A stretch of 64,000 bases of DNA from Pelagibaculum spongiae (lineage in GTDB: Bacteria > Pseudomonadota > Gammaproteobacteria > Enterobacterales > Pelagibaculaceae), in NCBI RefSeq assembly GCF_003097315.1, contig NZ_QDDL01000001.1, forward strand, positions 1,302,001-1,366,000. Reading direction: 5' to 3'. This document shows positions 1 through 64,000 of this stretch, piece after piece. The translations under genes and the position numbers were made by a program. The notes beneath the pieces are model-generated. The model did not search any database. It was given only the letters and a program-made list of their open reading frames with translations, and was not told the DNA's origin. The first letter of the stretch is position 1. Every line of letters starts with the position of its first letter.

Positions 1-216
1 CCAACTACGTCTCGGGTCATCAGAAATATACTGACCTTCATATGATTGGCCGATGGTTTCAAAAGCTGACATTTTAGTCAGCCATTCATGGCCCATTGGC
101 GTTCCATTTCCAACAATAGCTGCACCAGCACCGCTCTGAGTAAAAGCATGCGAAACAGAAAAAGACTGCAACCCAAGCAACACCACCGCCAATGAAGTTT
201 TTGATAATTTAAACAC
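1..216 (-). CDS. Partial secreted protein, unknown function (N-terminal 72 residues)
   Basis: This gene runs off the left edge, so only its N-terminus is visible. A GTG codon at 216-214 follows an AGAGGT ribosome-binding site and opens a frame with no stop to position 1. The first 24 or so residues form a signal peptide: a short basic start, then a hydrophobic stretch, then SVSHAF. The mature part begins QSGAGAAIVGNGTPMGHEW. I do not recognise the family. Export to the periplasm or beyond is inferred only from the signal peptide. The gene was found by translating the minus strand by eye. Confidence 0.6.
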   Translation of the reverse strand, partial: MFKLSKTSLAVVLLGLQSFSVSHAFTQSGAGAAIVGNGTPMGHEWLTKMSAFETIGQSYEGQYISDDPRRSW

Positions 217-565
217 AACATACCTCTATACTTTTTTATATCATCGATTTTACTAACGAGGAAAACATATAAATCTCAAAGATAAAGTCACTATTTGCAT
301 AGTCATTCAACCCTTGCTTTTGTATGTTTTTTAAATACACCGATTTCATGCCTGACGTAGCATTTTAACAAGATGAAAATATAATGTGACATTAAATCAT
401 GAAAATTTGTTGCTATAGAATAAATAAAAACATACAAAAAATATTGAAAGTGTCAGCTTTTTTTGAAAAGAGCTTCTATAGCTTTCAACCGGCACTATTT
501 GCTAACCTGCTTACAAATAAAAAAGAAAATTCTGGATAGCATGACTATCTAGCACAGAGGCAACT
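217..565. other. Intergenic region, divergent promoters expected
   Basis: An AT-rich 349-bp gap between the minus-strand secreted protein and the plus-strand dehydrogenase. Promoters for both must lie here, but I see no convincing operator, repeat or small gene. Confidence 0.5.
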
Positions 566-1336
566 ATGCAGCTTAGGGACAAGACTGTACTGATTACTGG
601 AGCGTCTTCGGGAATTGGCCGTGCAATAGCGATCAAGCTGGCACAACAAAACAATCAAATCATCATTACTGCCCGGCGTAGCGACTTACTACAACAGGTG
701 CAGCAAATTATCGAAGCCGATGGCGGCCAATGCTTAGCTATTACCGCTGATGCTTTGGATCAGAATGCAGCAAGCGCAATTGTTAAATCCGCGGCAGCCA
801 GATTTGGCAATATAGATGCTGCGTTGCTCAACATCGGAGATGGGCCATCAATGAACATGGCTACGATTAGCGCCGATGAAGTCAAACAGAACATGCGGAT
901 CAACTACGACACTATGGTCAATTATTTGATTCCGCTAATTGAACAAATGAAATCGCAAAAACATGGATTGATTGCTCAAACCAATTCATTAGCCGGTTTC
1001 GTCGGCTTACCCATGCAAGGCCCATACTCTGCTGCTAAATCTGCCGGTCGAATATTGTTTGATTCTTGCAGAATTGAATTAAAGCCATGGAACATCAAGA
1101 TGGTGTCATTACACCCAGGGTTCGTTGCGACGGAGCGAGTCGCTTCTGATGGTATTCCTGCACCATTTGAAATAACTGAGCAACAAGCAGTCAATTACAT
1201 TATTCGTGGTATGCAAAAACAAAAGAATGACTTCTTGTTTCCCTTTACACTTCGTTGGCTTATCCGGTTGGCGCGAGTATTACCGAAATCATTAATTGGA
1301 AAGATTACTCAATCATCTGTACCTGAAAACTACTGA
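566..1336 (+). CDS. Short-chain dehydrogenase/reductase (SDR family)
   Basis: A classical SDR oxidoreductase of 256 aa. The N-terminal Rossmann motif TGASSGIG (residues 11-18) binds NAD(P)H. The catalytic residues are Ser141, Tyr154 and Lys158, in the YSAAK motif. The usual NNAG motif is altered to NIGD (89-92). After the fold the C-terminus ends in a basic amphipathic stretch (about 225-250), which in related proteins can give membrane association. A weak ribosome-binding site, CAGAGG, precedes the ATG. It is a single gene followed by a shared terminator and is convergent with the eut operon. The substrate cannot be read from the sequence, and nothing ties it to ethanolamine metabolism. Confidence 0.9.
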   Translation: MQLRDKTVLITGASSGIGRAIAIKLAQQNNQIIITARRSDLLQQVQQIIEADGGQCLAITADALDQNAASAIVKSAAARFGNIDAALLNIGDGPSMNMATISADEVKQNMRINYDTMVNYLIPLIEQMKSQKHGLIAQTNSLAGFVGLPMQGPYSAAKSAGRILFDSCRIELKPWNIKMVSLHPGFVATERVASDGIPAPFEITEQQAVNYIIRGMQKQKNDFLFPFTLRWLIRLARVLPKSLIGKITQSSVPENY

Positions 1337-1354
1337 GTATTTTTTTGCCATATA

Positions 1355-1392
1355 AAAAACGCCATCCCAGATAGCTGGAATGGCGTTTTATT
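1355..1392. terminator. Bidirectional terminator
   Basis: Hairpin with AACGCCAT (1358-1365) pairing with ATGGCGTT (1380-1387), extended by CCAG/CTGG across one mismatch. A-rich DNA lies on the left and a T-run on the right, so it can end both the SDR gene and the convergent eut operon. Confidence 0.85.
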
Positions 1393-1406
1393 TTTGCCCA
1401 CGCTAT

Positions 1407-2138
1407 TTAAAGCTCTTCGGCGGTGTAAACCCGAAGTTTGTGCAGCTTGATATAGTCTTTGGCTAAAGGGGTAATGATCGCCCCTGTGCATAATTGAACC
1501 TGACTATGCCCTTGCTCGTGGAGCCTGCGAAGTTGCTTTTCTTGAATCAGCTTGCCATCTAATATGGCTTTGGCAGAAATCAAGAGCTCTGGTTGATTAA
1601 TTGAACAAACCTTATCCTTACAGGAAAGTTTTTTAACATCAACCTCTTGCATTTTTCCCGAGTCAATTCGGGGCGCATTGTTGCCAGATTGTGCTTCGAT
1701 TTCTGTGATTTGGCGCACGTACTTACTAACACCAAAAGCAAAAATTGACTCAAGTCGTTTTTCTAACAATGAGAATACAACCGGGTTAGCCGTTTGCTGA
1801 CATTGTAAAAAAGAAACGCCTGGTTCATATATCCAAACATCTACACCATTAAGTAGTGCATTTAAAATGGCTTCAACTCGAGCGTCTTCTGCTTTGGCTT
1901 CAGCCAGCAGGCTTAAGAAAGGCAAATCCATTTCACTAATTAGAATCGGCTGCTGATCTTCGCCACCACCTTGTGAAAATGGCTGCAGTTCATAGCAATC
2001 AAAATCAGATAAATCTTCTGGAATAGCACCTAAAACGCGCAATGCCTGCTTTGGTTGCAGTGCCTGTAACACACTATTATCTGACAAAGCCGCCATCACG
2101 GTACGCGTAATCTGATCTATTAATTGCTCATTAATCAT
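1407..2138 (-). CDS. BMC-locus protein resembling the eut_hyp (TIGR02536) family
   Basis: Last gene of the eut operon, 243 aa, starting 2 nt after the eutJ stop. It resembles a poorly characterised family known from ethanolamine microcompartment operons, mainly of Firmicutes (TIGR02536, recalled, not searched). The likeness is a central section on a resettable flavoprotein-like fold (about 45-135, including DVWIYEPG) and a C-terminal segment with TPLAKDYIK that recurs in several BMC-associated proteins. The first 18 residues form an amphipathic helix of the type that targets cargo into microcompartments. A cysteine cluster (CKDKVC, about 173-178) may bind metal. No enzymatic role is established. 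The family match is the weakest in this operon. Confidence 0.55.
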   Translation of the reverse strand: MINEQLIDQITRTVMAALSDNSVLQALQPKQALRVLGAIPEDLSDFDCYELQPFSQGGGEDQQPILISEMDLPFLSLLAEAKAEDARVEAILNALLNGVDVWIYEPGVSFLQCQQTANPVVFSLLEKRLESIFAFGVSKYVRQITEIEAQSGNNAPRIDSGKMQEVDVKKLSCKDKVCSINQPELLISAKAILDGKLIQEKQLRRLHEQGHSQVQLCTGAIITPLAKDYIKLHKLRVYTAEEL

Positions 2139-2140
2139 GA

Positions 2141-3034
2141 TTAAACACGGCCTCCAGCTGCCTGATTTTTCAACTGCATTGCATCCATAGCACTAATTGC
2201 AATACCTAGCGGTGTAATTAAAAATGGATTAACTGGTTTATGAGTTGCTACACCTGTTTGCTTTTCAATAATATTTTCAAAATCAGGTAAGCAACAAGTA
2301 CCACCGGCTAAGTACAAGTTATGAACTTCGTGGCCCACTAGATGGTTTTTTACCAAAGTGCCCATTTTTTCAATTACTGGCCGCACGATACCAACAATTT
2401 CTCTATGGCGAGAACTGTCTTTTTTTAATGTTTCGGCTTCATCAAATGGAATACGGAAATTACCCGCTAATACCAGAGATAAATGGGTACCACCGGTTGG
2501 CTCGTCCATGGTGTAAATGACTTTGCCATCTTTAAATATCGATAAACCGGTAGTGCCACCACCAATATCAATCACGCCGCCATTCTGAATTTCCAACACA
2601 CGGTTTGCTGCGGTCGGTTCATCCAGCATATTGATAATTTCTAAGCCACAAGCTTCAACCACATACTTATGGGCTTTACATTCTGCTTCTGCGGTATTGG
2701 AAGGCATGGCAATTGCGGCATATTGCAATTCAAAACTAGTTCTGCCAGTTTTTTCACAAATACGCTGTTCAAGCTTTTCTTTAAGTTGGCGAACAATTCT
2801 TTGGGCGCCCATAAAGTCGACCACTAGGCCATCTTTAAGTACCTGGGCAAACTGCATCTCAGTTGCGACAGCTTGCCCATTTTCGTTTAGCACCACTAAA
2901 ACAATATATGCGGTACCTAAATCGACACCAACAACCAGTTTGGATGGATCAGTAATTTCACCCACTTCTTCAAGGCTTTTTTCGACAGCCTCAATTCGGC
3001 GTTTTACCTTTTCGCAATCAAAATTGCTAGCCAA
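2141..3034 (-). CDS. eutJ: EutJ, Hsp70-like ethanolamine utilisation chaperone
   Basis: Actin/Hsp70-fold ATPase of 297 aa, the usual EutJ size. Phosphate-binding loops are visible as VGVDLGTAY (about 35-43) and DIGGGTTGL (about 156-164), with a later LAGGTC loop (about 243-248). EutJ is presumed to help lyase or shell assembly; the function is not firmly known. The start is a TTG codon at 3034, chosen because AGGAG lies 8 nt upstream and no ATG is better placed. A gap of about 140 nt separates it from pduL, and 2 nt separate it from the last gene. Confidence 0.85.
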   Translation of the reverse strand: MASNFDCEKVKRRIEAVEKSLEEVGEITDPSKLVVGVDLGTAYIVLVVLNENGQAVATEMQFAQVLKDGLVVDFMGAQRIVRQLKEKLEQRICEKTGRTSFELQYAAIAMPSNTAEAECKAHKYVVEACGLEIINMLDEPTAANRVLEIQNGGVIDIGGGTTGLSIFKDGKVIYTMDEPTGGTHLSLVLAGNFRIPFDEAETLKKDSSRHREIVGIVRPVIEKMGTLVKNHLVGHEVHNLYLAGGTCCLPDFENIIEKQTGVATHKPVNPFLITPLGIAISAMDAMQLKNQAAGGRV

Positions 3035-3173
3035 TTGAAATACTCCTAATAAAGCAGCTGTCTAACGCAGAAACTACGCTAGCCACATACGCTTTATCAA
3101 ACTTTCAAAAAAGCCAGCGATTTCAAATAAAACACTGGCCTAATTAAAATAAAATTTATTTAAAACGAACCGA

Positions 3174-3809
3174 CTAGCAGGATCTCGCGATCACTTCACC
3201 AACAGTGTTCGGCATGAGATCGACCGCATTCGCTTCATCAAAATCGATGTGCATGGATAATGAAAAACGAGAATTAACTCGAACCAATACATCATTAAAC
3301 GTAATGCCGCGGCCACATTGTACTTTCACGTCAACTTCATCCTTATCCTTAACACCTAAACGTTCGGCATCTTCTGGCGTCATATGAATATGGTTGCGTG
3401 CAACAATGACACCTTCGTTTAAGGTGACAAAATTAGTACCGGCAGTCATTACTAAACCTGGCGAACCTTTCACATTACCTGATTCCCTGATTGGGGCATC
3501 TACACCAACAATTCGAGCATCGGTACGTGATAATTCAGCTTGGGTTTCTGGGCGAGCTGGGCCTAACACAGCAACGTTTTGCAACATGCCTTTAGGGCCA
3601 ATAAGATTGACTCGTTCCTGACACAGGTATTGACCTGGCTGGGATAATTCTCTTTTTGGCGTTAGCTGATGGCCACGACCAAATAAAATATCTACATCCT
3701 TCTGGCAAAGATGGACATGCCGACCTGATGCTTCAACAGGAATAGTGTTTTTTCCCTGAAATTCGGCAATCACCTTGTCGATAATCTGAACGATTTGCTG
3801 CTGATTCAT
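3174..3809 (-). CDS. pduL: PduL-type phosphate propanoyl/acetyltransferase
   Basis: Phosphotransacylase of the PduL family (211 aa). It converts acetyl-CoA plus phosphate to acetyl phosphate and CoA, recycling CoA inside the compartment. Metal-binding histidines are visible in GRHVHL (about 29-34), RNHIHM (about 138-143) and MHIDFDEAN near the C-terminus. The first 18 residues (MNQQQIVQIIDKVIAEF) form an amphipathic helix like known encapsulation peptides. PduL replaces the unrelated EutD enzyme of enteric eut operons. It lies 339 nt downstream of the EutM gene, the largest gap in the operon, so it may be expressed at a lower level. Confidence 0.92.
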   Translation of the reverse strand: MNQQQIVQIIDKVIAEFQGKNTIPVEASGRHVHLCQKDVDILFGRGHQLTPKRELSQPGQYLCQERVNLIGPKGMLQNVAVLGPARPETQAELSRTDARIVGVDAPIRESGNVKGSPGLVMTAGTNFVTLNEGVIVARNHIHMTPEDAERLGVKDKDEVDVKVQCGRGITFNDVLVRVNSRFSLSMHIDFDEANAVDLMPNTVGEVIARSC

Positions 3810-4148
3810 TTCTTTGCCTGTACTGCAATTAATTCCTATAAGAAACCAACTGCGTGCTATTCAACTGAGTCCAAAACTATTGACCTGAACCTTTTCAGAT
3901 TAAAACTAAAGATTCAGATTAAAGTCTCTTTTTGCGCTTTGTAGTATTTTCTATGATTTGTTTGTGCCTTACAGCACTAGCTGCCATTCAATTACTTCAA
4001 TTAGATAGCTGCTGGAAAAAACCAACAGCTACCCAATAAGCGCTGCAACTTAAAAAACATCAAGCTGCAGCACTTTCCTGGCAGGTGTTCTTTTTAATCG
4101 AAATTTTAAGCACACAGCGCTTCATGCATAAAATATCGATTTAAAAAA
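3810..4148 (-). other. Long intra-operon gap with a hairpin between eutM and pduL
   Basis: No gene is visible in these 339 nt. A stem-loop pairs GCTGCAACTT (4042-4051) with AAGCTGCAGC (4062-4071), one mismatch. Lacking a clear U-tract, it looks more like an RNA-processing or stability element than a strong terminator. An internal promoter for pduL-eutJ is also possible. Confidence 0.45.
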
Positions 4149-4436
4149 TTACTTAACCTGAGTTTGAGGCAGGATAATTTCTACTTCGTTATGTGGACGT
4201 GGGATAACGTGTACAGAGATCAGCTCTCCAACACGCTCAGCTGCTGCTGCGCCTGCGTCAGTTGCTGCTTTAACCGCGCCAACATCACCGCGAACCATTA
4301 CAGTTACCAGACCACCGCCAACCATCTCTTTACCAACCAGAGTTACGTTAGCTGCTTTAACCATTGCGTCAGCAGCTTCTACAGCGCCAACCAGACCTTT
4401 GGTTTCGATCATTCCCAGTGCGTTAGTAATTGACAT
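4149..4436 (-). CDS. eutM: EutM-like hexameric BMC shell protein
   Basis: A single-BMC-domain protein of 95 aa, the main facet protein of ethanolamine compartments. The family signature is clear: [17 protein letters not shown] at the N-terminus, [11 protein letters not shown] in the middle, and [11 protein letters not shown]-type sequence near residue 80 (here [11 protein letters not shown]). It has a strong AGGAGA ribosome-binding site 8 nt before the ATG, as expected for an abundant shell subunit. It lies between eutE and pduL. Confidence 0.93.
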
Positions 4437-4462
4437 AATAATTTTCTCCTGTCAGGTATAAA

Positions 4463-5941
4463 TTAGATATTTTGTAAACGTTGCATAATCAATTTGGTCA
4501 ACTGGTCGACATCGACTTCAGCTGCCTGATTACAAGATTCAGCAGTGCTTGAGCATACTGGCGCTGCAGCCAATTCTTCTGGCTCACAAATGCCATAAGC
4601 GACATACCGAATATTCAACAAATTAAGCGGAGTTACATTGTCCGAGGTCGCGGAACCACCAACACTGCCACAACCAAGTGTGAATGCTGGTGAAATTCCG
4701 GTCGTTGCGCCAACACCACCATGGGTAGATGGCGTATTTACAACTAAACGGGACACTGGTTTCTTCAACGCGAATTCGCGGACTAAGGCGTCATCTTTAG
4801 TATGAAGGGCTAAAGTGTGGCCTGCACCCATATAGGTCAATAATTCGATGCAGTGATTACAAGCTTGGTGGCTATCTTCAACGACATAGAAACCTAAAGT
4901 TGGGCATAATTTTTCCCAGCTAAATGGATATTTTTTACCCACATTTTCCACCGGCTGCTCGGCAACTAATACTCGAGTACCTTCAGGAACGGTAATGCCA
5001 GCCATTTCAGCCAGAACCATTGCACTTTTACCAACCACCTTGGCATTTAATCCGCCGCGAGCATTGGTCAGTAATTTTTCCATTGCTGCAATTTCCCAAT
5101 GATTCAGGAAATAACAATCTTCATTTACTAATGCCTGCTTCACTTTTTCTGCAATGCAAGATTCAGTAACAACATGCTGCTCAGATGCGCAAACCGTGCC
5201 GTAATCAAAAGTCTTGGAAAGCACAATATGACGTGCTGCTTTTTCGATATCAGCAGACCGTTCAATAAATGCAGGAACATTACCCGGCCCAACACCCAGC
5301 GCAGGATTACCTGAGCTATAGGCTGCGTGAACCATTGCAGAACCACCAGTTGCCAGAATAATTCCGGTACCTGAATTGCTCATTAATTCTTTGGTGCCTT
5401 CTTGCGTAGGCGTTAGCATCAAGCCGATCATATCTTCAGAAACACCGCAGCGATGCAGTACTTCTTTTAAAATACGAACCGTTTCACTAATAGATTTTAA
5501 TGCACCAGGATGCGGGCTCATGATGACCGCGTTACCAGCTTTCAAGCTGATAATAGCTTTATAAATGGTGGTTGAGGTTGGGTTAGTCGACGGAATTAAT
5601 GCCGCTACAACGCCAAAAGGAACACCCACTTTAATCAGCTTCTTTTCTGGAACTTCTTCGATAATTCCAATGGTCCGCATATCCTTGATGGATTCCAGCA
5701 AAATGCGGGATGCCAACAAGTTTTTGGTGGTTTTATCTTCCACCTTACCGAATCCAGTTTCTGCAACTGCCATTTCTGCCAGACGTACCGCATCACGCTC
5801 ACCAGCTAAAGCCAGTTCACGACAAATGCTATCAACCTTTTGTTGGTCGAAATCTGCAAAAACTTGCTGGGCTTTAGTCGCCCGGCGAATCAAGTTGCGG
5901 ACTTCCTGAACCGACAGTAAATCTCTGTCCAGTCCTTCCAT
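4463..5941 (-). CDS. eutE: EutE, CoA-acylating acetaldehyde dehydrogenase
   Basis: An aldehyde dehydrogenase of 492 aa in the EutE/PduP family; it oxidises acetaldehyde with CoA and NAD to acetyl-CoA in the compartment lumen. The catalytic cysteine is Cys251, in TVCASEQ, and the nucleotide-binding loop is around NPTSTTIYKAI (about 120-130). The C-terminus carries an extra tail: a low-complexity linker (about 455-475) and then a final amphipathic helix (DVDQLTKLIMQRLQNI) that looks like a C-terminal encapsulation peptide. An AGGTGA ribosome-binding site precedes the start, 13 nt after the EutK-like gene. Confidence 0.93.
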   Translation of the reverse strand: MEGLDRDLLSVQEVRNLIRRATKAQQVFADFDQQKVDSICRELALAGERDAVRLAEMAVAETGFGKVEDKTTKNLLASRILLESIKDMRTIGIIEEVPEKKLIKVGVPFGVVAALIPSTNPTSTTIYKAIISLKAGNAVIMSPHPGALKSISETVRILKEVLHRCGVSEDMIGLMLTPTQEGTKELMSNSGTGIILATGGSAMVHAAYSSGNPALGVGPGNVPAFIERSADIEKAARHIVLSKTFDYGTVCASEQHVVTESCIAEKVKQALVNEDCYFLNHWEIAAMEKLLTNARGGLNAKVVGKSAMVLAEMAGITVPEGTRVLVAEQPVENVGKKYPFSWEKLCPTLGFYVVEDSHQACNHCIELLTYMGAGHTLALHTKDDALVREFALKKPVSRLVVNTPSTHGGVGATTGISPAFTLGCGSVGGSATSDNVTPLNLLNIRYVAYGICEPEELAAAPVCSSTAESCNQAAEVDVDQLTKLIMQRLQNI

Positions 5942-5954
5942 ATCAGCTCACCTA

Positions 5955-6626
5955 CTATTTAGAATTACCGTTGCTTAAATGCGCCAAAATGGCTTCGATT
6001 AACTGATTTTTCTTAGCGAACTTAATTTCATTTCGGCTCATTGAAAAATCTTCGAAGTTTCTGGCTAATTGCCGCAACTTAATTGTTTTCTGCAATCTCA
6101 AAGTTTCATCAGTCACTGGTTGCTCTTGCTCGGCATCCATTACTGTTGTCTCTGAAATTACATTAGAATTTTCTACTGGCTCAGGCTTTACCTGCTCAGA
6201 TTGTTTTTCAACAACTTGCGCAGTTTCAATATCAGGGGTATTAACAATGACTACTTGTTTAGCCTTTGTTCTTTGAACCTCTGCATCTTGAAGGTCTGTT
6301 TCCTGCGTCAGCACATTACTTGAAACACTGGATGCGGATTGATTGGCAATGGAACCTGGCGTCCATAAAATACCGCAAAGCTCTTCTGATGGACGTGGAA
6401 TCACATGGGTGGAAACCACCGTACCCACTCTTGCCGCCGCTTCACTGCCTGCTGCCACAGCAGCTTGTACCGCTGCAACATCACCACGAACAATTACTGT
6501 CACCAAACCAGCTTTTGCCAGCTCAATACTTTCCACGGTGACCCAAGCTGATTTAACAGCTGCGTCTGCCGCTTCAATGGCCGGGGGATATCCCAAGGTT
6601 TCAATTAAACCTGCTGCTTGACTCAT
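5955..6626 (-). CDS. eutK: EutK-like BMC shell protein with long C-terminal extension
   Basis: A shell protein of 223 aa built from an N-terminal BMC domain (about 1-95, with VRGDVAAVQAA and VSTHVIPRP motifs), a polar linker rich in Gln, Glu and Val (about 95-175), and a small C-terminal domain (about 175-220). In enteric EutK the extra domain is a helix-turn-helix with a proposed nucleic-acid role. Here the tail (LRQLARNF ... AKKNQLIEAIL) looks more like a Rho-N/SAP-type helix-turn-helix. The BMC part is closely similar to EutM. The symbol rests on architecture and position, so treat it as EutK-like. Confidence 0.75.
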   Translation of the reverse strand: MSQAAGLIETLGYPPAIEAADAAVKSAWVTVESIELAKAGLVTVIVRGDVAAVQAAVAAGSEAAARVGTVVSTHVIPRPSEELCGILWTPGSIANQSASSVSSNVLTQETDLQDAEVQRTKAKQVVIVNTPDIETAQVVEKQSEQVKPEPVENSNVISETTVMDAEQEQPVTDETLRLQKTIKLRQLARNFEDFSMSRNEIKFAKKNQLIEAILAHLSNGNSK

Positions 6627-6655
6627 GAATTAATTCCGTCTGGTTCAGGCATTGA

Positions 6656-7309
6656 TTAAAAAAGTTTTGGTTCGTCAGCGATCGCGATAACGGCATCAGC
6701 AAATGCTTCACAAGCTGCTTTACAAGCAGACTGCGAACCTGTCAGCAAACCACCACCGAAGTTGGTTTCTGAAGGCGGTTCAAATAAAGTCGCCAACTGA
6801 ACATCAGCCGCTTTTAATGCAGCATCAATACCGACCATAGATTCCAATGGAGGGGCAATTAAATAAGCTAGCGCGCCACCTTCTTCGGTTTCCGCCATGT
6901 CCGCTAAAAAAGCGCCGGTGCGAGATACGGTCTGTGCGTAATAACAAATGCTGTCTTCATCGTTTGCGCTATAAAACGCAAATTCATTTTCAATACAGTC
7001 AATTGCTCTATTTAATCCACTTCGAATTTCATCTGGATTTGGCCCAGCTAAAATACCGATAACTTCACCCGCTAATGCGGTATTCGCATTGGCAGCGCCA
7101 CCGTAGAATGACTTACCCAGCACCACTTTTACTTCTGCATGCTTGGTTGCTTCATCTAGTGCGCAATAAGTCACATCATCGCAATCTGAAGTAATCAAAC
7201 CGATTGAGCGCCAGCCCTGGGGCAGTTTTAACTGCTTGGCCATAGCTTCATCAACATTTGGGATCATTTTTACACTAAGTACCGATGCACCGAGACGATC
7301 GCCTTTCAT
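6656..7309 (-). CDS. eutL: EutL, trimeric tandem-BMC shell protein
   Basis: 217 aa, close to the usual 219 of EutL. The sequence follows the family throughout: GLITSDCDDVTY (about 38-49), GEVIGILAGPNPDE, AYLIAPPLESMVGIDAALKA and LTGSQSACKAACEAF in the second half. EutL forms trimers of tandem BMC domains with a central gated pore, thought to let ethanolamine or cofactors pass. Its ribosome-binding site is GAGGAT. It lies 24 nt after eutC. Confidence 0.95.
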   Translation of the reverse strand: MKGDRLGASVLSVKMIPNVDEAMAKQLKLPQGWRSIGLITSDCDDVTYCALDEATKHAEVKVVLGKSFYGGAANANTALAGEVIGILAGPNPDEIRSGLNRAIDCIENEFAFYSANDEDSICYYAQTVSRTGAFLADMAETEEGGALAYLIAPPLESMVGIDAALKAADVQLATLFEPPSETNFGGGLLTGSQSACKAACEAFADAVIAIADEPKLF

Positions 7310-7333
7310 GTTTTTATCCTCAATTTTTTAATG

Positions 7334-8275
7334 CTAGAGCTTGAGCTCAACGCCACTCATTTTCTGGTCAGCAATTTTTCTCACAATATTCGCCACATGG
7401 GCACCTGCTTCTGCAGACGGTGTTCCACGCTTATGAATATTGGAAACTACGGTACGGTTTGCTTCAGGCATTCCGCGCGTTCCGCGCCAGGTCAAATAAG
7501 CGCCCATAGACTCACCGGTTGCCAAGCCAGGGCGCTCTCCTACCAGACAAACAGTGACATCGGCATTAGTAACTTCGGTAACATGATCCATTGCACCGAC
7601 ACGGCCGTATTTAACAAATATCGGCTTGCCGACTTTTAACCCGTAACCTTCCAGACCCTGCTTTAATGCAGGCAGGATGTTTTCCAGATTGGCAGTAATC
7701 GCTGTTGAAGAAAGACCATCACACACAACAATTTGCACCTGGGCTTCATTGAATCGTGCATCGCGACTCATTTCTGCTTTCAGCTTTTCAATACTGGCAT
7801 CGTTAAGAATTCTTCCGAGGTCTGGACGTGTGACATACATGTCTTTGTCATCGACTCGGGTTTGCAAAGAAACCAGCTGATTTCTTTCGATAAATTCGTC
7901 AGGTACATCATTAAAAACCGCATCAATTGCTACCGCATGGTCAGCGCGAAAACGCAACATAGTCAGTGTTTTATAACGTGGCCCTGCGTGGCCAATACCC
8001 AAGCGAGCAGGCGTTTTAGCCTTCAGCTTCATGTATTCTTCACGGTTTTCTGGATTATCAATCGCCATATATTCCGAAGTATCTATCTCGGTAATATCGA
8101 CTAATTGATCATCTGCTACATCATCAATTATCGTTGCACTTTCATTAGTGCTTTTAACGACACTTGCAGTAGCAGCTTCTATTTGGGACTGAAGCAGTTC
8201 TGGCTTGAGTTCATCCGGGTTAATTTCCGAAAGCACTTTGCCGATCAGACTTTTCAGTTCTTGTTCTGAAATCAT
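7334..8275 (-). CDS. eutC: EutC, ethanolamine ammonia-lyase small subunit
   Basis: Small subunit (313 aa) of the adenosylcobalamin-dependent lyase that splits ethanolamine into acetaldehyde and ammonia. The conserved core starts near residue 88 (TPARLGIGHAGPRYKT) and includes RPDLGR, VVCDGLSSTA and the C-terminal GERPGL and NIHKRGTP stretches. The N-terminus is a variable segment headed by an amphipathic helix (MISEQELKSLIGKVLSEI), matching the position of the known EutC targeting peptide. I use the ATG at 8275, with AGGAGT 8 nt upstream, rather than the TTG one codon earlier. Confidence 0.95.
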   Translation of the reverse strand: MISEQELKSLIGKVLSEINPDELKPELLQSQIEAATASVVKSTNESATIIDDVADDQLVDITEIDTSEYMAIDNPENREEYMKLKAKTPARLGIGHAGPRYKTLTMLRFRADHAVAIDAVFNDVPDEFIERNQLVSLQTRVDDKDMYVTRPDLGRILNDASIEKLKAEMSRDARFNEAQVQIVVCDGLSSTAITANLENILPALKQGLEGYGLKVGKPIFVKYGRVGAMDHVTEVTNADVTVCLVGERPGLATGESMGAYLTWRGTRGMPEANRTVVSNIHKRGTPSAEAGAHVANIVRKIADQKMSGVELKL

Positions 8276-8295
8276 CAAGTATTACTCCTCGGCAG

Positions 8296-9660
8296 TTACT
8301 TCAGGAAAATAGAAGCGTCACCGGACTTTTTGGTCAGGCGGCCGTTTTCCATAAAGCCCATTTTTTCGCACCACAACTCAAACTCACGAATAGGTCTTTT
8401 GCCGAATAATTCGCGCATCGTTGCAACATCGTGATAACCAGTAGTCTGATACATCAACATAATGTCATCGCCAGCAGGAATGCCCATTAAATAGGTACAC
8501 CCAGCAGCGGTCAGTAATACCGCTAACGACTCGTTATCGTTCTGGTCTGTTTTCATATGGTTGGTGTAGCAAACGTCCACGCCCATTGGCAGGCCGTGCA
8601 TTTTGCCGCAGAAATGATCTTCCAAACCGGCACGAATAACCTGTTTGCCGTCATACAAATATTCCGGTCCAATAAAACCAACAACGGTATTTACTAGGAA
8701 AGGATTATAATGACGAGCCAAGCCATAACAGCGAGATTCCATGGTTTGCTGGTCAGCACCAAAATGCGCTTCAGAAGAAAGTTCCGCGCCTTGTCCTGTT
8801 TCGAAATACATAACATTCGGACCAGTACAAGTACCTTGACTTAGCATTAATTGTTCAGCATCGCTCAAGTTCTGAAGGTTAAAGCCAAAAGCTTCATTAC
8901 CTTTTTGCGAACCGGCAATCGACTGGAAAATCATATCGGCTGGAGCACCGCGCTGTACCGCTTCCATCTGGGTAGTCACGTGGGCTAATACACAATTCTG
9001 AGTTGGGATCTCCCAGCGCTGTTTGATTTCTTCAAATTGATGCAGGCAGCGATAAACACTATCAGCACTATCATCAACCGGATTCAAACCAATAACGGCA
9101 TCACCAATACCGTAACTCAAACCTTCCAGAGTTGAGATGCGAATGCCATCAACATCATCGGTAGTGTGATTTGGCTGCAAACGCGCTGAAAGTGTGCCGC
9201 GTTTACCAATCGTAGTATTACAAGTCGCCAACACTTCAATCTTGTTTGCTGAGTAAATTAAATCGGCATTAGTCATTAATTTACATACGGCAGCAATCAC
9301 TTCTGAAGTTAAGCCGCGACTGGCACGTAATAACATCTCGCCAGTAGTGTCGAAATCAAGAATCCACTCCCGAAGTTCGGAAACAGACCAGTTTTTCATC
9401 CCCGCATAGATTCTCTCGTTGATGTCATCCTGAATAATTCGGGTTACATCATCTATTTCGTAAGGAACTACAGGGTTGTTTCGAAGATCTGCTACGGTCA
9501 TGCGAGAGAGCACTTCCTTAGCGGCCACCATTTCGGTAATGGATTCTGCTGCTACACCGGCAAGAATATCACCAGAGCGAATCTCATTGGCCTTTGCGAG
9601 AACCTCTTTGATGCTAGCAAATTGGTATACCTTGCCAAACAATCTAGTTTTGAGTTGCAT
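8296..9660 (-). CDS. eutB: EutB, ethanolamine ammonia-lyase large subunit
   Basis: Catalytic large subunit (454 aa) of the B12-dependent ammonia-lyase and first gene of the operon. The start is the ATG at 9660: MQLKTRLFGKVYQF aligns with the known EutB N-terminus, and GAAGG precedes it. An upstream in-frame ATG at 9696 would add 12 residues, but these run into the palindromic repeat upstream. Conserved blocks include RSGDILAGVAAES (about 28-40), RLQPNHTTDDVDGI, NCVLAHVTTQ and DVCYTNHMKTDQND. It works with EutC here and with EutA encoded at 19547. Confidence 0.96.
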   Translation of the reverse strand: MQLKTRLFGKVYQFASIKEVLAKANEIRSGDILAGVAAESITEMVAAKEVLSRMTVADLRNNPVVPYEIDDVTRIIQDDINERIYAGMKNWSVSELREWILDFDTTGEMLLRASRGLTSEVIAAVCKLMTNADLIYSANKIEVLATCNTTIGKRGTLSARLQPNHTTDDVDGIRISTLEGLSYGIGDAVIGLNPVDDSADSVYRCLHQFEEIKQRWEIPTQNCVLAHVTTQMEAVQRGAPADMIFQSIAGSQKGNEAFGFNLQNLSDAEQLMLSQGTCTGPNVMYFETGQGAELSSEAHFGADQQTMESRCYGLARHYNPFLVNTVVGFIGPEYLYDGKQVIRAGLEDHFCGKMHGLPMGVDVCYTNHMKTDQNDNESLAVLLTAAGCTYLMGIPAGDDIMLMYQTTGYHDVATMRELFGKRPIREFELWCEKMGFMENGRLTKKSGDASIFLK

Positions 9661-9698
9661 GTTTCGGCCTTCGTGATAGGAGTCTAAATTCAACATCT

Positions 9699-9751
9699 GC
9701 CTATACCCAAACCACCTTAAATTCAGATTTTGAAGTAGTTTGGGTATAGGC
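9699..9751. repeat. TATACCC-type palindromic repeat in the eutB leader
   Basis: Perfect 14-bp inverted repeat GCCTATACCCAAAC (9699-9712) and its complement (9738-9751) with a 25-nt loop. The same TATACCCA...TGGGTATA ends recur at 37767-37851 and 61905-61952, so this is a dispersed family. It lies between the likely eut promoter and eutB and would form a hairpin in the mRNA leader. Confidence 0.75.
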
Positions 9752-10009
9752 CGATATAACAGGAGAAATTAGAGCACTATCGACTTAGACCTCTTGACTC
9801 AAGTCAGCCGACAAACTCTCACGAATTGCCGTAAATCAACAAATTTAATGGGTATTTATTCTTCACTTTTTAATTTTAAAACGATGCAAATGCAACCTAT
9901 TGCTTTTAAAAACTTTAATTAACAATCAGAAAAAAATAAAATTTATACGCAATTAAACATGAATGTTATGTGTATTTTTTACAACAATAAAACAAAGTTT
10001 ACACCGACG

Positions 10010-10026
10010 AACTGGTAAGACCAGTT
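10010..10026. promoter_or_regulatory. GntR/FadR-type operator upstream of the eut operon
   Basis: Perfect palindrome AACTGGTAAGACCAGTT. The core TGGT-N3-ACCA is the half-site arrangement of the FadR/PdhR branch of GntR regulators. It sits in the only long gap (9752-10108) between the signalling operon and eutB, about 350 nt upstream of eutB. Nothing else stands out in this gap except AT-rich DNA. No GntR gene lies in the window. Confidence 0.6.
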
Positions 10027-10108
10027 TGATAGTCAGAAAAATCCACTTGCGACAACAACAAAACGAAAGCTTCATTTGTTATGAACGAATTAAGCGCTAG
10101 TCAGGCAT

Positions 10109-10149
10109 AAAAAAACGCCATACTTTTGTTTTAACAAAAAATATGGCGC
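10109..10149 (-). terminator. Terminator of the CheX-like signalling operon
   Basis: CGCCATA (10116-10122) pairs with TATGGCG (10142-10148), and the loop holds a second pairing, TTTTGTT with AACAAAA. On the minus strand the stem is followed by a U-run (plus-strand A-run 10109-10114). It separates the signalling operon from the eut operon. Confidence 0.85.
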
Positions 10150-10189
10150 TGGCAACTCTAAGCTTTAATTCAAAAGCAACCAAATCTGG

Positions 10190-10642
10190 TTAACTGCTTT
10201 GCAAGCAGATCACTACCGATGCGCTATAAGACTTCCAGCTTATAGGTATAACGTATGAGCGTGTGTTTTGCGGCAAGTGAATTGCTGAAGGGTAACCTTC
10301 GACCACGACTGGAACGGATATCATAAACTCTTGACCAAACTCTCGCCGGGCATTGCCTGAAATGGTATTGGCAACTTCTCCAACAATATCAATAATATTG
10401 CCTTCAGATGTATCATTTTCACCAATACTCAACAGCAAGTGCTTCAGCAAAACTTTAGGCGCAGTAAAATAAACGCAGCCCTTGCTCGGGCCTGATACAC
10501 CGATAATTCCAGTATAATCAAGCGCTGCTGGCTTAGTATTATCAATTAAGTACGGTGTCCCAACGTTTACTTCTTTATCGGAGGTATGTTCGAAATACCG
10601 AATAACACCATCAATAAAAACCTGTAACACTGCTTCAGACAT
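10190..10642 (-). CDS. CheX-like phosphatase-domain protein
   Basis: 150-aa protein with a CheX fold. The helix DIVGEVANTISGNARREF (about 85-102) carries the ExxN pair (Glu89, Asn92) used by CheC/CheX/FliY phosphatases to dephosphorylate CheY-type receivers. It is the last gene of a three-gene operon and overlaps the receiver gene by 8 nt. The likely target is the receiver encoded directly upstream (inference). Such proteins also occur as output adaptors, so the activity needs testing. Confidence 0.8.
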   Translation of the reverse strand: MSEAVLQVFIDGVIRYFEHTSDKEVNVGTPYLIDNTKPAALDYTGIIGVSGPSKGCVYFTAPKVLLKHLLLSIGENDTSEGNIIDIVGEVANTISGNARREFGQEFMISVPVVVEGYPSAIHLPQNTRSYVIPISWKSYSASVVICLQSS

Positions 10643-11006
10643 CTAAATGCTCCGTCAATTCGATTAATGCTTCACTAAGCTGTTGCTCAGTAAATGGTTT
10701 AATTAGAAAACCTTGAGCGCCTTTTTCTAGTGCCTCAATCCCCGTCGCTTTGTCTGACAAAGCAGAAACCACCAGAATAGAAACATTTGGGTTGATTGCC
10801 ATTAAGTGCTGGATACAAGCGATGCCATCCATTTCTGGCATGGTGATATCCATGGTCACCACATCAGGCTGATGCACCTTGAACAAACTGACTGCTTCTT
10901 TGCCATTGCAAGCAGAAGCAACCATAGAAAACCTGCCAGAATCAAAAGCTCGCTGAATTTTATTTCGGATGATATTGGAATCATCGACCGTCATTAATTT
11001 AAGCAT
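10635..11006 (-). CDS. CheY-like single-domain response regulator
   Basis: A stand-alone receiver domain of 123 aa without an output domain. Asp53 (in TMDITMPEMDG) is the phosphorylation site; Asp8/Asp9 form the acidic pocket, Ser81 is the switch residue, and Lys103 lies in LIKPF. It overlaps the kinase gene by 8 nt and the CheX-like gene by 8 nt, which indicates tight co-translation. The kinase upstream is the expected phosphodonor and the CheX-like protein the expected phosphatase. The output is unknown. Confidence 0.92.
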   Translation of the reverse strand: MLKLMTVDDSNIIRNKIQRAFDSGRFSMVASACNGKEAVSLFKVHQPDVVTMDITMPEMDGIACIQHLMAINPNVSILVVSALSDKATGIEALEKGAQGFLIKPFTEQQLSEALIELTEHLDV

Positions 11007-13158
11007 TTACAGCAATCTCTCCAATATTCCCCGTCATTTCAATCTCATCAACTATTTCAATGCCTGCAAGTTGTGGTGGAATCGAAATCGAGAAGGTACT
11101 ACCAACGCCTTTTCTAAAACCAACTGTCATTTTTCCGGCCAACTCATTGACCATGTCTTTAACTGCAACCATTCCTACGCCGCGGCCTGAATCACTATCA
11201 ACCTGACCTTGAGTAGACAGATCTGGCTCGAAGATCATCGAGATAAGCTGCTTGTGATCCATTCTTGCTGCTTGTGCTTCGTCAGCAATTCCTGCCTCAA
11301 TAGCACGCGCTCGAATTGCTTCTAAATTGAAACCAGCACCGTCATCCTGGAATACATATTCATACGAACCATCATTACGCTTGGCAAAACGAACTAATAT
11401 TTTTCCAACCGGTTTCTTACTTGCCTGAATACGCTGATCTGGTAGTTCAATACCATGGCTGATTGCATTGCGAATAAATTGAATGGTGATCGAATTAAGC
11501 TTTTGCAGTAAATCCTGTTCTAGAACATGATCATTCAATCCTGCATGAATCAGTTCGACTTGTTTTCCTTGTCTCGCTGCTACTGAAGCAGTTAACTCAT
11601 GTAAGTGATCCCAATTATGGCGATCTGACATGGCCACTTTTTGATTACAATCTTCAGTAGATTTATCTGCCACCAGCCTCAATTTATCGACCAGCTTTTC
11701 AGTTGCTTCGGTCTGATCCATCATTCGATCAAGCATTACGGTTAGCTTAAGGAAGTCATTACCAGTCAAGTCAGCTTTGCCTTTCAAGGCTGCAATCTGA
11801 TCTTCAAAGTCATGGGCAAGCGACACAAACTGATCAAGGCTTAATGCCGATGATTCACCTTTAAAACCATGAACCAAAGCGCCAATCGCATTGGCTTTGT
11901 CTTGCAGTTGTGAACGTGACTTAGAGCTTTCTCGTAAAACCTCATTTATTTGTTCAAAGGTTTTATAAGAGTTATCGATAAACATCAGTAACATATCAAA
12001 ATCAGCATGAATAATAGAAGTCAGCATTTCCATTTGCTGCTCACCTTGCTGTTTGGCTGACTCCAACTCTTTAGCTAGCTGAACTTGGCGCGTGATATCA
12101 CTAACGGTAACTAATATGTTCAAGCTGGAATCTTCAGAATGAACCCGCGAAAAAGAAAACTTGATAAATTTACTTTCATACACGCCTTCATCATTAGAAA
12201 TATGAATTTCAACTTCATTTAATGGATTCAAGTCACCAATCAGGCTTGCCTTAACATTAGGCCGGAACAGTAGCTTGATAAAACTATGTGCCGTTGATAG
12301 ATCTTTTTCAGAAACCACATTTTTTAACAACGAATCAAACGATTGACCTGGAAAATCATCTCGCCCAAAAATGGTCTTCAATTCTCGCGAATGCTGCTCA
12401 CCAATAATCAAATCGTTATCCAGCAGAAATAAACCTTCGTTTACCGTATCAAGAATTTCCTGCGTTTCACCCCGCGCCGCATCAACTCGCTCGTCCGACT
12501 CTCTTAACTGCCGAACAAAGTGAAACATGATGATGAAGAAGTTGATGATTGCCAGCGAGATACCAATAGTCTGGATAATTCGCAAACGAGTGGCTTTGGA
12601 ACTGGCGACTTGCTCCAAATCAGTGGTTAAGGTGTTCATCAGTTTCAATAAAACCAGGTTTTTTTGGCTGCCATATTCAATGGCTTCTTCCAGCCGCTCA
12701 CTAAAAAAACCTAGGTTTTCTATCGGATTAACCGACAGTAAGTCATCAACCTTTTCCAAATAAGGCTGCCAGATTTGCCCAGCATCAATTACCGCCAGCC
12801 GACCTTCTTCAGAGTCCACTCGATTGATTTCAACCTGACTACCCGCAGTACCTAGAGTATTTCCACCAGTTCGAAAGGCTTCTAACGTGGTATCAAATAA
12901 AACCGTGGTATTGCGTAGTTCATTGATTGCTTCTACTACCGACTCATCGGCATCTTGCGATACTTTAATATCCAACAATGACTTCATCATCCGCTGGGAA
13001 AGCATCCGCTGACGACCCGCAACGTTTACACCCACCGCATCATCGGCAATTTCAAATGAAATATAGAAATTCAGCAGCAAAACCGATGCATCTAGTAAAA
13101 GAAATAAGGCAACTGAGACAATTATTCCTTTATATTTTCCGTAATCAGATATCCGCAT
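10999..13158 (-). CDS. Membrane sensor kinase, CheA-like (PilJ-type sensor, PAS, Hpt, HATPase)
   Basis: 719-aa hybrid of a sensor and a CheA-type kinase. Transmembrane helices at about 11-33 and 193-215 flank a periplasmic domain carrying the PilJ/NarX-type signature NVAGRQRMLSQRM (about 45-57). A PAS-like domain follows (about 228-355), then an Hpt-like domain with the phospho-acceptor motif HGFKG (His430), and a CheA-type ATPase: N box NAISHGIE (564-571), G1 DDGAGF (605-610), G2 GRGVGM (658-663). No CheW-like domain is visible at the C-terminus. It resembles stand-alone kinases that signal through a CheY-type partner. Ligand and output are unknown. Confidence 0.88.
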   Translation of the reverse strand: MRISDYGKYKGIIVSVALFLLLDASVLLLNFYISFEIADDAVGVNVAGRQRMLSQRMMKSLLDIKVSQDADESVVEAINELRNTTVLFDTTLEAFRTGGNTLGTAGSQVEINRVDSEEGRLAVIDAGQIWQPYLEKVDDLLSVNPIENLGFFSERLEEAIEYGSQKNLVLLKLMNTLTTDLEQVASSKATRLRIIQTIGISLAIINFFIIMFHFVRQLRESDERVDAARGETQEILDTVNEGLFLLDNDLIIGEQHSRELKTIFGRDDFPGQSFDSLLKNVVSEKDLSTAHSFIKLLFRPNVKASLIGDLNPLNEVEIHISNDEGVYESKFIKFSFSRVHSEDSSLNILVTVSDITRQVQLAKELESAKQQGEQQMEMLTSIIHADFDMLLMFIDNSYKTFEQINEVLRESSKSRSQLQDKANAIGALVHGFKGESSALSLDQFVSLAHDFEDQIAALKGKADLTGNDFLKLTVMLDRMMDQTEATEKLVDKLRLVADKSTEDCNQKVAMSDRHNWDHLHELTASVAARQGKQVELIHAGLNDHVLEQDLLQKLNSITIQFIRNAISHGIELPDQRIQASKKPVGKILVRFAKRNDGSYEYVFQDDGAGFNLEAIRARAIEAGIADEAQAARMDHKQLISMIFEPDLSTQGQVDSDSGRGVGMVAVKDMVNELAGKMTVGFRKGVGSTFSISIPPQLAGIEIVDEIEMTGNIGEIAVNA

Positions 13159-13525
13159 AACAACCCCACGTTACTAACATTAATTTGCTCCTGTTACTTG
13201 TTTTTTAAGCAGAAACCAACTGAACCTGAATTCGCATTACTGATAGTTTTTTTCAGCCAGCAAAAAAATAAACAACTCTATAAGATGAGTTTTATTTACC
13301 TGTTTTATTGTTGGTCAATCAGATAACTCAAAAGCAACCTCCATTAAGAGACTTATGGGCTTTCCTTTTGAGCGGCTGCGAATATTCACCAAAATAGGTC
13401 GTCTGCCATGGATGCGGATCAAGGGAGAATTAAAGCTTACCGAGCAATATTGAAAAATGAGCTCTAGCTAACAGTTTTACTAACACAAGTTGACTTGAGC
13501 TTGATTTCGTTTTTCTCTTTTTCAT
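13159..13525. other. Intergenic region, nothing recognised
   Basis: 367 bp of AT-rich DNA between the kinase operon, whose promoter must lie here, and the terminator of the next minus-strand operon. No small gene, operator or repeat was identified. Confidence 0.4.
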
Positions 13526-13551
13526 AAAAAAGCCCCGGCAAACCGAGGCTT
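13526..13551 (-). terminator. Terminator of the zinc-uptake-type operon
   Basis: AAGCCCCGG (13530-13538) pairs with CCGAGGCTT (13543-13551) with one mismatch and a CAAA loop. On the minus strand a U-run follows (plus-strand A-run 13526-13530). Confidence 0.8.
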
Positions 13552-13575
13552 ATGCAACAAAAAGATGACTAAGCG

Positions 13576-14094
13576 TTATTTTATTTCAGGTTGGTAAGCT
13601 TCTATTTTGGTGACATCAATTGAATAGAGCGCTTCCGCATATTCTGTCTGCTTGCTGGATGCGCTCAGCACACCATAGACCCAAAAGGGCTCCCAACCTT
13701 TGTCAGAATACGCCTTCCCTTCGGCATACTTCATGTAAACCATTTGGTTGGCTGGCGGTGGTGGTGTGTGAATGCAAGCGCCCACTGTTGGCACCAAAAG
13801 GAATTCAGTTGCTTTCCCAGCATCACCGGCAGCTAACGGCACTAGGTAACCTGGAATACGAACCAGTTGCCCATTCAATTCTGGCAGCACCTTGAGCCCG
13901 AGCTCTTGGAGATAGTCTCGCAGTTCTATCGGTGTAATTTTTTGCTCATCAAAACGTTTTTTGATTTCTTCTGAAACCGGTGGCCGCATTTGATCCCAGT
14001 AAAGGGTTTTAACCTTAATTGCATCATCTGCCGCAAATAACGAAAAAGACGAAAATAGCGGCAACAGCAGCAAACTTAATAAAATAGCTCTCAC
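13576..14094 (-). CDS. DUF3299 periplasmic protein of a zinc-uptake-type cluster
   Basis: 172 aa with a signal peptide cleaved after about SLFA. The DUF3299 hallmark is present: RIPGYLVPL, then FLLVPTVGACIHTPPPPANQMVY, broken here to stay short, around residues 78-120. The Cys-His-Pro stretch may bind metal (inference). Members sit next to ZrgA-type proteins and ABC genes in vibrios and other gammaproteobacteria. I use the GTG at 14094, since GAGAGG lies 6 nt before it, whereas the upstream TTG directly abuts that site. It is the last gene of the four-gene operon. Confidence 0.8.
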   Translation of the reverse strand: MRAILLSLLLLPLFSSFSLFAADDAIKVKTLYWDQMRPPVSEEIKKRFDEQKITPIELRDYLQELGLKVLPELNGQLVRIPGYLVPLAAGDAGKATEFLLVPTVGACIHTPPPPANQMVYMKYAEGKAYSDKGWEPFWVYGVLSASSKQTEYAEALYSIDVTKIEAYQPEIK

Positions 14095-14172
14095 AATCAA
14101 CCTCTCACTCTTGAATTCATTTAATCCACTTAATCCCGCGACTTAACAACGCAGGCTTGTCATCACCAGCCG

Positions 14173-15429
14173 TTAATAATGCAAACTTAAACCATCTGAA
14201 AGTGCGTTTCGGTAGGCGCGCCAAGCAGGAATAAAACCAACTAAAGCAGCACCGGCCAGCACACCAGACAACATGAGCCATTCACTCTGACGAGGCCAGT
14301 CAAAGCCGACGGTAATACCGTATTGGCTTTGTAATAGCGGCCCGAGCAACCCCAGCAACAAATATAAACTGGCTAGCCCTGCCAAGCAGCCAATCAATCC
14401 GTAAAAAAGTGCTTCTAATTCCAGCAGTATGAAAATATGTAGCGGCCTAGCGCCAACTGCTCGCAAAATCGCCATTTCTCTACGCCGTTCATTCAGGGAG
14501 GTTAAAATTGCCGTTAGCATGCCCGACAACCCAGCTACCACCACCAACAGTGAAATCGCCAACAGTATTTTTTCCACCACACTAATCAATTGCCATAACT
14601 GCTGTAGCGTAACACCGGGTAAAACAGCCATTAATGGCTCACCCGAATATTCATTAATCCAACGCTGTACCGAAAATGCCGCAATTCGAGACTTCAAACC
14701 AACAAAAGCCGCAGTAACGGCTTTCGGTTGCAGATCCATTTGTTTAACTCGATCTGCTGAAATCGAAAAGCCTGGTATTGCTGGCGCACCATCTAGCCAA
14801 TCAATGTGTAGCGCTTCTATTCCTTGTAGCGATACCAAAATAGCCCGATCAAGCGGCGTACCTGTTCGCTGTAAAATGCCTGAAACAGAAAACGGTTTGT
14901 CCTGATGCTGTTGCAGAGAATTTTTCTCAACACCATGGCTGAGTACAATTTTTTGATCAATTTGATAGTTCAGCTGGCTGGCAACATCAGCACCTAAAAC
15001 TGCTTGAAACACCCCATCGAATGTTTGCCCCTGAGCAAAAGTTAGCGATTGCTTATTACCAAATTTATAGCGTTTAAAAATATTCTTTTCGGTGCCGACA
15101 ACCCTAAAACCCTGGTGCGAATCACCAAGCGACAAAGGCACCACCCAGTCAACTTTTTTTTGCTTGCGAATCGCTTCAATTGAAGACCAGCGCATATTGT
15201 TAGTGGCATCTCCTATGTGAAACACCGAGTACAGCAACAACTGAATGCCACCTGAGCGAGCGCCCACTAACAAATCAGTGCCCGCGATGGTACGAGTAAA
15301 GTTATCTCTCGCCTCATAACGCATTCGTTCGACACCTAACAATAAAACCACGCTAATGGTGATTGAAAAAATGGTTAGAGCGGCGGTCAATCGTCGGTTC
15401 CACAGGCTTTGCAATGCAAGTTTAAACAT
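14173..15429 (-). CDS. ABC transporter permease, FtsX/MacB type
   Basis: 418 aa. It has an N-terminal membrane helix (about 17-35), a large periplasmic MacB-like domain, and three C-terminal helices with the FtsX signature (LNERRREMAILRAVGA, about 312-327). The ATG at 15429 overlaps the ATPase stop as TGATG, so the two are translationally coupled. FtsX-type permeases usually work by mechanotransmission rather than classical import. The cluster with ZrgA and DUF3299 nevertheless points to metal handling. Confidence 0.88.
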   Translation of the reverse strand: MFKLALQSLWNRRLTAALTIFSITISVVLLLGVERMRYEARDNFTRTIAGTDLLVGARSGGIQLLLYSVFHIGDATNNMRWSSIEAIRKQKKVDWVVPLSLGDSHQGFRVVGTEKNIFKRYKFGNKQSLTFAQGQTFDGVFQAVLGADVASQLNYQIDQKIVLSHGVEKNSLQQHQDKPFSVSGILQRTGTPLDRAILVSLQGIEALHIDWLDGAPAIPGFSISADRVKQMDLQPKAVTAAFVGLKSRIAAFSVQRWINEYSGEPLMAVLPGVTLQQLWQLISVVEKILLAISLLVVVAGLSGMLTAILTSLNERRREMAILRAVGARPLHIFILLELEALFYGLIGCLAGLASLYLLLGLLGPLLQSQYGITVGFDWPRQSEWLMLSGVLAGAALVGFIPAWRAYRNALSDGLSLHY

Positions 15430-16190
15430 CAAATAATCTCCCGTTGTGGCTGGAAGCTCTTATTGATGTCCCCTAAAGAAATGCATCGATCAAAGCCTTT
15501 CTCCAAACTCGGATCATGACTGACAAACATCAGCGCACAATCGCTGCGCTGGCATTGTTCAAATAACAAATCCATAAAGGCATTTCGGCTGGAATGATCT
15601 AAAGCGGAAGTGGGCTCATCGGCAATTAACAAACCCGGATTGCCGATTAATGCTCTGGCAACTGCAACGCGTTGCTGCTGGCCAATACTCAATTGCTGTA
15701 CCGGTCGATCATGCAAGTTTTCAGACAAGCCAAGCCCGGTTAAAAGTACCGAAGCGGCTTGAGATATCGAACCATGTTCAGCAATTGCTGCTTTTTTTCG
15801 ACGAGCAGAAAACTGGCAACTCAGCAAAACATTGTCACGCATGGTTAGCCAAGGCATTAGATTAAATTGCTGAAAAACGAACCCGATATGATCCGCACGA
15901 AATTTATCTTTTGCCGAAGGGCTTAAATCAGCCAATGGTTGGCCAAACAAAGATAATTCGCCTTGATAGCCTTGTAGTATTCCACCAATCAAACTCAATA
16001 AAGTTGTTTTGCCACTTCCACTTGGCCCGCGTAAGAATAATTTCTCACCACGCGCCAATGATAGATGCGGAATATCCAGCAAATAGAGTGACGCAGCTAA
16101 CTCAGGGTTAACTGCTGATTTTGAATCAGCTGCTTTGCCCGAATTCCAAGCAAAGCGCAGCTGATTAATTTCCAATACAGATGATGTCAT
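15429..16190 (-). CDS. ABC transporter ATPase of the zinc-uptake-type cluster
   Basis: 253-aa ATPase of the LolD/MacB type. The Walker A motif is GPSGSGKTTL (about 57-66), the signature is LSIGQQQR with Ile replacing the usual second Gly region, and Walker B is LLIADEPTSAL. An insert rich in Ala and Ser precedes the signature. I choose the ATG at 16190, 2 nt after the zrgA stop; the TTG two codons upstream would overlap that stop. It pairs with the FtsX-like permease that follows. Confidence 0.9.
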   Translation of the reverse strand: MTSSVLEINQLRFAWNSGKAADSKSAVNPELAASLYLLDIPHLSLARGEKLFLRGPSGSGKTTLLSLIGGILQGYQGELSLFGQPLADLSPSAKDKFRADHIGFVFQQFNLMPWLTMRDNVLLSCQFSARRKKAAIAEHGSISQAASVLLTGLGLSENLHDRPVQQLSIGQQQRVAVARALIGNPGLLIADEPTSALDHSSRNAFMDLLFEQCQRSDCALMFVSHDPSLEKGFDRCISLGDINKSFQPQREII

Positions 16191-16192
16191 TT

Positions 16193-16831
16193 TCAAAAGT
16201 TGAACTGGTTATTTTTAGCCGTTAACTGACCTAGTTTTTGCCCTGCTGGCAACAAGATGCGTAGCTTCAATTGCTGACTGCCCGGAAAGCGCTCAAACAG
16301 CTTACTGGTCAGACTGTTGATTTGCTCAGGCTGCTGACATTGATACAACCAGCTGGCATGAAATTCTATATGACCAGCTTCTTCGTGATCGACATGGTCT
16401 TTGTGTTCGTCATGATCTTTGTGTTCTTCATGATCTTCGTGATCGACATGGTCTTTGTGTTCGTCATGATCTTTGTGTTCGTCATGGTCTTTGTGTTCTT
16501 CATGCCCATGATCATCTTCACCTTCCGTTTCAATTTCAGCCTCGGCCTCAACTAGCTGGCAATTGGCTTGCGCGTTGAAACTGAACCATTGCTGCTTTAA
16601 TAGTGCAACCGCCTGATGCGCTTTAGATTTCTGTTGATCTGTTTTAAGTTGTTCAAAACCGAGTAAGTCTTGACCAGGAACCCGCAGCTCCATTAAAACG
16701 CTGTTGCCTTCCACGGCTACATCTAGACTGCCAGCACCATGTTGGTGGGCAGAAAGATTGTCGGCGGCATAAGCAACCGATGCAGTGGTCATTAAAACAA
16801 CAGCCGCTACCAACTTAAAACAGGCTTTCAT
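16193..16831 (-). CDS. zrgA: ZrgA-like periplasmic zinc-binding protein (DUF2796), His-rich
   Basis: 212-aa exported protein; the signal peptide ends near VAYAAD. The mature N-terminus has HQHGAGSLDVAVEG, typical of the DUF2796/ZrgA family. Residues about 106-152 are a His/Asp/Glu/Lys-rich loop built from repeats such as EHKDH and DHVDHE, which should chelate zinc or similar metals. The start is the ATG at 16831, with GGAG 8 nt upstream, rather than earlier TTG codons. The gene heads an operon with an ABC pair and a DUF3299 protein, as in the zrg zinc-uptake genes of Vibrio. A Zur-like box lies just upstream. Confidence 0.85.
   Translation of the reverse strand: MKACFKLVAAVVLMTTASVAYAADNLSAHQHGAGSLDVAVEGNSVLMELRVPGQDLLGFEQLKTDQQKSKAHQAVALLKQQWFSFNAQANCQLVEAEAEIETEGEDDHGHEEHKDHDEHKDHDEHKDHVDHEDHEEHKDHDEHKDHVDHEEAGHIEFHASWLYQCQQPEQINSLTSKLFERFPGSQQLKLRILLPAGQKLGQLTAKNNQFNF
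16381..16505. repeat. Short tandem repeats encoding the His-rich loop of ZrgA
   Basis: About 125 bp made of near-identical 15-bp units encoding EHKDH-like pentapeptides on the minus strand, interleaved with DHVDHE variants. In-frame unit gain or loss would change the number of metal-binding histidines without breaking the gene. Confidence 0.8.
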
Positions 16832-16865
16832 CAACAAGACTCCAAATCATCAACATAGACTAATT

Positions 16866-16878
16866 GTTATAATATAAC
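16866..16878 (-). promoter_or_regulatory. Zur-like operator upstream of zrgA
   Basis: Perfect palindrome GTTATAATATAAC, matching the core of the gammaproteobacterial Zur box (recalled as ATGTTATAnTATAACAT). It lies about 35 nt upstream of the zrgA start, overlapping the likely promoter, so zinc repression is expected. No zur gene is in the window. Confidence 0.75.
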
Positions 16879-16884
16879 GTTGCG

Positions 16885-17738
16885 AAACCATCATGACCAG
16901 ACCATTCGGACAAACTGCTCACAAGCAGATTTTAACCTTACCCCATCTGCCTGCGACTCAGTCACTGTATTAGATGCAGAAAAAGCCAAAACACTTTAAC
17001 CCGTGTCTTAATTTAAGCACCTATTATTTCTAGGTAAGTTAAATAGCTTAATCTAACCCAAGGCCTACCTCTTAAAATCAAAGCAGCAAAAACCACTATT
17101 AAGATGCAACTGACAGGAATCTAATGCGGCCAGCCCATCATTTATATACACAAGAAATCAATACAGCAATCACAGCATCGTATTTCACCGCTACAACCAA
17201 TTAAGTTATTCTGCATTACTTAAAATGCATAACAAATGAATCTTTCGTTTGTAATTTCTTTTTCTCTAAATCTTTAAAAATCACTTTTCAGCTATCGCTT
17301 TTATCGATAAATCATGGTTCTGTAACATAATTGCTAGAAACAAACTCAAGCATATGAATGAAAAAGATAAAGTTACAAAGCGTTACATTAAAACATTAGG
17401 CCCTCTACTTTTAAGCAAAAAATATTAACGATTTCTAGCTATAAGTTTCCATAATCATTGAGTCATGTCAGATTTTGAAAATTTAGCATTGTTAATCTCA
17501 GCGTTGGTCTCGTTGTTCTTTCCGGCCAACAAGAATTTTAAACAAATGTTCTCAAATGAAAGTATGCGAAATATTTATTTAAACTCTTGGATGTCAAAAT
17601 CATTTAATGCAAGCGCCTTTAATTCATCGCACTTTCATCATTTGCTTTAAAAGTTCAATCGGGAAATAAATGCTAGTGAAATCAGGATGATTTTACTTTA
17701 GTGCGGTAATCCTTCTCAAAGCATGGGGTTATAAGGGT
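16885..17738. other. Long intergenic region upstream of the ethanolamine permease
   Basis: About 850 bp of AT-rich DNA between divergent genes. It must hold the permease promoter, but I find no clear sigma-54 site, riboswitch or operator. A 61-codon frame at 17465-17650 has no convincing ribosome-binding site or similarity and is not called. Confidence 0.45.
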
Positions 17739-19157
17739 ATGTCTGATACGGGTTATGATTCAGTTGACCAGAACTATCTGGAACAACGTAAATTAAAGAA
17801 AGGCGCTGCCGGATGGATGCTTCTGGCGAGCTTGGGTGTTGCATACGTAATTTCCGGTGACTTCTCAGGTTGGAACCTGGGTATGGGCGTCGGCGGTTTT
17901 GGCGGTATGTTTATTGGCATGATTCTAATGGGAATTATGTATTTATTCATGGTGCTTTCAATTGCTGAGCTTTCTGCTTCTCTGCCTACTGCAGGTGGCG
18001 GTTATAGTTTTGCTCGTCGTGCATTAGGTCGCTGGGGCGGCTATATGACAGGAACAGCAATTCTACTTGAATATATGATTGCTCCAGCAGCAATCGTAAT
18101 TTTCATCGGTGGTTATGTTGAAGCATTAACAGGCTTAAACGGACCATTTGTTTATGCTGCATTTTATGCGTTATTCGTAGGCATTCATTTATTTGGTGCC
18201 GGTGAAGCATTAAAAATAATGATGGTTATTACCGCATTAGCAGTGTCTGCTTTGTTGGTTTTTGTTATTGGCATGATTCCTCACTTCGATGCTGCGAATT
18301 TATTTAATGTTCCAGTAAATGAAGCAGCTATCGGTGCAAGCGCATTTTTGCCTAATGGCTATATGGGTGTTTGGAGTTGTATTCCTTTCGCTATCTGGTT
18401 ATTCCTGGCAGTTGAAGGCGTGCCTCTGGCAGCAGAAGAAGCAGACGATCCAGCGAAAGATATGCCTAAAGGTATTATCACTGCGATGATCTTCCTGTTG
18501 ATCTCCGGTACCTTGGTATTATTCTTAGCTCCAGGTGGTGCAGGTGCAGCAGCTATGGGCGTTTCTGGCGCACCATTAGTAGAAGCATTGCAAGCCGTTT
18601 ATGGCCAAGATTCTTTTGCCGCTAAATACGTTAACGTAGTGGGCTTAGCCGGTCTTATCGCCAGCTTCTTCTCTATTATTTACGGTTATAGCCGCCAAGT
18701 ATTTGCACTGTCGCGTGCAGGTTATATTCCTCGCTGGTTATCAGTCACTACCAAAAAGCATGTACCAGCGCGCGCGCTGATCGTACCTGGTGTCATTGGT
18801 TTTGTACTGTCACTGACTGAGCAAGGCGATTTGATGATCACCATGGCAGTTTTCGGTGCCACTATTTCTTATGCATTAATGACCCTGTCTCACATGGTTT
18901 TACGTGTTAAAGAACCAGATCTGGAGCGTCCTTATAGAACTCCAGGTGGTATGGTGACTTCCGGTATCGCATTTGTATTGTCGATTCTGGCGTTCATTTC
19001 TACCTTCTTCGTAAGCTGGCAAGCAGCTCTGTGGAGTGGTGCATTCTACGCAGTCATGATTGCGTACTTTGCCTTCTACAGCAGCAAGCACTTGGTTGCT
19101 CAAGCACCTGAAGAAGAGTTCGCAGCCATTGCAGCAGCACAAGCTGAATTGAGCTAA
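17739..19157 (+). CDS. eat: Ethanolamine permease (APC superfamily)
   Basis: 472-aa transporter with about 12 hydrophobic helices. It follows the ethanolamine permease subfamily of the amino acid-polyamine-organocation superfamily: SGDFSGWNLGMG (about 40-51), AELSASLPTAGGGYSFARRA (about 77-96), and YGYSRQVFALSRAGYIPRW after helix 8. It would import ethanolamine for EutBC. An AAGGG ribosome-binding site precedes the ATG. eutA lies downstream on the same strand, but a terminator and tandem repeats stand between them. Many eut loci without compartments use this permease instead of EutH. Confidence 0.93.
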   Translation: MSDTGYDSVDQNYLEQRKLKKGAAGWMLLASLGVAYVISGDFSGWNLGMGVGGFGGMFIGMILMGIMYLFMVLSIAELSASLPTAGGGYSFARRALGRWGGYMTGTAILLEYMIAPAAIVIFIGGYVEALTGLNGPFVYAAFYALFVGIHLFGAGEALKIMMVITALAVSALLVFVIGMIPHFDAANLFNVPVNEAAIGASAFLPNGYMGVWSCIPFAIWLFLAVEGVPLAAEEADDPAKDMPKGIITAMIFLLISGTLVLFLAPGGAGAAAMGVSGAPLVEALQAVYGQDSFAAKYVNVVGLAGLIASFFSIIYGYSRQVFALSRAGYIPRWLSVTTKKHVPARALIVPGVIGFVLSLTEQGDLMITMAVFGATISYALMTLSHMVLRVKEPDLERPYRTPGGMVTSGIAFVLSILAFISTFFVSWQAALWSGAFYAVMIAYFAFYSSKHLVAQAPEEEFAAIAAAQAELS

Positions 19158-19190
19158 TTCAGCTCAGCTTTAACTGTTAAAAAGCGCGAA

Positions 19191-19223
19191 AAAATGCCGA
19201 CCTCCATGGTCGGCATTTTATTT
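19191..19223 (+). terminator. Terminator of the ethanolamine permease gene
   Basis: AAAATGCCGAC (19191-19201) pairs perfectly with GTCGGCATTTT (19209-19219), loop of 7 nt, with T-rich DNA after it. Confidence 0.88.
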
Positions 19224-19374
19224 ACAGGGATGTAATGTATGTCATAAAGAGCCAGGATGGCGGTATGACGACTTACAGGGATGTAATGTATGTCATAAAG
19301 AGCCAGGATGGCGGTATGACGATTTACAGGGATGTAATGTATGTCATAAAGAGCCAGGATGGCGGTTCAATGAT
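19222..19374. repeat. Three tandem copies of a 51-bp repeat
   Basis: Units start at 19222, 19273 and 19324. Each begins TTACAGGGATGTAATG and contains CCAGGATGGCGG. The first two units differ at one base; the third diverges in its last 9 bp. It lies between the permease terminator and eutA. Confidence 0.9.
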
Positions 19375-19546
19375 TTAGAGCGATGGTATTACGCCCATCA
19401 ATAGATACCGTAAAAAAACCGCTATCGCTCAAATCAAACTCTTGACCACAAATCCCAACATTATTGATATAAGACCGCTAATCATTCTCAATCCAGCGCG
19501 ATAATTCTGCTTATAATTTCTTCGCGGCATATCTGACTCAATCCTT

Positions 19547-21067
19547 ATGAAACAGAAAATTCTTAGCGCCGGCATCGACATTGGCACCTCGACCACTCAA
19601 TTAGTATTCACAGAGATGTCTTTAGAAAACGTTTCTCCCGGGGCGATGATCCCCAAGGTTGAAATTGTCGGGCGTGAAGTATTGTTCCGCAGCCAAGTAC
19701 ATTTCACTCCGCTCATTTCCCATCACCAGATAGATGCGATAAAAGTCGCCGCGCTAATTGGCAATGAATTTGAAAAAGCCGGCATTCACCCCGATGACAT
19801 TGATACCGGCGCAGTGATTATTACCGGCGAAACAGCCCGCAAAGAAAACGCCCGTGAAGTTGCAGATATGTTGTCTAACTTTGCTGGAGATTTTGTAGTG
19901 GCGACCGCCGGGCCAGACCTAGAAAGTATTATTGCCGGCAAAGGCGCTGGCGCAGCCAAATATTCTGATGACCAAAACTGCCTAGTCGCCAACCTCGACA
20001 TTGGTGGTGGTACTACCAATATTGCGGTGTTTGACCATGGCAATGTGCTCGATACTACTTGCCTTGATATTGGCGGGCGACTGATGCGCTTTGAACCAAG
20101 CAATAGCACCCACCATAAAACCATTGCTTATATCTCAGACAAATTACAACAACTGGCCAGCAGCATCGGTTTGAATTTAAATGCGGGCGATCTAATTTCT
20201 CGCACTGAAATCGACAAAGTAGTTCAGCGCATGACCGGCATTCTCGAAGAAGTGATGGGCTTTAAAACAGAATCGCCACAACTGTCATTAATGCTTAGTC
20301 GAACTTCTGACCTCAATCGAGATTGGAAATTAGATTATCTTTCTGCCTCTGGCGGTGTTGCGGTTCATATTTACGATCAACCCGATCAAACCCAAGAAGT
20401 GGTCGCCACCGACGAGTTTGCTTATCACGATATCGGCATTTTACTCGGCCAGTCGATTAAAAAATCACTGCTCCTAAGCCAGGTAAAATCTTTTTGTCCG
20501 GCAGAAACCTTACGGGCAACGGTGATCGGCGCGGGTTCTCACGCCACGGATATTTCTGGTAGTACCATCAGTTTTTCCCGTGATGTGTTCCCGCTGATTA
20601 ATGTACCGGTACTTCGATTAACCGACGAAGATGAACAATTATCGCTACCAGAAATGGCTCGGGTAATTGAAAAGAAACTCAGCTGGTTTAATTTGGCAGA
20701 TGTTTCAGACCAACAAGCCGCTAACCAAAAAAACGGTACACAGAAAACCAGTGCGCAACATGTTGCACTGGCATTTAAAGGGCCAAAAAATCCGTCATTC
20801 CCATTTATCCAACAATTGGCTGATACCATCATCGATGGCATGCAACAAATGATTAAGCTGCCACAGCCTTTAATTGTCATTCTGGAAAATGACTTCGGCA
20901 AAGTGCTGGGGCAAACTCTGGAGGCCAAATTGGGTTATGGCACTAAAGACGTTATCTGCCTCGATTGTATCGACGTCAGTGATGGTGGCTATATCGATAT
21001 CGGCAAACCATTGGCTGATGACAAGGTGCTGCCAGTGATTGTTAAGACGTTGGTGTTTGGGTATTAA
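19547..21067 (+). CDS. eutA: EutA, ethanolamine ammonia-lyase reactivating ATPase
   Basis: 506 aa, slightly longer than enteric EutA. It exchanges damaged cobalamin on EutBC for active adenosylcobalamin in an ATP-dependent cycle. Phosphate-binding loops of the actin/Hsp70 fold are visible: [10 protein letters not shown] (9-18) and [13 protein letters not shown] (about 150-162). [13 protein letters not shown] (about 97-109) and [11 protein letters not shown] (about 328-338) are typical EutA blocks. It sits about 10 kb from eutBC, behind the permease gene. The last 26 bp overlap the convergent membrane-protein gene. The ribosome-binding site is weak. Confidence 0.93.
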
Positions 21068-21371
21068 TCTCATCAGGATAGATTTCATCAGGATAGATTT
21101 CATCATAAATATCCAACGCCCACTTCTTGGTTTTGCTGACAAGCACCAACAAGGTAGTTTCTATGGCGAGAAAAACAAACGCTAGCCAAGGTGCGTTACC
21201 ATCCTGAGCAAAGTTAAAGCTAATAGACCCATTAAATATCATGGAAGCGATAGAGGTTAAAGGTACCACCAGAACTACCAGCAAAAATGCGATTAACAAT
21301 GATGTACTGATTTTCAGCAATTGCTCTGCATGAGCTTCCTTTGCTCGAAGGCTTCTTTTTTTGTTCTTCAT
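21042..21371 (-). CDS. Small two-helix membrane protein, unknown
   Basis: 109 aa with a basic N-terminus, hydrophobic helices at about 24-45 and 63-80, and a hydrophilic tail ending in repeated DEIYP units. The tail repeat stems from a 15-bp DNA duplication at 21070-21100. Its 3' end overlaps eutA antisense by 26 bp. I take the ATG at 21371; a TTG four codons upstream is less likely. I do not recognise the family, and no functional link to eutA is implied. Confidence 0.6.
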
Positions 21372-21632
21372 TTTTCTTCTCAAAATCTTAAAGATACACT
21401 GCAGCTCTTGTGGCTAACTACCACAAGATCCTACAGAGATTACTTTTACACTTCTCTCAAAGCAAATACTTCTCTTACACCATTCAACACCCATATCATT
21501 TTGTTGTATCTGCTCAATTTTCACCGCTTTCGCTGTTTTTACCATTATCAATGTTGGTTCAGCCAAGGCAATTAACAAATTCGGCGCTATATTAGATGGC
21601 AAACTATAACAATAAGCCGTCAGGAGCTGCAT

Positions 21633-23093
21633 ATGCGATTTCCACTAGCGATCACTGCGAGCATGATCGCACTCTCAATATCCATCCCCGGTATTAGTTA
21701 CGCTGCCGTAGACACCAGTACTCTGCCAGAACATGTTTGGCTGAAATCCTATACCGAGTCATTCAACCGCATGTGGTACTCAGCTGCGCGAGATGGCCAG
21801 ATATTTATCAAACCTAATTACTGGCAAAGCGGCTTAATGGGAAACTGGCAGCAACTGGAATTGCCAAAAGATTTAGCCGGTGATGTTCAGGAAATCTCCT
21901 CAGATGACGAATACATCGTGGCGATAGATAGCGAGCAACGTATCTGGACCATGAAAAAAGGCTTAAAAGATGATCCATCTAAATTTACCTGGACCAAGCG
22001 CTGGGGCCCTCCCTTCTGGCTAGGTAGCGGTATGAAAATGCCTGAAAAATATCTGGACTGGGATGTTAGCTATCTGACCCCTTCAGAGGATAAGCATCAC
22101 GTCGATACCGCAGGCAATCCACAATGGATCGGTACCGGCGTTACCAGTATTTATGCTGTTTATGATGACCAACAAAGAATCAGCCTGCTCGACCCTTGGC
22201 TGCCCAGCGACTACAGCTATGAAGTGTGCGGGCCGCTAAGAGGCAAGTTCAAAATGACCAGCCTTTCTACCAGTGGCTCGGGCATTATGGTGATGAATAA
22301 ATATGGTGATATTTTCAGCCGGATTTATGATTTTGATATTGCCGGTTCTGATTGGGTATTCTTTCGCTACAGCTGGGAAGATCAACGCGGTGTGAAAAAT
22401 CCTGCCCGGCAACTACCCGCTCCTGACTGGATTCATCAGCCCAAAATTAATGGCACCATTACCGATGAAATCACCATTCACAAAGTCGGTATTGGCGCGG
22501 TTTATCGCACCATGCGCATTGAAGGACAAGATGAGCTGGGCAATAGCGGTTTTTGGGAAAAAGATATTAACCTGATGGCTGCTACCGACTGGACTTTTAA
22601 AGTCACTGGCCAGCCCTTGAAAGGAAAGATTATCGACAACCGTCCGGGTGATACCACTGAATTAACACTGGGCGATAACGAAGATCTGGATTACTTCAAA
22701 AACAGCGGTACGTTAAAAGCCCGCATGGCTGGCATTAACTGGACAGCCGAGCTTTCAGGCTTTAACGCTTTTTGTTCTCCGGCAGATATGACCATTACCC
22801 TGAAAGACAAATCAGGCAATGAAGAAATTCTGCCTTTAATTCTGCACAGCACCGACGGTATGCGTCAGTTTAAAAAAGAACGCGGCATTACCGATAAAAC
22901 CTGGAGCCAGATGGGTGCAATCGAAGTACCGCAGCATGTACTGGACAATTTGGAAGACACCCCATTAACCAGTAAATTTTTGTCGATGTATTTAATGAAA
23001 AAGCGCTTTACTAAAATACAATTAAAGCTAAAAACTGGTCAGGTACGAGTAGAGCGACTGGGTAGCGGTTTAAATTGGGTGTTTAAGCAGTAA
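21633..23093 (+). CDS. Secreted protein of unknown function, propeller-like N-terminal half
   Basis: 486 aa with a clear signal peptide (cleavage near ISYAA, residue 25) and a CAGGAG ribosome-binding site. The first half holds several short beta-rich segments with aromatic and Asp/Gly motifs (MWYSAARDGQIF, IVAIDSEQRIWTMKKG, GIMVMNKYGDIFSRIYDFD), spaced like blades of a RCC1- or tectonin-type propeller. This is a visual impression, not a family match. The second half is beta-rich with no recognised motif. A single gene followed by a strong terminator. Confidence 0.7.
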   Translation: MRFPLAITASMIALSISIPGISYAAVDTSTLPEHVWLKSYTESFNRMWYSAARDGQIFIKPNYWQSGLMGNWQQLELPKDLAGDVQEISSDDEYIVAIDSEQRIWTMKKGLKDDPSKFTWTKRWGPPFWLGSGMKMPEKYLDWDVSYLTPSEDKHHVDTAGNPQWIGTGVTSIYAVYDDQQRISLLDPWLPSDYSYEVCGPLRGKFKMTSLSTSGSGIMVMNKYGDIFSRIYDFDIAGSDWVFFRYSWEDQRGVKNPARQLPAPDWIHQPKINGTITDEITIHKVGIGAVYRTMRIEGQDELGNSGFWEKDINLMAATDWTFKVTGQPLKGKIIDNRPGDTTELTLGDNEDLDYFKNSGTLKARMAGINWTAELSGFNAFCSPADMTITLKDKSGNEEILPLILHSTDGMRQFKKERGITDKTWSQMGAIEVPQHVLDNLEDTPLTSKFLSMYLMKKRFTKIQLKLKTGQVRVERLGSGLNWVFKQ

Positions 23094-23100
23094 AATACAA

Positions 23101-23130
23101 ATGGCTGAAACTTCTGTTTCAGCCATTTTT
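23101..23130 (+). terminator. Terminator after the 486-aa secreted protein
   Basis: ATGGCTGAAAC (23101-23111) pairs perfectly with GTTTCAGCCAT (23116-23126), TTCT loop, followed by TTTT. Confidence 0.88.
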
Positions 23131-23298
23131 CTGGCAAGAATCACTAAATATGAAATTTAAGATGAAAAAACTGCAGCCAATTAGAAACAACTCCTGAAAT
23201 ATAACCGAGGAAACAGCCTGAGCATTTAGTTTTTATTTTACCATTAAATGCTTTACCTAAAAACCTTCTAACAAACACAAGATATGGAGTAAAAATCA

Positions 23299-24042
23299 AT
23301 GGAATGGGAAGTTTGGAGCAATTGGATGGTTGCCGTCTTCGAAGCGCTTACTAATGCCGGATGGAGTGCTATTTCTGCTATTTCAACCTTTTTGGCTGTC
23401 TTGGTTGCACTGTTTGGGCCTGCGTATTACAAACGAAGAAATGAAAAAATCCTTAAGCAGCGGTTCTACTCCGAACTTCAGCATTCAATATGTGAATACA
23501 AACATTGGATTGAAGATGTCGCCAATGCTTCTGCCAATATTCGAATGCTACCAAAATCAACATTGCTAATATCTGAAACCAAGACGTTAATCCACAATGA
23601 AGCTAGCCTGTGGCCATTGTTTGGCAGCGATGAAATTTTGGCCATGAAGGCATATGAAAAAATGCAAAAACGAATCATACTTTTGGGTGAGAAGTTAATG
23701 AGTCAAATCAATGATGAAAGGCATGAAGAAGATCTTTATCATAGCGTTGGCTACGGTGATGAAATACTTCAGCCGCTGATTAATAACATTCATCTTAGCA
23801 TGAGAATGATTAAGCTAATTGACGCCATTGTTCACAAAAGAAGTAAGCTCGAGCTCAAAAAAATTGATACTCACATCACCGGTAACGAGCTTAAAAGCCA
23901 CCTATCATCAAATAAAATCCTTCACGCCTTTTTAATTAGAGAAGACGAAATAACTCATGACAAAATAAAATACAAAAATCTTCTTAACGACGAGCATTTT
24001 CAAACCATCATAAGGCAACGAGAAGAAGAAATCAGAGTTTAA
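23299..24042 (+). CDS. Membrane-anchored protein of unknown function
   Basis: 247 aa. One N-terminal helix (about 18-40) is followed by a basic YYKRRNEK stop-transfer stretch, then a long soluble, helix-rich cytoplasmic domain with charged coiled-coil character. The design resembles orphan membrane proteins found in accessory gene sets, but I do not recognise a family. TGGAG precedes the ATG. It stands alone between a terminator and the convergent mogA gene. Confidence 0.65.
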   Translation: MEWEVWSNWMVAVFEALTNAGWSAISAISTFLAVLVALFGPAYYKRRNEKILKQRFYSELQHSICEYKHWIEDVANASANIRMLPKSTLLISETKTLIHNEASLWPLFGSDEILAMKAYEKMQKRIILLGEKLMSQINDERHEEDLYHSVGYGDEILQPLINNIHLSMRMIKLIDAIVHKRSKLELKKIDTHITGNELKSHLSSNKILHAFLIREDEITHDKIKYKNLLNDEHFQTIIRQREEEIRV

Positions 24043-24158
24043 ATACTTTGCCAATAACATCAAAGAAAGCACCTTAAAACTTGGCTGATGAAACTATCCT
24101 TTGCTGACCCGCCCCAGCAAGCCTTTATATTCCTACTGGAGCTTTTTATACTTAATAA

Positions 24159-24692
24159 TTATTTTGCTTTAGGCCGGAATGGTTTAATAACTGATGCATC
24201 ACACTCCAGATACGGCCCGTCCATTAAATCAATACAATAAGGAATCGCAGGGAATACCGCATCCAGACACTCACGAATGGATTTAGGCTTGCCAGGTAAA
24301 TTGACAATTAAAGAACTGCCACGCAACCCTGCAGTTTGACGAGATAAAATGGCGGTCGGCACAAACTTTAAAGACTCAGTTCGCATCAATTCACCAAACC
24401 CGGGCATCATACGATCACAAACCGCTTCAGTCGCTTCAGGCGTCACATCACGCTTGGCCGGGCCAGTTCCTCCGGTGGTTACCACCAAACAGCAGTTATC
24501 TTCATCTACCATTTTCTTTAGCATAGCTTCGATCTGATCCTGTTCATCAGGAATCACCTGATACACCGGCTGCCACTCAGAAGTTAAGTAATCATTGAGG
24601 GTATTGATGATCGCCTGACCCGAAATATCCTCATATTCACCACGGCTTGCACGATCACTCACCGTCACAATACCAATTTTTGCTGCAGACAT
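24159..24692 (-). CDS. mogA: MogA, molybdopterin adenylyltransferase
   Basis: 177 aa in the MogA/MoaB family; it adenylates molybdopterin before molybdenum insertion. Motifs visible: IGIVTVSDRAS (about 5-15), VVTTGGTGPAKRDVTPEA (about 68-85) and a later GLRGSSLIVNLPGKP. The ATG at 24692 has TTTGGAG about 10 nt upstream; the frame runs 11 codons further but those encode a hydrophobic stretch unlike MogA. moeB at 53852 is the other molybdenum-cofactor-type gene in the window. Confidence 0.92.
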   Translation of the reverse strand: MSAAKIGIVTVSDRASRGEYEDISGQAIINTLNDYLTSEWQPVYQVIPDEQDQIEAMLKKMVDEDNCCLVVTTGGTGPAKRDVTPEATEAVCDRMMPGFGELMRTESLKFVPTAILSRQTAGLRGSSLIVNLPGKPKSIRECLDAVFPAIPYCIDLMDGPYLECDASVIKPFRPKAK

Positions 24693-24771
24693 TATTATCA
24701 AACTCCAAATAAAGAAGATACTCACAGGGCTGTAAGTTACCCTTTCGATCTTTAACCACTCTTAACCAAGA

Positions 24772-25842
24772 TCATTTATCAGAATTAATTACATCAGCCA
24801 ACATACCCACAGAGATCGCGTAAAAGTTCGAACGATTCCAGCGCAGAATTACCTGGTAATTATCAAACGTCAGAAAATATCGTGCACCTTCGCGCTCTGA
24901 CTCTATTAATAACAGCTGAGCCATTTGCGATAAATCGGCTTGCATAGTGCCTGGAATAATTACTCCAAGCTCCTGCCACTGAGATAAAGCTTTCCTCTGA
25001 TCAAGGTACTGCGCTAACAATTCATCAGATAATTTAATCTGATTTTTATCTAATTCAAAACCCCAGCTGTTATAGGCACCATGAACTAACGATGGATTTT
25101 TCCAACCAATCTGTCGTAAATAATTGGCAGACGATACCAGCGCATCAATTTCACTATTCCATAAATCAATGGTGCCGTCGCCATCACCATCTATTGCATA
25201 TTGGTTGTAAGCCGATGGTAAAAACTGGGTTTGGCCTATTGCACCCGCCCACGAACCGAGCATTTTATCTTTGGAATAACCAAAGCTTTCCATCATCTGC
25301 AGCCCTTGAAACAATTCAGCGGTAAAAAACGCTGACCGTCTTGGGTCACATGCCAAAGTCGCTAGACTATCGAGAATTTTAAAATTACCCAGATAACTGC
25401 CGAAGTTAGTTTCCAGTCCCCAAAAAGCAATTAAGTACTCACCCGGAATGCCATATTTTGCTTCTAACTCAGCCAACAGGCTTTGGTGTTTTTTATGCAG
25501 GGCTTTAGCTTTATTGATTCGCCACTGGCTCAGCCGGGGTTTGAGATATTGCTCGAAGGTCAAGGTAAATTCCGGCTGCGCCCGATCCAGTTCCAGCACC
25601 TTGGAGATAAACTTCAATTGGGCAATTTGCTGGCGGGTTTCAGGGGTCAGAACTTGTGCTGGTGGCGACTGCTCCAGCTGTTTTAAACAAACAGGAAATG
25701 CTTGCCGAGCTTGATGGATAGAAGGCAGCTCAGTCGGATTGTTTTGCTGTGCTTGCGCTACTGGCAAGCTTTGCATCGCAACGACAACTGCAACAGCTAA
25801 TCCAAAGATGCGCATTAACCAGCCTGACTTGCTGCAACCCAT
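24772..25842 (-). CDS. mltB: MltB-type lytic murein transglycosylase
   Basis: 356 aa. A signal peptide (about 8-32) is followed by an SLT_2 domain: IAFWGLETNFG (the Glu is the catalytic acid), GSWAGAIGQTQFLPSAY, and DGDGDGTIDLWN. A C-terminal segment ending in YAISVGMLADVI completes the MltB family. It cleaves peptidoglycan glycan strands, forming 1,6-anhydro ends. The ATG at 25842 has AGGAG 7 nt upstream. No lipobox cysteine is seen, so the enzyme may be soluble in the periplasm. Confidence 0.9.
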   Translation of the reverse strand: MGCSKSGWLMRIFGLAVAVVVAMQSLPVAQAQQNNPTELPSIHQARQAFPVCLKQLEQSPPAQVLTPETRQQIAQLKFISKVLELDRAQPEFTLTFEQYLKPRLSQWRINKAKALHKKHQSLLAELEAKYGIPGEYLIAFWGLETNFGSYLGNFKILDSLATLACDPRRSAFFTAELFQGLQMMESFGYSKDKMLGSWAGAIGQTQFLPSAYNQYAIDGDGDGTIDLWNSEIDALVSSANYLRQIGWKNPSLVHGAYNSWGFELDKNQIKLSDELLAQYLDQRKALSQWQELGVIIPGTMQADLSQMAQLLLIESEREGARYFLTFDNYQVILRWNRSNFYAISVGMLADVINSDK

Positions 25843-26084
25843 TCTGTGCTCCTTGCTTTGTTCAATAATACCCATACTAATGGTTTAACCGCGTAGCTTG
25901 ACATAGAGCCTACGGCGAAATGCAACTTTCGGGGATCGCGATAAATGCCCTGCAAACAATATGTCGCTGTTGTCGTTCACAACAAACACTGGATTTTATT
26001 GTGCCATGGTCATGTTGGTTTTCGCCTGTGGCTCTAATCAACCTACAGTTTCATTGGCCAATAGCTAATCCGAGCTAATCGCTA

Positions 26085-26225
26085 TAAATCAGACCGCAAG
26101 CGATTACCCTCACCTGCTTTTCTCGATAGCCATGTCTCACAGGGTAAATCATCGGTTTGATTCAAATGACCAAATCCTCATAAATCAGACCGCAAGCTAT
26201 TACCCTCACCTGCTTTTCTCGATAG
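26085..26225. repeat. 46-bp direct repeat in the valS upstream region
   Basis: Copies at 26085-26130 and 26180-26225 differ at one base and sit 95 bp apart; GGTTTGATTC also follows both. This marks a tandem duplication of about 95 bp between mltB and valS (gap 25843-26310), upstream of or within the valS leader. Confidence 0.9.
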
Positions 26226-26310
26226 AATGCCGGGTTTGATTCTTCACGGTGAACGGCGGGTAATTTTGGCCCGGTTGTACGCCCGACTTACCTAATTCGG
26301 CGATAAAATC

Positions 26311-29169
26311 ATGGATAAGACCTACAACCCCAGCGCGATTGAGCGCAAATGGTACGACAACTGGGAACAAGCGAAGCATTTTGCACCTTCCGGTGAAGGC
26401 AAACCTTACAGCATCATGATCCCGCCACCGAATGTCACCGGCAGCCTGCACATGGGTCACGCCTTCCAGCAAACCATTATGGATGCCTTGATCCGTCATA
26501 AGCGTATGGATGGTCATAACACTTTATGGCAAGTCGGTACCGACCACGCTGGCATCGCAACTCAAATGGTTGTTGAACGCAAGCTAGCCGCGGAAGAACA
26601 AAAAACTCGCCATGACCTGGGCCGTGAAAAATTCCTCGAAAAAGTTTGGGACTGGAAAGACCAGTCTGGCGGTACGATTACCGGCCAAATGCGTCGCTTG
26701 GGCGCTTCTGTTGATTGGGACACCGAACGTTTCACTATGGACGACGGTTTTTATAAAGCAGTTCAAGAAGTATTTGTTCGTCTGTATGAAGATGATCTGA
26801 TTTATCGCGGCAAGCGCTTGGTCAACTGGGATCCGAAATTGCACACCGCAATTTCTGACCTAGAAGTAGAAAATACCGAAGAAAAAGGTTTCTTCTGGCA
26901 CCTGCGTTATCCGCTGGCTGACGGTGAGAAAACAGCGGAAGGTAAAGATTACCTGATTGTTGCCACTACCCGTCCTGAGACCATGTTGGGTGATACTGCG
27001 GTTGCGGTGAATAGCAAAGATCCTCGCTATCAAAGCCTGATCGGTAAATTTATTGAATTGCCATTAGTTGGCCGTCGCATTCCGATTATTGCTGACGAAC
27101 ATGCCGATATGGAAAAAGGCTCCGGTTGCGTAAAAATCACCCCTGCACATGACTTTAATGACTATATGGTTGGCCGTCGCAATAAACTGCCAATGATTAA
27201 TATCATGACAGTCGATGCAGCGATTCGTGCCGAAGCTGAAATTTTCGATTTTGAAGGCAAAGAATCTGAAGCCTACCCAGCCGTAATGCCTGAAGCTTAC
27301 GCCGGCATGGACCGTTTCGATGCCCGTAAGGCAATTGTTGCTGATTTCGACAAACTCGGCCTGCTGGAAAAAGTTGAAGACCACGTATTAATGGCACCAC
27401 GCGGTGACCGTTCCGGTTTGATTATTGAACCACTGCTGACAGACCAATGGTTTGTTGATGCGAAAACCCTCGCCAAACCAGCTGTTGAAGCGGTTGAAAA
27501 CGGCGATATTAAATTTGTACCACAGCAGTACGAAAATATGTACAACAGCTGGATGAATGATATCCAAGACTGGTGCATTTCTCGTCAGTTGTGGTGGGGT
27601 CATCGGATTCCTGCTTGGTATGACAATGAAGGCAATATTTATGTTGGCCGTAACGAAGACGAAGTTCGCGCCAAACATAATATCGACGCTGGCGTTGAAT
27701 TAAATCAAGACCCAGACGTTCTAGATACCTGGTTCAGTTCTGCATTATGGACCTTCGGTACTCAGGGCTGGCCAGAAATGAACGAGCGTGTGAAGCAATT
27801 TGCCGCTTCTGACGTATTGGTTACCGGCTTTGACATCATTTTCTTCTGGGTTGCCCGAATGATTATGATGACCATGCATTTTATGAAGGACGAAGACGGC
27901 AAGCCGCAAGTTCCTTTTAAAACGGTTTATGTCACTGGTTTGATCCGCGATGAGCAGGGTCAGAAAATGTCCAAGTCCAAGGGCAACGTACTTGACCCAT
28001 TGGATATGATTGATGGCATCGACCTAGATACATTGCTGGAAAAACGCACCGGCAATATGATGCAGCCACAATTAGCGAAGAAAATTGCCGACAGCACAAA
28101 CCGTCAGTTCCCTGATGGTATTGAGCCACACGGCACTGATGCATTGCGCTTTACCTTAGCTGCGCTGGCATCTACCGGTCGTGATATCAACTGGGATATG
28201 AAACGCCTAGAAGGCTATCGCAACTTTACCAACAAGCTATGGAATGCCGCCCGTTATGTATTAACCAACACTGAAGGTCAGGATTGCGGCCAAAACGGCG
28301 AAACGGTTGAATTAACCGCTGCAGATAAGTGGATTATTTCACGCCTGCAACAGGTTGAAGCAGAAGTATCTCGTCATTATGAACAGTACCGTTTCGATTT
28401 AATGGCGCAAGAGCTGTATGACTTTGTCTGGAACGAATACTGCAGCTGGTACCTGGAACTGTCCAAGCCGGTATTCTGGGACGAAAACGCGCCGGCAGAA
28501 CTAGTTCGTGGCACTCGCCGCACTCTGGTTCGTGTTCTGGAAGCAACCCTGCGTTTGCTGCACCCCATCATGCCTTTCATTACCGAAGAGATCTGGCAAA
28601 CCGTAGCACCTTTAGCTGGCAAGCAGCTGGCAGAAGGTGACACCATTATGCTGCAAGCCTTCCCTCAAGCAGATGAAAGCAAAATTGATGCGCAAGCTAC
28701 TGCTGATATTCAATGGTGCCAGCAGGTCATCACATCTATTCGTAACATTCGCGGTGAAATGAATATTTCCCCAGCGAAGAAAGTGCCGCTGATTTTAAAA
28801 GCGGGTAGCGATGAAGACCGACGTCGCGTTGAAGCTTGTGCAATTTACTTAAAGAGCCAAGCCAAGCTGGTATCGATTGAATGGTTAGAAGGTGAAGCGC
28901 CTGCCGCTGCAACTGCGGTTGTTGGTGAGTTAGAGCTGCTATTACCTATGGCTGGTTTAATCGACGTAGATGCTGAATTAAAGCGTCTGGACAAGGAACT
29001 GGAAAAGCTAGGTAAGAACATCGCCAAGCTGGAAGGTAAATTGAACAACCAGGGCTTTATTGCCAAGGCACCTGAAGCGGTGGTTGAAAAAGAACGCAAC
29101 ACATTAGCTGAGCAGAAATCCACTTTGGAAACCCTGCAACAGCAGCGTGAGACTATTGCGGCGTTGTAA
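26311..29169 (+). CDS. valS: ValS, valyl-tRNA synthetase
   Basis: 952-aa class I aminoacyl-tRNA synthetase that charges tRNA(Val). The HIGH motif appears as HMGH (47-50) and KMSKS at 552-556. The editing (CP1) domain lies between them ([15 protein letters not shown], about 218-232), and the C-terminus (about 880-950) is a coiled coil typical of ValS. The ribosome-binding site is weak, and the leader carries a 95-bp duplication. The gene is followed by a strong terminator. Confidence 0.97.
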
Positions 29170-29213
29170 AAACAATCATGCGATAGCGCTTTAGTAAATC
29201 GTAACGATTTATT

Positions 29214-29250
29214 AAAAGCCCCGCTACTTAATTGTGGCGGGGCTTTTTTT
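29214..29250 (+). terminator. valS terminator
   Basis: AAAAGCCCCGC (29214-29224) pairs with GCGGGGCTTTT (29237-29247), followed by T residues. It overlaps the 3' end of the convergent hypothetical gene. Confidence 0.88.
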
Positions 29251-29736
29251 ATAAACCAAATAGGCACATTCAATTAACTTAAGCGATAAAGATGATTTGA
29301 TTCCTACCTCTATCATTGGAACAAGATTCATCTTTCTCTCTTTAGAAGTTTCCCGCCTCCCTGGCACGACTAACTTCAAATAGGCTTCAGGCTTTATCAC
29401 CAAAAGAGCCATACTATCATGACGTAAAATATCCAGAGGATTACACCTTCCCGGCAACCATTCTGGACAATCATCAATTTTTCTATAATCAAAAAAAGAA
29501 ATACAACCTTTGTTTCTGAAATAGCCATTTGTGTTGCCAAACCATGACGAGCGGTTTTCTGATAAGTTATTAAGAAAACAACCGCTTTTTTTTATTTCCA
29601 AGAGAGATTCCATCGAAGTGACATGAAATACCTTTCCTTTCATTGCTTCCTTCAACTGCGAGAATGAGTCGATTTCCACGATAACTTCTTCCACAATTCC
29701 ATCTAGTTTTAAACTCAGAGTAAAAAAGATTAGCAA
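29224..29736 (-). CDS. Hypothetical soluble protein, start uncertain
   Basis: Up to 170 aa from a TTG at 29736; the real start may be an internal GTG near residue 16-22. The middle has FHVTSMESLLEIKKSG (about 37-52), the kind of HxT...L..I...G opening seen in RES/ADP-ribosyltransferase-fold domains, and later PEWLPGRCNPLDILRHDS. That likeness is weak and only visual. The gene is convergent with valS and its end overlaps the valS terminator. It begins the accessory region. Confidence 0.5.
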   Translation of the reverse strand: MLIFFTLSLKLDGIVEEVIVEIDSFSQLKEAMKGKVFHVTSMESLLEIKKSGCFLNNLSENRSSWFGNTNGYFRNKGCISFFDYRKIDDCPEWLPGRCNPLDILRHDSMALLVIKPEAYLKLVVPGRRETSKERKMNLVPMIEVGIKSSLSLKLIECAYLVYKKSPATIK

Positions 29737-30738
29737 CTCATCATGAAGAACGCCCTAGCAATGTCACTATATCGTCATTCTTGCCTGCATGTATGTTCCG
29801 TTGTGTCGATACTTTAATAGATATTTTCTTGTTCTGTGATTACAGCTTCGTTTGGTGTTCCCTTCCATGGTGCTTGGGTTCCGGCATTCATGCTCGAGAT
29901 GGCGCAAGGGCTAGCAATTAGCTTCGTAACGCACGCCTTCCACCACACCGTCATTATTTCCAGGGAGTACATAAATGTACGAGTCAGAGCTCTGGTTAAA
30001 CAGTTTTCTTCAAGCTGTCATTCCGGATAGGGAAGCCGGAATCCATAAACCAAGGAGGATAAAGAATTAAGTTGCGTAAGAGCTTACCAGTTTAACTTCC
30101 CTGCTCATGGGTTCCCGCACTTCGGCTTTGGCATCCTGCGTCGCCCTACCTTCTAAATCCATTTAGTCGTCCATGGCGAGGATGACGCACGGGCCCACAA
30201 TTAACCACATCACATCTTAGGATCAGAACGCACAGGCAAAGCGAAAAAATAATTACAGCACAAAACAATTCTTATCTATTTTACACAATTAATTATTGGC
30301 TAGCGTGACCATTGATGGTCAGACAACTTTGATTAAACTTTCTTGAAATGCTTCTATTTAAATTCATCTTAAAGCTATTGAACTACCTCTATTTTTCCAA
30401 CTTCTATCGACTCCATTAAACTGTGCTACCTACTATTTAGGTAAATCAAGTACCACAAAACAAGTCATACTACCGATCATCGACCTAAAGCCATCTGATG
30501 TCGCACTTCGGTTTATCCAACTAGCCTTTGCCGATGATAATCGCTCCGTCTGATGGCAACAGATCAGCTGCTTCGCAAGCTATCAAAATAATACGTGTTA
30601 ATTGCCGTTATAGCAGTGCATGTTTGATAGCAGGGCTCCCAGGATGGTAGATAACTCCAGCCTCTCTCTGGATTAATTTACGATCTGGCAAAGCCGCTAG
30701 CTGCCATCACAATTAATTTAATTTTGTGGAGTCAGAAT
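29737..30738. other. Long non-coding stretch with dispersed repeats
   Basis: About 1 kb without a supported gene. It holds REP-like segments: CTGTCATTCCGG (30015-30026) facing CCGGAAT (30037-30043), and a 28-bp segment at 30121-30148 that returns inverted at 33637-33663. A perfect palindrome, TGACCA-TTGA-TGGTCA, lies at 30306-30321. GCCATC near 30492 and GATGGC near 30552 could pair in the leader of the small gene at 30739. Confidence 0.5.
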
Positions 30739-30888
30739 ATGGAAGCTTGTTTAGTAGGATCAACTTGTTGCCGTCACAACATTGTTAAAGAATCTTTTGA
30801 AGACCATGAGAAAATGCCTCCGCTGTGGGCATGGACTGCGCTAACAATTTCATTGTCTGCAATTACTTGGGCAATTCTAGCTGCTTAG
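30739..30888 (+). CDS. Small Cys-containing one-helix membrane protein (49 aa)
   Basis: Overlooked small gene, 49 codons. TGGAG lies 8 nt before the ATG and a very strong terminator follows 20 nt after the stop, so it is a complete transcription unit end. The protein has an N-terminal cytosolic or metal-exposed part with Cys4, Cys10, Cys11 and His13, then acidic residues, and ends in one hydrophobic helix with Trp residues (about 29-48). It shares this layout with the 44-aa and 37-aa proteins before copA (37566, 37963). A role in metal handling is inferred from that likeness only. Confidence 0.7.
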   Translation: MEACLVGSTCCRHNIVKESFEDHEKMPPLWAWTALTISLSAITWAILAA

Positions 30889-30908
30889 AACTAAAGCTTT
30901 CATCGCTT

Positions 30909-30953
30909 GATAAAACCCACCCTTGGGCTTCTCTCTTAAGGGTGGGTTTTATC
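30909..30953 (+). terminator. Strong terminator of the 49-aa gene
   Basis: 16-bp perfect stem between 30909-30924 (GATAAAACCCACCCTT) and 30938-30953 (AAGGGTGGGTTTTATC). Confidence 0.9.
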
Positions 30954-31258
30954 AAACTTTAATTTATTTAGCAAAAAGTTACCAGCTACGCATAGAAAAA
31001 CAATAATTACATCACGAATTATTAAATAAATTTTTATTTAATAATTTATCAACCTAATAAATTCTATTGCGATACTTTATTTTTCTAAATGCGCCTATTG
31101 CTCTTAGTGTTATGCCATATGTTTTCAAATTTATTTGAAAATGCAGTATGTATCAGTGCATTCCTACCTGGTTTTGACCGGAAAAAAAACAAAGCACACT
31201 ACCATGGCCACTGGTGGCAGATAAGACAGAAGCCCATTTAACGATATCGCAAAGCATG

Positions 31259-32971
31259 ACTCGTTTGTAACCATTCAGCATGTCACACCAACCGATCCAA
31301 TTTCTTCTGAATAAAGTCCGGCCATTTACCCGCAAATAATAACGACAAAGCCTCCCCAACACCGACCCCATGTTTTTGGCAGGTCGATATATAGCTCCGG
31401 ATTCTGCAATACGCTTTCACGCCATCCCATGAGCGGAAGCAGCCTGATATCTTCTGCTGAACCTTGCTCATACGGAAGTCCCGTTCACCCTGATTATTGG
31501 TAAACGGTGCTCGGGTATTACTCATAAACCGCAGCACGTCTGCTTCAAAATCCCGCAGCCGTTCTAATAAATTTCTCGATTTACTTCGTGCTAATTTCCC
31601 TCGTTTTAATTGACCTTTTTTATCCGCTTTTTTTGGCTCAGGTGCCGGACATTCCCGATCACCTGCTTTTAATATTTTTCGATATCGCTTCACCCATTTT
31701 TGACACTGCTTTTCATCCAACTCACCCCCCGCCTCATTGACTGCTGTATTCATTTCATAAAGCAGATCTTCCATTGCCTTGGCCCACTGCTGGCCATCTT
31801 GCTCATGGGCTCGCGCCAATTCACGTACATGATGGGCGTTACACAATACATGCAAGCACAGCACAAATCGGTAGTAGCTTTTCCAGTGATCGTGTACCAA
31901 TAAACCGGTAAATTTAGGCAAGATGTCGATCGCTTCCATTGCCTCGATACCTCTTGATTCATGCGCTTCAATCCACGTCCAGCGGTCATTGCTCGCGACA
32001 TGTAGCCACTTTCGTTTACCATTGATATTGACGCCGGTTTCATCGGCATGAATCAAATCTCCAGCACGCAAAATAGCCGGTACTAACTGAGCAAATGGCC
32101 TCAGTCGATGAAAAGCTTCCTGATTAAAATTGGCAAGGCTACCGGTGCTGATTGGCGCATCCAATATCTCAGCGAAGTGCTTTTGAGTCCGTTCATAAGG
32201 AATCAGCTGGTAGCTCGACATATAAACCGCGTTGGCTTTAAACTCATTGCCATATTTTATTTGCCGAGTGACCCCTTGCGGAAACTCCGCAACAAACTGG
32301 TTATCCTTCTCGTCTTGTAGAATCTGCGCCCGATATTCGGTGACATATCGGGTAATACGAACATCAACTACTTGGCGGCTTTCACTGCCAACAACACGGT
32401 ATTTTCCTTTCGGCAATTGGCTACGATCAATCGTAATATCCAGCACTTCATCTGGGTCTTTCACCGGTGATAAATTACTGCCTTTATGGCCAGGCTGCCC
32501 GCCTGGGTTTTTATTGCTTTTGGCGCGCGATTTCTTTTCTCGATTAGGATCTGCCGATGGCGGAATGCTGGAGTTTTTGCTGTTTAGCCCTTTGCTATCA
32601 AGCAATATCTTAACGACGAGCATCAGCATACGAACCATCGCCACCAGTTCGGGCGGTAAGCGTTTGCTTTTGGCTAACAATCGCTCGGTTTCAGCGATGG
32701 TTTTATTAATTTCGATTGAGTCCATGCGGTTATTATCGCACAGGTTTTCAGGGTGGTTTTTTTGTCTCTGAGGCTTACTGTGGCGACTTTTTAGAAGCGG
32801 AATGCTGATGCGCTATTCTGAGCAAAAAACATTGATAATCAGGTGTGTTAATAGCAGTTTAATGCGGCGTTTAAGTGGTATTCTGAAAGAGGTGCTTAAA
32901 TTCGGGAAAATATCAAAAAAACCTGTCAAGCGATTTTTATATTAAATTGTGCTGAATGGTTACACTCGTTT
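31259..32971. mobile_element. Intact IS66-family element (ISBst12-like) with 8-bp target duplication
   Basis: The element spans 31267-32963 (1697 bp). Its ends are perfect 14-bp inverted repeats GTAACCATTCAGCA, starting with the GTAA typical of IS66. Direct repeats ACTCGTTT at 31259-31266 and 32964-32971 are the target-site duplication. It carries a single transposase gene and no tnpA/tnpB, as in the ISBst12 subgroup. The intact duplication suggests recent insertion. Confidence 0.93.
31283..32725 (-). CDS. IS66-family transposase (TnpC)
   Basis: 480-aa transposase. The N-terminus is a coiled coil, followed by the zinc-finger-like region and the PGGQPGHKGS motif (about 73-82), and a DDE domain with HADETGVN, LVHDHWKSYY and NNQGERDFRMSK as acidic-residue motifs. 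The C-terminal segment (SYISTCQKHG) is typical of IS66 proteins. It appears full-length and intact. It ends 16 bp from the left inverted repeat. Confidence 0.93.
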   Translation of the reverse strand: MDSIEINKTIAETERLLAKSKRLPPELVAMVRMLMLVVKILLDSKGLNSKNSSIPPSADPNREKKSRAKSNKNPGGQPGHKGSNLSPVKDPDEVLDITIDRSQLPKGKYRVVGSESRQVVDVRITRYVTEYRAQILQDEKDNQFVAEFPQGVTRQIKYGNEFKANAVYMSSYQLIPYERTQKHFAEILDAPISTGSLANFNQEAFHRLRPFAQLVPAILRAGDLIHADETGVNINGKRKWLHVASNDRWTWIEAHESRGIEAMEAIDILPKFTGLLVHDHWKSYYRFVLCLHVLCNAHHVRELARAHEQDGQQWAKAMEDLLYEMNTAVNEAGGELDEKQCQKWVKRYRKILKAGDRECPAPEPKKADKKGQLKRGKLARSKSRNLLERLRDFEADVLRFMSNTRAPFTNNQGERDFRMSKVQQKISGCFRSWDGVKAYCRIRSYISTCQKHGVGVGEALSLLFAGKWPDFIQKKLDRLV

Positions 32972-32999
32972 AAGCCTAACCGGAGAAGAAATCAGAGAT

Positions 33000-33245
33000 C
33001 TAAACCATGACTGTTCCAGTCTCGAAAATCTCATAAGGTTCAACATTGCTTAGTGAGCTACTAAGTATCCCACGGTTAAGCAGCGCACTTCCTTCAGTGC
33101 CATAGAACCAAATTTGCATTCTTTGTGGAACAATAAAGTAATCATGCTCACATCCACCGTGGCAATGTATCACTACTTGAGCAGCTGGAAAATCAGCATT
33201 CTGATGAATAGCCCATTCGGGATAATCTTATTCGATAATTGCCAT
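33000..33245 (-). pseudogene. Broken copy of the SHG/CSFCR protein family (N-terminal domain only)
   Basis: Reading from an ATG at 33245, codon 6 is a stop; beyond it the frame continues with DYPEWAIHQNADFPAAQVVI, CHGG, IWFYGTEGS and EPYEIFETGT before a final TAG at 33002-33000. These match the N-terminal domain of the intact copies at 33937 and 35718, except that SHG has become CHG. The C-terminal half is missing. The bases around the start (GTTTAATGGC) also match the intact 35718 copy. It lies 29 bp from the IS66 element. Confidence 0.8.
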
Positions 33246-33936
33246 TAAACTTTCCAGACAATTCATAAAACAAGATAAATACAATTACTTATACCCAACC
33301 CATCAAGCACCATCGAATCCATTTTAGACAGCAAATATGGCACCGAAAGTATAATATTTAGCTTTTGTTAATTTTCAAATATATTCTGCAAATCCACCTC
33401 TATTAACTCTAAATCCCGCACCAGAGCACACATAAGGGCTACGGAATTAAATAATGGACCGGTTGCTAATTATTCAGCTTTACCTGTGAAGATGTGGGAA
33501 AATTTTAGAATTTTGCTCTCCCTGTTTATGGATACCCGCTTTCCATGGCGAGCATGACGGAGTGGCTAATGAAGCGCTGTAGTTTACAACATACTCCGAG
33601 CTGTCATTCCGGACGAGAGTGCGTGGATGCACGGATTAGGGCGACGCAGGATACCAAAGCCGAGAAGCCGGAATCTATATCCTAGGGATGGTAGCTCCGT
33701 TCCAGAAAAATCATTTCAAAAACTGAAACCGTTTAGAGCAATTTAAAATTTCTTCGACCCTAAGATCTGCAATAAATCTGCCTGATATTATTTAATTGAT
33801 TGGCCCGAATAGAAAACAAACGTAGAAAATTAACCCCAACTTTGAGAATCTTTTTTGAATGGACTCTATAAAACATTAATTTATTTCCTCAATTAAACTT
33901 CTAAAATATATCATATGAAAAATAACGACCACACTT
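33246..33936. other. Non-coding stretch with dispersed repeats
   Basis: About 690 bp without a supported gene. It carries REP-like DNA at about 33530-33690: CTGTCATTCCGG (33601-33612), CCGGAAT (about 33668), and the inverted copy (33637-33663) of the 30121-30148 repeat. Confidence 0.55.
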
Positions 33937-34602
33937 TTAATTATGGATAATAATGTTATCTTCAGAATTTCTATTAAACATATAGCTCGGCGGCTCACCT
34001 ATTCTGTTCCTTGAAGTACGACAAAAAGAACATAATATCGCACTGTAATATCGATCACAAAATAAAGGGTTACTTTGCTGCAATTCAATGCGACGAACTA
34101 CTTCTTCAAGCGTCAAAACAATTTTTCTTGGTTGAGATTGAAAAATAGACAGAAAACCTGAAAGCCTATTATCTTGTATTGTCAGAATATCTACAGGCCG
34201 AAATTCACCTAAAGATGATACTTCGTTGCCCAGTCCATTGTTCGTCATTACAGTCCACAGCTCAAACAGTCGTGCAGCGCCCTCAATAGAGCTTTTAGTA
34301 TCTTCAAAGTAAGTCAAATAATAATTTGGACACATAGCTCCACCCTTATATATTTCATAAGGATGCGAATCTAGCCTACTAAAATCAATAACGCTATAAC
34401 TACTTAGCTCATGATCATCTGGACAATAAAACCAGATATCAATTCCTCTCGGTAATTTAAAATATTTTGATGCCTTATGGAAAGACAAATCCTTGTCACA
34501 TTTGCTTCCGTGAGAAGAAACAATCAGCTGAGCGGCAGGTAGATGCTCATTAAAATTAATGTCAAACCCTTCTGTATAAGACTTCTTTTTAATATTCGCC
34601 AT
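33937..34602 (-). CDS. SHG/CSFCR-family protein, unknown function (copy A)
   Basis: 221 aa from the ATG at 34602. Motifs shared with the 35718 protein, in order: LPAAQLIVSSHG (21-32), DIWFYCPD (55-62), PYEIYKGG (about 81-88), CPNYYLTYFE (91-100), a variable middle, and AILCSFCRTSRN near 188-199. There is no signal peptide. The N-terminal pattern faintly recalls the Stv putative-adhesin domain, which would need a profile search. The CxxC of CSFC could bind metal. Copies sit in tandem on one strand among IS remnants, as is common for effector or anti-phage accessory genes; that is inference. Confidence 0.7.
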   Translation of the reverse strand: MANIKKKSYTEGFDINFNEHLPAAQLIVSSHGSKCDKDLSFHKASKYFKLPRGIDIWFYCPDDHELSSYSVIDFSRLDSHPYEIYKGGAMCPNYYLTYFEDTKSSIEGAARLFELWTVMTNNGLGNEVSSLGEFRPVDILTIQDNRLSGFLSIFQSQPRKIVLTLEEVVRRIELQQSNPLFCDRYYSAILCSFCRTSRNRIGEPPSYMFNRNSEDNIIIHN

Positions 34603-34689
34603 AAATGTTTTCACAAAGAAAAAAACTTACGGAATCATATCATAAAACCACCACTTATTTCTTCGTTCTTTTCCATTTTTAAAGTAATA

Positions 34690-35025
34690 CTATATATTCT
34701 CATGCTTATTTAATATACTAGAATCATACGATGGAGAATCATGATCCACTGCTCGGCAAAAGCAACAGAAAACATCGCCATAGCCATCAAACATTCCGAA
34801 AGAATCATTCCTACGGATAATATCTTCCAGAGTAGTAATTTCGGGGGGGGGCTTAAAACTATACCAAGGTACAGCAGGGATTGGTTCAACAGTTACAATA
34901 GCGTCGGGGCTCGTTTCTACCCTTTGATCCATCTTATTCAATATCACTTCAGTTTTAGCGTCCAGCGCAAAACCTGTTGCCTTAATATCATTTCTGACTT
35001 TAGTGACAAGCACTCTATCGTCCAT
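34690..35025 (-). pseudogene. Truncated copy of the SHG/CSFCR family (C-terminal half)
   Basis: 111 codons from an ATG at 35025. The protein aligns with residues about 110-210 of the 35718 copy: ATGFALDAKTEVILNKMD, ITTLEDIIRRNDSFGMFDGY and VFCCFCRAVD. The N-terminal SHG domain is gone. The bases before the ATG resemble the leader of the 35718 gene, so an internal deletion joined the leader to the C-terminal half. A run of eight G residues near 34842 lies in the coding part. The short frame might still be translated. Confidence 0.7.
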
Positions 35026-35081
35026 CCGTCCACAACCTGCCAATGCTGACGGGCTGCTGATAGTATCTCTTTTGCTGATAA

Positions 35082-35600
35082 CTAATTACTACTGCAGATA
35101 TAATAATGTGTTTCGTAGGATGTTTTATCATCTGCTGTTCGAATTCTATCTATTCGGACAATGCTATTTAGCGATGCCCATTCTGATCGATCCAGCACTA
35201 ACTGACTTGCACAGCACCAAACATTCATCATGTGCATTGCGCTCTTGCTATTGCTTCTGTCGTGGCTTCTTCGAGCTGTTTTTCCATCGAATGCGATGAC
35301 TGATAATTTTTCTTCATCAACATCATTATGTTGTTCTATAAAGCTTTGAACCCATTCAATAAAGCATTGAGTGAATTGCTTTGGTCGTATTCTTGAGAAT
35401 ACTCTCCCAAGAGTATCGTAACTGGGAACGCCATCGCTCATATCAACAAACCGACCAAGCCATTCTTATTTATTTTCAGCAAATGTTTCAATGATTTCCC
35501 AGTCATCTGCACCGCAGAGTCTGATCAAAAGAACTTTATCTAAGGACCTTAGCTTTTTAGCGAAGATCTTCGATATCTAAAAAGTAATCAAGAACAGTGG
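35082..35600 (-). pseudogene. Decayed ISAs1-family transposase fragment
   Basis: A frame at 35441-35082 encodes VPSYDTLGRVFSRI and IAFDGKTARRSHDRSNSK, hallmarks of ISAs1-family transposases. Upstream, up to about 35600, other frames read CGADDWEIIETFAENK and EWLGRFVDM, so the gene is frameshifted. The 3' part jumps directly to a YETHYYI-type segment, showing an internal deletion. It lies between two members of the SHG/CSFCR cluster. Confidence 0.85.
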
Positions 35601-35717
35601 GTGACATGGCTAAACACTAAGATTAAAAACATCTGTACTCTAACATTTTTTCATGCGCTTACCTTGAACTCCTCCTCTAAAAAGCAGCTTAATTATTCAA
35701 TAGCGACACTAAGTTTA

Positions 35718-36407
35718 TTATTTATTTCTTTGCTCTTTTCCATTCTTAGAAACATACCATATATTCTCAAATTTATTCATTTTAATAGCATTATACGTTA
35801 CAGAACTCCCATCTACTGCTCGGCAAAAAGAACACAAAATATCACCATAACCATCGAACATTCCTAAAGAATCATTCCAACGCACAATATCTTGCAGAGT
35901 AGTAATTTTAGGGCTCGCAAAACTATACCAAGGCACTGCAGGGGCTGGCTCAACAGTTACAATAGCAACTGGTCTCGTTTCCACCCCTTTATCCATCCTA
36001 TTTAATGTCGCTTCCGTCTGAGCGTCTAGTACAACACCGCTTGCCTTACTATCGGCTCTTATCTCACGGGTAAGCGCTTTATCTTCCATCCATTCCTTAA
36101 AGCGTATTATCGATTCGTCAATGAGACGATCCCGCTCATAATACTGTAATAGGTAGTCAGGGCATATGGTACCTTCTTCATATACCTCGTATGGTTGCGT
36201 ATTGACATTAATAAAATTAATTATTCCAGAGTCACTCAACGAGTGACTATCGGGACAAAAGAACCAAATTCTAGTTTTCTTTGGCACAACAAACACGCTG
36301 TTATTTTTCATGCCATGAGAACTGATTAATAACTGAGCAGCTGGAAAGTCCAAATTATATCGCCACAACCATTTATCCATTACTTTTCTAGATACAACCT
36401 TAGCCAT
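35718..36407 (-). CDS. SHG/CSFCR-family protein, unknown function (copy B)
   Basis: 229 aa from the ATG at 36407, which has AGGA 9 nt upstream; upstream in-frame codons would add a hydrophobic stretch not shared with copy A. Motifs: FPAAQLLISSHG (21-32), IWFFCPDSHSLS (47-58), PYEVYEEGT (72-80), CPDYLLQYYERD (82-93) and GYGDILCSFCRA (186-197). The middle section (ETRPVAIVTVEPAPAVPWYS) is well conserved in the truncated copy at 34690. Function unknown. Confidence 0.7.
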   Translation of the reverse strand: MAKVVSRKVMDKWLWRYNLDFPAAQLLISSHGMKNNSVFVVPKKTRIWFFCPDSHSLSDSGIINFINVNTQPYEVYEEGTICPDYLLQYYERDRLIDESIIRFKEWMEDKALTREIRADSKASGVVLDAQTEATLNRMDKGVETRPVAIVTVEPAPAVPWYSFASPKITTLQDIVRWNDSLGMFDGYGDILCSFCRAVDGSSVTYNAIKMNKFENIWYVSKNGKEQRNK

Positions 36408-36803
36408 TAAACCACATCCTGCAATACAAAAATAAATACAAAACCATAAACTGAAATACAATTATATATCCAGAAAGATATTTAATTGTATTACAGTTAT
36501 ATCACGACATAGAAGTCTAGACCAACATAGTGCCGAAACATTTAAATAACATTTATTCACAAAGCCAGAAAAGCCCTGTCGATACAGCTCAGCATTGCTT
36601 TATGATGTAAAGCATCAGCAAAAGCACCGGGCCTGGACTTTTATAAACTAAATATTATAAATATAAATAGCGCACAGATAACAACAACCTCAAACTATAT
36701 AGCCCATTGGGTTATTGACCAATCAATTATTTAAACAATCGATCTTTTAATCTATCTAGAGCCGAACTCTTTTCTGCCGATATTTAATTGATTTTTAGTT
36801 ATT
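36408..36803. other. Intergenic region, nothing recognised
   Basis: AT-rich DNA between SHG copy B, whose promoter must lie here, and the IS66 remnant. No operator or small gene was identified. Confidence 0.4.
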
Positions 36804-37467
36804 ACAACCATTCAGCATAGATCATACGACTTACGTTAGTTTACTATTTTGTTTCTGTGGCTTACTCGACATTATAAATACAGCATTTTTATTTTTTTAT
36901 TGCAAGATAGCGATTTTCAATTTTACAGTGCTGGCACCTCATTTTGACTATCGATAAGATTAACATCACACAGACTCTAGATGACGAAAGGCAGGCGCTA
37001 AAGCAAGATCAGTTGATCTCAGCGTCGACCTGCGCCGTCTTTCAAATCATGTTGTTGGTGGTTGAGTTGATAGCAAATAAATTAGGATTTAATAGTCGCA
37101 ATAGCAGCCCCCCTCTCAAGATATCCATCGCAAAAAGCCCGCTACAAACAAACGCGCAGTCACCGGTAAAAAACCAGGCGGACAACCCAGCCATATTGGA
37201 AGCACGCTGAAGCCGGTTGATCATCTTGATGAAGTCGTCACACTGCCGTTAGACAAGCGCAGCTTGCCTAACGGCAGTGCTGGGAATCGGTGGGTTCAAG
37301 TAATCGAGCTCCATATCCAGCGTAAGGTGGTTGAGTATCAAGCCCAGATTGTGAGAAATCAGCGGGGTCAACAACGCACAGCGAGCTTTCCTGCTGATGC
37401 AAAGCGACCGATTCAATATGGGCATTCAGTCATTGCACTAGCGGCTATCGTTTGGGCTGTGATATAG
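36804..37467 (+). pseudogene. Decayed IS66-family element remnant
   Basis: Position 36804-36817 keeps an end repeat, ACAACCATTCAGCA, two mismatches from the intact IS66 copy at 31267. A frame from 36944 matches the transposase N-terminus (LMLVVELIANKLGFNSRNSS), then shifts frame, and continues near 37160-37450 with GGQPSHIGSTLKPVDHLDEV and VVEYQAQIVRNQRGQ before ending abruptly. Most of the catalytic domain and the other end are missing. Divergence shows an older insertion than the intact copy. Confidence 0.88.
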
Positions 37468-37503
37468 CCACCTAGAAAAAACGACTAAAGGTCACGCTAA
37501 ACC

Positions 37504-37534
37504 TTGACCTTCCAGTTAGGGTAAAGGTTAGAGT
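37504..37534 (+). promoter_or_regulatory. CueR-type copper promoter
   Basis: TTGACC (37504-37509) and TAGAGT (37529-37534) are separated by 19 bp, the overlong spacer of MerR-family promoters. The spacer holds the dyad ACCTT-N12-AAGGT, matching the CueR operator. It drives the 44-aa gene and plausibly copA; a cueR-like gene lies at 41236. Confidence 0.85.
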
Positions 37535-37565
37535 TCTGCTAAATTAGTCCTTCAGGAAGTAGTCG

Positions 37566-37700
37566 ATGGGATGTTGTGGCGGCAATTTGAACCACGATGC
37601 ATTAAATAAAGATCGGCAAGACAAGCAACCACCAAGCAAATGGGGGTGGCTGGCGTTCATATTGCTAATTATCTTAGCAAGTTGGGCTTTTCAGCCTTGA
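37566..37700 (+). CDS. Small Cys-containing one-helix membrane protein (44 aa), copper locus
   Basis: 44-codon gene missed by size cut-offs. The ATG at 37566 follows AGGAAG at a good distance and lies about 30 nt after the CueR-type promoter, making it the first gene under that promoter. The protein has Cys3, Cys4, a GG and His10 near the start, a charged linker (KDRQDKQPPSK) and one C-terminal helix (about 26-42) with Trp residues. This layout suggests a tail-anchored metal-binding peptide, perhaps delivering Cu(I) to or regulating CopA (inference). Confidence 0.75.
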   Translation: MGCCGGNLNHDALNKDRQDKQPPSKWGWLAFILLIILASWAFQP

Positions 37701-37766
37701 GCTATGCCTGAGCCGCCTAAGCTAGTAAGCGCTGGACAACACCTACGATTTAATCAATAGAGGTGT

Positions 37767-37851
37767 TATACCCAAAGTAATCGGAGGTGCTAGTTGGCGG
37801 CAAGTGAGCGAAGCAGCCAACGCCTGAGCATTTTCAAGTACGATGGGTATA
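37767..37851. repeat. TATACCC-type MITE-like repeat
   Basis: 85 bp with TATACCCA and TGGGTATA at its ends and CAAGTGAGCGAAGCAGCC inside. It matches in its ends the palindromes at 9699-9751 and 61905-61952. Non-coding elements of this type are scattered in many gammaproteobacteria (recalled). It separates the 44-aa gene from the 37-aa gene. Confidence 0.75.
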
Positions 37852-37891
37852 GAGACAGTTAGCTGTATTTAATAACAGTTCGTCGTAAAAA

Positions 37892-37921
37892 TTGACCTTT
37901 CTATTCGTAAGGCAGTCTCAT
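37892..37921 (+). promoter_or_regulatory. Possible promoter before the 37-aa gene
   Basis: TTGACC (37892-37897) and TCTCAT (37916-37921) with an 18-bp spacer. ACCTT is followed by AAGG, but the half-sites are 3 bp closer than in the 37504 promoter, so control by CueR is doubtful. Confidence 0.4.
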
Positions 37922-37962
37922 CGGTGAACTTATTAATTTAATCAGCTATCAGGATTCTCAGC

Positions 37963-38076
37963 ATGGAATGTTCAGGTGAACAGAAAGATCTCAGCGACGG
38001 ATCATTGCCAACTAAAAAAGCATGGTTAGCATTGATTGTTGCAATTTCAGTTATTGTTTGGGCTGTTAAGTTTTAA
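37963..38076 (+). CDS. Small one-helix membrane protein (37 aa) upstream of copA
   Basis: 37-codon gene with AGGA about 8 nt before the ATG, ending 75 nt before copA. It has Cys3 and acidic residues at the N-terminus, a PTKK hinge (16-19), and one C-terminal hydrophobic helix (about 20-35) with two Trp. The layout matches the 44-aa and 49-aa proteins. Same strand and spacing suggest co-transcription with copA. Confidence 0.7.
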   Translation: MECSGEQKDLSDGSLPTKKAWLALIVAISVIVWAVKF

Positions 38077-38151
38077 CTGCTTCAGCGCCAAACCTCAGTA
38101 GCTATTGTACATAAGCAATAGCTACTGAGTTTATCGCGTTGCAGGAAAACG

Positions 38152-41100
38152 ATGAGTGTTCAACTAAAGATTGATAGTATTAATTGCGCAAGCTGCGTAA
38201 ACAAAATTGAAAAAACACTAAATGCATTGGCTGACGTTTCTAATGCACAAGTGAATCTGATTGATAAAACAGCAATCGTCACTGGCAATGTAGCAACCGA
38301 AGTCTTACTAGATGCACTTGCCGATATTGGAAAGCCAGCAACAATCATCGAAATAGAACCCACTGCAACCGAGCCGACTTCTCTACCTTTCTTATTAGAT
38401 CTTTCGATACCCGGAATAAGTTGCGCCGGCTGCGTTAAAAAAATTGAAACAACTCTGTCTAAACTTCCCGGTGTTATCTCTGCTCAAGTTAACCTTGCCG
38501 ATAAAACTGCTCAAATTTCAGGCAGCATTAACCGAAAATCAGTGTTAATTGCTTTAGATGATATCGGCAAACCAGCCACTATTATTCAATCATCAGCGCC
38601 CTATGCAGAATTTGACCTATCAATTGCAGGCTTAAGTTGCGCTGGCTGCGTTCGAAAAGTTGAAAAAACCTTAACTGCGATTCCGGGTATTGACCAAGTC
38701 AATGTTAATTTAGCTGATAAAACTGCTCAAATCAGCGGCAACATTGAGCTTTCATCTATTCTCGATGCTCTGAGCGCTGCAGGAAAGCCCGCTGAACTAT
38801 TAGCCTGCGCGAATAGCAATCAAGCCAGCACCTTACATTTACATATTCCTAAAATTACTTGTGCAGGCTGCGTAAGAAATGTCGAACACGCATTACTTGC
38901 TGTTGATGGTGTTAAATCAGCCGAAGTTAATTTAGCTGATAAAACAGCATCAGTTAAAGGGCAACTCGATTTAGCAGCACTACTTAATGCATTAGAAAAA
39001 ATTAATAAGCCTGGCACTTTAGTTAACCCTGCCGCTGAAGCACGGGCCAAACAACAGAAAGAACAACAAAAGCACGTAAATAAAATGTTCCGCCAAAGCT
39101 GGCTGGCTTTATTAGTCGGCATCCCTTTAATGCTATGGGGCGTTATTACCGGCGATATGATGGTAAATAGCGTTAGCGAGCAAATCAGTTGGGGCACTGT
39201 CGGCTTAATAACACTTTTTGTTATGTTTTTTTCAGGCAGTCATTTTTACGCCAACGCTTGGCAATCTTTCAAACATCAAGATGCAACCATGGACACATTG
39301 GTGGCGCTGGGCACCGGCAGCGCTTGGTTATATTCAATGCTGGTAGTGCTTTTTCCTGATGTATTACCAGAACAATCTCGCCATCTATATTTTGAAGCCA
39401 GCGCAATGATTGTTGGCTTGGTTAATCTTGGCCACGCCATGGAACAACGCGCACGCGGTAAAACAGGCGAGGCAGTCGAGCGACTATTTAAGCTGCAAGC
39501 AAAAACTGCTCGTGTTGTGGAATCACTCGACAGCAACAGCGCCAGCAGAGAAATGCCAATTGAACAGGTTGCTCAAGGTCAGCTAATTTCAGTTCGCCCT
39601 GGAGAAAGCATTGCGGTTGACGGACAAGTGATCGATGGCAAAACCTGGATTAATGAATCGATGCTGACTGGCGAGCCGATGCAGATTCATAAGCAAGCTG
39701 GCGACAAAGTCTCTGCAGGTACTTTAAACGGCCAGGGCAGTTTAATTTTCCGCGCCGAAAAAGTCGGTAACGAAACTGCTTTGGCTCAAATTATTGAAAT
39801 GGTCCGCAAAGCGCAAAATAGCAAACTACCGATTGCTCGTATGGCCGATACCATTGCCGGTTACTTTGTCCCAACAGTTATGATTGTGGCAATTATTGCT
39901 GCGCTAGCTTGGTACAACTTCGGCCCACAACCACAACTATCTTACATGCTGACTGCCGCGGTAACGGTGCTAATTATTGCCTGCCCGTGTGCTTTAGGGC
40001 TGGCAACACCTATGTCAATAATCGTTGGCGTCGGAAAAGCAGCCGAGCTAGGAATGCTGGTTCGTAATGGTGAAGCTTTGCAAGGTGCCAGTAAAATCAG
40101 TCATGTTTTATTAGATAAAACCGGCACTATCACCTTAGGAAAACCATCGCTTAACCAAATCATCAGCTGCAATAGTTTTGAGCAATCTGATATTTTGCAA
40201 ATGGCAGCTTCGTTAGAAAAAGATTCTGAGCACCCATTAGCACAAGCAATACTAAATAAAGCAAAAGCCCAACAACTTACCTTGCAAAAAATCGAACAAT
40301 TTCATGCTCACAGCGGACTAGGCGTATCGGGTATTCTATTAGCAGATAATAATCCGTCTTTGTCGCTATTTATGGGCAGTGAAAAATTACTCGCGCAGCA
40401 TGACATTGAAATTCCACTAGCCATCATCGAAAAAGCCAACCAATTAGCACAGGCGGGTGAAACGCCAGTTTATTTTGCTATTAACAATCAATTAGCTGGG
40501 CTATTTGGTATTTCTGATCCGGTTCGTGATGACTCAATTGAAGCGATTCGGCGTTTGCATAATGCTGGTTTGAAAGTAGTGATGGTCACAGGCGATGCAA
40601 AAGAAACTGCCAATGCAGTGGCCAAGCTTGCAGGGGTCGATCAAGTTTATGCGCGCCAGCTGCCACAAGATAAAGCCGATGTCATTAAAAGCTTGCAGAA
40701 AAAAGGACACAAAGTAGCCATGTGCGGTGATGGTATTAATGACGCACCAGCACTTGCACAAGCTGATGTCAGCTTTGCTATAGGTACTGGCACCGATGTA
40801 GCAATGGAAGCTGCCGATATCACTTTAATGCGCGACTCACTACACAGCCTTGCAGATGCAATAGAGTTATCAAAAGCCACCATCAACAATATCAAACAAA
40901 ACCTTTTAGGTGCTTTTGCCTACAATAGCTTAGGCATTCCAGTGGCTGCCGGGGCGCTCTATCCCGTTTGGGGAATATTACTGAATCCGGTGATTGCAGG
41001 CACTGCCATGGCATTTTCATCATTCACTGTGGTGTCTAATGCTCGCCGCTTAAAATCATTCAAACCTTCATCTAGCCGCAAAACCAACTTGGACAATTAA
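38152..41100 (+). CDS. copA: CopA-type Cu(I)-exporting P1B ATPase with four metal-binding domains
   Basis: 982 aa, longer than usual. Four N-terminal heavy-metal-associated domains each carry CxxC: NCASC (12-16), SCAGC (about 90), SCAGC (about 163) and TCAGC (about 236). The ATPase core follows: TGEP phosphatase motif, the membrane CPC (ACPCALGLATP), DKTGT phosphorylation site, SEHPLA (HP motif) and GDGIND. Eight membrane helices are expected. It pumps Cu(I) out of the cytoplasm. AGGAAA precedes the ATG. It is preceded by two small membrane-protein genes and followed at once by a third. Confidence 0.96.
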   Translation: MSVQLKIDSINCASCVNKIEKTLNALADVSNAQVNLIDKTAIVTGNVATEVLLDALADIGKPATIIEIEPTATEPTSLPFLLDLSIPGISCAGCVKKIETTLSKLPGVISAQVNLADKTAQISGSINRKSVLIALDDIGKPATIIQSSAPYAEFDLSIAGLSCAGCVRKVEKTLTAIPGIDQVNVNLADKTAQISGNIELSSILDALSAAGKPAELLACANSNQASTLHLHIPKITCAGCVRNVEHALLAVDGVKSAEVNLADKTASVKGQLDLAALLNALEKINKPGTLVNPAAEARAKQQKEQQKHVNKMFRQSWLALLVGIPLMLWGVITGDMMVNSVSEQISWGTVGLITLFVMFFSGSHFYANAWQSFKHQDATMDTLVALGTGSAWLYSMLVVLFPDVLPEQSRHLYFEASAMIVGLVNLGHAMEQRARGKTGEAVERLFKLQAKTARVVESLDSNSASREMPIEQVAQGQLISVRPGESIAVDGQVIDGKTWINESMLTGEPMQIHKQAGDKVSAGTLNGQGSLIFRAEKVGNETALAQIIEMVRKAQNSKLPIARMADTIAGYFVPTVMIVAIIAALAWYNFGPQPQLSYMLTAAVTVLIIACPCALGLATPMSIIVGVGKAAELGMLVRNGEALQGASKISHVLLDKTGTITLGKPSLNQIISCNSFEQSDILQMAASLEKDSEHPLAQAILNKAKAQQLTLQKIEQFHAHSGLGVSGILLADNNPSLSLFMGSEKLLAQHDIEIPLAIIEKANQLAQAGETPVYFAINNQLAGLFGISDPVRDDSIEAIRRLHNAGLKVVMVTGDAKETANAVAKLAGVDQVYARQLPQDKADVIKSLQKKGHKVAMCGDGINDAPALAQADVSFAIGTGTDVAMEAADITLMRDSLHSLADAIELSKATINNIKQNLLGAFAYNSLGIPVAAGALYPVWGILLNPVIAGTAMAFSSFTVVSNARRLKSFKPSSSRKTNLDN

Positions 41101-41101
41101 T

Positions 41102-41173
41102 ATGAGCATTGCAATCAACCTAGTTGGCCTATTGATGATCGCTGCGATTATTTGGTGGTTTTGGCTAAAATAG
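41102..41173 (+). CDS. 23-aa hydrophobic peptide coupled to copA
   Basis: The ATG lies 1 nt after the copA stop (TAATATG), so it can be translated by coupling. The peptide is almost one membrane helix, ending in a Trp-rich WWFWLK. It recalls the N-terminal anchor of membrane cupredoxins often encoded next to copA (recalled, uncertain), so it could be a true micropeptide or the remnant of such a gene; the bases after its TAG show no cupredoxin. Confidence 0.55.
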   Translation: MSIAINLVGLLMIAAIIWWFWLK

Positions 41174-41235
41174 CTAAAACCATTTGATTACAAATATTGT
41201 CAAATAATTCAATAACTTTAAGCCAAAGAGCAACT

Positions 41236-41628
41236 ATGAATATTTCATCTGCAGCTAAAGCAACTGGGCTCACCAGCAAGGCCATTCGCTACTATGAAGA
41301 GATCGGCCTTCTTTCTCCTGCCAAACGCCGAGACAACGGCTATCGAGAATACTCCCAAGCACATCTAACAGAATTAGGCTTTATTCAGCACTCACGGGAA
41401 CTGGGTTTTACCCTAGAAGAATGCAAAAGCCTGCTTGAACTGTGGCAGAACAAAGACCGAAAAAGTGCAGATGTAAAGCAAATGGCCGAAGAAAAGATCC
41501 TAGATATGAATAAAAAAATCCAACAGCTAACGCAAATGCGTGACAGTTTAAAATCTTTAACTCAATGCTGTAAGGGAAATGATCGACCAGACTGCCCGAT
41601 TATTGAAGGTCTAGCTAAAGCTGATTAA
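41236..41628 (+). CDS. cueR: CueR-like MerR-family copper regulator
   Basis: 130 aa from the ATG at 41236, which fits MerR proteins; the frame opens 13 codons earlier without support. The N-terminal winged helix reads KATGLTSKAIRYYEEIGLL (9-27) and is followed by a dimerisation helix (about 75-108). The metal loop has Cys112-Cys113 and Cys120 (CCKGNDRPDCPII), matching the two-cysteine Cu(I)/Ag(I) site of CueR. It would activate the 19-bp-spacer promoter at 37504. It is the last gene of the copper locus, 62 nt after the micropeptide. Confidence 0.92.
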   Translation: MNISSAAKATGLTSKAIRYYEEIGLLSPAKRRDNGYREYSQAHLTELGFIQHSRELGFTLEECKSLLELWQNKDRKSADVKQMAEEKILDMNKKIQQLTQMRDSLKSLTQCCKGNDRPDCPIIEGLAKAD

Positions 41629-41967
41629 ACAACACTATTTAATTTGACCTTTTGGTCTGACTAATTAATTTTAGATAAAAAAATAGCAGTTGAACCAAAA
41701 AAATCTTAAACAATAAATAATATCATTTGCAATTATCTTATTTATTAACTATCGCACGCCGTACTATTTCTTTTTAAACAAATAGATAACAAAAACACAA
41801 TGAACACTTCTATTATTTCGCAACACATCATCAACTAATCTTTATTGACCTACCTCATTATTTGGTTCTAATATGCCGGTCTACCGCATCTAACCCTATA
41901 CAAAACCAATAAATAATAAAACATATTCGGGGAAGAATGCTGATCAAACCTAATTTTTGAGAGCATT
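41629..41967. other. Intergenic region between cueR and the adhesin gene
   Basis: 339 bp, AT-rich. Apart from the promoter at 41845-41874, nothing is recognised. Confidence 0.45.
41845..41874 (+). promoter_or_regulatory. Promoter of the trimeric adhesin gene
   Basis: TTGACC (41845-41850), 18-bp spacer, TAATAT (41869-41874). A leader of about 85 nt precedes the ATG at 41968. Confidence 0.6.
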
Positions 41968-42897
41968 ATGAAACAAAACATTTTTTCACCTTTAAAAATT
42001 GCCACCGCTTTGTCTATTATATTATCTGGTCAGTCAGCATTCGCAGTAACTGAAACTCAAATAAACAATGCATTCACTGGCGCAACAGCGACAGGAGAAA
42101 ACATACCATCTGGCGGTTGTAGAACGGTCCGAGCTGCCTCTGCAGCAGATGGACGACAGGTTTTTGAGAATGCTGCAACATGTGTCAGTCAAATTGAAAA
42201 TGAACTAAAAAGCGACCTTAGAGTTGTTGGCACTGCAGTTATTGAAAATCAGCGAGCACTCTCTGCATTGCAAGATCAAGTTTCAATAAGTTCTGTAGCT
42301 ACCGCCGGCATCGATACTAATACCGATAGCATCGGCGCTAATACCGATAGCATCGGCGATAATACCGCCAGCATCGGCGCTAATTCCGCCAGCATCGGCG
42401 ATAATACCGCCAGCATCAGCGATAATACCGCCAGCATCGGTGCTAATACCGCCAGCATCGATATTAATACCGCCAGCATCGGCGCTAATACCGACAGCAT
42501 CGGCGCTAATACCGCCAGCATCGGTGCTAATACCGCCAGCATCGGTAATAATGCTAATGATATTCAAAGCAATGGTCAGAATATTGCATCCAACCTTTTA
42601 CAGATCCAAAGCAACGACAGAGACATTAAAGAGTTACAAACTGACTTGGCGGCGACTAAACAATTAGTCCTTGACGGCATTGCAATTGCTAATGCGTTCG
42701 CAGGTATTCCACAGGCAGTTAATGGTAAAAGTACAATTGGCTTTGGTGTAGGCAACTATCAAAGCGCAAACGCTATTGCAGTAGGCATTTCAAATAACTT
42801 TGGCGATAGCAACCAACACACCATAAAAATCAACTTCGGTTCAGCATTCGAGCGTGAAAATACCGCTGGTTCTGTGGGCTATGGCTATAGCTGGTAA
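41968..42897 (+). CDS. Trimeric autotransporter adhesin (YadA-like), repeat stalk
   Basis: 309 aa. Signal peptide (1-26, ending SAFA), a short head region (about 27-110) with two cysteines (51, 72), a stalk of eleven heptads of the type NTASIGA (118-194), a coiled-coil connector, and a C-terminal YadA-like membrane anchor (about 235-309: GIAIANAFAGIPQ ... YGYSW). Three chains should form one beta-barrel and a coiled-coil stalk. It is short for an adhesin, with a minimal head. The stalk repeats are encoded by 21-bp DNA repeats. Confidence 0.9.
   Translation: MKQNIFSPLKIATALSIILSGQSAFAVTETQINNAFTGATATGENIPSGGCRTVRAASAADGRQVFENAATCVSQIENELKSDLRVVGTAVIENQRALSALQDQVSISSVATAGIDTNTDSIGANTDSIGDNTASIGANSASIGDNTASISDNTASIGANTASIDINTASIGANTDSIGANTASIGANTASIGNNANDIQSNGQNIASNLLQIQSNDRDIKELQTDLAATKQLVLDGIAIANAFAGIPQAVNGKSTIGFGVGNYQSANAIAVGISNNFGDSNQHTIKINFGSAFERENTAGSVGYGYSW
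42319..42549. repeat. Eleven 21-bp tandem repeats in the adhesin stalk
   Basis: 231 bp of 21-bp units (type AATACCGCCAGCATCGGCGCT), each encoding one heptad. Units vary by few bases. Gain or loss keeps the frame and changes stalk length by one heptad. Long frames on the opposite strand here are artefacts of the repeat. Confidence 0.95.
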
Positions 42898-42942
42898 ACG
42901 CTAAACCAACTATCGAATTCTATTTATTATATTGAGATTTTT

Positions 42943-44256
42943 ATGAAAATATTTTACTTATCGACTATTGCCGCTGCCGTTCTTTCTATTACATCTACTG
43001 TTCAAGCTGATGCTAATTCTTCTTTTGTTACTGATTCAACATTAGATGCAACATTTAAAACTGTTTATTTCTTCAGAGATTTCTCAGAAACCACCCCAGA
43101 AGCAACCAAAGTAGAACAATTTGTACAGGGTGGTCGCTTAGATTTTCAATCAGGCTATATCGCAGACTGGATTGGTTTCGATGCATCATTATACTCTGCC
43201 GTTCGCTTAAATGATTCTGATGGCAATAGCCGTTCTGAAGTTGTAGAACTTGGCGACGACAACAAGTTAAAAAGTGGCTATAGCAAGCTTGGCCAGGCAT
43301 TAATTAAAGTGAAATTTGGCGATGAGTACGTTAATGGTAGTGCCAAATATGGTCGCCAAGTAGTCGACAATATTTTGTTAAATGGCTTTCCTTCCAGAGC
43401 GAATCCTTCCGCTTACTCAGGCATTACTGGCCAATTAAATATTGGACCGCTTGAATTAAATGCGAATCGGATTACTCAAACCTCTACTCGCTACTCCAAT
43501 GGTTTTAGCGATTTTGTAACAGTTAATACCAATCAAAAAATCGAGAATCTTCGAACGCTGCGCGCTACTTATCATGCAACGTCAGATCTAGAATTCGAAA
43601 TTGGTATTGGAGAGTCAAAAGACTATTTACGCCAACGAGTTGCTAGGGCGACTTGGCAGTTAGAGCCAAAAGATGGTTATCAAGTGACATTAGATGCTCG
43701 TGCGTTTAGAGCAGAACCTGCCGGAAACTTAGCTTTAGCGAGTGGCAGTATTTTTGAGAAATTATCACAAACAGGAAATGCCGAAGACTATAAAAGTACT
43801 TGGTATAACCTGACCGCAGGCGTTGATGTTGGAAATTGGAGCAGCAAACTGACTTATGGTCGAGTTGATGGCGATACTTACAATTTCTTGTGGGCAGGTA
43901 ATTCTGATTACTCACCAACCAATAGCTTCCAAGATTTAAATACTAATTTCCTAGCCGATCAAAATGGCCGCTCATTATTGGGCCACTTGTTCTACAGCTT
44001 TGACGAAGGTGTTGCAAAAGGCCTGACTGCTGGCATTATTTATGGACAGGGTGAATTTGATGATGGGCAAGACAAAGGCTTAGAAGCCTGGGAAAGATTA
44101 TTAGTTGTTAGCTACGATGTTCCAGCAGTTGAAGGCTTAAACTTCACTTGGGTTGGCACTCAAGCGCGCAACGATGGTGACGGAGCCTTTGGTTTAAATT
44201 CTGGTGATGCTACAGACCAGCGTGTTTATATGAATTACAGCGTTAATATCTTCTAA
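42943..44256 (+). CDS. OprD-like outer-membrane porin
   Basis: 437 aa. Signal peptide (1-22) and a beta-barrel ending in a terminal Phe, as needed for BAM recognition. The N-terminal region (KTVYFFRDFSE, then FVQGGRLDFQSGYI) and LRATYHATSDLEFEIGIG follow the OprD/OccD porin pattern. Substrate unknown. It is 45 nt after the adhesin gene and may be cotranscribed. A closely similar but broken copy follows at 44576. Confidence 0.85.
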   Translation: MKIFYLSTIAAAVLSITSTVQADANSSFVTDSTLDATFKTVYFFRDFSETTPEATKVEQFVQGGRLDFQSGYIADWIGFDASLYSAVRLNDSDGNSRSEVVELGDDNKLKSGYSKLGQALIKVKFGDEYVNGSAKYGRQVVDNILLNGFPSRANPSAYSGITGQLNIGPLELNANRITQTSTRYSNGFSDFVTVNTNQKIENLRTLRATYHATSDLEFEIGIGESKDYLRQRVARATWQLEPKDGYQVTLDARAFRAEPAGNLALASGSIFEKLSQTGNAEDYKSTWYNLTAGVDVGNWSSKLTYGRVDGDTYNFLWAGNSDYSPTNSFQDLNTNFLADQNGRSLLGHLFYSFDEGVAKGLTAGIIYGQGEFDDGQDKGLEAWERLLVVSYDVPAVEGLNFTWVGTQARNDGDGAFGLNSGDATDQRVYMNYSVNIF

Positions 44257-44273
44257 CCTTATATCTTTTATAT

Positions 44274-44318
44274 AAAAAGCCTAGCTAACTAAATCCAATA
44301 GTTGCTGGGCTTTTTTTT
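44274..44318 (+). terminator. Porin terminator
   Basis: AAAGCC-AGC-AACT pairs with AGTT-GCT-GGCTTT with small mismatches, followed by a run of eight T (44311-44318). Confidence 0.8.
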
Positions 44319-44575
44319 GCTGCACGACATATATTTGGCGCAATAGAATAATGACATTCTAAAAAGTAAGCATACAAAATTTAATTTAATAGAATTAAAA
44401 CCATTCTGATTACTCCCACAGCAACCATCGCAAGCTTTTGTCACAAACGTTAAGCCTACCAACAGCTATATTATGTTTCTTTGATGTCTTTGTGGAATCT
44501 TGAACTAGCTCAATTCGAAATGACTTAATTAAGTTAGTCATTTCAAATATTCAATAATTATATAACAATATTCCA

Positions 44576-45885
44576 ATGAAGTTGTTTGCTCGTACTGCCA
44601 TTCCGGCAGTCATATTGTCACTGCTTGCACCTGCCTTTTCTGAAAACACTACTTCTGATTTGATCTCAGGAGCCAGCCTAGACGGATTTTTAGAGCACTA
44701 TATTTTTTCTGTGATTATCCGGAAAACAATAGCGGAAAAAAAGTCGATGCTTCGGCGCAAGCACTCAAGTTAGATTTCGAATCTGGTTACTTCAACAATG
44801 TGATTGGTTTTGATGCACCACTATTCTCAGCGATTCGCTTAAATAGTGTCGCCGATAACAACCGTAGTGAAGTATTCCAGATTGGTAATGATGGCAAGCT
44901 AGAAGATGGTTACAGCAAATTGAGCCAAGCGCTAGTCAAATTAAAACTGGAACAAAATGGCGTAGCATTGAACGCTAAAATCGGTCTCCAGGTTATCGAT
45001 AACCCGCTGCTAAATGGTTTGTCATCTCGTGCTACCCCATCTTCCTATGAAGGTATCGATACCAGCTTAAGATTTGCTGACTTTGGTCTGCACTATAATT
45101 GGGTAGAAAAATCATCACAGCGTTTTTCCAGTAGCTTTGATGATTTAAAAACCTTCTCAGGCGCTAAAATCGATAACCTGCAAATTGTCCGTGCAACTTA
45201 TGACCCTACCGAGAACCTTGGTTTTGAACTAGGTCGTGGTGAGTCCAAAGATTATCTACAACAGAGTTTCGCCCGGGCTACTTGGAAGCTAGAGCCGCGC
45301 GAAGGTTATAAAGTCACTGTTGATGGCCGCGTTTTCAAGGCTGAATCTGCCGGTACTTTGGGCAATAATAATAGTGATTTGTTAGGTAGCCTGTCACGAA
45401 CTGGCAATGCCGCTGATTACTAGAGCACTTGGTACAACCTTGCAGCCGGCGTCAATGTTAGCAATTGGAGCAGCAAGCTGACCTATGGCCGAGTCGTTGG
45501 CGATGCTTATAACTTCTTGTACGCCAAAAATGTTGATTACTCACCCACCAACAGCTTTCAGGATCTGAACACTAACTTCCTGTCGGATCAAAACGGCAAA
45601 GCCTTACTGGGCCATCTGTTCTATAGCTTTGATCAAGGTATTGCTGAAGGTCTGACCGCTGGTATTATTTATGGCAAAGGTAAATTTGATGCCGGTATCG
45701 ATAAAGATCTAGAAGCGTGGGAGCGTTTGTTAATACTGAGTTACAACGTACCAGCAGTTGATGGTTTAAACCTGACCTGGGTAGGAACTCAAGAACGTAA
45801 TGATGGAGATCGCGCATTTGGCCTCAACTCTGGCGATGCAACTGACCAACGTGTCTATATCAATTACAGCACCAGCATCTTCTAA
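44576..45885 (+). pseudogene. Broken paralogue of the OprD-like porin
   Basis: The reading frame from the ATG at 44576 encodes a signal peptide and then shifts frame near 44690-44710, at a T-rich stretch. Translation resumes in another frame (FESGYFNNVIGFDAPLF) and matches the 42943 porin throughout until a TAG at 45421-45423 in GNAADY-stop-STWYN, where the intact gene has Lys. The same frame then continues to a normal end ending in Phe. One frameshift and one nonsense codon separate it from function. Confidence 0.9.
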
Positions 45886-46058
45886 AACAGAGTTTGCTTA
45901 GTAACTACGGTATTTGAAATACCGTAGTTGATAAAAGCATTAAATGCTGATGTGAACCAAATAGATAAAAAAATTAATTTTCTATCTATTTGGGAACTGA
46001 TCTTTTGAAGCACTGTCTTAATCAGTACTTCAGGAATGCGCAACATTCTGAAGATCCG

Positions 46059-46096
46059 AAGGCTCCATGACATCTCTCTGACATGGGGCTTTTTTA
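46059..46096. terminator. Imperfect terminator between convergent genes
   Basis: AAGGCTCCATG and CATGGGGCTT form an imperfect stem, followed by TTTTTT on the plus strand. Confidence 0.55.
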
Positions 46097-46113
46097 TTGC
46101 TCAACTTTATGCT

Positions 46114-47556
46114 CTATTTTAACAACAATGGCTTAGTTTTTATGTAAGGAAGCCCAACTCTTGGCTGCTTAAAAATAAAACCTGTAATTTTTCCATCTTC
46201 TTTCCGGGGAACAATCGTGACTTTTGCCGATTTGAATTGCAGCGTTCCATCAGACATTGGCTCTACAGGGAATGCTTCCTGACCAACAAAATCAAAAATC
46301 AATTGATTGTTTTCCAGTCGAACCTGCAAGGTTTTTATCTGCTCAGCCAACTCAACACTCAATTGCGACTTAACAATCTCCAGCACCTTGGCTTCCATCA
46401 GATAATCGCCTGGCAGTTGAGTTCGGTACTCATCAGATAGCACTATCGTTTCTTTTTTTGCTAATGCTTTTGGTGCAACTCCGCTCTGACAAGCGTTCAG
46501 TAGTGTTTTTTGCACACGGTACAAATCAAAAGCCTTGCTGGGCGTTTGAAAAATTACCAGCGCACAGCGATTAATATCATCAAATACAAAATGGCTGCTA
46601 GACGTCGGCGTTGAACCACCATGACCCATGTAACGAATCTTCTGATCTTTAATACTCGCATTTTCTAGCATTACTCCCAGACCATAATCAGATCCGGGGG
46701 CTACTTCCTGACTCATCAGCTTACGAGATGATGAACTCAACAATTGATCAGAAGTAAATGCCTTATAAAAAGCCATCAAGTCCTGTGGCGATGCCGTCAA
46801 AGCACCCGCACTAAACGCCAAAGAAGCATTCACTGGATCACCAGCAATCAACTTATCCTGCTCAAGATAATATAAAGGCGCCGTCGCGGGTTTGGTTGAA
46901 ATATGCAGCATGCCGGAAGGCTGAAAAACATTCTGTTTTAAATACTGCTGCCATGTCAGTCCAGACAGTTTTTCAATAATCAAACCCAGCAGTAAATAAT
47001 TGGTATTGGAATACTCATGTTCGAGTCCAGCCGGCATTGTTTTCTGTTGATCAGAAATAATCTGGCGAATCTCTTGACGGCTGAAAGCTGAGCCACGCTT
47101 TAGCAATTCAGAGGTAACATACTCGCTAATTCCAGAACTATGCGATAGCAAATGGATAATCGTGACATCCGGATACTGCTCTGCAAATCGTGGCAATAGC
47201 GAACCGACACTTTGGGTTAACGAGAGCTTGCCTTGTTCAACAAGCTGCATAATCGCTGTCGCAACCATCAGCTTGGTGGTAGAGCCAATCTCATAAGTCG
47301 CCTGTTTTACGCCAGAATCATCATATTCAAATATAGCTTTGCCATCTCGGGTTAACAAAACTGCACCATGAAACGGCTCATTAGACCATGATGCACCCGG
47401 AAGGCTATCCAGATAGATTTGAGTAGAAGCAGCAAAATTTGCCTCTTCAGCGGTATTTGCAATGGCTGTTTTTGTTGTGGTTATAGTAGTAACGGCAGCA
47501 ACAGCGCAGACAAAAAGCATGGGTAGAAGTGTGTGTTTTATTTGGTTCAACTTCAT
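46114..47556 (-). CDS. Periplasmic serine hydrolase, class C beta-lactamase family
   Basis: 480 aa from the ATG at 47556, whose product begins with a signal peptide ending near TAIA. The beta-lactamase/PBP fold is shown by the SxxK motif STTK (in YEIGSTTKLM), the YSN motif (HEYSNTNY) and a HGGST motif in place of KTG. A C-terminal extension of about 110 residues follows the domain. Such proteins are usually esterases or D-aminopeptidases rather than resistance enzymes. The frame opens 15 codons earlier, but those lack a signal-like start. Confidence 0.85.
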   Translation of the reverse strand: MKLNQIKHTLLPMLFVCAVAAVTTITTTKTAIANTAEEANFAASTQIYLDSLPGASWSNEPFHGAVLLTRDGKAIFEYDDSGVKQATYEIGSTTKLMVATAIMQLVEQGKLSLTQSVGSLLPRFAEQYPDVTIIHLLSHSSGISEYVTSELLKRGSAFSRQEIRQIISDQQKTMPAGLEHEYSNTNYLLLGLIIEKLSGLTWQQYLKQNVFQPSGMLHISTKPATAPLYYLEQDKLIAGDPVNASLAFSAGALTASPQDLMAFYKAFTSDQLLSSSSRKLMSQEVAPGSDYGLGVMLENASIKDQKIRYMGHGGSTPTSSSHFVFDDINRCALVIFQTPSKAFDLYRVQKTLLNACQSGVAPKALAKKETIVLSDEYRTQLPGDYLMEAKVLEIVKSQLSVELAEQIKTLQVRLENNQLIFDFVGQEAFPVEPMSDGTLQFKSAKVTIVPRKEDGKITGFIFKQPRVGLPYIKTKPLLLK

Positions 47557-47650
47557 ATAACACTCTATTTTTATTAGAAACATCGAGCCGCACGATAACA
47601 ACCTAGCAGCTCAGAGACATATTGTGCCGAATAATGATGACAAGGCCGTA

Positions 47651-47684
47651 TAAAAAAAGCCAGCGGTAACTGCTGGCTTTTATA
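47651..47684 (-). terminator. Terminator of the 1088-aa lipoprotein gene
   Basis: AAAAGCCAGC (47655-47664) pairs with GCTGGCTTTT (47672-47681). On the minus strand a U-run follows (plus-strand A-run 47652-47658). Confidence 0.85.
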
Positions 47685-47701
47685 CAATGGCTGTCAAAAA
47701 G

Positions 47702-50700
47702 TTACTCAGCTATGCCATCACAATTCATATCCATAATAGTATTGTCATCAAATTCGTAACCATTTTCAGTCGAACTAAACATACAAAATGATTTACCTTG
47801 GCTAGAGAATTTTGCCATGAGTGGCGATCCTTTCTGACTAACTTTACTTGCTTCAGAACGAGCAATCAGTTCCAAGTCAAAGGCACCTACAGTAGTCACG
47901 TTAGACGAATTAGTATAACGAGACTTAACCTGTGCCGAAAAGCCAATATCCCACCCAGGATTTAAGTAGGCATATTCGAATGGTTCGCGAGATCGAGTAA
48001 GATTTTCACCAGAGAAATCAACCAAATCCATTGATAATTGAATATCTGCGCTGAATTGATTTTTATCAGCGTTTTCTAACCACTGTTTACCAGCGCTAAT
48101 ATTTAAAGAAGCACTACCAGCATTATTATGGTAATGGGTCACACTGCTTTTTAGATAATCAGTAACGCTCAGTCCTGTTGTTTTTTGGCGGAAATCAATT
48201 GAAAAATGGCTTTGATTAATAGGAGACTCTTGAGTTTCAATAAGCAACCCATAATTATCATTAACACACTTTACAATAGTGAAATTCTCTAGTGCATCTT
48301 TTTGACAACCTCCTAGCGGTGGTTCAACAAATGTAGCCGATAGCCAGTTATGATTGATCATTCTTTGCCAATCAATAAATGCTGAACGAAACGTTTGAAC
48401 GGCTGAAGCTTTCAAAAATTCAGGATCCACTGAATCCAGATCAACCGCAGAGGCTGGAAATATTTCTGCCTTAGCTAAACTAAATTCTACGACTTCTGTA
48501 ATACCATCACAATCAGGGTCAATTGCTAAATTATCACTCAGCGTTAATCCAAGTTGATCATCCAGAAATAAACATACTTCTTTTTCTTGAGAAGTAATCT
48601 TATACATATATTTAGAACCAGTTTGTGCTCGCTGCGCAGCATCAGACCGCACTATCGCTTCAAAATCGAATGCACCAGAAAAGCTTACGCCTGCATAGTC
48701 GCCATTTTTTAATTTAATAGTGCCTGTTGCGGAAAATTCGTAATCATATGCCGATAAATAATTTTTTTCAAATCGGCCATGTGAAAAAACATTATACCCC
48801 TCTGTAAACAGAGATTTCTTATCGATAGAGATTACTATATTAGTATGTTTTTTCATAGACAATTCTTGACCAGAACGCCTGCCAAAATAATTGCTCTCAT
48901 TAATTTCAATTAAATCTGAAAAAACATACTGGCTTTTGGAATTCGATATATAACTCACATTATCAGCCATATAAAAATCCCTACTATCCTTAGAAAACCC
49001 ATTACTTATTTTATAGTCCGACTCTTCAAAATGAAACAACCCTACATTTTGATCATTTAAGGTACATTCTATTTTTGTAAAACCCCAAAGACCACCAGTT
49101 TGAGTGCAGGTGTCTGATAATTCAACAGACACATCAAATTCGAGATATTCTTTTTCCGAAAAATCAGCCCAGTCAATATATATATTTCCAAACTCATTAT
49201 CTAAAACTTTCGCTACCAAGTTTAAATCAATTGAATCAAGGTCAATATACTCAGCTTCAAGTTCAGGTAATTCAGCAATCGTAAAGTTTGGATCACGACC
49301 ATCACTGACACCATCACAGTTAGAATCAACCAGCAAGTTTTCTGGTTCAAATGCTATATCTATGTCATCCACTTTAGAAAAAAGACAAACGTTTTTTCCC
49401 TGAGACGTTATTTCATACATCACCGATGAACCAAGCTCAGCAATTTTAGCCTGCTCACTTCTCAATACTGATTTAAAATCGAATGCGCCGTTGAAGGAAA
49501 CATTGTCAACAGAAAATGTTTTCACATAAACAGTCGAATCAATCGTAAATTCATATTTATTAGCACTAAGTGCATTGTTATTAAACTGATACACCCCAAG
49601 CTGATAGCCTTGATCAAAAATACCATCCAGCATTATAGAAACTTTTGTATCACTATAAACTTGCTGATTTATATTGAAATCAAGCGTAAATCTTTTAGAT
49701 AATTTGACGTGCAAATCAATATTATCTTTGACTGAATATTGCTCATTAACCGTCCACGTATCTTTATCACCCAGGTTTTCACCATTCCATTCAAACCTCA
49801 GTTCTCTTGAATACCCACTACTTTCTTTTCGATCCAGAAATTCAGTTTCGTCATCATTACAGGTTTGGACATTGAACGTCCAATCACTACCCTGCTGATG
49901 GCACTCTTCTTGCATTTGACGTTCAATAGGCTCATCAATTAACCCTTTTTTAGATAATTCAGGCCAATCAATATAAACAGATGCTATTTGCTCATGTAGA
50001 ATGTTGGCTATGTCTTCAGGTTTAACTAAGTCAAGGTCGATATAGGCAGCTTGGTATTCTGGCAAAGATTCAATGGTAAAGTTCGAATCCATGTTATCAA
50101 CTACGCCGTTACAGTTTTTATCTAACTGAACATTCAATTCACCCTCTAAATAAAACTGATTATTTTCATTTTCAGTAAACAAACAGAGTGAACTTCCAGC
50201 AGAAGCAATACGGAACATTAATGGCGATGCTGGCTGAATTTTTTGTGCTTCTTCAGAACGAGCAATACGTTCAAAAGTGTAGCTATATGAAATATCTTTT
50301 TGTGCTGTAGCTACCCGACCTGAAATCGATTGGTAGACACTTGAGTTTAAAAGGTAATTTTGATCTACCCGATGATCTTCCTGACTGATTGCTTGCCCGG
50401 TAAAGCTTTTGGTCAGTATTCTCAGATCTACTGAGGCAGTTGATGCGTCGATCGGCGTCGAGATATCGTCAACTGTTTTTATCGAGCGTTTTTCATTTAT
50501 CTGAACTGCTTCAGGACTATGCAATTTATAATCAGCTGCAACTGAAACCGTTGTAAAATACCCGTTATCTGAAGGGCGCTCTTCTCTCACCAGTTGAGAA
50601 AAACCTTTCTTATCATTGCTTTGTTTTATCTCAATTCGCGTACTACCGCAATCAGTCACTTCTAGCGCTAAAACATCTCCTTCACGCGTGCAGCTGGCAC

Positions 50701-50968
50701 TTAACTGTTTTTCTGAAGATAGATTTAATAATTTATTTTTTCCCAGCGCATTCCAGTCAATAGAAACTTTCGAAAGCGTGTTATGAATGCTGATTGCCAG
50801 CAAATTACTATCGAATACTTTTAGATCTACTGCTTCTGCCTTAGTCTCTGCTACGGCTTCTATCGAAAATTCGGGAGCGCTAATATTGCCGCTTTCACTA
50901 CTGCCTCCACCACCGCATGCTGAAAGTAAAACCACTAGTGGTAATATCTGGTATATCTTTTTATTCAT
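47702..50968 (-). CDS. Large repeat lipoprotein, unknown function (four units of about 265 aa)
   Basis: 1088 aa with a lipoprotein signal (LLSACGGGGSS, lipid-bearing Cys18). It consists of four units ending near residues 290, 555, 825 and 1088. Each unit opens with a VDL/IDLD stretch and an IDW motif about 20 residues later, has a pair of cysteines in its first third, then a beta-rich middle, FDFE or similar with RSEAA, a K-x-V-C-L-F segment, and closes with D-x-N-C-D-G-V-x-D, like a calcium-binding loop. No family recognised. A surface or outer-membrane anchored role is inferred. The upstream bases resemble those of the split gene at 53719. Confidence 0.8.
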   Translation of the reverse strand: MNKKIYQILPLVVLLSACGGGGSSESGNISAPEFSIEAVAETKAEAVDLKVFDSNLLAISIHNTLSKVSIDWNALGKNKLLNLSSEKQLSASCTREGDVLALEVTDCGSTRIEIKQSNDKKGFSQLVREERPSDNGYFTTVSVAADYKLHSPEAVQINEKRSIKTVDDISTPIDASTASVDLRILTKSFTGQAISQEDHRVDQNYLLNSSVYQSISGRVATAQKDISYSYTFERIARSEEAQKIQPASPLMFRIASAGSSLCLFTENENNQFYLEGELNVQLDKNCNGVVDNMDSNFTIESLPEYQAAYIDLDLVKPEDIANILHEQIASVYIDWPELSKKGLIDEPIERQMQEECHQQGSDWTFNVQTCNDDETEFLDRKESSGYSRELRFEWNGENLGDKDTWTVNEQYSVKDNIDLHVKLSKRFTLDFNINQQVYSDTKVSIMLDGIFDQGYQLGVYQFNNNALSANKYEFTIDSTVYVKTFSVDNVSFNGAFDFKSVLRSEQAKIAELGSSVMYEITSQGKNVCLFSKVDDIDIAFEPENLLVDSNCDGVSDGRDPNFTIAELPELEAEYIDLDSIDLNLVAKVLDNEFGNIYIDWADFSEKEYLEFDVSVELSDTCTQTGGLWGFTKIECTLNDQNVGLFHFEESDYKISNGFSKDSRDFYMADNVSYISNSKSQYVFSDLIEINESNYFGRRSGQELSMKKHTNIVISIDKKSLFTEGYNVFSHGRFEKNYLSAYDYEFSATGTIKLKNGDYAGVSFSGAFDFEAIVRSDAAQRAQTGSKYMYKITSQEKEVCLFLDDQLGLTLSDNLAIDPDCDGITEVVEFSLAKAEIFPASAVDLDSVDPEFLKASAVQTFRSAFIDWQRMINHNWLSATFVEPPLGGCQKDALENFTIVKCVNDNYGLLIETQESPINQSHFSIDFRQKTTGLSVTDYLKSSVTHYHNNAGSASLNISAGKQWLENADKNQFSADIQLSMDLVDFSGENLTRSREPFEYAYLNPGWDIGFSAQVKSRYTNSSNVTTVGAFDLELIARSEASKVSQKGSPLMAKFSSQGKSFCMFSSTENGYEFDDNTIMDMNCDGIAE

Positions 50969-51050
50969 AACCTACATCTCTCAATATCATGCGCCGACCT
51001 CCCATCAAGGCCAGCGATGCAACAATACCAAATTACAAAGATTTAGGCGC

Positions 51051-51085
51051 AAAAAAAAATGCCAACCCGAAGGTTGGCATTTTTT
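51051..51085 (-). terminator. Terminator of the split lipoprotein gene
   Basis: ATGCCAACC (51059-51067) pairs with GGTTGGCAT (51072-51080), CGAA loop, A-run on the left serving as minus-strand U-run. Confidence 0.88.
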
Positions 51086-51901
51086 AAAATAACTAATAAT
51101 TACTCTGCAACGCCATCACAGTCAGCATCTAAAATAGATGGCGTAGCTCCTGGAACAGCACAGACAGTTTTTTCAAAAGCATTAGTGAACTTATAAAAGA
51201 AATTTTTACCCGCTTGCATAGAAACTGCTTCGTCGCTACGTTGAATCACTTCAAAGTCGAATCCACCATCAATTTCATATCCATTTACTGCAGAATCATC
51301 AATGTCTTTTCTTCCGTGGTAACTACCACTAATAGTCACACCATCCTTACCATAATAATCTTCAACAAGGCCAACCCCATATGACCCTTTAGCTACAGCG
51401 CGATTCTTCCAAATGTCATTGGAAAATTTCATGGTCACATCATAACTAACCAAGCCTGTATCTACATCTTCATGCTTTGAAAAGTTTGTCTTGAAATTAA
51501 CTGAAAGCGCTTGCTCCTCAACTCGATATTGATTTACAGTTTTAAGCTTTCTCGCTGTCGTATTAGATACTTGACGTTCAACCAATGCAAGTACATCGAA
51601 ACCGTCTTCAGCATCAACTACTTTAAACTGACCTTTGAAAACCAGATCAAAAATAGCTCTAAAGTCACAATTCACACCAAAGAATTCAAAAGCATCACCA
51701 GTACTGGAGCACTCATTGCCACTACCTGGCATTTGATAGTCTGCAACTTTAAAACTGGTCTTTTCATTCACCAAGTGCCAATCAAGGCCGGAGTTATAAA
51801 TAGTATCTTCAGCGGCAGCCACCAAAGACTCAACCGGTACTTCTTTAAAATCTAATGTAGGCAGGTAACGGTATTTTTCAAGGTAGTTGTCCCTTTTTAG
51901 A

Positions 51902-52978
51902 TTAATTTATACCCGCCCTTTCTCTTTCTGGATTTAAAGCGACTTCATTTATATGGCTCCAATCCCTGATTGCGCCTGGCCATCGCTCTGGATGTTCTGA
52001 TTTAGCCAATTCATAAACCGCCACTCTCTTTTCAAGTAGTTGCTTGTCTTCATTATTATGGCGCTGGTGCGGCGTCACAAATTTGATACCACTATGTCGA
52101 TGCTCGTGGTTGTACCAACGTGCAAATTTTAACATCCAGCTTCTGGCATCATCCAGAGTTGCAAAGCCGCTGCTCGGATATTCAGGGCAGTATTTCACCG
52201 TTCGAAACAACGATTCTGAATAAGGGTTGTCATTACTGACTCTAGGACGGCTATATGAAGATCCAACACCTAATTCTTCGAGGCGCGCCTTAAAGGTAAA
52301 ACTCTTCATCGGCGCACCATTGTCAGAATGAAGTACGGGTGGGTTTTTCAAGCAATTTTCTGATAATAAAGTGCGCGCTACCAATACCTTGGCATACTCA
52401 CCCGATTCCACTTCATAGACTTCCCAGCCAACAATTTTTCGACTGTAAATATCGACAATCAAATATAAATACCAGAACAAGCCTTTGGTTCGAGAAGGTA
52501 AATAACTAATATCCCATGTCCAGACTTGATTTGCGCTTGTCGCGATATGCGTTGTCGGCTTTCGCCGTTTATGAGGCTTTTTACTACGGCCTCGATGCGT
52601 TAATTGGCCATTTCGTCTTAATACTCTGTACCAAGAGGATTCGCTGGCAATATAGGTGCCGCGATCTGCAAGCGTAGGGACAATCTGACAAGGCGGTAAC
52701 CGACTGAATTCTTTTTGATTACTAATATTTAATATTGTCTTTTCTTCTTCCTTTGACAGCTTGTTAGCAGGCATATCTTTCACCACCAATGGACGTTGGT
52801 CTTCTATAGTTTTGCCTGCTTTGTCTTGCCAACGGTTCAGTGTTTTCAAGCTGATATTCAATATATCAGCAGCTTGGCGACGGCGCGCACCCTCAGTAAT
52901 GGCTTGATGAAACCATTCCAAACACTGCTGGCGCTGTGCAAGTGACGTTAGTTGTCCTCGCTGTCGATTCCGTACCAA
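51902..52978 (-). CDS. IS3-family transposase OrfB (DDE domain)
   Basis: 358-codon frame encoding a helix-turn-helix/HTH_21-like section and an rve-type integrase core: WTWDISYLPS (first Asp), VLHSDNGAPM (second Asp) and NPYSESLFRTVKY (Glu). It overlaps orfA by 31 nt in the -1 frame, so it is probably made as an OrfAB fusion by frameshifting. The nominal start of the frame is therefore not a true start. Confidence 0.9.
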   Translation of the reverse strand: MVRNRQRGQLTSLAQRQQCLEWFHQAITEGARRRQAADILNISLKTLNRWQDKAGKTIEDQRPLVVKDMPANKLSKEEEKTILNISNQKEFSRLPPCQIVPTLADRGTYIASESSWYRVLRRNGQLTHRGRSKKPHKRRKPTTHIATSANQVWTWDISYLPSRTKGLFWYLYLIVDIYSRKIVGWEVYEVESGEYAKVLVARTLLSENCLKNPPVLHSDNGAPMKSFTFKARLEELGVGSSYSRPRVSNDNPYSESLFRTVKYCPEYPSSGFATLDDARSWMLKFARWYNHEHRHSGIKFVTPHQRHNNEDKQLLEKRVAVYELAKSEHPERWPGAIRDWSHINEVALNPERERAGIN

Positions 52979-53478
52979 GCATCGAGCTTTTTTGAAAGAA
53001 TCAACAGCGTGCTCGCCTCTGCAAGTGCTTTATCTTTACGTCTCAATTCTTTTTCTAACTTTTTGATTTTCTTTTCATCTGTTTTTTCTTTAAGCGTTTT
53101 TCGAGGCGCTTTGGATGCTTTTTCCGCCGATTGGTTACCGTGAATACAGGCTTGTTTCCATTGCTTTATCTGGTTTGGATACAGACCTTTTTCACGGCAA
53201 TATTCACTCAGTTCAGCTTCATTAAAGCTGGCAGTTGCAAGGACAACAGCAAACTTAGCTTCAGCAGACCATTGTTCAGAACTCAGATGTTTTTCAGGCA
53301 TGGGATGACCAGAGAGGTTAAATCGTTTGCGCCAATTGTACAATGCTGCCTCAGAAATACCTTCTTCTTTAGCAAGCACAGGAATAGATAAGCTTTGAGG
53401 AGGTAATAATCGTTTTAAAACAGCGTGTTTTCTTTCTTCAGAATAAGAGGGCATGTCCGTAATTCCTGCCATCCTCAA
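52948..53478 (-). CDS. IS3-family OrfA (DNA-binding protein)
   Basis: 176-codon frame with a helix-turn-helix of transposase type (SIPVLAKEEGISEAALYNWRKR, about 31-52, cited in part), a second similar helical region, and a C-terminal leucine-zipper-like coiled coil (KKIKKLEKELRRKDKALAEA). It binds the IS ends and regulates transposition. Likely start is the inner ATG, MPSYSEERKH, at 53454. Confidence 0.85.
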   Translation of the reverse strand: MRMAGITDMPSYSEERKHAVLKRLLPPQSLSIPVLAKEEGISEAALYNWRKRFNLSGHPMPEKHLSSEQWSAEAKFAVVLATASFNEAELSEYCREKGLYPNQIKQWKQACIHGNQSAEKASKAPRKTLKEKTDEKKIKKLEKELRRKDKALAEASTLLILSKKLDAWYGIDSEDN

Positions 53479-53585
53479 TTGAAAAAGGATGGATTAAGTT
53501 AAGAGACAACTATCCTGACAGGGCGGGGTAAGTACTTCTAACCTGTTCAAAAGTAAATCTTGGATCGTCAAACCCTACAAAAGAA

Positions 53586-53643
53586 GTTGGAGTTGGAGTT
53601 GGAGTTGGAGTTGGAGTTGGCGTTGGCGTTGGCGTTGGCGTTG
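53586..53643. repeat. 6-bp microsatellite encoding Pro-Thr repeats
   Basis: About nine 6-bp units (GGAGTT/GGCGTT on the plus strand), giving Pro-Thr pairs in the lipoprotein linker. Slippage keeps the frame. Confidence 0.85.
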
Positions 53644-53801
53644 AACTGGAGCTAGATCCTCCACCACAAGCAACCAAGGCTGAAACTAAAGGCAACACTA
53701 ACCATATCTTTTTATTCATAACACACATCTCTTATATTCATGCGCAAGCCTCCCATTAGAGCCTGCAGGCGTACAATATAAATAAGCAAAAATGTCAGTG
53801 C

Positions 53802-53832
53802 AAAAAAAAAACGCCGGCACATTGGCCGACGT
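53802..53832 (-). terminator. moeB terminator
   Basis: ACGCCGGC (53811-53818) pairs with GCCGACGT (53825-53832), one mismatch; the A-run 53802-53811 is the minus-strand U-run. Confidence 0.75.
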
Positions 53833-53851
53833 CATTATTTTATATGATTTT

Positions 53852-54616
53852 TTAACCGCAATCACCGCAGACTTCACATTCGCTATCCCGTGACATTTGC
53901 AATGAGCGCCACTCACATTCAGTGCCATCAAATATCCAGAGTTTACCTAGTGGGCTTTTGCCGATATCGGCAAGGTATTTAATGGTTTCTAATGCTTGTT
54001 TAGAGCCCATGATACCGAGCAACGGGCTGATTACGCCGCTATCGCTGCAACTCATTTTCTGATCTTTAAAATCAGCTTCCGGGTACAAACAGGCATAGCA
54101 AGGGCAGTTTTCTTTAGTACTATCAAATACGCTGAATTGGCCTTCAAAACCAATTGCTGCAGCACTTACCAAAGGTTTCTTGGCCTCAACACAGGCGCGA
54201 TTAACCGCAAAGCGCGTAGCAAAACTGTCTGAGCAATCCACCACCAGATCGACTTGTTTTGCCAGCTCAAGCAGGCGATCACTATCCAGTTTTTCCTGCA
54301 ACAGCTCTAACTCTACATCTGGGTTAATTGCTGCCAGCCGCTCACCTGCCGCTTCTACTTTAGGCCGGTTAATATCTGCGGTAGAAAAATTAATTTGCCG
54401 CTGAAGATTTGAAAGCTCTACCGTATCTGGGTCAGCCAGAATGATTTTACCGACACCGGCAGCTGTTAAATAAAGTGAAGCCGGGCAACCTAAACCACCG
54501 CTACCGACAATTAATACCGAGCTTTGGGAAATTTTTTCCTGACCGGTATAATCAAACTGTGGCAATAAAATTTGCCGACTGTAACGGAGCAGTTGTTGAT
54601 CACCTAGCTGGTACAT
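53852..54616 (-). CDS. moeB: MoeB/ThiF-type sulfur-carrier adenylyltransferase
   Basis: 254 aa. An N-terminal ATP-binding loop GSGGLGCPASLYL (about 38-50), an acidic DPDTVELSNLQRQ segment (about 62-74), and zinc-binding cysteines CYAC (about 172-175) with CEVCGDC at the C-terminus mark the E1-like family. MoeB adenylates MoaD for molybdopterin synthesis; ThiF does the same for ThiS, and the two cannot be fully separated by sequence alone. Position after hemA-prfA-prmC is the common gammaproteobacterial place for moeB. Confidence 0.88.
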   Translation of the reverse strand: MYQLGDQQLLRYSRQILLPQFDYTGQEKISQSSVLIVGSGGLGCPASLYLTAAGVGKIILADPDTVELSNLQRQINFSTADINRPKVEAAGERLAAINPDVELELLQEKLDSDRLLELAKQVDLVVDCSDSFATRFAVNRACVEAKKPLVSAAAIGFEGQFSVFDSTKENCPCYACLYPEADFKDQKMSCSDSGVISPLLGIMGSKQALETIKYLADIGKSPLGKLWIFDGTECEWRSLQMSRDSECEVCGDCG

Positions 54617-54656
54617 AGAGTTTTCCCAAGATAACTTTATTTAAATGCATTTTACC

Positions 54657-54753
54657 GGGAGCGCAGGCAGCTTGCCTGCATTTAAATGCGATAGCATTTT
54701 TATTCCACAGCCATGTGCCTACGGCACTTTGCAGGCGGGCCGCCTGCGCTCCC
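54657..54753. repeat. GC-rich inverted repeat between moeB and prmC
   Basis: A 23-bp arm at 54657-54679 (starting GGGAGCGCAGGC) faces its near-complement at 54731-54753, 20 of 23 matching. Each arm also folds on itself through GCAGGC/GCCTGC. Looks like a REP/BIME-type dispersed element in the prmC-moeB gap. Confidence 0.85.
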
Positions 54754-54776
54754 AGCAAACTCATATGCCAAGGAAG

Positions 54777-55622
54777 TTAATAACACTTTTTCCCAATCGA
54801 GATTCGGTCATTTCCACCGTAATCTTTTATGGTTTCTACCGCTGAAAAAGCAGCTTCAGTTAATAAAGCCCTAACGGCTTCACCCTGGTCAAAACCATGC
54901 TCAAGCATTAGCCAGCCCTGCTCATTCAAATGATCAGGAGCTTGGGCAATAATCTGTTGTAAATCTGCCAGACCATGATTTTCTGCGGTCAGCGCAGTAA
55001 TCGGCTCATTTACTAATGAGGGTAAATGCACATCTTTCGGGTCGATATAAGGCGGATTGGAAACAATACAGTCAAACTGCTGGCCAGCAAATGGTTCTAG
55101 CCAACTACCATGGGAAAATTCTACCGGAAGATTGAGCGCAGCGGCATTGGCTTTGGCAACATCAAGTGCATCAACAGAATAATCACTGGCCGAAACTTTC
55201 CAACCGGTTTGCTCTGATTGAATCGCTAAAGCAATCGCACCGGTTCCTGTACCTAAATCAACTAGCTTTGCATTTGGATTCGTTATTTTTTGCAACACAG
55301 TCTCCACCAGAATTTCAGTATCCGGCCGTGGAATTAATGTTGCAGCAGTCACCTTGAGTTTTAATGACCAGAATTCTTTATAGCCAACAATATAAGCCGA
55401 TGGCTCACCTTTAATTCGGCGACCAATCATTTGTTGGAATTGCTGGATTATTTCTTGATTAACTATTTTATCGCCCCAGCAGCGTAACCAGGTTCGATCT
55501 TTTTCTAGCAGATCACCAAGAAACAATTCACAGTCAATTCGGGGAGATTCAATATTGGCTCGATCGAGCTGTTGCGTGGCATCACGCAACAGCTGATCAA
55601 TGGTAAGGCTATCTGTGGGCAT
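54777..55622 (-). CDS. prmC: PrmC, release-factor glutamine methyltransferase
   Basis: 281 aa. It methylates the Gln of the GGQ motif in release factors. The S-adenosylmethionine loop is VDLGTGTGAI (121-130) and the catalytic NPPY lies at 189-192. The ATG overlaps the prfA stop as TAATG, so translation is coupled to its substrate gene. Confidence 0.95.
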   Translation of the reverse strand: MPTDSLTIDQLLRDATQQLDRANIESPRIDCELFLGDLLEKDRTWLRCWGDKIVNQEIIQQFQQMIGRRIKGEPSAYIVGYKEFWSLKLKVTAATLIPRPDTEILVETVLQKITNPNAKLVDLGTGTGAIALAIQSEQTGWKVSASDYSVDALDVAKANAAALNLPVEFSHGSWLEPFAGQQFDCIVSNPPYIDPKDVHLPSLVNEPITALTAENHGLADLQQIIAQAPDHLNEQGWLMLEHGFDQGEAVRALLTEAAFSAVETIKDYGGNDRISIGKKCY

Positions 55623-56701
55623 TATGCTTCGGCCAGAGCAGCCAACTGGTCTGCTTGATATTCCTGAACCAGCGGCTGTAACAGCTGACCCATTTCGCCT
55701 TGCATAATGTCATCGAGCTTGTACAAAGTCAGGTTGATGCGGTGATCAGTCACCCGGCCTTGTGGATAGTTATAGGTACGGATTCGATCAGAACGGTCGC
55801 CGGTACCGACCAGCTTTTTACGTGCTTCTGACTGTTCTGCGTCATGCGCTTCCTGGGCGGCACTGTACAAACGAGACTGCAAGACTTTCATCGCCTTAGC
55901 CTTGTTCTTGTGCTGGGAACGCTCATCCTGACACTCAACCACTACGCCTGTTGGCAAGTGAGTCAGTCGAATTGCAGAGTCGGTTTTGTTTACGTGCTGA
56001 CCACCTGCGCCTGAAGCACGGAATGTATCGACACGCAAATCACCTGCGTTAATTTCGATTTCATCAACATCATCAACTTCAGGCATGATCGCAACCGTAC
56101 AAGCCGAGGTATGAATTCGACCTTGCGATTCGGTTTCTGGCACCCGCTGAACTCGGTGTGCACCCGATTCAAATTTCAGACTGGCATAGACTTCATCACC
56201 GGTAATCCGGCAGATAATTTCTTTATAGCCGCCCATTTCGCTTTGGCTTTCCGAAACAATTTCGACTTTCCAGCGACGCTTTTCCGCATAACGGCCATAC
56301 ATTTTAAACAAGTCGCCAGAGAACAACGCTGCTTCGTCACCACCGGTTCCTGCTCGAATTTCCAGGTAAACGTTGCTGTTATCGTCTTTGTCTTTTGGAA
56401 TCAGCAGAATTTGTAACTCGCCTTCCAATTCTTGCATGCGATTTTTCAATGGCCCGATTTCTTCTTCGGCCATATCTTTCATCTCTGGGTCATCCAGCAT
56501 CAGCTTGGCTTCTTCCAGATCTTCGTCGCACTGACGAAACTCACTGAAGCATTTTACCAATGGCTCCAATTGGCTGTATTCCTTGGACAGATCACGGAAC
56601 TGGTTCTGATCCGCCATCACTTCTACCTCACTTAACAGGGCAGAAATTTCCTCATGACGCTCAATCAGACCGTCAAGTTTCATTCTTATAGAGGGTTTCA
56701 T
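55622..56701 (-). CDS. prfA: PrfA, peptide chain release factor 1
   Basis: 359 aa, full length. It terminates translation at UAA and UAG. GGQ lies at 233-235, with Gln235 in the expected place. The tripeptide that reads the stop codon is Pro188-Glu189-Thr190 (PET), a variant of the PxT motif. The N-terminal coiled-coil domain is acidic. hemA lies 5 nt upstream. Confidence 0.96.
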
Positions 56702-56706
56702 CTGTG

Positions 56707-57969
56707 CTACTGAATTCCGTAAATATTTCTCAGCTGGCTGATCAGCTCATAGTCCTGCTGTGCGGCAGCATCCCTGAGACAGAGTGTCGGCTGGTGTAAG
56801 AATTTGTTGGTTAAGCGATTTGCCATCTGACTCAGTACTTTTACCGGGTCAGCGCCAGCAGCCAGCAACGCCATTGCCTGCTTGAGCTCGGCGTCACGCA
56901 ACTGTTCATGTTCCTGGCGATAGGCGCAAATCGTATCCACCGCATCGAGCGAACGACGCCACGACAGAAAAGTTTGCACATGCAAACCAATCATTTCTTC
57001 GGCCTGTACTGCAGCCTGTCGGCGACTACTCAGATTATCTTGAATCACTTCGCGAAGATCATCCACAGTGTAGAGATAGACGTCTTCTAGCTCATTGACC
57101 TGAGATTCTATATCGCGAGGTACTGCGATATCGACCATGAACATGGGTTGGCGGCGGCGTTGTTTCAATGCCTGCTCGACCATGCCTTTGCCCAATATTG
57201 GTAAAGGCGCCGCGGTAGATGATACCACCATATCGGCTTTTGCCAGATAATCTGGCAAAGCATCGAGTGCAATCGCTTCTGCACTCATTTCTTTGGCAAG
57301 GGTTTCGGCTCTTTTTACCGTGCGATTAGCAATAATCATTTTGCTAACGCCCTTGGCTTTTAAATGCTTGGCAGCTAGCTCAATAGTTTCTCCAGCACCG
57401 ATTAGCAATACGGTAATTTGAGAAAAATCACTGAAAATGTGCCGTGCCATATCAACTGCAGCAAAAGCCACAGATACCGGATTAGTGCCGATATCGGTAT
57501 CGGTTCTCACTTGCTTGGCAGCAGTGAAAGTATGCCGGAATAATTGTTTTAACCAACGGCCGAGTGTTTTGAATTCGCTGGCTTGTTGCCAGCAATCTTT
57601 TACCTGACCGAGGATCTGCGGCTCACCGAGCACCATTGAATCTAAGCCACTAGCAACTCGCATCATGTGTTTGATGGCTTCATCTTCACGATAACGGAAT
57701 AAATAAGGCGATAAAGAATCCAGCCCCAGCGAATGGAAGCTGGCTAACCAATTGGCTAGGGCAGTTTCTACATCTGATTCAGCACTGCCTTCAATAACGG
57801 CATAAATTTCGGTGCGATTGCAGGTCGACAGGATCGCGCATTCCCTCACACCTCTTTGCTCAAGCAAAGACTGATGCGCTTGCTGCAAAATGTCAGGGCC
57901 AAATGCAACCCGTTCGCGAATTTCGACCGGGGCGGTCTGGTGATTCACACCCAGAACAACAATGATCAT
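56707..57969 (-). CDS. hemA: HemA, glutamyl-tRNA reductase
   Basis: 420 aa from the ATG at 57969, where [14 protein letters not shown] aligns with known HemA N-termini; a GTG ten codons upstream is an alternative, and neither has a strong ribosome-binding site. Catalytic Cys50 lies in STCNRTE. A NADPH-binding domain ([13 protein letters not shown], about 180-192) and a C-terminal helical dimerisation domain follow. It makes glutamate-1-semialdehyde, the first committed step of C5-pathway tetrapyrrole synthesis. It is divergent from the TPR lipoprotein gene. Confidence 0.95.
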
Positions 57970-58115
57970 AGAATCAACTGAATGTCCGGCAGCCGTCACG
58001 GCCTGTCAAAAAAAAAGGATAGTTTCCGCATACCAACTTCATACAGTTGGTTATAGTGTCACTATACCGCATGATTTCAGGAAGTCTGGATACCTCTAAA
58101 GGACCCTCTCCACTT

Positions 58116-59867
58116 ATGAAGCTATTTCCGACCACTGGCCTGATGCTTCTGCTCTTGTCTGGCTGTGCGAATCTTAACACGCCAGAAACACTTGCGCAGG
58201 CATCACAACCTGACACATCTCAGGTCAAAACCGCCACTACCCCTACAGAGGTAGCCCTTTCAGGTAGATCTAAAACAGCCAACAAGGCCAGTTTAACCAG
58301 TGCTAAACAGCTGGAACAACTGCTTTCTGCTGAATTACTACTTTCCAGGGGCGAACTAGCGGCAGCACTTGATGTTTATCTGCCGACATTGGCGCAACAA
58401 AAAGACCCTGAAATAGTAGAAAGAATTGTCGAACTGGCTAACCAGCTCAAGCAATACCAAATAGCAGCTGATGCGACAAAGATTTGGTTGGAATTGCGGC
58501 CAGAGAACCCTGCCGCATGGGTCCGCTCGGCGCTGTTCGCATTGCAAAACAATGATGCTAAAACACTTGAACAAAGCCTTGGCTGGTTAGTTGCCAATCA
58601 ACCTAAAGACAAGTTTGTCATTCTGATTACCCAAATTGCTAACGGCAATAAAACCGCTCAGTTATTGCAAGCGCTGCAACAGGTAACAATTTCTAGCCAG
58701 CAGTTACCCACCATTCAGCTCAGCCAAGCTTATTTATTTCAAAGTTTGAATCAACTGCTAATTGCCCAGCAATTAACAGACAATGTACTTGAGAATCAGC
58801 CTGACTGGATTAATGCGATCAAGCTTAAGGTACGCTTATTAATTCAAGCTCAGAAAACGCCGCAAGCCATGACATTCTTGCAGCAGCAAATTGAGCAACA
58901 CCCGCGCAATTTCGAATTACGCCTGCAAAGTGCCGGTTTATATATTCAGCAAGAAAATACCGCAAAAGCAGCACAAGCCTTTAAAGCAATTTTGCAAATT
59001 GATCCAACCAATCCCATCGCTTTAATTTCATTAAGCCGACTGAAATTTCAAGGCGAGCAAATTGATCAGGCGATCGAACTGCTAAAACGTATTCCCAGAA
59101 CTTCTTCTGAATATGACCAAGCAATTTTGATGCTCGGTAGCATTTACGAAGATCAGGGCAATAGTGAGCAAGCCATTAGCTATTACCTGAAAGTTGAAGG
59201 TGCTCAAAGGCAAATTGCTGCCAGAATGCAGGCCGTAATATTGCTGAGAGATCAAAAGAAATTCAAACGAGCGCTTCAGGTTAGCCAAACCATTCGCCCT
59301 CGTAGCAACCAGCAGTACAGTCGTTTATTGCTGCTGCAGTCAGATATTTATGAGCAGCAGGGCAAGCGCCCATCAGCACTGCAAATTCTTGATCATGGCT
59401 TGACGCTTCGTGCCGATGATATTGACCTGTTATATGCTCGAGCCATGCTGGTAATCAAGCAAGACGACCTAGAAAGTTTTGAAACCGGCATGCGCAAAAT
59501 TATCAAACTGCGCCCTGATTATGCTTTTGCATTAAATGCACTCGGTTACACGCTGGTTGATAAAACCACTCGCTGGGATGAAGCTCAAGAATTGATTGAA
59601 CGCGCCCTTAAACTGGCTCCTGATGAACCGGCAATTCTCGATAGCATGGGCTGGTTATTATTTAAACAAGGCAACCCACACGCTGCGCTGGAATTTTTAC
59701 AAAAAGCTTGGGATGGCGATCAAGATCCAGAAATTGCTGCGCACCTCGGTGAAGTTTTGTGGCTGCTATCTCGCCAAGAAGAAGCCGCTATTATCTGGAA
59801 GAAAGGTATAGAAACAGCACCCGAGCACCAAATTCTTCGTCAAACGCTGGAGCGGTATAATCAATGA
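58116..59867 (+). CDS. TPR-repeat lipoprotein next to lolB
   Basis: 583 aa from the ATG at 58116, which opens a lipoprotein signal (LLLLSGC). The frame begins 23 codons earlier, but those have no signal function. The rest is a chain of tetratricopeptide repeats (about 60-580), clearest in the C-terminal third (FALNALGYTLVDKTTRWDEA, AILDSMGWLLFKQGNPHAAL). Its stop overlaps the lolB start as ATGA. Similar TPR proteins stand before lolB in many gammaproteobacteria; an envelope-assembly role is inferred. Confidence 0.88.
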   Translation: MKLFPTTGLMLLLLSGCANLNTPETLAQASQPDTSQVKTATTPTEVALSGRSKTANKASLTSAKQLEQLLSAELLLSRGELAAALDVYLPTLAQQKDPEIVERIVELANQLKQYQIAADATKIWLELRPENPAAWVRSALFALQNNDAKTLEQSLGWLVANQPKDKFVILITQIANGNKTAQLLQALQQVTISSQQLPTIQLSQAYLFQSLNQLLIAQQLTDNVLENQPDWINAIKLKVRLLIQAQKTPQAMTFLQQQIEQHPRNFELRLQSAGLYIQQENTAKAAQAFKAILQIDPTNPIALISLSRLKFQGEQIDQAIELLKRIPRTSSEYDQAILMLGSIYEDQGNSEQAISYYLKVEGAQRQIAARMQAVILLRDQKKFKRALQVSQTIRPRSNQQYSRLLLLQSDIYEQQGKRPSALQILDHGLTLRADDIDLLYARAMLVIKQDDLESFETGMRKIIKLRPDYAFALNALGYTLVDKTTRWDEAQELIERALKLAPDEPAILDSMGWLLFKQGNPHAALEFLQKAWDGDQDPEIAAHLGEVLWLLSRQEEAAIIWKKGIETAPEHQILRQTLERYNQ

Positions 59868-60481
59868 TCGTCGCTAGTAAATTCCAACGATGTTTTTCGG
59901 TTTTAATTGTTTCGCTGACATTGCTGCTCAATGGATGTGGATTATTTACAGCCAATCTAAATAATCCACCAGCTTCAACAATTAACCAACCCATACTCGA
60001 AGCCCAAGCGCTACAGAACTGGAAACTCAAAGGCCGAATTGGTTTAATTTCCGGCGATAAAGCTTGGTCTGCCAGTTTAAACTGGCAACAGCAGCAACAG
60101 CAGTTTGATATCACCATTGCCGGCGCTTTTGGCATTGGTCGAACCCACTTAGTAGGCAACACCGATGCTTATGTAATAAAAAGCAGTGACACTGAGTTAA
60201 ACCAGCATCAGGCTCGGTTATGGCTTCATCAAGAGCTTGGGCTAACCCTGCCAATAGCGGCATTACCCTATTGGGTGCGCGGTTTACCTTGGCCGAAATA
60301 TCCCCACCAGCAAACTGAAAAAGGTTTTACCCAAGGCAATTGGACTATCGCCGCTGACAAATTCAAAGCCAGCAGTGGCTTTAATTTGCCAAGCCGAGTC
60401 AAAATACAAATTCGCGACAAAACGACTGATCAAAAAGACTTAAAAGTGACGTTGGCGATTAAAAACTGGCAAGCGATTTAA
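59864..60481 (+). CDS. lolB: LolB, outer-membrane lipoprotein receptor
   Basis: 205 aa with a lipoprotein signal (LTLLLNGC) and a LolB beta-sandwich: NWKLKGRIGLIS (about 52-63), SASLNWQQ, and LPYWVRGLPWP (about 136-146). It takes lipoproteins from LolA and inserts them into the outer membrane. It overlaps the TPR gene by 4 nt and is 90 nt upstream of ispE. Confidence 0.92.
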   Translation: MIVASKFQRCFSVLIVSLTLLLNGCGLFTANLNNPPASTINQPILEAQALQNWKLKGRIGLISGDKAWSASLNWQQQQQQFDITIAGAFGIGRTHLVGNTDAYVIKSSDTELNQHQARLWLHQELGLTLPIAALPYWVRGLPWPKYPHQQTEKGFTQGNWTIAADKFKASSGFNLPSRVKIQIRDKTTDQKDLKVTLAIKNWQAI

Positions 60482-60571
60482 TGCTTTTTACCGTTAACAG
60501 ATCCGATTTTCTGCCCACAACACACCGCGATTGCTTAATTTAACAAGCACAGGAAGTTAACAAGGATTCGA

Positions 60572-61444
60572 ATGAACCAGCTAAGTAACTGGCCAGCTCC
60601 GGCCAAGCTGAATTTATTTTTGCACATCACCAGTCGCCGTGATGATGGTTATCACAATCTGCAAACCGTTTTTCAGTTTCTCGATTTTGGTGACAGCTTG
60701 AGCTTTCAGCTGCGTAGCGATGACCAATTGAAGCTAACCCCCGAATTGCCCGGCGTGCCCAACCAGCAAAACCTGATTATTCGAGCCGCTGAATTATTAC
60801 GCCAATTCACAAGCTGCAAACTAGGCGCTGATATCCAGCTAGAAAAACGCCTACCTTCTGGTGGCGGACTTGGCGGCGGCAGCTCAGATGCCGCAACCAC
60901 GTTGCTAGCGCTGAATCATTTATGGCAACTTAATCTATCAACTGATCAGCTAGCGGCATTGGGCTTAACACTGGGTGCCGATGTACCGGTATTTGTTCGC
61001 ATGCAAGCAGCCTGGGCCGAAGGGGTTGGCGAGCAATTACAGCCAATCGATTTACCCGAACCATGGTTTATTGTGCTCAAGCCACAAGTAAATATTTCTA
61101 CAGCCGATATTTTCAGCGACCCTAAGCTGGTTAGAAACAGCCCATTAATTACTCAACAAGATTTTTTAAACGGTGCAGGGCACAACGATTGTCAGCCAGT
61201 TGCAGAGCAAAGATTCCCCCAAGTATCTGAAGTCATTAAATGGTTGGCACAATTTAGCTCTGAGTCTAACCAACCTCGGATGACCGGTACTGGATCTTGC
61301 GTTTTTATGAAATGTGAAACTGAACAACAAGCACAGCAAATCATTGATCGTTCACCCTTCACAGGATTTATTGCAAGAGGCTTGAATAACTCTCCACTCG
61401 CTGTTAAAGTGCGCACCCTGTTGGCGGGAGCTCAGGTGCTTTAA
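60572..61444 (+). CDS. ispE: IspE, 4-diphosphocytidyl-2-C-methyl-D-erythritol kinase
   Basis: 290-aa GHMP kinase of the non-mevalonate isoprenoid pathway. PAPAKLNLFLHI (8-19) and the ATP loop PSGGGLGGGSSDAA (95-108) are visible, as is TGTGSCVFMK near residue 235-245. Its stop lies 20 nt before the first tRNA-Gln gene, so tRNA and ispE may share a transcript. Confidence 0.95.
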   Translation: MNQLSNWPAPAKLNLFLHITSRRDDGYHNLQTVFQFLDFGDSLSFQLRSDDQLKLTPELPGVPNQQNLIIRAAELLRQFTSCKLGADIQLEKRLPSGGGLGGGSSDAATTLLALNHLWQLNLSTDQLAALGLTLGADVPVFVRMQAAWAEGVGEQLQPIDLPEPWFIVLKPQVNISTADIFSDPKLVRNSPLITQQDFLNGAGHNDCQPVAEQRFPQVSEVIKWLAQFSSESNQPRMTGTGSCVFMKCETEQQAQQIIDRSPFTGFIARGLNNSPLAVKVRTLLAGAQVL

Positions 61445-61464
61445 GTGCTTTTTCCGTTGATTAC

Positions 61465-61539
61465 TGGGGTGTCGCCAAGCGGCAAGGCAGCAGGTTTTGA
61501 TCCTGCCATTCAGAGGTTCGAATCCTCTCACCCCAGCCA
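61465..61539 (+). tRNA. tRNA-Gln (TTG), copy 1
   Basis: 75 nt including encoded CCA. Acceptor stem TGGGGTG/CACCCCA, anticodon stem GCAGG/CCTGC with loop TTTTGAT (anticodon TTG), T arm AGAGGTTCGAATCCTCT. Confidence 0.95.
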
Positions 61540-61562
61540 TATTTTGCAGTACCCAGTTTTAT

Positions 61563-61637
61563 TGGGGTGTCGCCAAGCGGCAAGGCAGCAGGTTTTGATC
61601 CTGCCATTCAGAGGTTCGAATCCTCTCACCCCAGCCA
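61563..61637 (+). tRNA. tRNA-Gln (TTG), copy 2
   Basis: Identical to copy 1, exactly 98 bp downstream. Confidence 0.95.
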
Positions 61638-61660
61638 TATTTTGCAGTACCCAGTTTTAT

Positions 61661-61735
61661 TGGGGTGTCGCCAAGCGGCAAGGCAGCAGGTTTTGATCCT
61701 GCCATTCAGAGGTTCGAATCCTCTCACCCCAGCCA
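61661..61735 (+). tRNA. tRNA-Gln (TTG), copy 3
   Basis: Identical to copy 1; the 23-bp spacers between copies are also identical. Confidence 0.95.
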
Positions 61736-61758
61736 TATTTTGCAGTACCCAGTTTTAT

Positions 61759-61833
61759 TGGGGTGTCGCCAAGCGGCAAGGCAGCAGGTTTTGATCCTGC
61801 CATTCAGAGGTTCGAATCCTCTCACCCCAGCCA
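61759..61833 (+). tRNA. tRNA-Gln (TTG), copy 4
   Basis: Identical to copy 1; followed by the terminator of the array. Confidence 0.95.
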
Positions 61834-61838
61834 TATAT

Positions 61839-61870
61839 AAAAATCCGACTTTATAAGTCGGATTTTTTTT
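61839..61870 (+). terminator. Terminator of the tRNA-Gln array
   Basis: AAATCCGACTT (61841-61851) pairs with AAGTCGGATTT (61855-61865), TAT loop, T-run of eight. Confidence 0.9.
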
Positions 61871-61904
61871 GCTTGAAATTTGTTTACCGCTCAGATTAGC
61901 GACA

Positions 61905-61952
61905 TATACCCAAGCCACTTCAAGAGGTGCATCTTGAAGTGGCTTGGGTATA
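61905..61952. repeat. Perfect 21-bp TATACCC-type palindrome
   Basis: Arms 61905-61925 (starting TATACCCAAGCC) and 61932-61952 are perfect complements with a 6-nt loop. It belongs to the same end-type family as 9699-9751 and 37767-37851. Confidence 0.9.
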
Positions 61953-62021
61953 AAGCCGTAACTGTCATTTGCTCACGATTGGTTTTACCTAAGGCGATTT
62001 TTTTTGTTGTTTTATTTACAC

Positions 62022-62049
62022 TTGCCTGACGTGTGAAAATAAGTACAAT
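62022..62049 (+). promoter_or_regulatory. prs promoter
   Basis: TTGCCT (62022-62027), 16-bp spacer, TACAAT (62044-62049). It predicts a transcript start near 62056 and a leader of about 130 nt. Confidence 0.7.
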
Positions 62050-62065
62050 GCGCCGGTACAAATTA

Positions 62066-62170
62066 TGGGCAGCAACCCAGAGGGGAACCTAACAAGAATC
62101 AAAAGGTTAGGATAGCGTTATAGACATGTCTATGTGTCTCTACCCCTCACTCCACCGCGATTCTTGCCCA
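62066..62170 (+). ncRNA. Structured prs leader RNA (candidate)
   Basis: Nested pairings are visible: TGGGCA (62066-62071) with TGCCCA (62165-62170), GAGGGG (62080-62085) with CCCCTC (62143-62148), CCTAAC (62088-62093) with GTTAGG (62106-62111), and AGACA (62122-62126) with TGTCT (62135-62139). Together they form an outer stem holding a multi-helix junction that closes 16 nt before the prs start codon. I do not recognise a known riboswitch class. Confidence 0.5.
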
Positions 62171-62186
62171 GTTCCACAGAAAAAAT

Positions 62187-63176
62187 ATGTCCACCCAAAC
62201 TGAATCTGACATCTCAAGGAATCCGATTGTGGCCGATTTGATGGTATTTGCCGGAAATGCAACTCCAGAACTAGCCGAACAAGTCGCTCGTTACCTCTCT
62301 GTCCCCCTTGGCAAAGCCAAAGTAGGCAAGTTCAGCGATGGCGAAGTTGCTGTAGAAATTCAGCAAAATGTTCGCGGCAAGGATGTTTTTATCATCCAAT
62401 CAACCTGTGCACCGACCAACGACAGCTTGATGGAAGTAATGGTGATGGCTGACGCATTGCGCCGTGCATCTGCAGGCCGTATTACCGCAGTAATGCCTTA
62501 CTTTGGTTATGCTCGCCAAGATCGCCGCCCTCGCTCAACCCGAGTGGCGATTTCAGCAAAAGTAGTCGCAGACATGATCACTGGCGTTGGTGTTGACCGA
62601 GTACTCACGGTTGACCTTCACGCTGATCAGATCCAGGGCTTTTTCGACATTCCTGTCGACAACGTTTACTCGACTCCAGTTATGCTGGATGACGTTGAGC
62701 GTCAAAACTACGAAGATATCGTGGTCGTTTCCCCAGACGTTGGCGGTGTAGTCCGTGCACGTGCGATTGCCAAGCGCCTTGATGAAGCCGATTTGGCCAT
62801 CATCGACAAGCGTCGCTCCAAGGCTAACGTTTCTCAGGTTATGCACATCATCGGTGATGTAAAAGATCGTACCTGCATCCTGGTCGATGACATGGTCGAT
62901 ACCGCAGGAACCTTGTGCAATGCAGCCAATGCTTTGAAAGAACATGGTGCCAAGCGTGTAGTGGCTTACTGTACTCACCCGGTACTGTCGGGCAAAGCAA
63001 TGGAAAACATCAGAAACTCCAAGCTGGACCAGCTAGTTGTCACCGATACCATTCCTTTGACTGACGAAGCCAAGGCTTGCGACAGAATCCGTGTAGTGAC
63101 TTTGGCCGATATCTTGGCTGAATCAGTACGCCGGATTACCAATGAAGAATCTATCAGCTCGATGTTCCTGCTGTAA
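62187..63176 (+). CDS. prs: Prs, ribose-phosphate pyrophosphokinase
   Basis: 329 aa. It makes PRPP from ribose 5-phosphate and ATP for nucleotide, His and Trp synthesis. Motifs: [10 protein letters not shown] (about 49-58), [10 protein letters not shown] (about 110-119), [13 protein letters not shown] (about 141-153), and the PRPP loop [10 protein letters not shown] (about 233-242). The N-terminus ([17 protein letters not shown]) is about 14 residues longer than in most bacterial enzymes. It follows a promoter and a structured leader. Confidence 0.96.
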
Positions 63177-63241
63177 CGATTCAACGTCGGTTGTGTTAAG
63201 CCTCTAGCGAAGCACAACCCGCAAAACCATTTGAAATTTAT

Positions 63242-63275
63242 ACCACTGCCTCTATCCGGGGGTGGTGGTTTTTTG
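63242..63275 (+). terminator. Weak prs terminator
   Basis: ACCAC (63242-63246) pairs with GTGGT (63262-63266), with partial pairing inside, followed by TTTTTT. Short stem, moderate support. TACAAT about 10 nt later may be the rplY -10 element. Confidence 0.55.
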
Positions 63276-63372
63276 ATACAATCCGCCGCCGCTTTTTTGT
63301 GGGCGGACCATTCAGGAATCGGTATTTTGGTCGCGAAAACCGGTTCTGTAGTTAATCTATCAGGAGAATCTG

Positions 63373-63990
63373 ATGAGCGAATTTACTTTAAATGCTGAAA
63401 CTCGTGTATTGCTGGGGAAAGGTGCGAGCCGCCGCCTGCGTCACGCAGATAAGGTTCCAGCAGTGATTTTTGGTGGCGAAGAAGCCCCACAATCTCTGAC
63501 TCTGGAGCATCGTCAAGTTGCTAAACTGGCTAACCAGGAAGCTTTTTATAGCTCAATCCTGACCATCAACATCGATGGCAAGCCAACTCAAGCAATCTTA
63601 AAAGATATGCAACGTCACGCTTACAAGCCTAAGGTTACCCACTTGGACTTCCAACGCGTTGACGCGAATGCTGCTCTGCATACTTCTGTACCTCTGCATT
63701 TCATCAATGCAGAAAACAGCGACGCAGTTAAGTTAAGCGGCGCAAACATTTCTCATAACTTGAACGAAGTTGAGATCAAATGCTTGCCAGCTAACTTGCC
63801 TGAGTTTATCGAAGTAGACTTGTCTGCAATCACAGTTGGTCAAATCCTGCATTTATCTGACTTAGTTCTGCCAGAAGGCGTAGAACTTGCCCAGTCTATC
63901 AGTGCTGATAATGACCAGCCGATCGCAGCTGCACATAAAGCTAAAGGCGCTGTAGACGACGCTGAAGGCGAAGAAGCGGCAGCAGAATAA
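63373..63990 (+). CDS. rplY: RplY, ribosomal protein L25 (long CTC form)
   Basis: 205 aa. The N-terminal L25 domain (about 5-92) binds 5S rRNA: TRVLLGKGASRRLRHADKVP and ILKDMQRHAYKPKVTHLDFQ (each cited in part) are characteristic. The C-terminal TL5/CTC domain (about 95-185) is followed by an acidic, Ala-rich tail. Many gammaproteobacteria have this long form. The AGGAG ribosome-binding site precedes the ATG. The window ends 10 nt after the stop. Confidence 0.95.
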   Translation: MSEFTLNAETRVLLGKGASRRLRHADKVPAVIFGGEEAPQSLTLEHRQVAKLANQEAFYSSILTINIDGKPTQAILKDMQRHAYKPKVTHLDFQRVDANAALHTSVPLHFINAENSDAVKLSGANISHNLNEVEIKCLPANLPEFIEVDLSAITVGQILHLSDLVLPEGVELAQSISADNDQPIAAAHKAKGAVDDAEGEEAAAE

Positions 63991-64000
63991 TCCAGACCCT

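Follow-up and report, generated by a model that had tools for sequence, protein, structure and literature searches.

A candidate translational gate in the leader of the PRPP synthase gene prs of Pelagibaculum spongiae

Main finding

The RNA leader of prs, the gene for ribose-phosphate pyrophosphokinase (PRPP synthase), may act in Pelagibaculum spongiae as a lineage-specific translational gate, seen to date only in this genome. We put this reading forward tentatively, as it is about equally likely that the structure of the leader is incidental. The helices that the gate needs are possible, mutually exclusive and close in predicted energy, and the position of the start codon that they would control is conserved. 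We infer that RNA is made from a promoter at 62022-62049, that both folds occur and that the folds change translation. Neither a ligand nor a protein trigger for the gate is indicated.

Results

The prs locus

The window, that is, the whole stretch of 64,000 nucleotides analyzed here, comes from a genome of 4.99 Mb whose nearest relatives in our comparison set belong to the same order. The closest prs protein among the named genomes is 77% identical (among the best 80 of 585), and the closest in 369 genomes of the class is 74% identical. Within the window the gene order is lolB-ispE-four tRNA-Gln genes-leader-prs-rplY, where lolB, ispE and rplY are what we take the neighboring sequences to be. 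The tRNA-Gln genes stand in a tandem of four, apparently identical and with 98-nt spacing (61465-61830). The features that define the start of prs are as follows.

62022-62049, + strand: predicted sigma-70-type promoter, with TTGCCT at 62022, 16 nt and TACAAT at 62044-62049 (9 of 12 matches)
62057-62228, + strand: predicted prs 5' leader of about 172 nt, placed by the promoter-like site and the conserved start-codon position
62187-62228, + strand: in-frame stretch from ATG 62187 to the GTG, probably untranslated leader, lacking a Shine-Dalgarno-like motif before the ATG
62216-62220, + strand: Shine-Dalgarno sequence AAGGA, 8 nt upstream of GTG 62229
62229-63176, + strand: prs (ribose-phosphate pyrophosphokinase) with GTG start, placed by the conserved start position, the Shine-Dalgarno sequence and the PDB alignments

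Terminator-like hairpins lie behind the last tRNA-Gln gene (61839-61867) and between prs and rplY (63242-63269). Based on these hairpins on both sides and the promoter-like site at 62022-62049, prs is probably its own transcription unit. The TTGCCT/TACAAT pair implies a predicted transcription start near 62056. The evidence for this promoter is weak, since the one promoter-like site found in 61800-62300 compares with 1.1 expected in shuffled sequence, which is the chance level.

The spacer between tRNA-Gln and prs differs in length among lineages. In the window the distance from tRNA-Gln to the start codon is 395 nt, against a median of 52 nt and a maximum of 342 nt in the 77 relatives with an upstream tRNA-Gln gene. 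A perfect 21-nt inverted repeat at 61905-61952 belongs to a dispersed repeat family, which has 40 matches in the genome at E<=0.01, the query place being counted and many of the matches being the two strands of one palindrome.

The start codon of prs

Comparison with relatives indicates that the true start of prs is most likely GTG 62229 rather than ATG 62187. Of 108 relatives (L005 left out of the count), 89 have an ATG or GTG 18 nt upstream of the F codon of a conserved N-terminal motif, GTG in 67 cases, and 105 have a start codon 18-30 nt upstream of it. At the 89 conserved starts, a Shine-Dalgarno-like motif of at least three letters is present in 85 and of at least four letters in 58. Among 29 further loci of the class the nearest start is 21-30 nt before the F codon in 26 and exactly 18 nt in none (of the remaining three, two were unrecognized and one had no start in range), so the position of the start is close to constant without being fixed. 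GTG 62229 of the window is 18 nt from the F codon and ATG 62187 is 60 nt from it. Counted from the ATG, the GTG is codon 15, and 25 of 27 sequences of solved PRPP synthases in the PDB align from query residue 16-18 onward. The two exceptions are 6asv, which aligns from residue 10 and carries a tag-like PRGSH before its methionine, and 2c4k, which aligns from residue 20.

The first-pass annotation had given prs an N-terminal extension and had placed the outer stem of the leader just upstream of the start codon. The reading frame is indeed open from ATG 62187, and a start there would add 14 residues and bring the stem immediately 5' of the start. This appears very improbable, as no Shine-Dalgarno-like motif precedes the ATG, its 60-nt distance is far from that of the starts in relatives and nearly all of the PDB homologs align from beyond the extension. 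Moreover, the RNP of the extension is what the AAGGAAUCC stretch encodes in translation. Given the likely start at GTG 62229, the extension is probably leader and the outer stem lies more than 50 nt upstream of the start; neither part of the earlier description is supported.

Stems and nested fold of the leader

Several perfect stems do lie before prs, as had been described, and the region 62057-62235 holds four Watson-Crick stems of at least 6 pairs. The sequence CAAGAAUC at 62093-62100 can pair over 8 bp with GAUUCUUG at 62159-62166, and CCUAAC (62088-62093) can pair with GUUAGG (62106-62111). The helices used in our modeling are these.

62066-62071, + strand: P1 5' strand UGGGCA, partner 62165-62170
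62165-62170, + strand: P1 3' strand UGCCCA, abutting the pseudoknot strand 62159-62164
62080-62085, + strand: P2 5' strand GAGGGG, partner 62143-62148
62143-62148, + strand: P2 3' strand CCCCUC, partner 62080-62085
62088-62111, + strand: P3 hairpin CCUAAC/GUUAGG, whose 12-nt loop contains the pseudoknot strand 62095-62100
62122-62139, + strand: P4 hairpin AGACAUG/UGUGUCU with G-U pairs included, strands 62122-62128/62133-62139

The earlier description of at least four nested pairings needs correction in one respect. The stems are present, but they are not all nested, because the helix of 62093-62100 with 62159-62166 crosses both that of CCUAAC and that of GAGGGG; the set must therefore be either a pseudoknot or a group of alternatives. 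The nested picture corresponds to one fold, based on a long hairpin (62084-62100/62159-62175) whose 17-nt arms are 76% complementary and make up the outer part of the minimum free energy (MFE) fold.

Taken as a nested fold, the leader is ordinary in both stability and number of stems, with modest significance. The region 62040-62200 gives z -1.64, a stability that 12 of 200 shuffles match, and three 112-nt segments give z -1.3 to -1.8, values that 15-25% of 710 window segments equal or better. The score falls to z -0.72 for 62057-62235 and z +0.61 for 62057-62260, both of which take in the start region; the z of -3.48 for 62084-62175 refers to ends picked after the stem was seen. Shuffled sequences hold 2.4 stems of at least 6 pairs on average, and 105 of 500 reach the four seen here; 59 of 500 contain one or more 8-bp stems.

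A possible pseudoknotted fold

A structured leader before prs becomes plausible in the models once crossing helices are allowed. Optimization with crossing helices picks P1, P2, P3 and P4 together with a pseudoknot helix, 62095-62100/62159-62164, giving five helices that share no base. The 3' strands of the pseudoknot helix and of P1 adjoin without overlap (62159-62164 and 62165-62170). Helices were scored by adding up stacking terms and charging each helix a fixed penalty of 4 kcal/mol, which falls short of a full pseudoknot model. By this measure 62056-62186 scores -34.75, a value that 4 of 1000 dinucleotide shuffles attain. The score of the whole leader was reached by 51 of 1000 shuffles, and that of 62057-62180 by 3 of 400 shuffles and by 9 of 399 window segments. 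The elaborate leader RNA proposed in the first-pass annotation thus stands in part: it beats chance somewhat with crossing helices and is ordinary as a nested fold.

A predicted Shine-Dalgarno switch

Three segments of the leader could compete around the Shine-Dalgarno sequence.

62093-62100, + strand: element 1, CAAGAAUC, 8 bp with element 2, or 6 bp (62095-62100) if P1 and P3 form
62159-62166, + strand: element 2, GAUUCUUG, partner of element 1 or, through 62159-62165, of the Shine-Dalgarno region
62217-62223, + strand: element 3, AGGAAUC, with most of the Shine-Dalgarno sequence inside, able to pair with 62159-62165

The helix between elements 2 and 3 has 7 bp with G-U allowed. In prediction, then, the leader has the layout of a translational switch, with mutually exclusive possible helices of which one covers the Shine-Dalgarno sequence. 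When 62057-62260 was folded, the closed state gave -42.4, which is also the unconstrained MFE, and the state with the 8-bp helix gave -42.4 as well; the nested P1-P4 fold gave -39.4 with the pseudoknot helix left unscored. In the predicted ensemble, pairing with element 2 stands at 0.14 for 62217 and at 0.20 for 62221, a minority, and 62218-62220 favor 62205-62207 at 0.18-0.25.

The layout was compared with shuffles in which the Shine-Dalgarno segment was held fixed, using thresholds that were set after seeing the sequence. An anti-Shine-Dalgarno element combined with an 8-bp competitor occurred in 4 of 3000 shuffles, and 32 of 3000 matched at relaxed thresholds. A helix of at least 7 pairs on the Shine-Dalgarno segment appeared in 426 of 3000.

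Other prs leaders were also considered. At looser thresholds a competitor helix is found in 11 of 27 other prs leaders, which were chosen for length. A competitor of at least 8 Watson-Crick pairs occurs only at the window locus and at L019 among the listed prs leaders. Two further loci have long pairings of their own. In L050 (Endozoicomonas elysicola), a 9-bp long-range pairing at about 2344-2500 joins UACCUUGUU to AGCAAGGUA, the latter containing the prs Shine-Dalgarno sequence. In L081 (Acinetobacter haemolyticus), a 13-bp helix that includes G-U pairs lies over the prs Shine-Dalgarno region, and the prs spacer apparently has internal repeats.

Search for homologous leaders

In order to find related leaders, two covariance models, R1 and R2, were used, each restricted to nested helices and trained on one sequence (as two identical rows). 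Model R1 recovered only its own copy from 369 genomes of the class at E<=0.1. From 394 genomes of the order, R2 recovered at E<=0.3 its own copy and one marginal match (E 0.19), which lies on a different contig from the prs gene of that genome. None of the 125 prs loci examined from other genomes (a first 96 and a further 29, a few with short upstream sequence) matched a covariance model. Of the 97 sources in the first search, only the window was hit, once as itself and once in antisense at that same position (12 bits, E 3.6), and a second set of 43 sources returned only the window's own locus. The genome scans combined strict filters with one-sequence models, and distant homologs could be missed.

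Within its own genome the leader has no second copy by covariance model, and blastn gave, besides the leader itself, only five short matches with E 1.7-5.9. BLAST of the leader against the 394 order genomes gave a match at E<=1 in 178, counting its own genome, and the best foreign match among the matches listed has E 0.0025 over 30 bases. Plasmids and phages gave no match to the leader, and viral contigs none to an exact 19-base leader pattern. The leader is thus known from one sequence, and the genomes searched yielded no homolog of the kind expected for a conserved structured cis-regulatory RNA. As the models rest on one sequence, these results are weak evidence of absence.

Known RNA families and regulators

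At gathering scores, Rfam matched the window only at 4 tRNAs. At E<=10 the region 61900-62300 had 6 matches, none to ykkC/PRPP or otherwise relevant. No PurR box with at most 3 mismatches to the consensus used was found in the window, and no terminator-like site that would allow attenuation by an intrinsic terminator was seen on the + strand of the leader. Among the open-licence papers listed in the literature search, none dealt by its title or the opening of its abstract with a prs leader RNA in Gammaproteobacteria.

The PRPP riboswitch resembles the prs leader in being an RNA element tied to PRPP metabolism, but the leader has no ykkC-family match at E<=10. That riboswitch is ykkC subtype 2b, is described in Firmicutes and stands about half the time in tandem with guanine aptamers (PMC5912903). 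The term prs is absent from the main text searched of that paper.

Another known system concerns the next gene, rplY. In relatives of E. coli the bL25 translational operator is a case of translation controlled by leader structure, but it acts on rplY and not on prs (PMC10931766), and the hairpin at 63242-63269 separates the two genes here. Control of a prs-rplY operon by L25 was considered and rejected on account of this terminator-like site. The rplY leader itself (63277-63372) contains GGTCGC, a stretch found again on the side of rplY in several relatives; it is possibly related to the known bL25 operator (PMC10931766). The same paper, however, gives the operator for short bL25, and the protein in the window has 205 aa.

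Discussion

How the gate would work

In the open state of the proposed gate, GAUUCUUG would pair with CAAGAAUC, either within the pseudoknot (P1-P4 and the pseudoknot helix) or in the long hairpin, and the Shine-Dalgarno sequence would be free. In the closed state, 62159-62165 would pair instead with AGGAAUC at 62217-62223 and hide the Shine-Dalgarno sequence, and flanking pairs would also shut the GTG start. Translational attenuators work through anti-Shine-Dalgarno and anti-anti-Shine-Dalgarno elements, and the prs leader is like them in having, around the Shine-Dalgarno sequence, three segments whose pairings exclude one another. It differs in that its layout is predicted only and no homologs were found. 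Other gamma- and betaproteobacterial prs leaders precede the same gene, and their start codons coincide or almost coincide in position with the one here, but they show no covariance-model similarity to the window leader and are usually short, directly behind tRNA-Gln or the upstream gene.

Weighing the alternatives

The strongest alternative, about on a par with the gate and like it somewhat short of an even chance, is that the structure is incidental. The region would then be a long, lineage-specific spacer from the tRNA-Gln terminator to prs, carrying a promoter and an unremarkable leader; the stems would be due to chance or weak selection and have no regulatory role. This agrees with a nested fold inside the range of the window, with a stem count that about a fifth of shuffles (105/500) reach, with loose Shine-Dalgarno competitors in 11/27 other prs leaders, with the failure to find a homologous leader in the genomes searched and with the variable length of the spacer. 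The ordinary nested fold, the loose competitors in other prs leaders and the failure to find a homolog also count against the gate, as do the shuffles with an 8-bp stem (59/500) or a helix of at least 7 pairs on the Shine-Dalgarno segment (426/3000), the whole-leader score (51/1000), the post hoc thresholds, the chance-level promoter and a closed pairing that takes up a minority of the ensemble. What speaks for the gate and against incidental structure is the rarity among shuffles of the pseudoknot-inclusive score for 62056-62186 (4/1000) and of the strict switch layout (4/3000); the close predicted energies of the folds and GTG 62229 with its AAGGA also count for the gate.

A metabolite riboswitch, in which PRPP, a purine nucleotide, ppGpp or ribose 5-phosphate would stabilize the pseudoknot and control prs translation, seems improbable. 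It would fit a gene at a metabolic branch point, as prs is, and a possible compact pseudoknot does lie beside a possible expression platform. However, none of the six Rfam matches is relevant, and no relative with the leader was found, though riboswitch aptamers are normally conserved. In addition, the pseudoknot would free the Shine-Dalgarno sequence, the opposite of what simple product feedback would call for. No result supports a riboswitch for PRPP or purines, and the feedback by PRPP, purines or ppGpp that had been suggested earlier finds no support in the Rfam, PurR box or homolog searches. It is scarcely credible that the leader represents a new class of pseudoknotted aptamer for a nucleotide-pathway metabolite (P1-P4, with the P3 loop pairing beside the 3' strand of P1) that controls prs translation by freeing or hiding its Shine-Dalgarno sequence and is confined to one sparsely sampled proteobacterial family.

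Control by a protein or the ribosome, with the fold decided by a leader-binding protein or by a 16-codon frame from ATG 62064 to TAG, is a similarly distant prospect: because it overlaps with element 1 and with the 5' strands of P1-P3, translation of the frame would free element 2, but no Shine-Dalgarno sequence is apparent upstream of ATG 62064 and the frame is known from one leader for which no homologous leader was found.

Implications

The translational gate is for now a single-genome prediction, but it defines the exact competing segments, and the idea can thus be checked with a few reporter mutants. PRPP synthase supplies the synthesis of purines, pyrimidines, histidine, tryptophan and NAD, and, if the prediction is true, a gate in the RNA would add a new point of control at the level of its translation.
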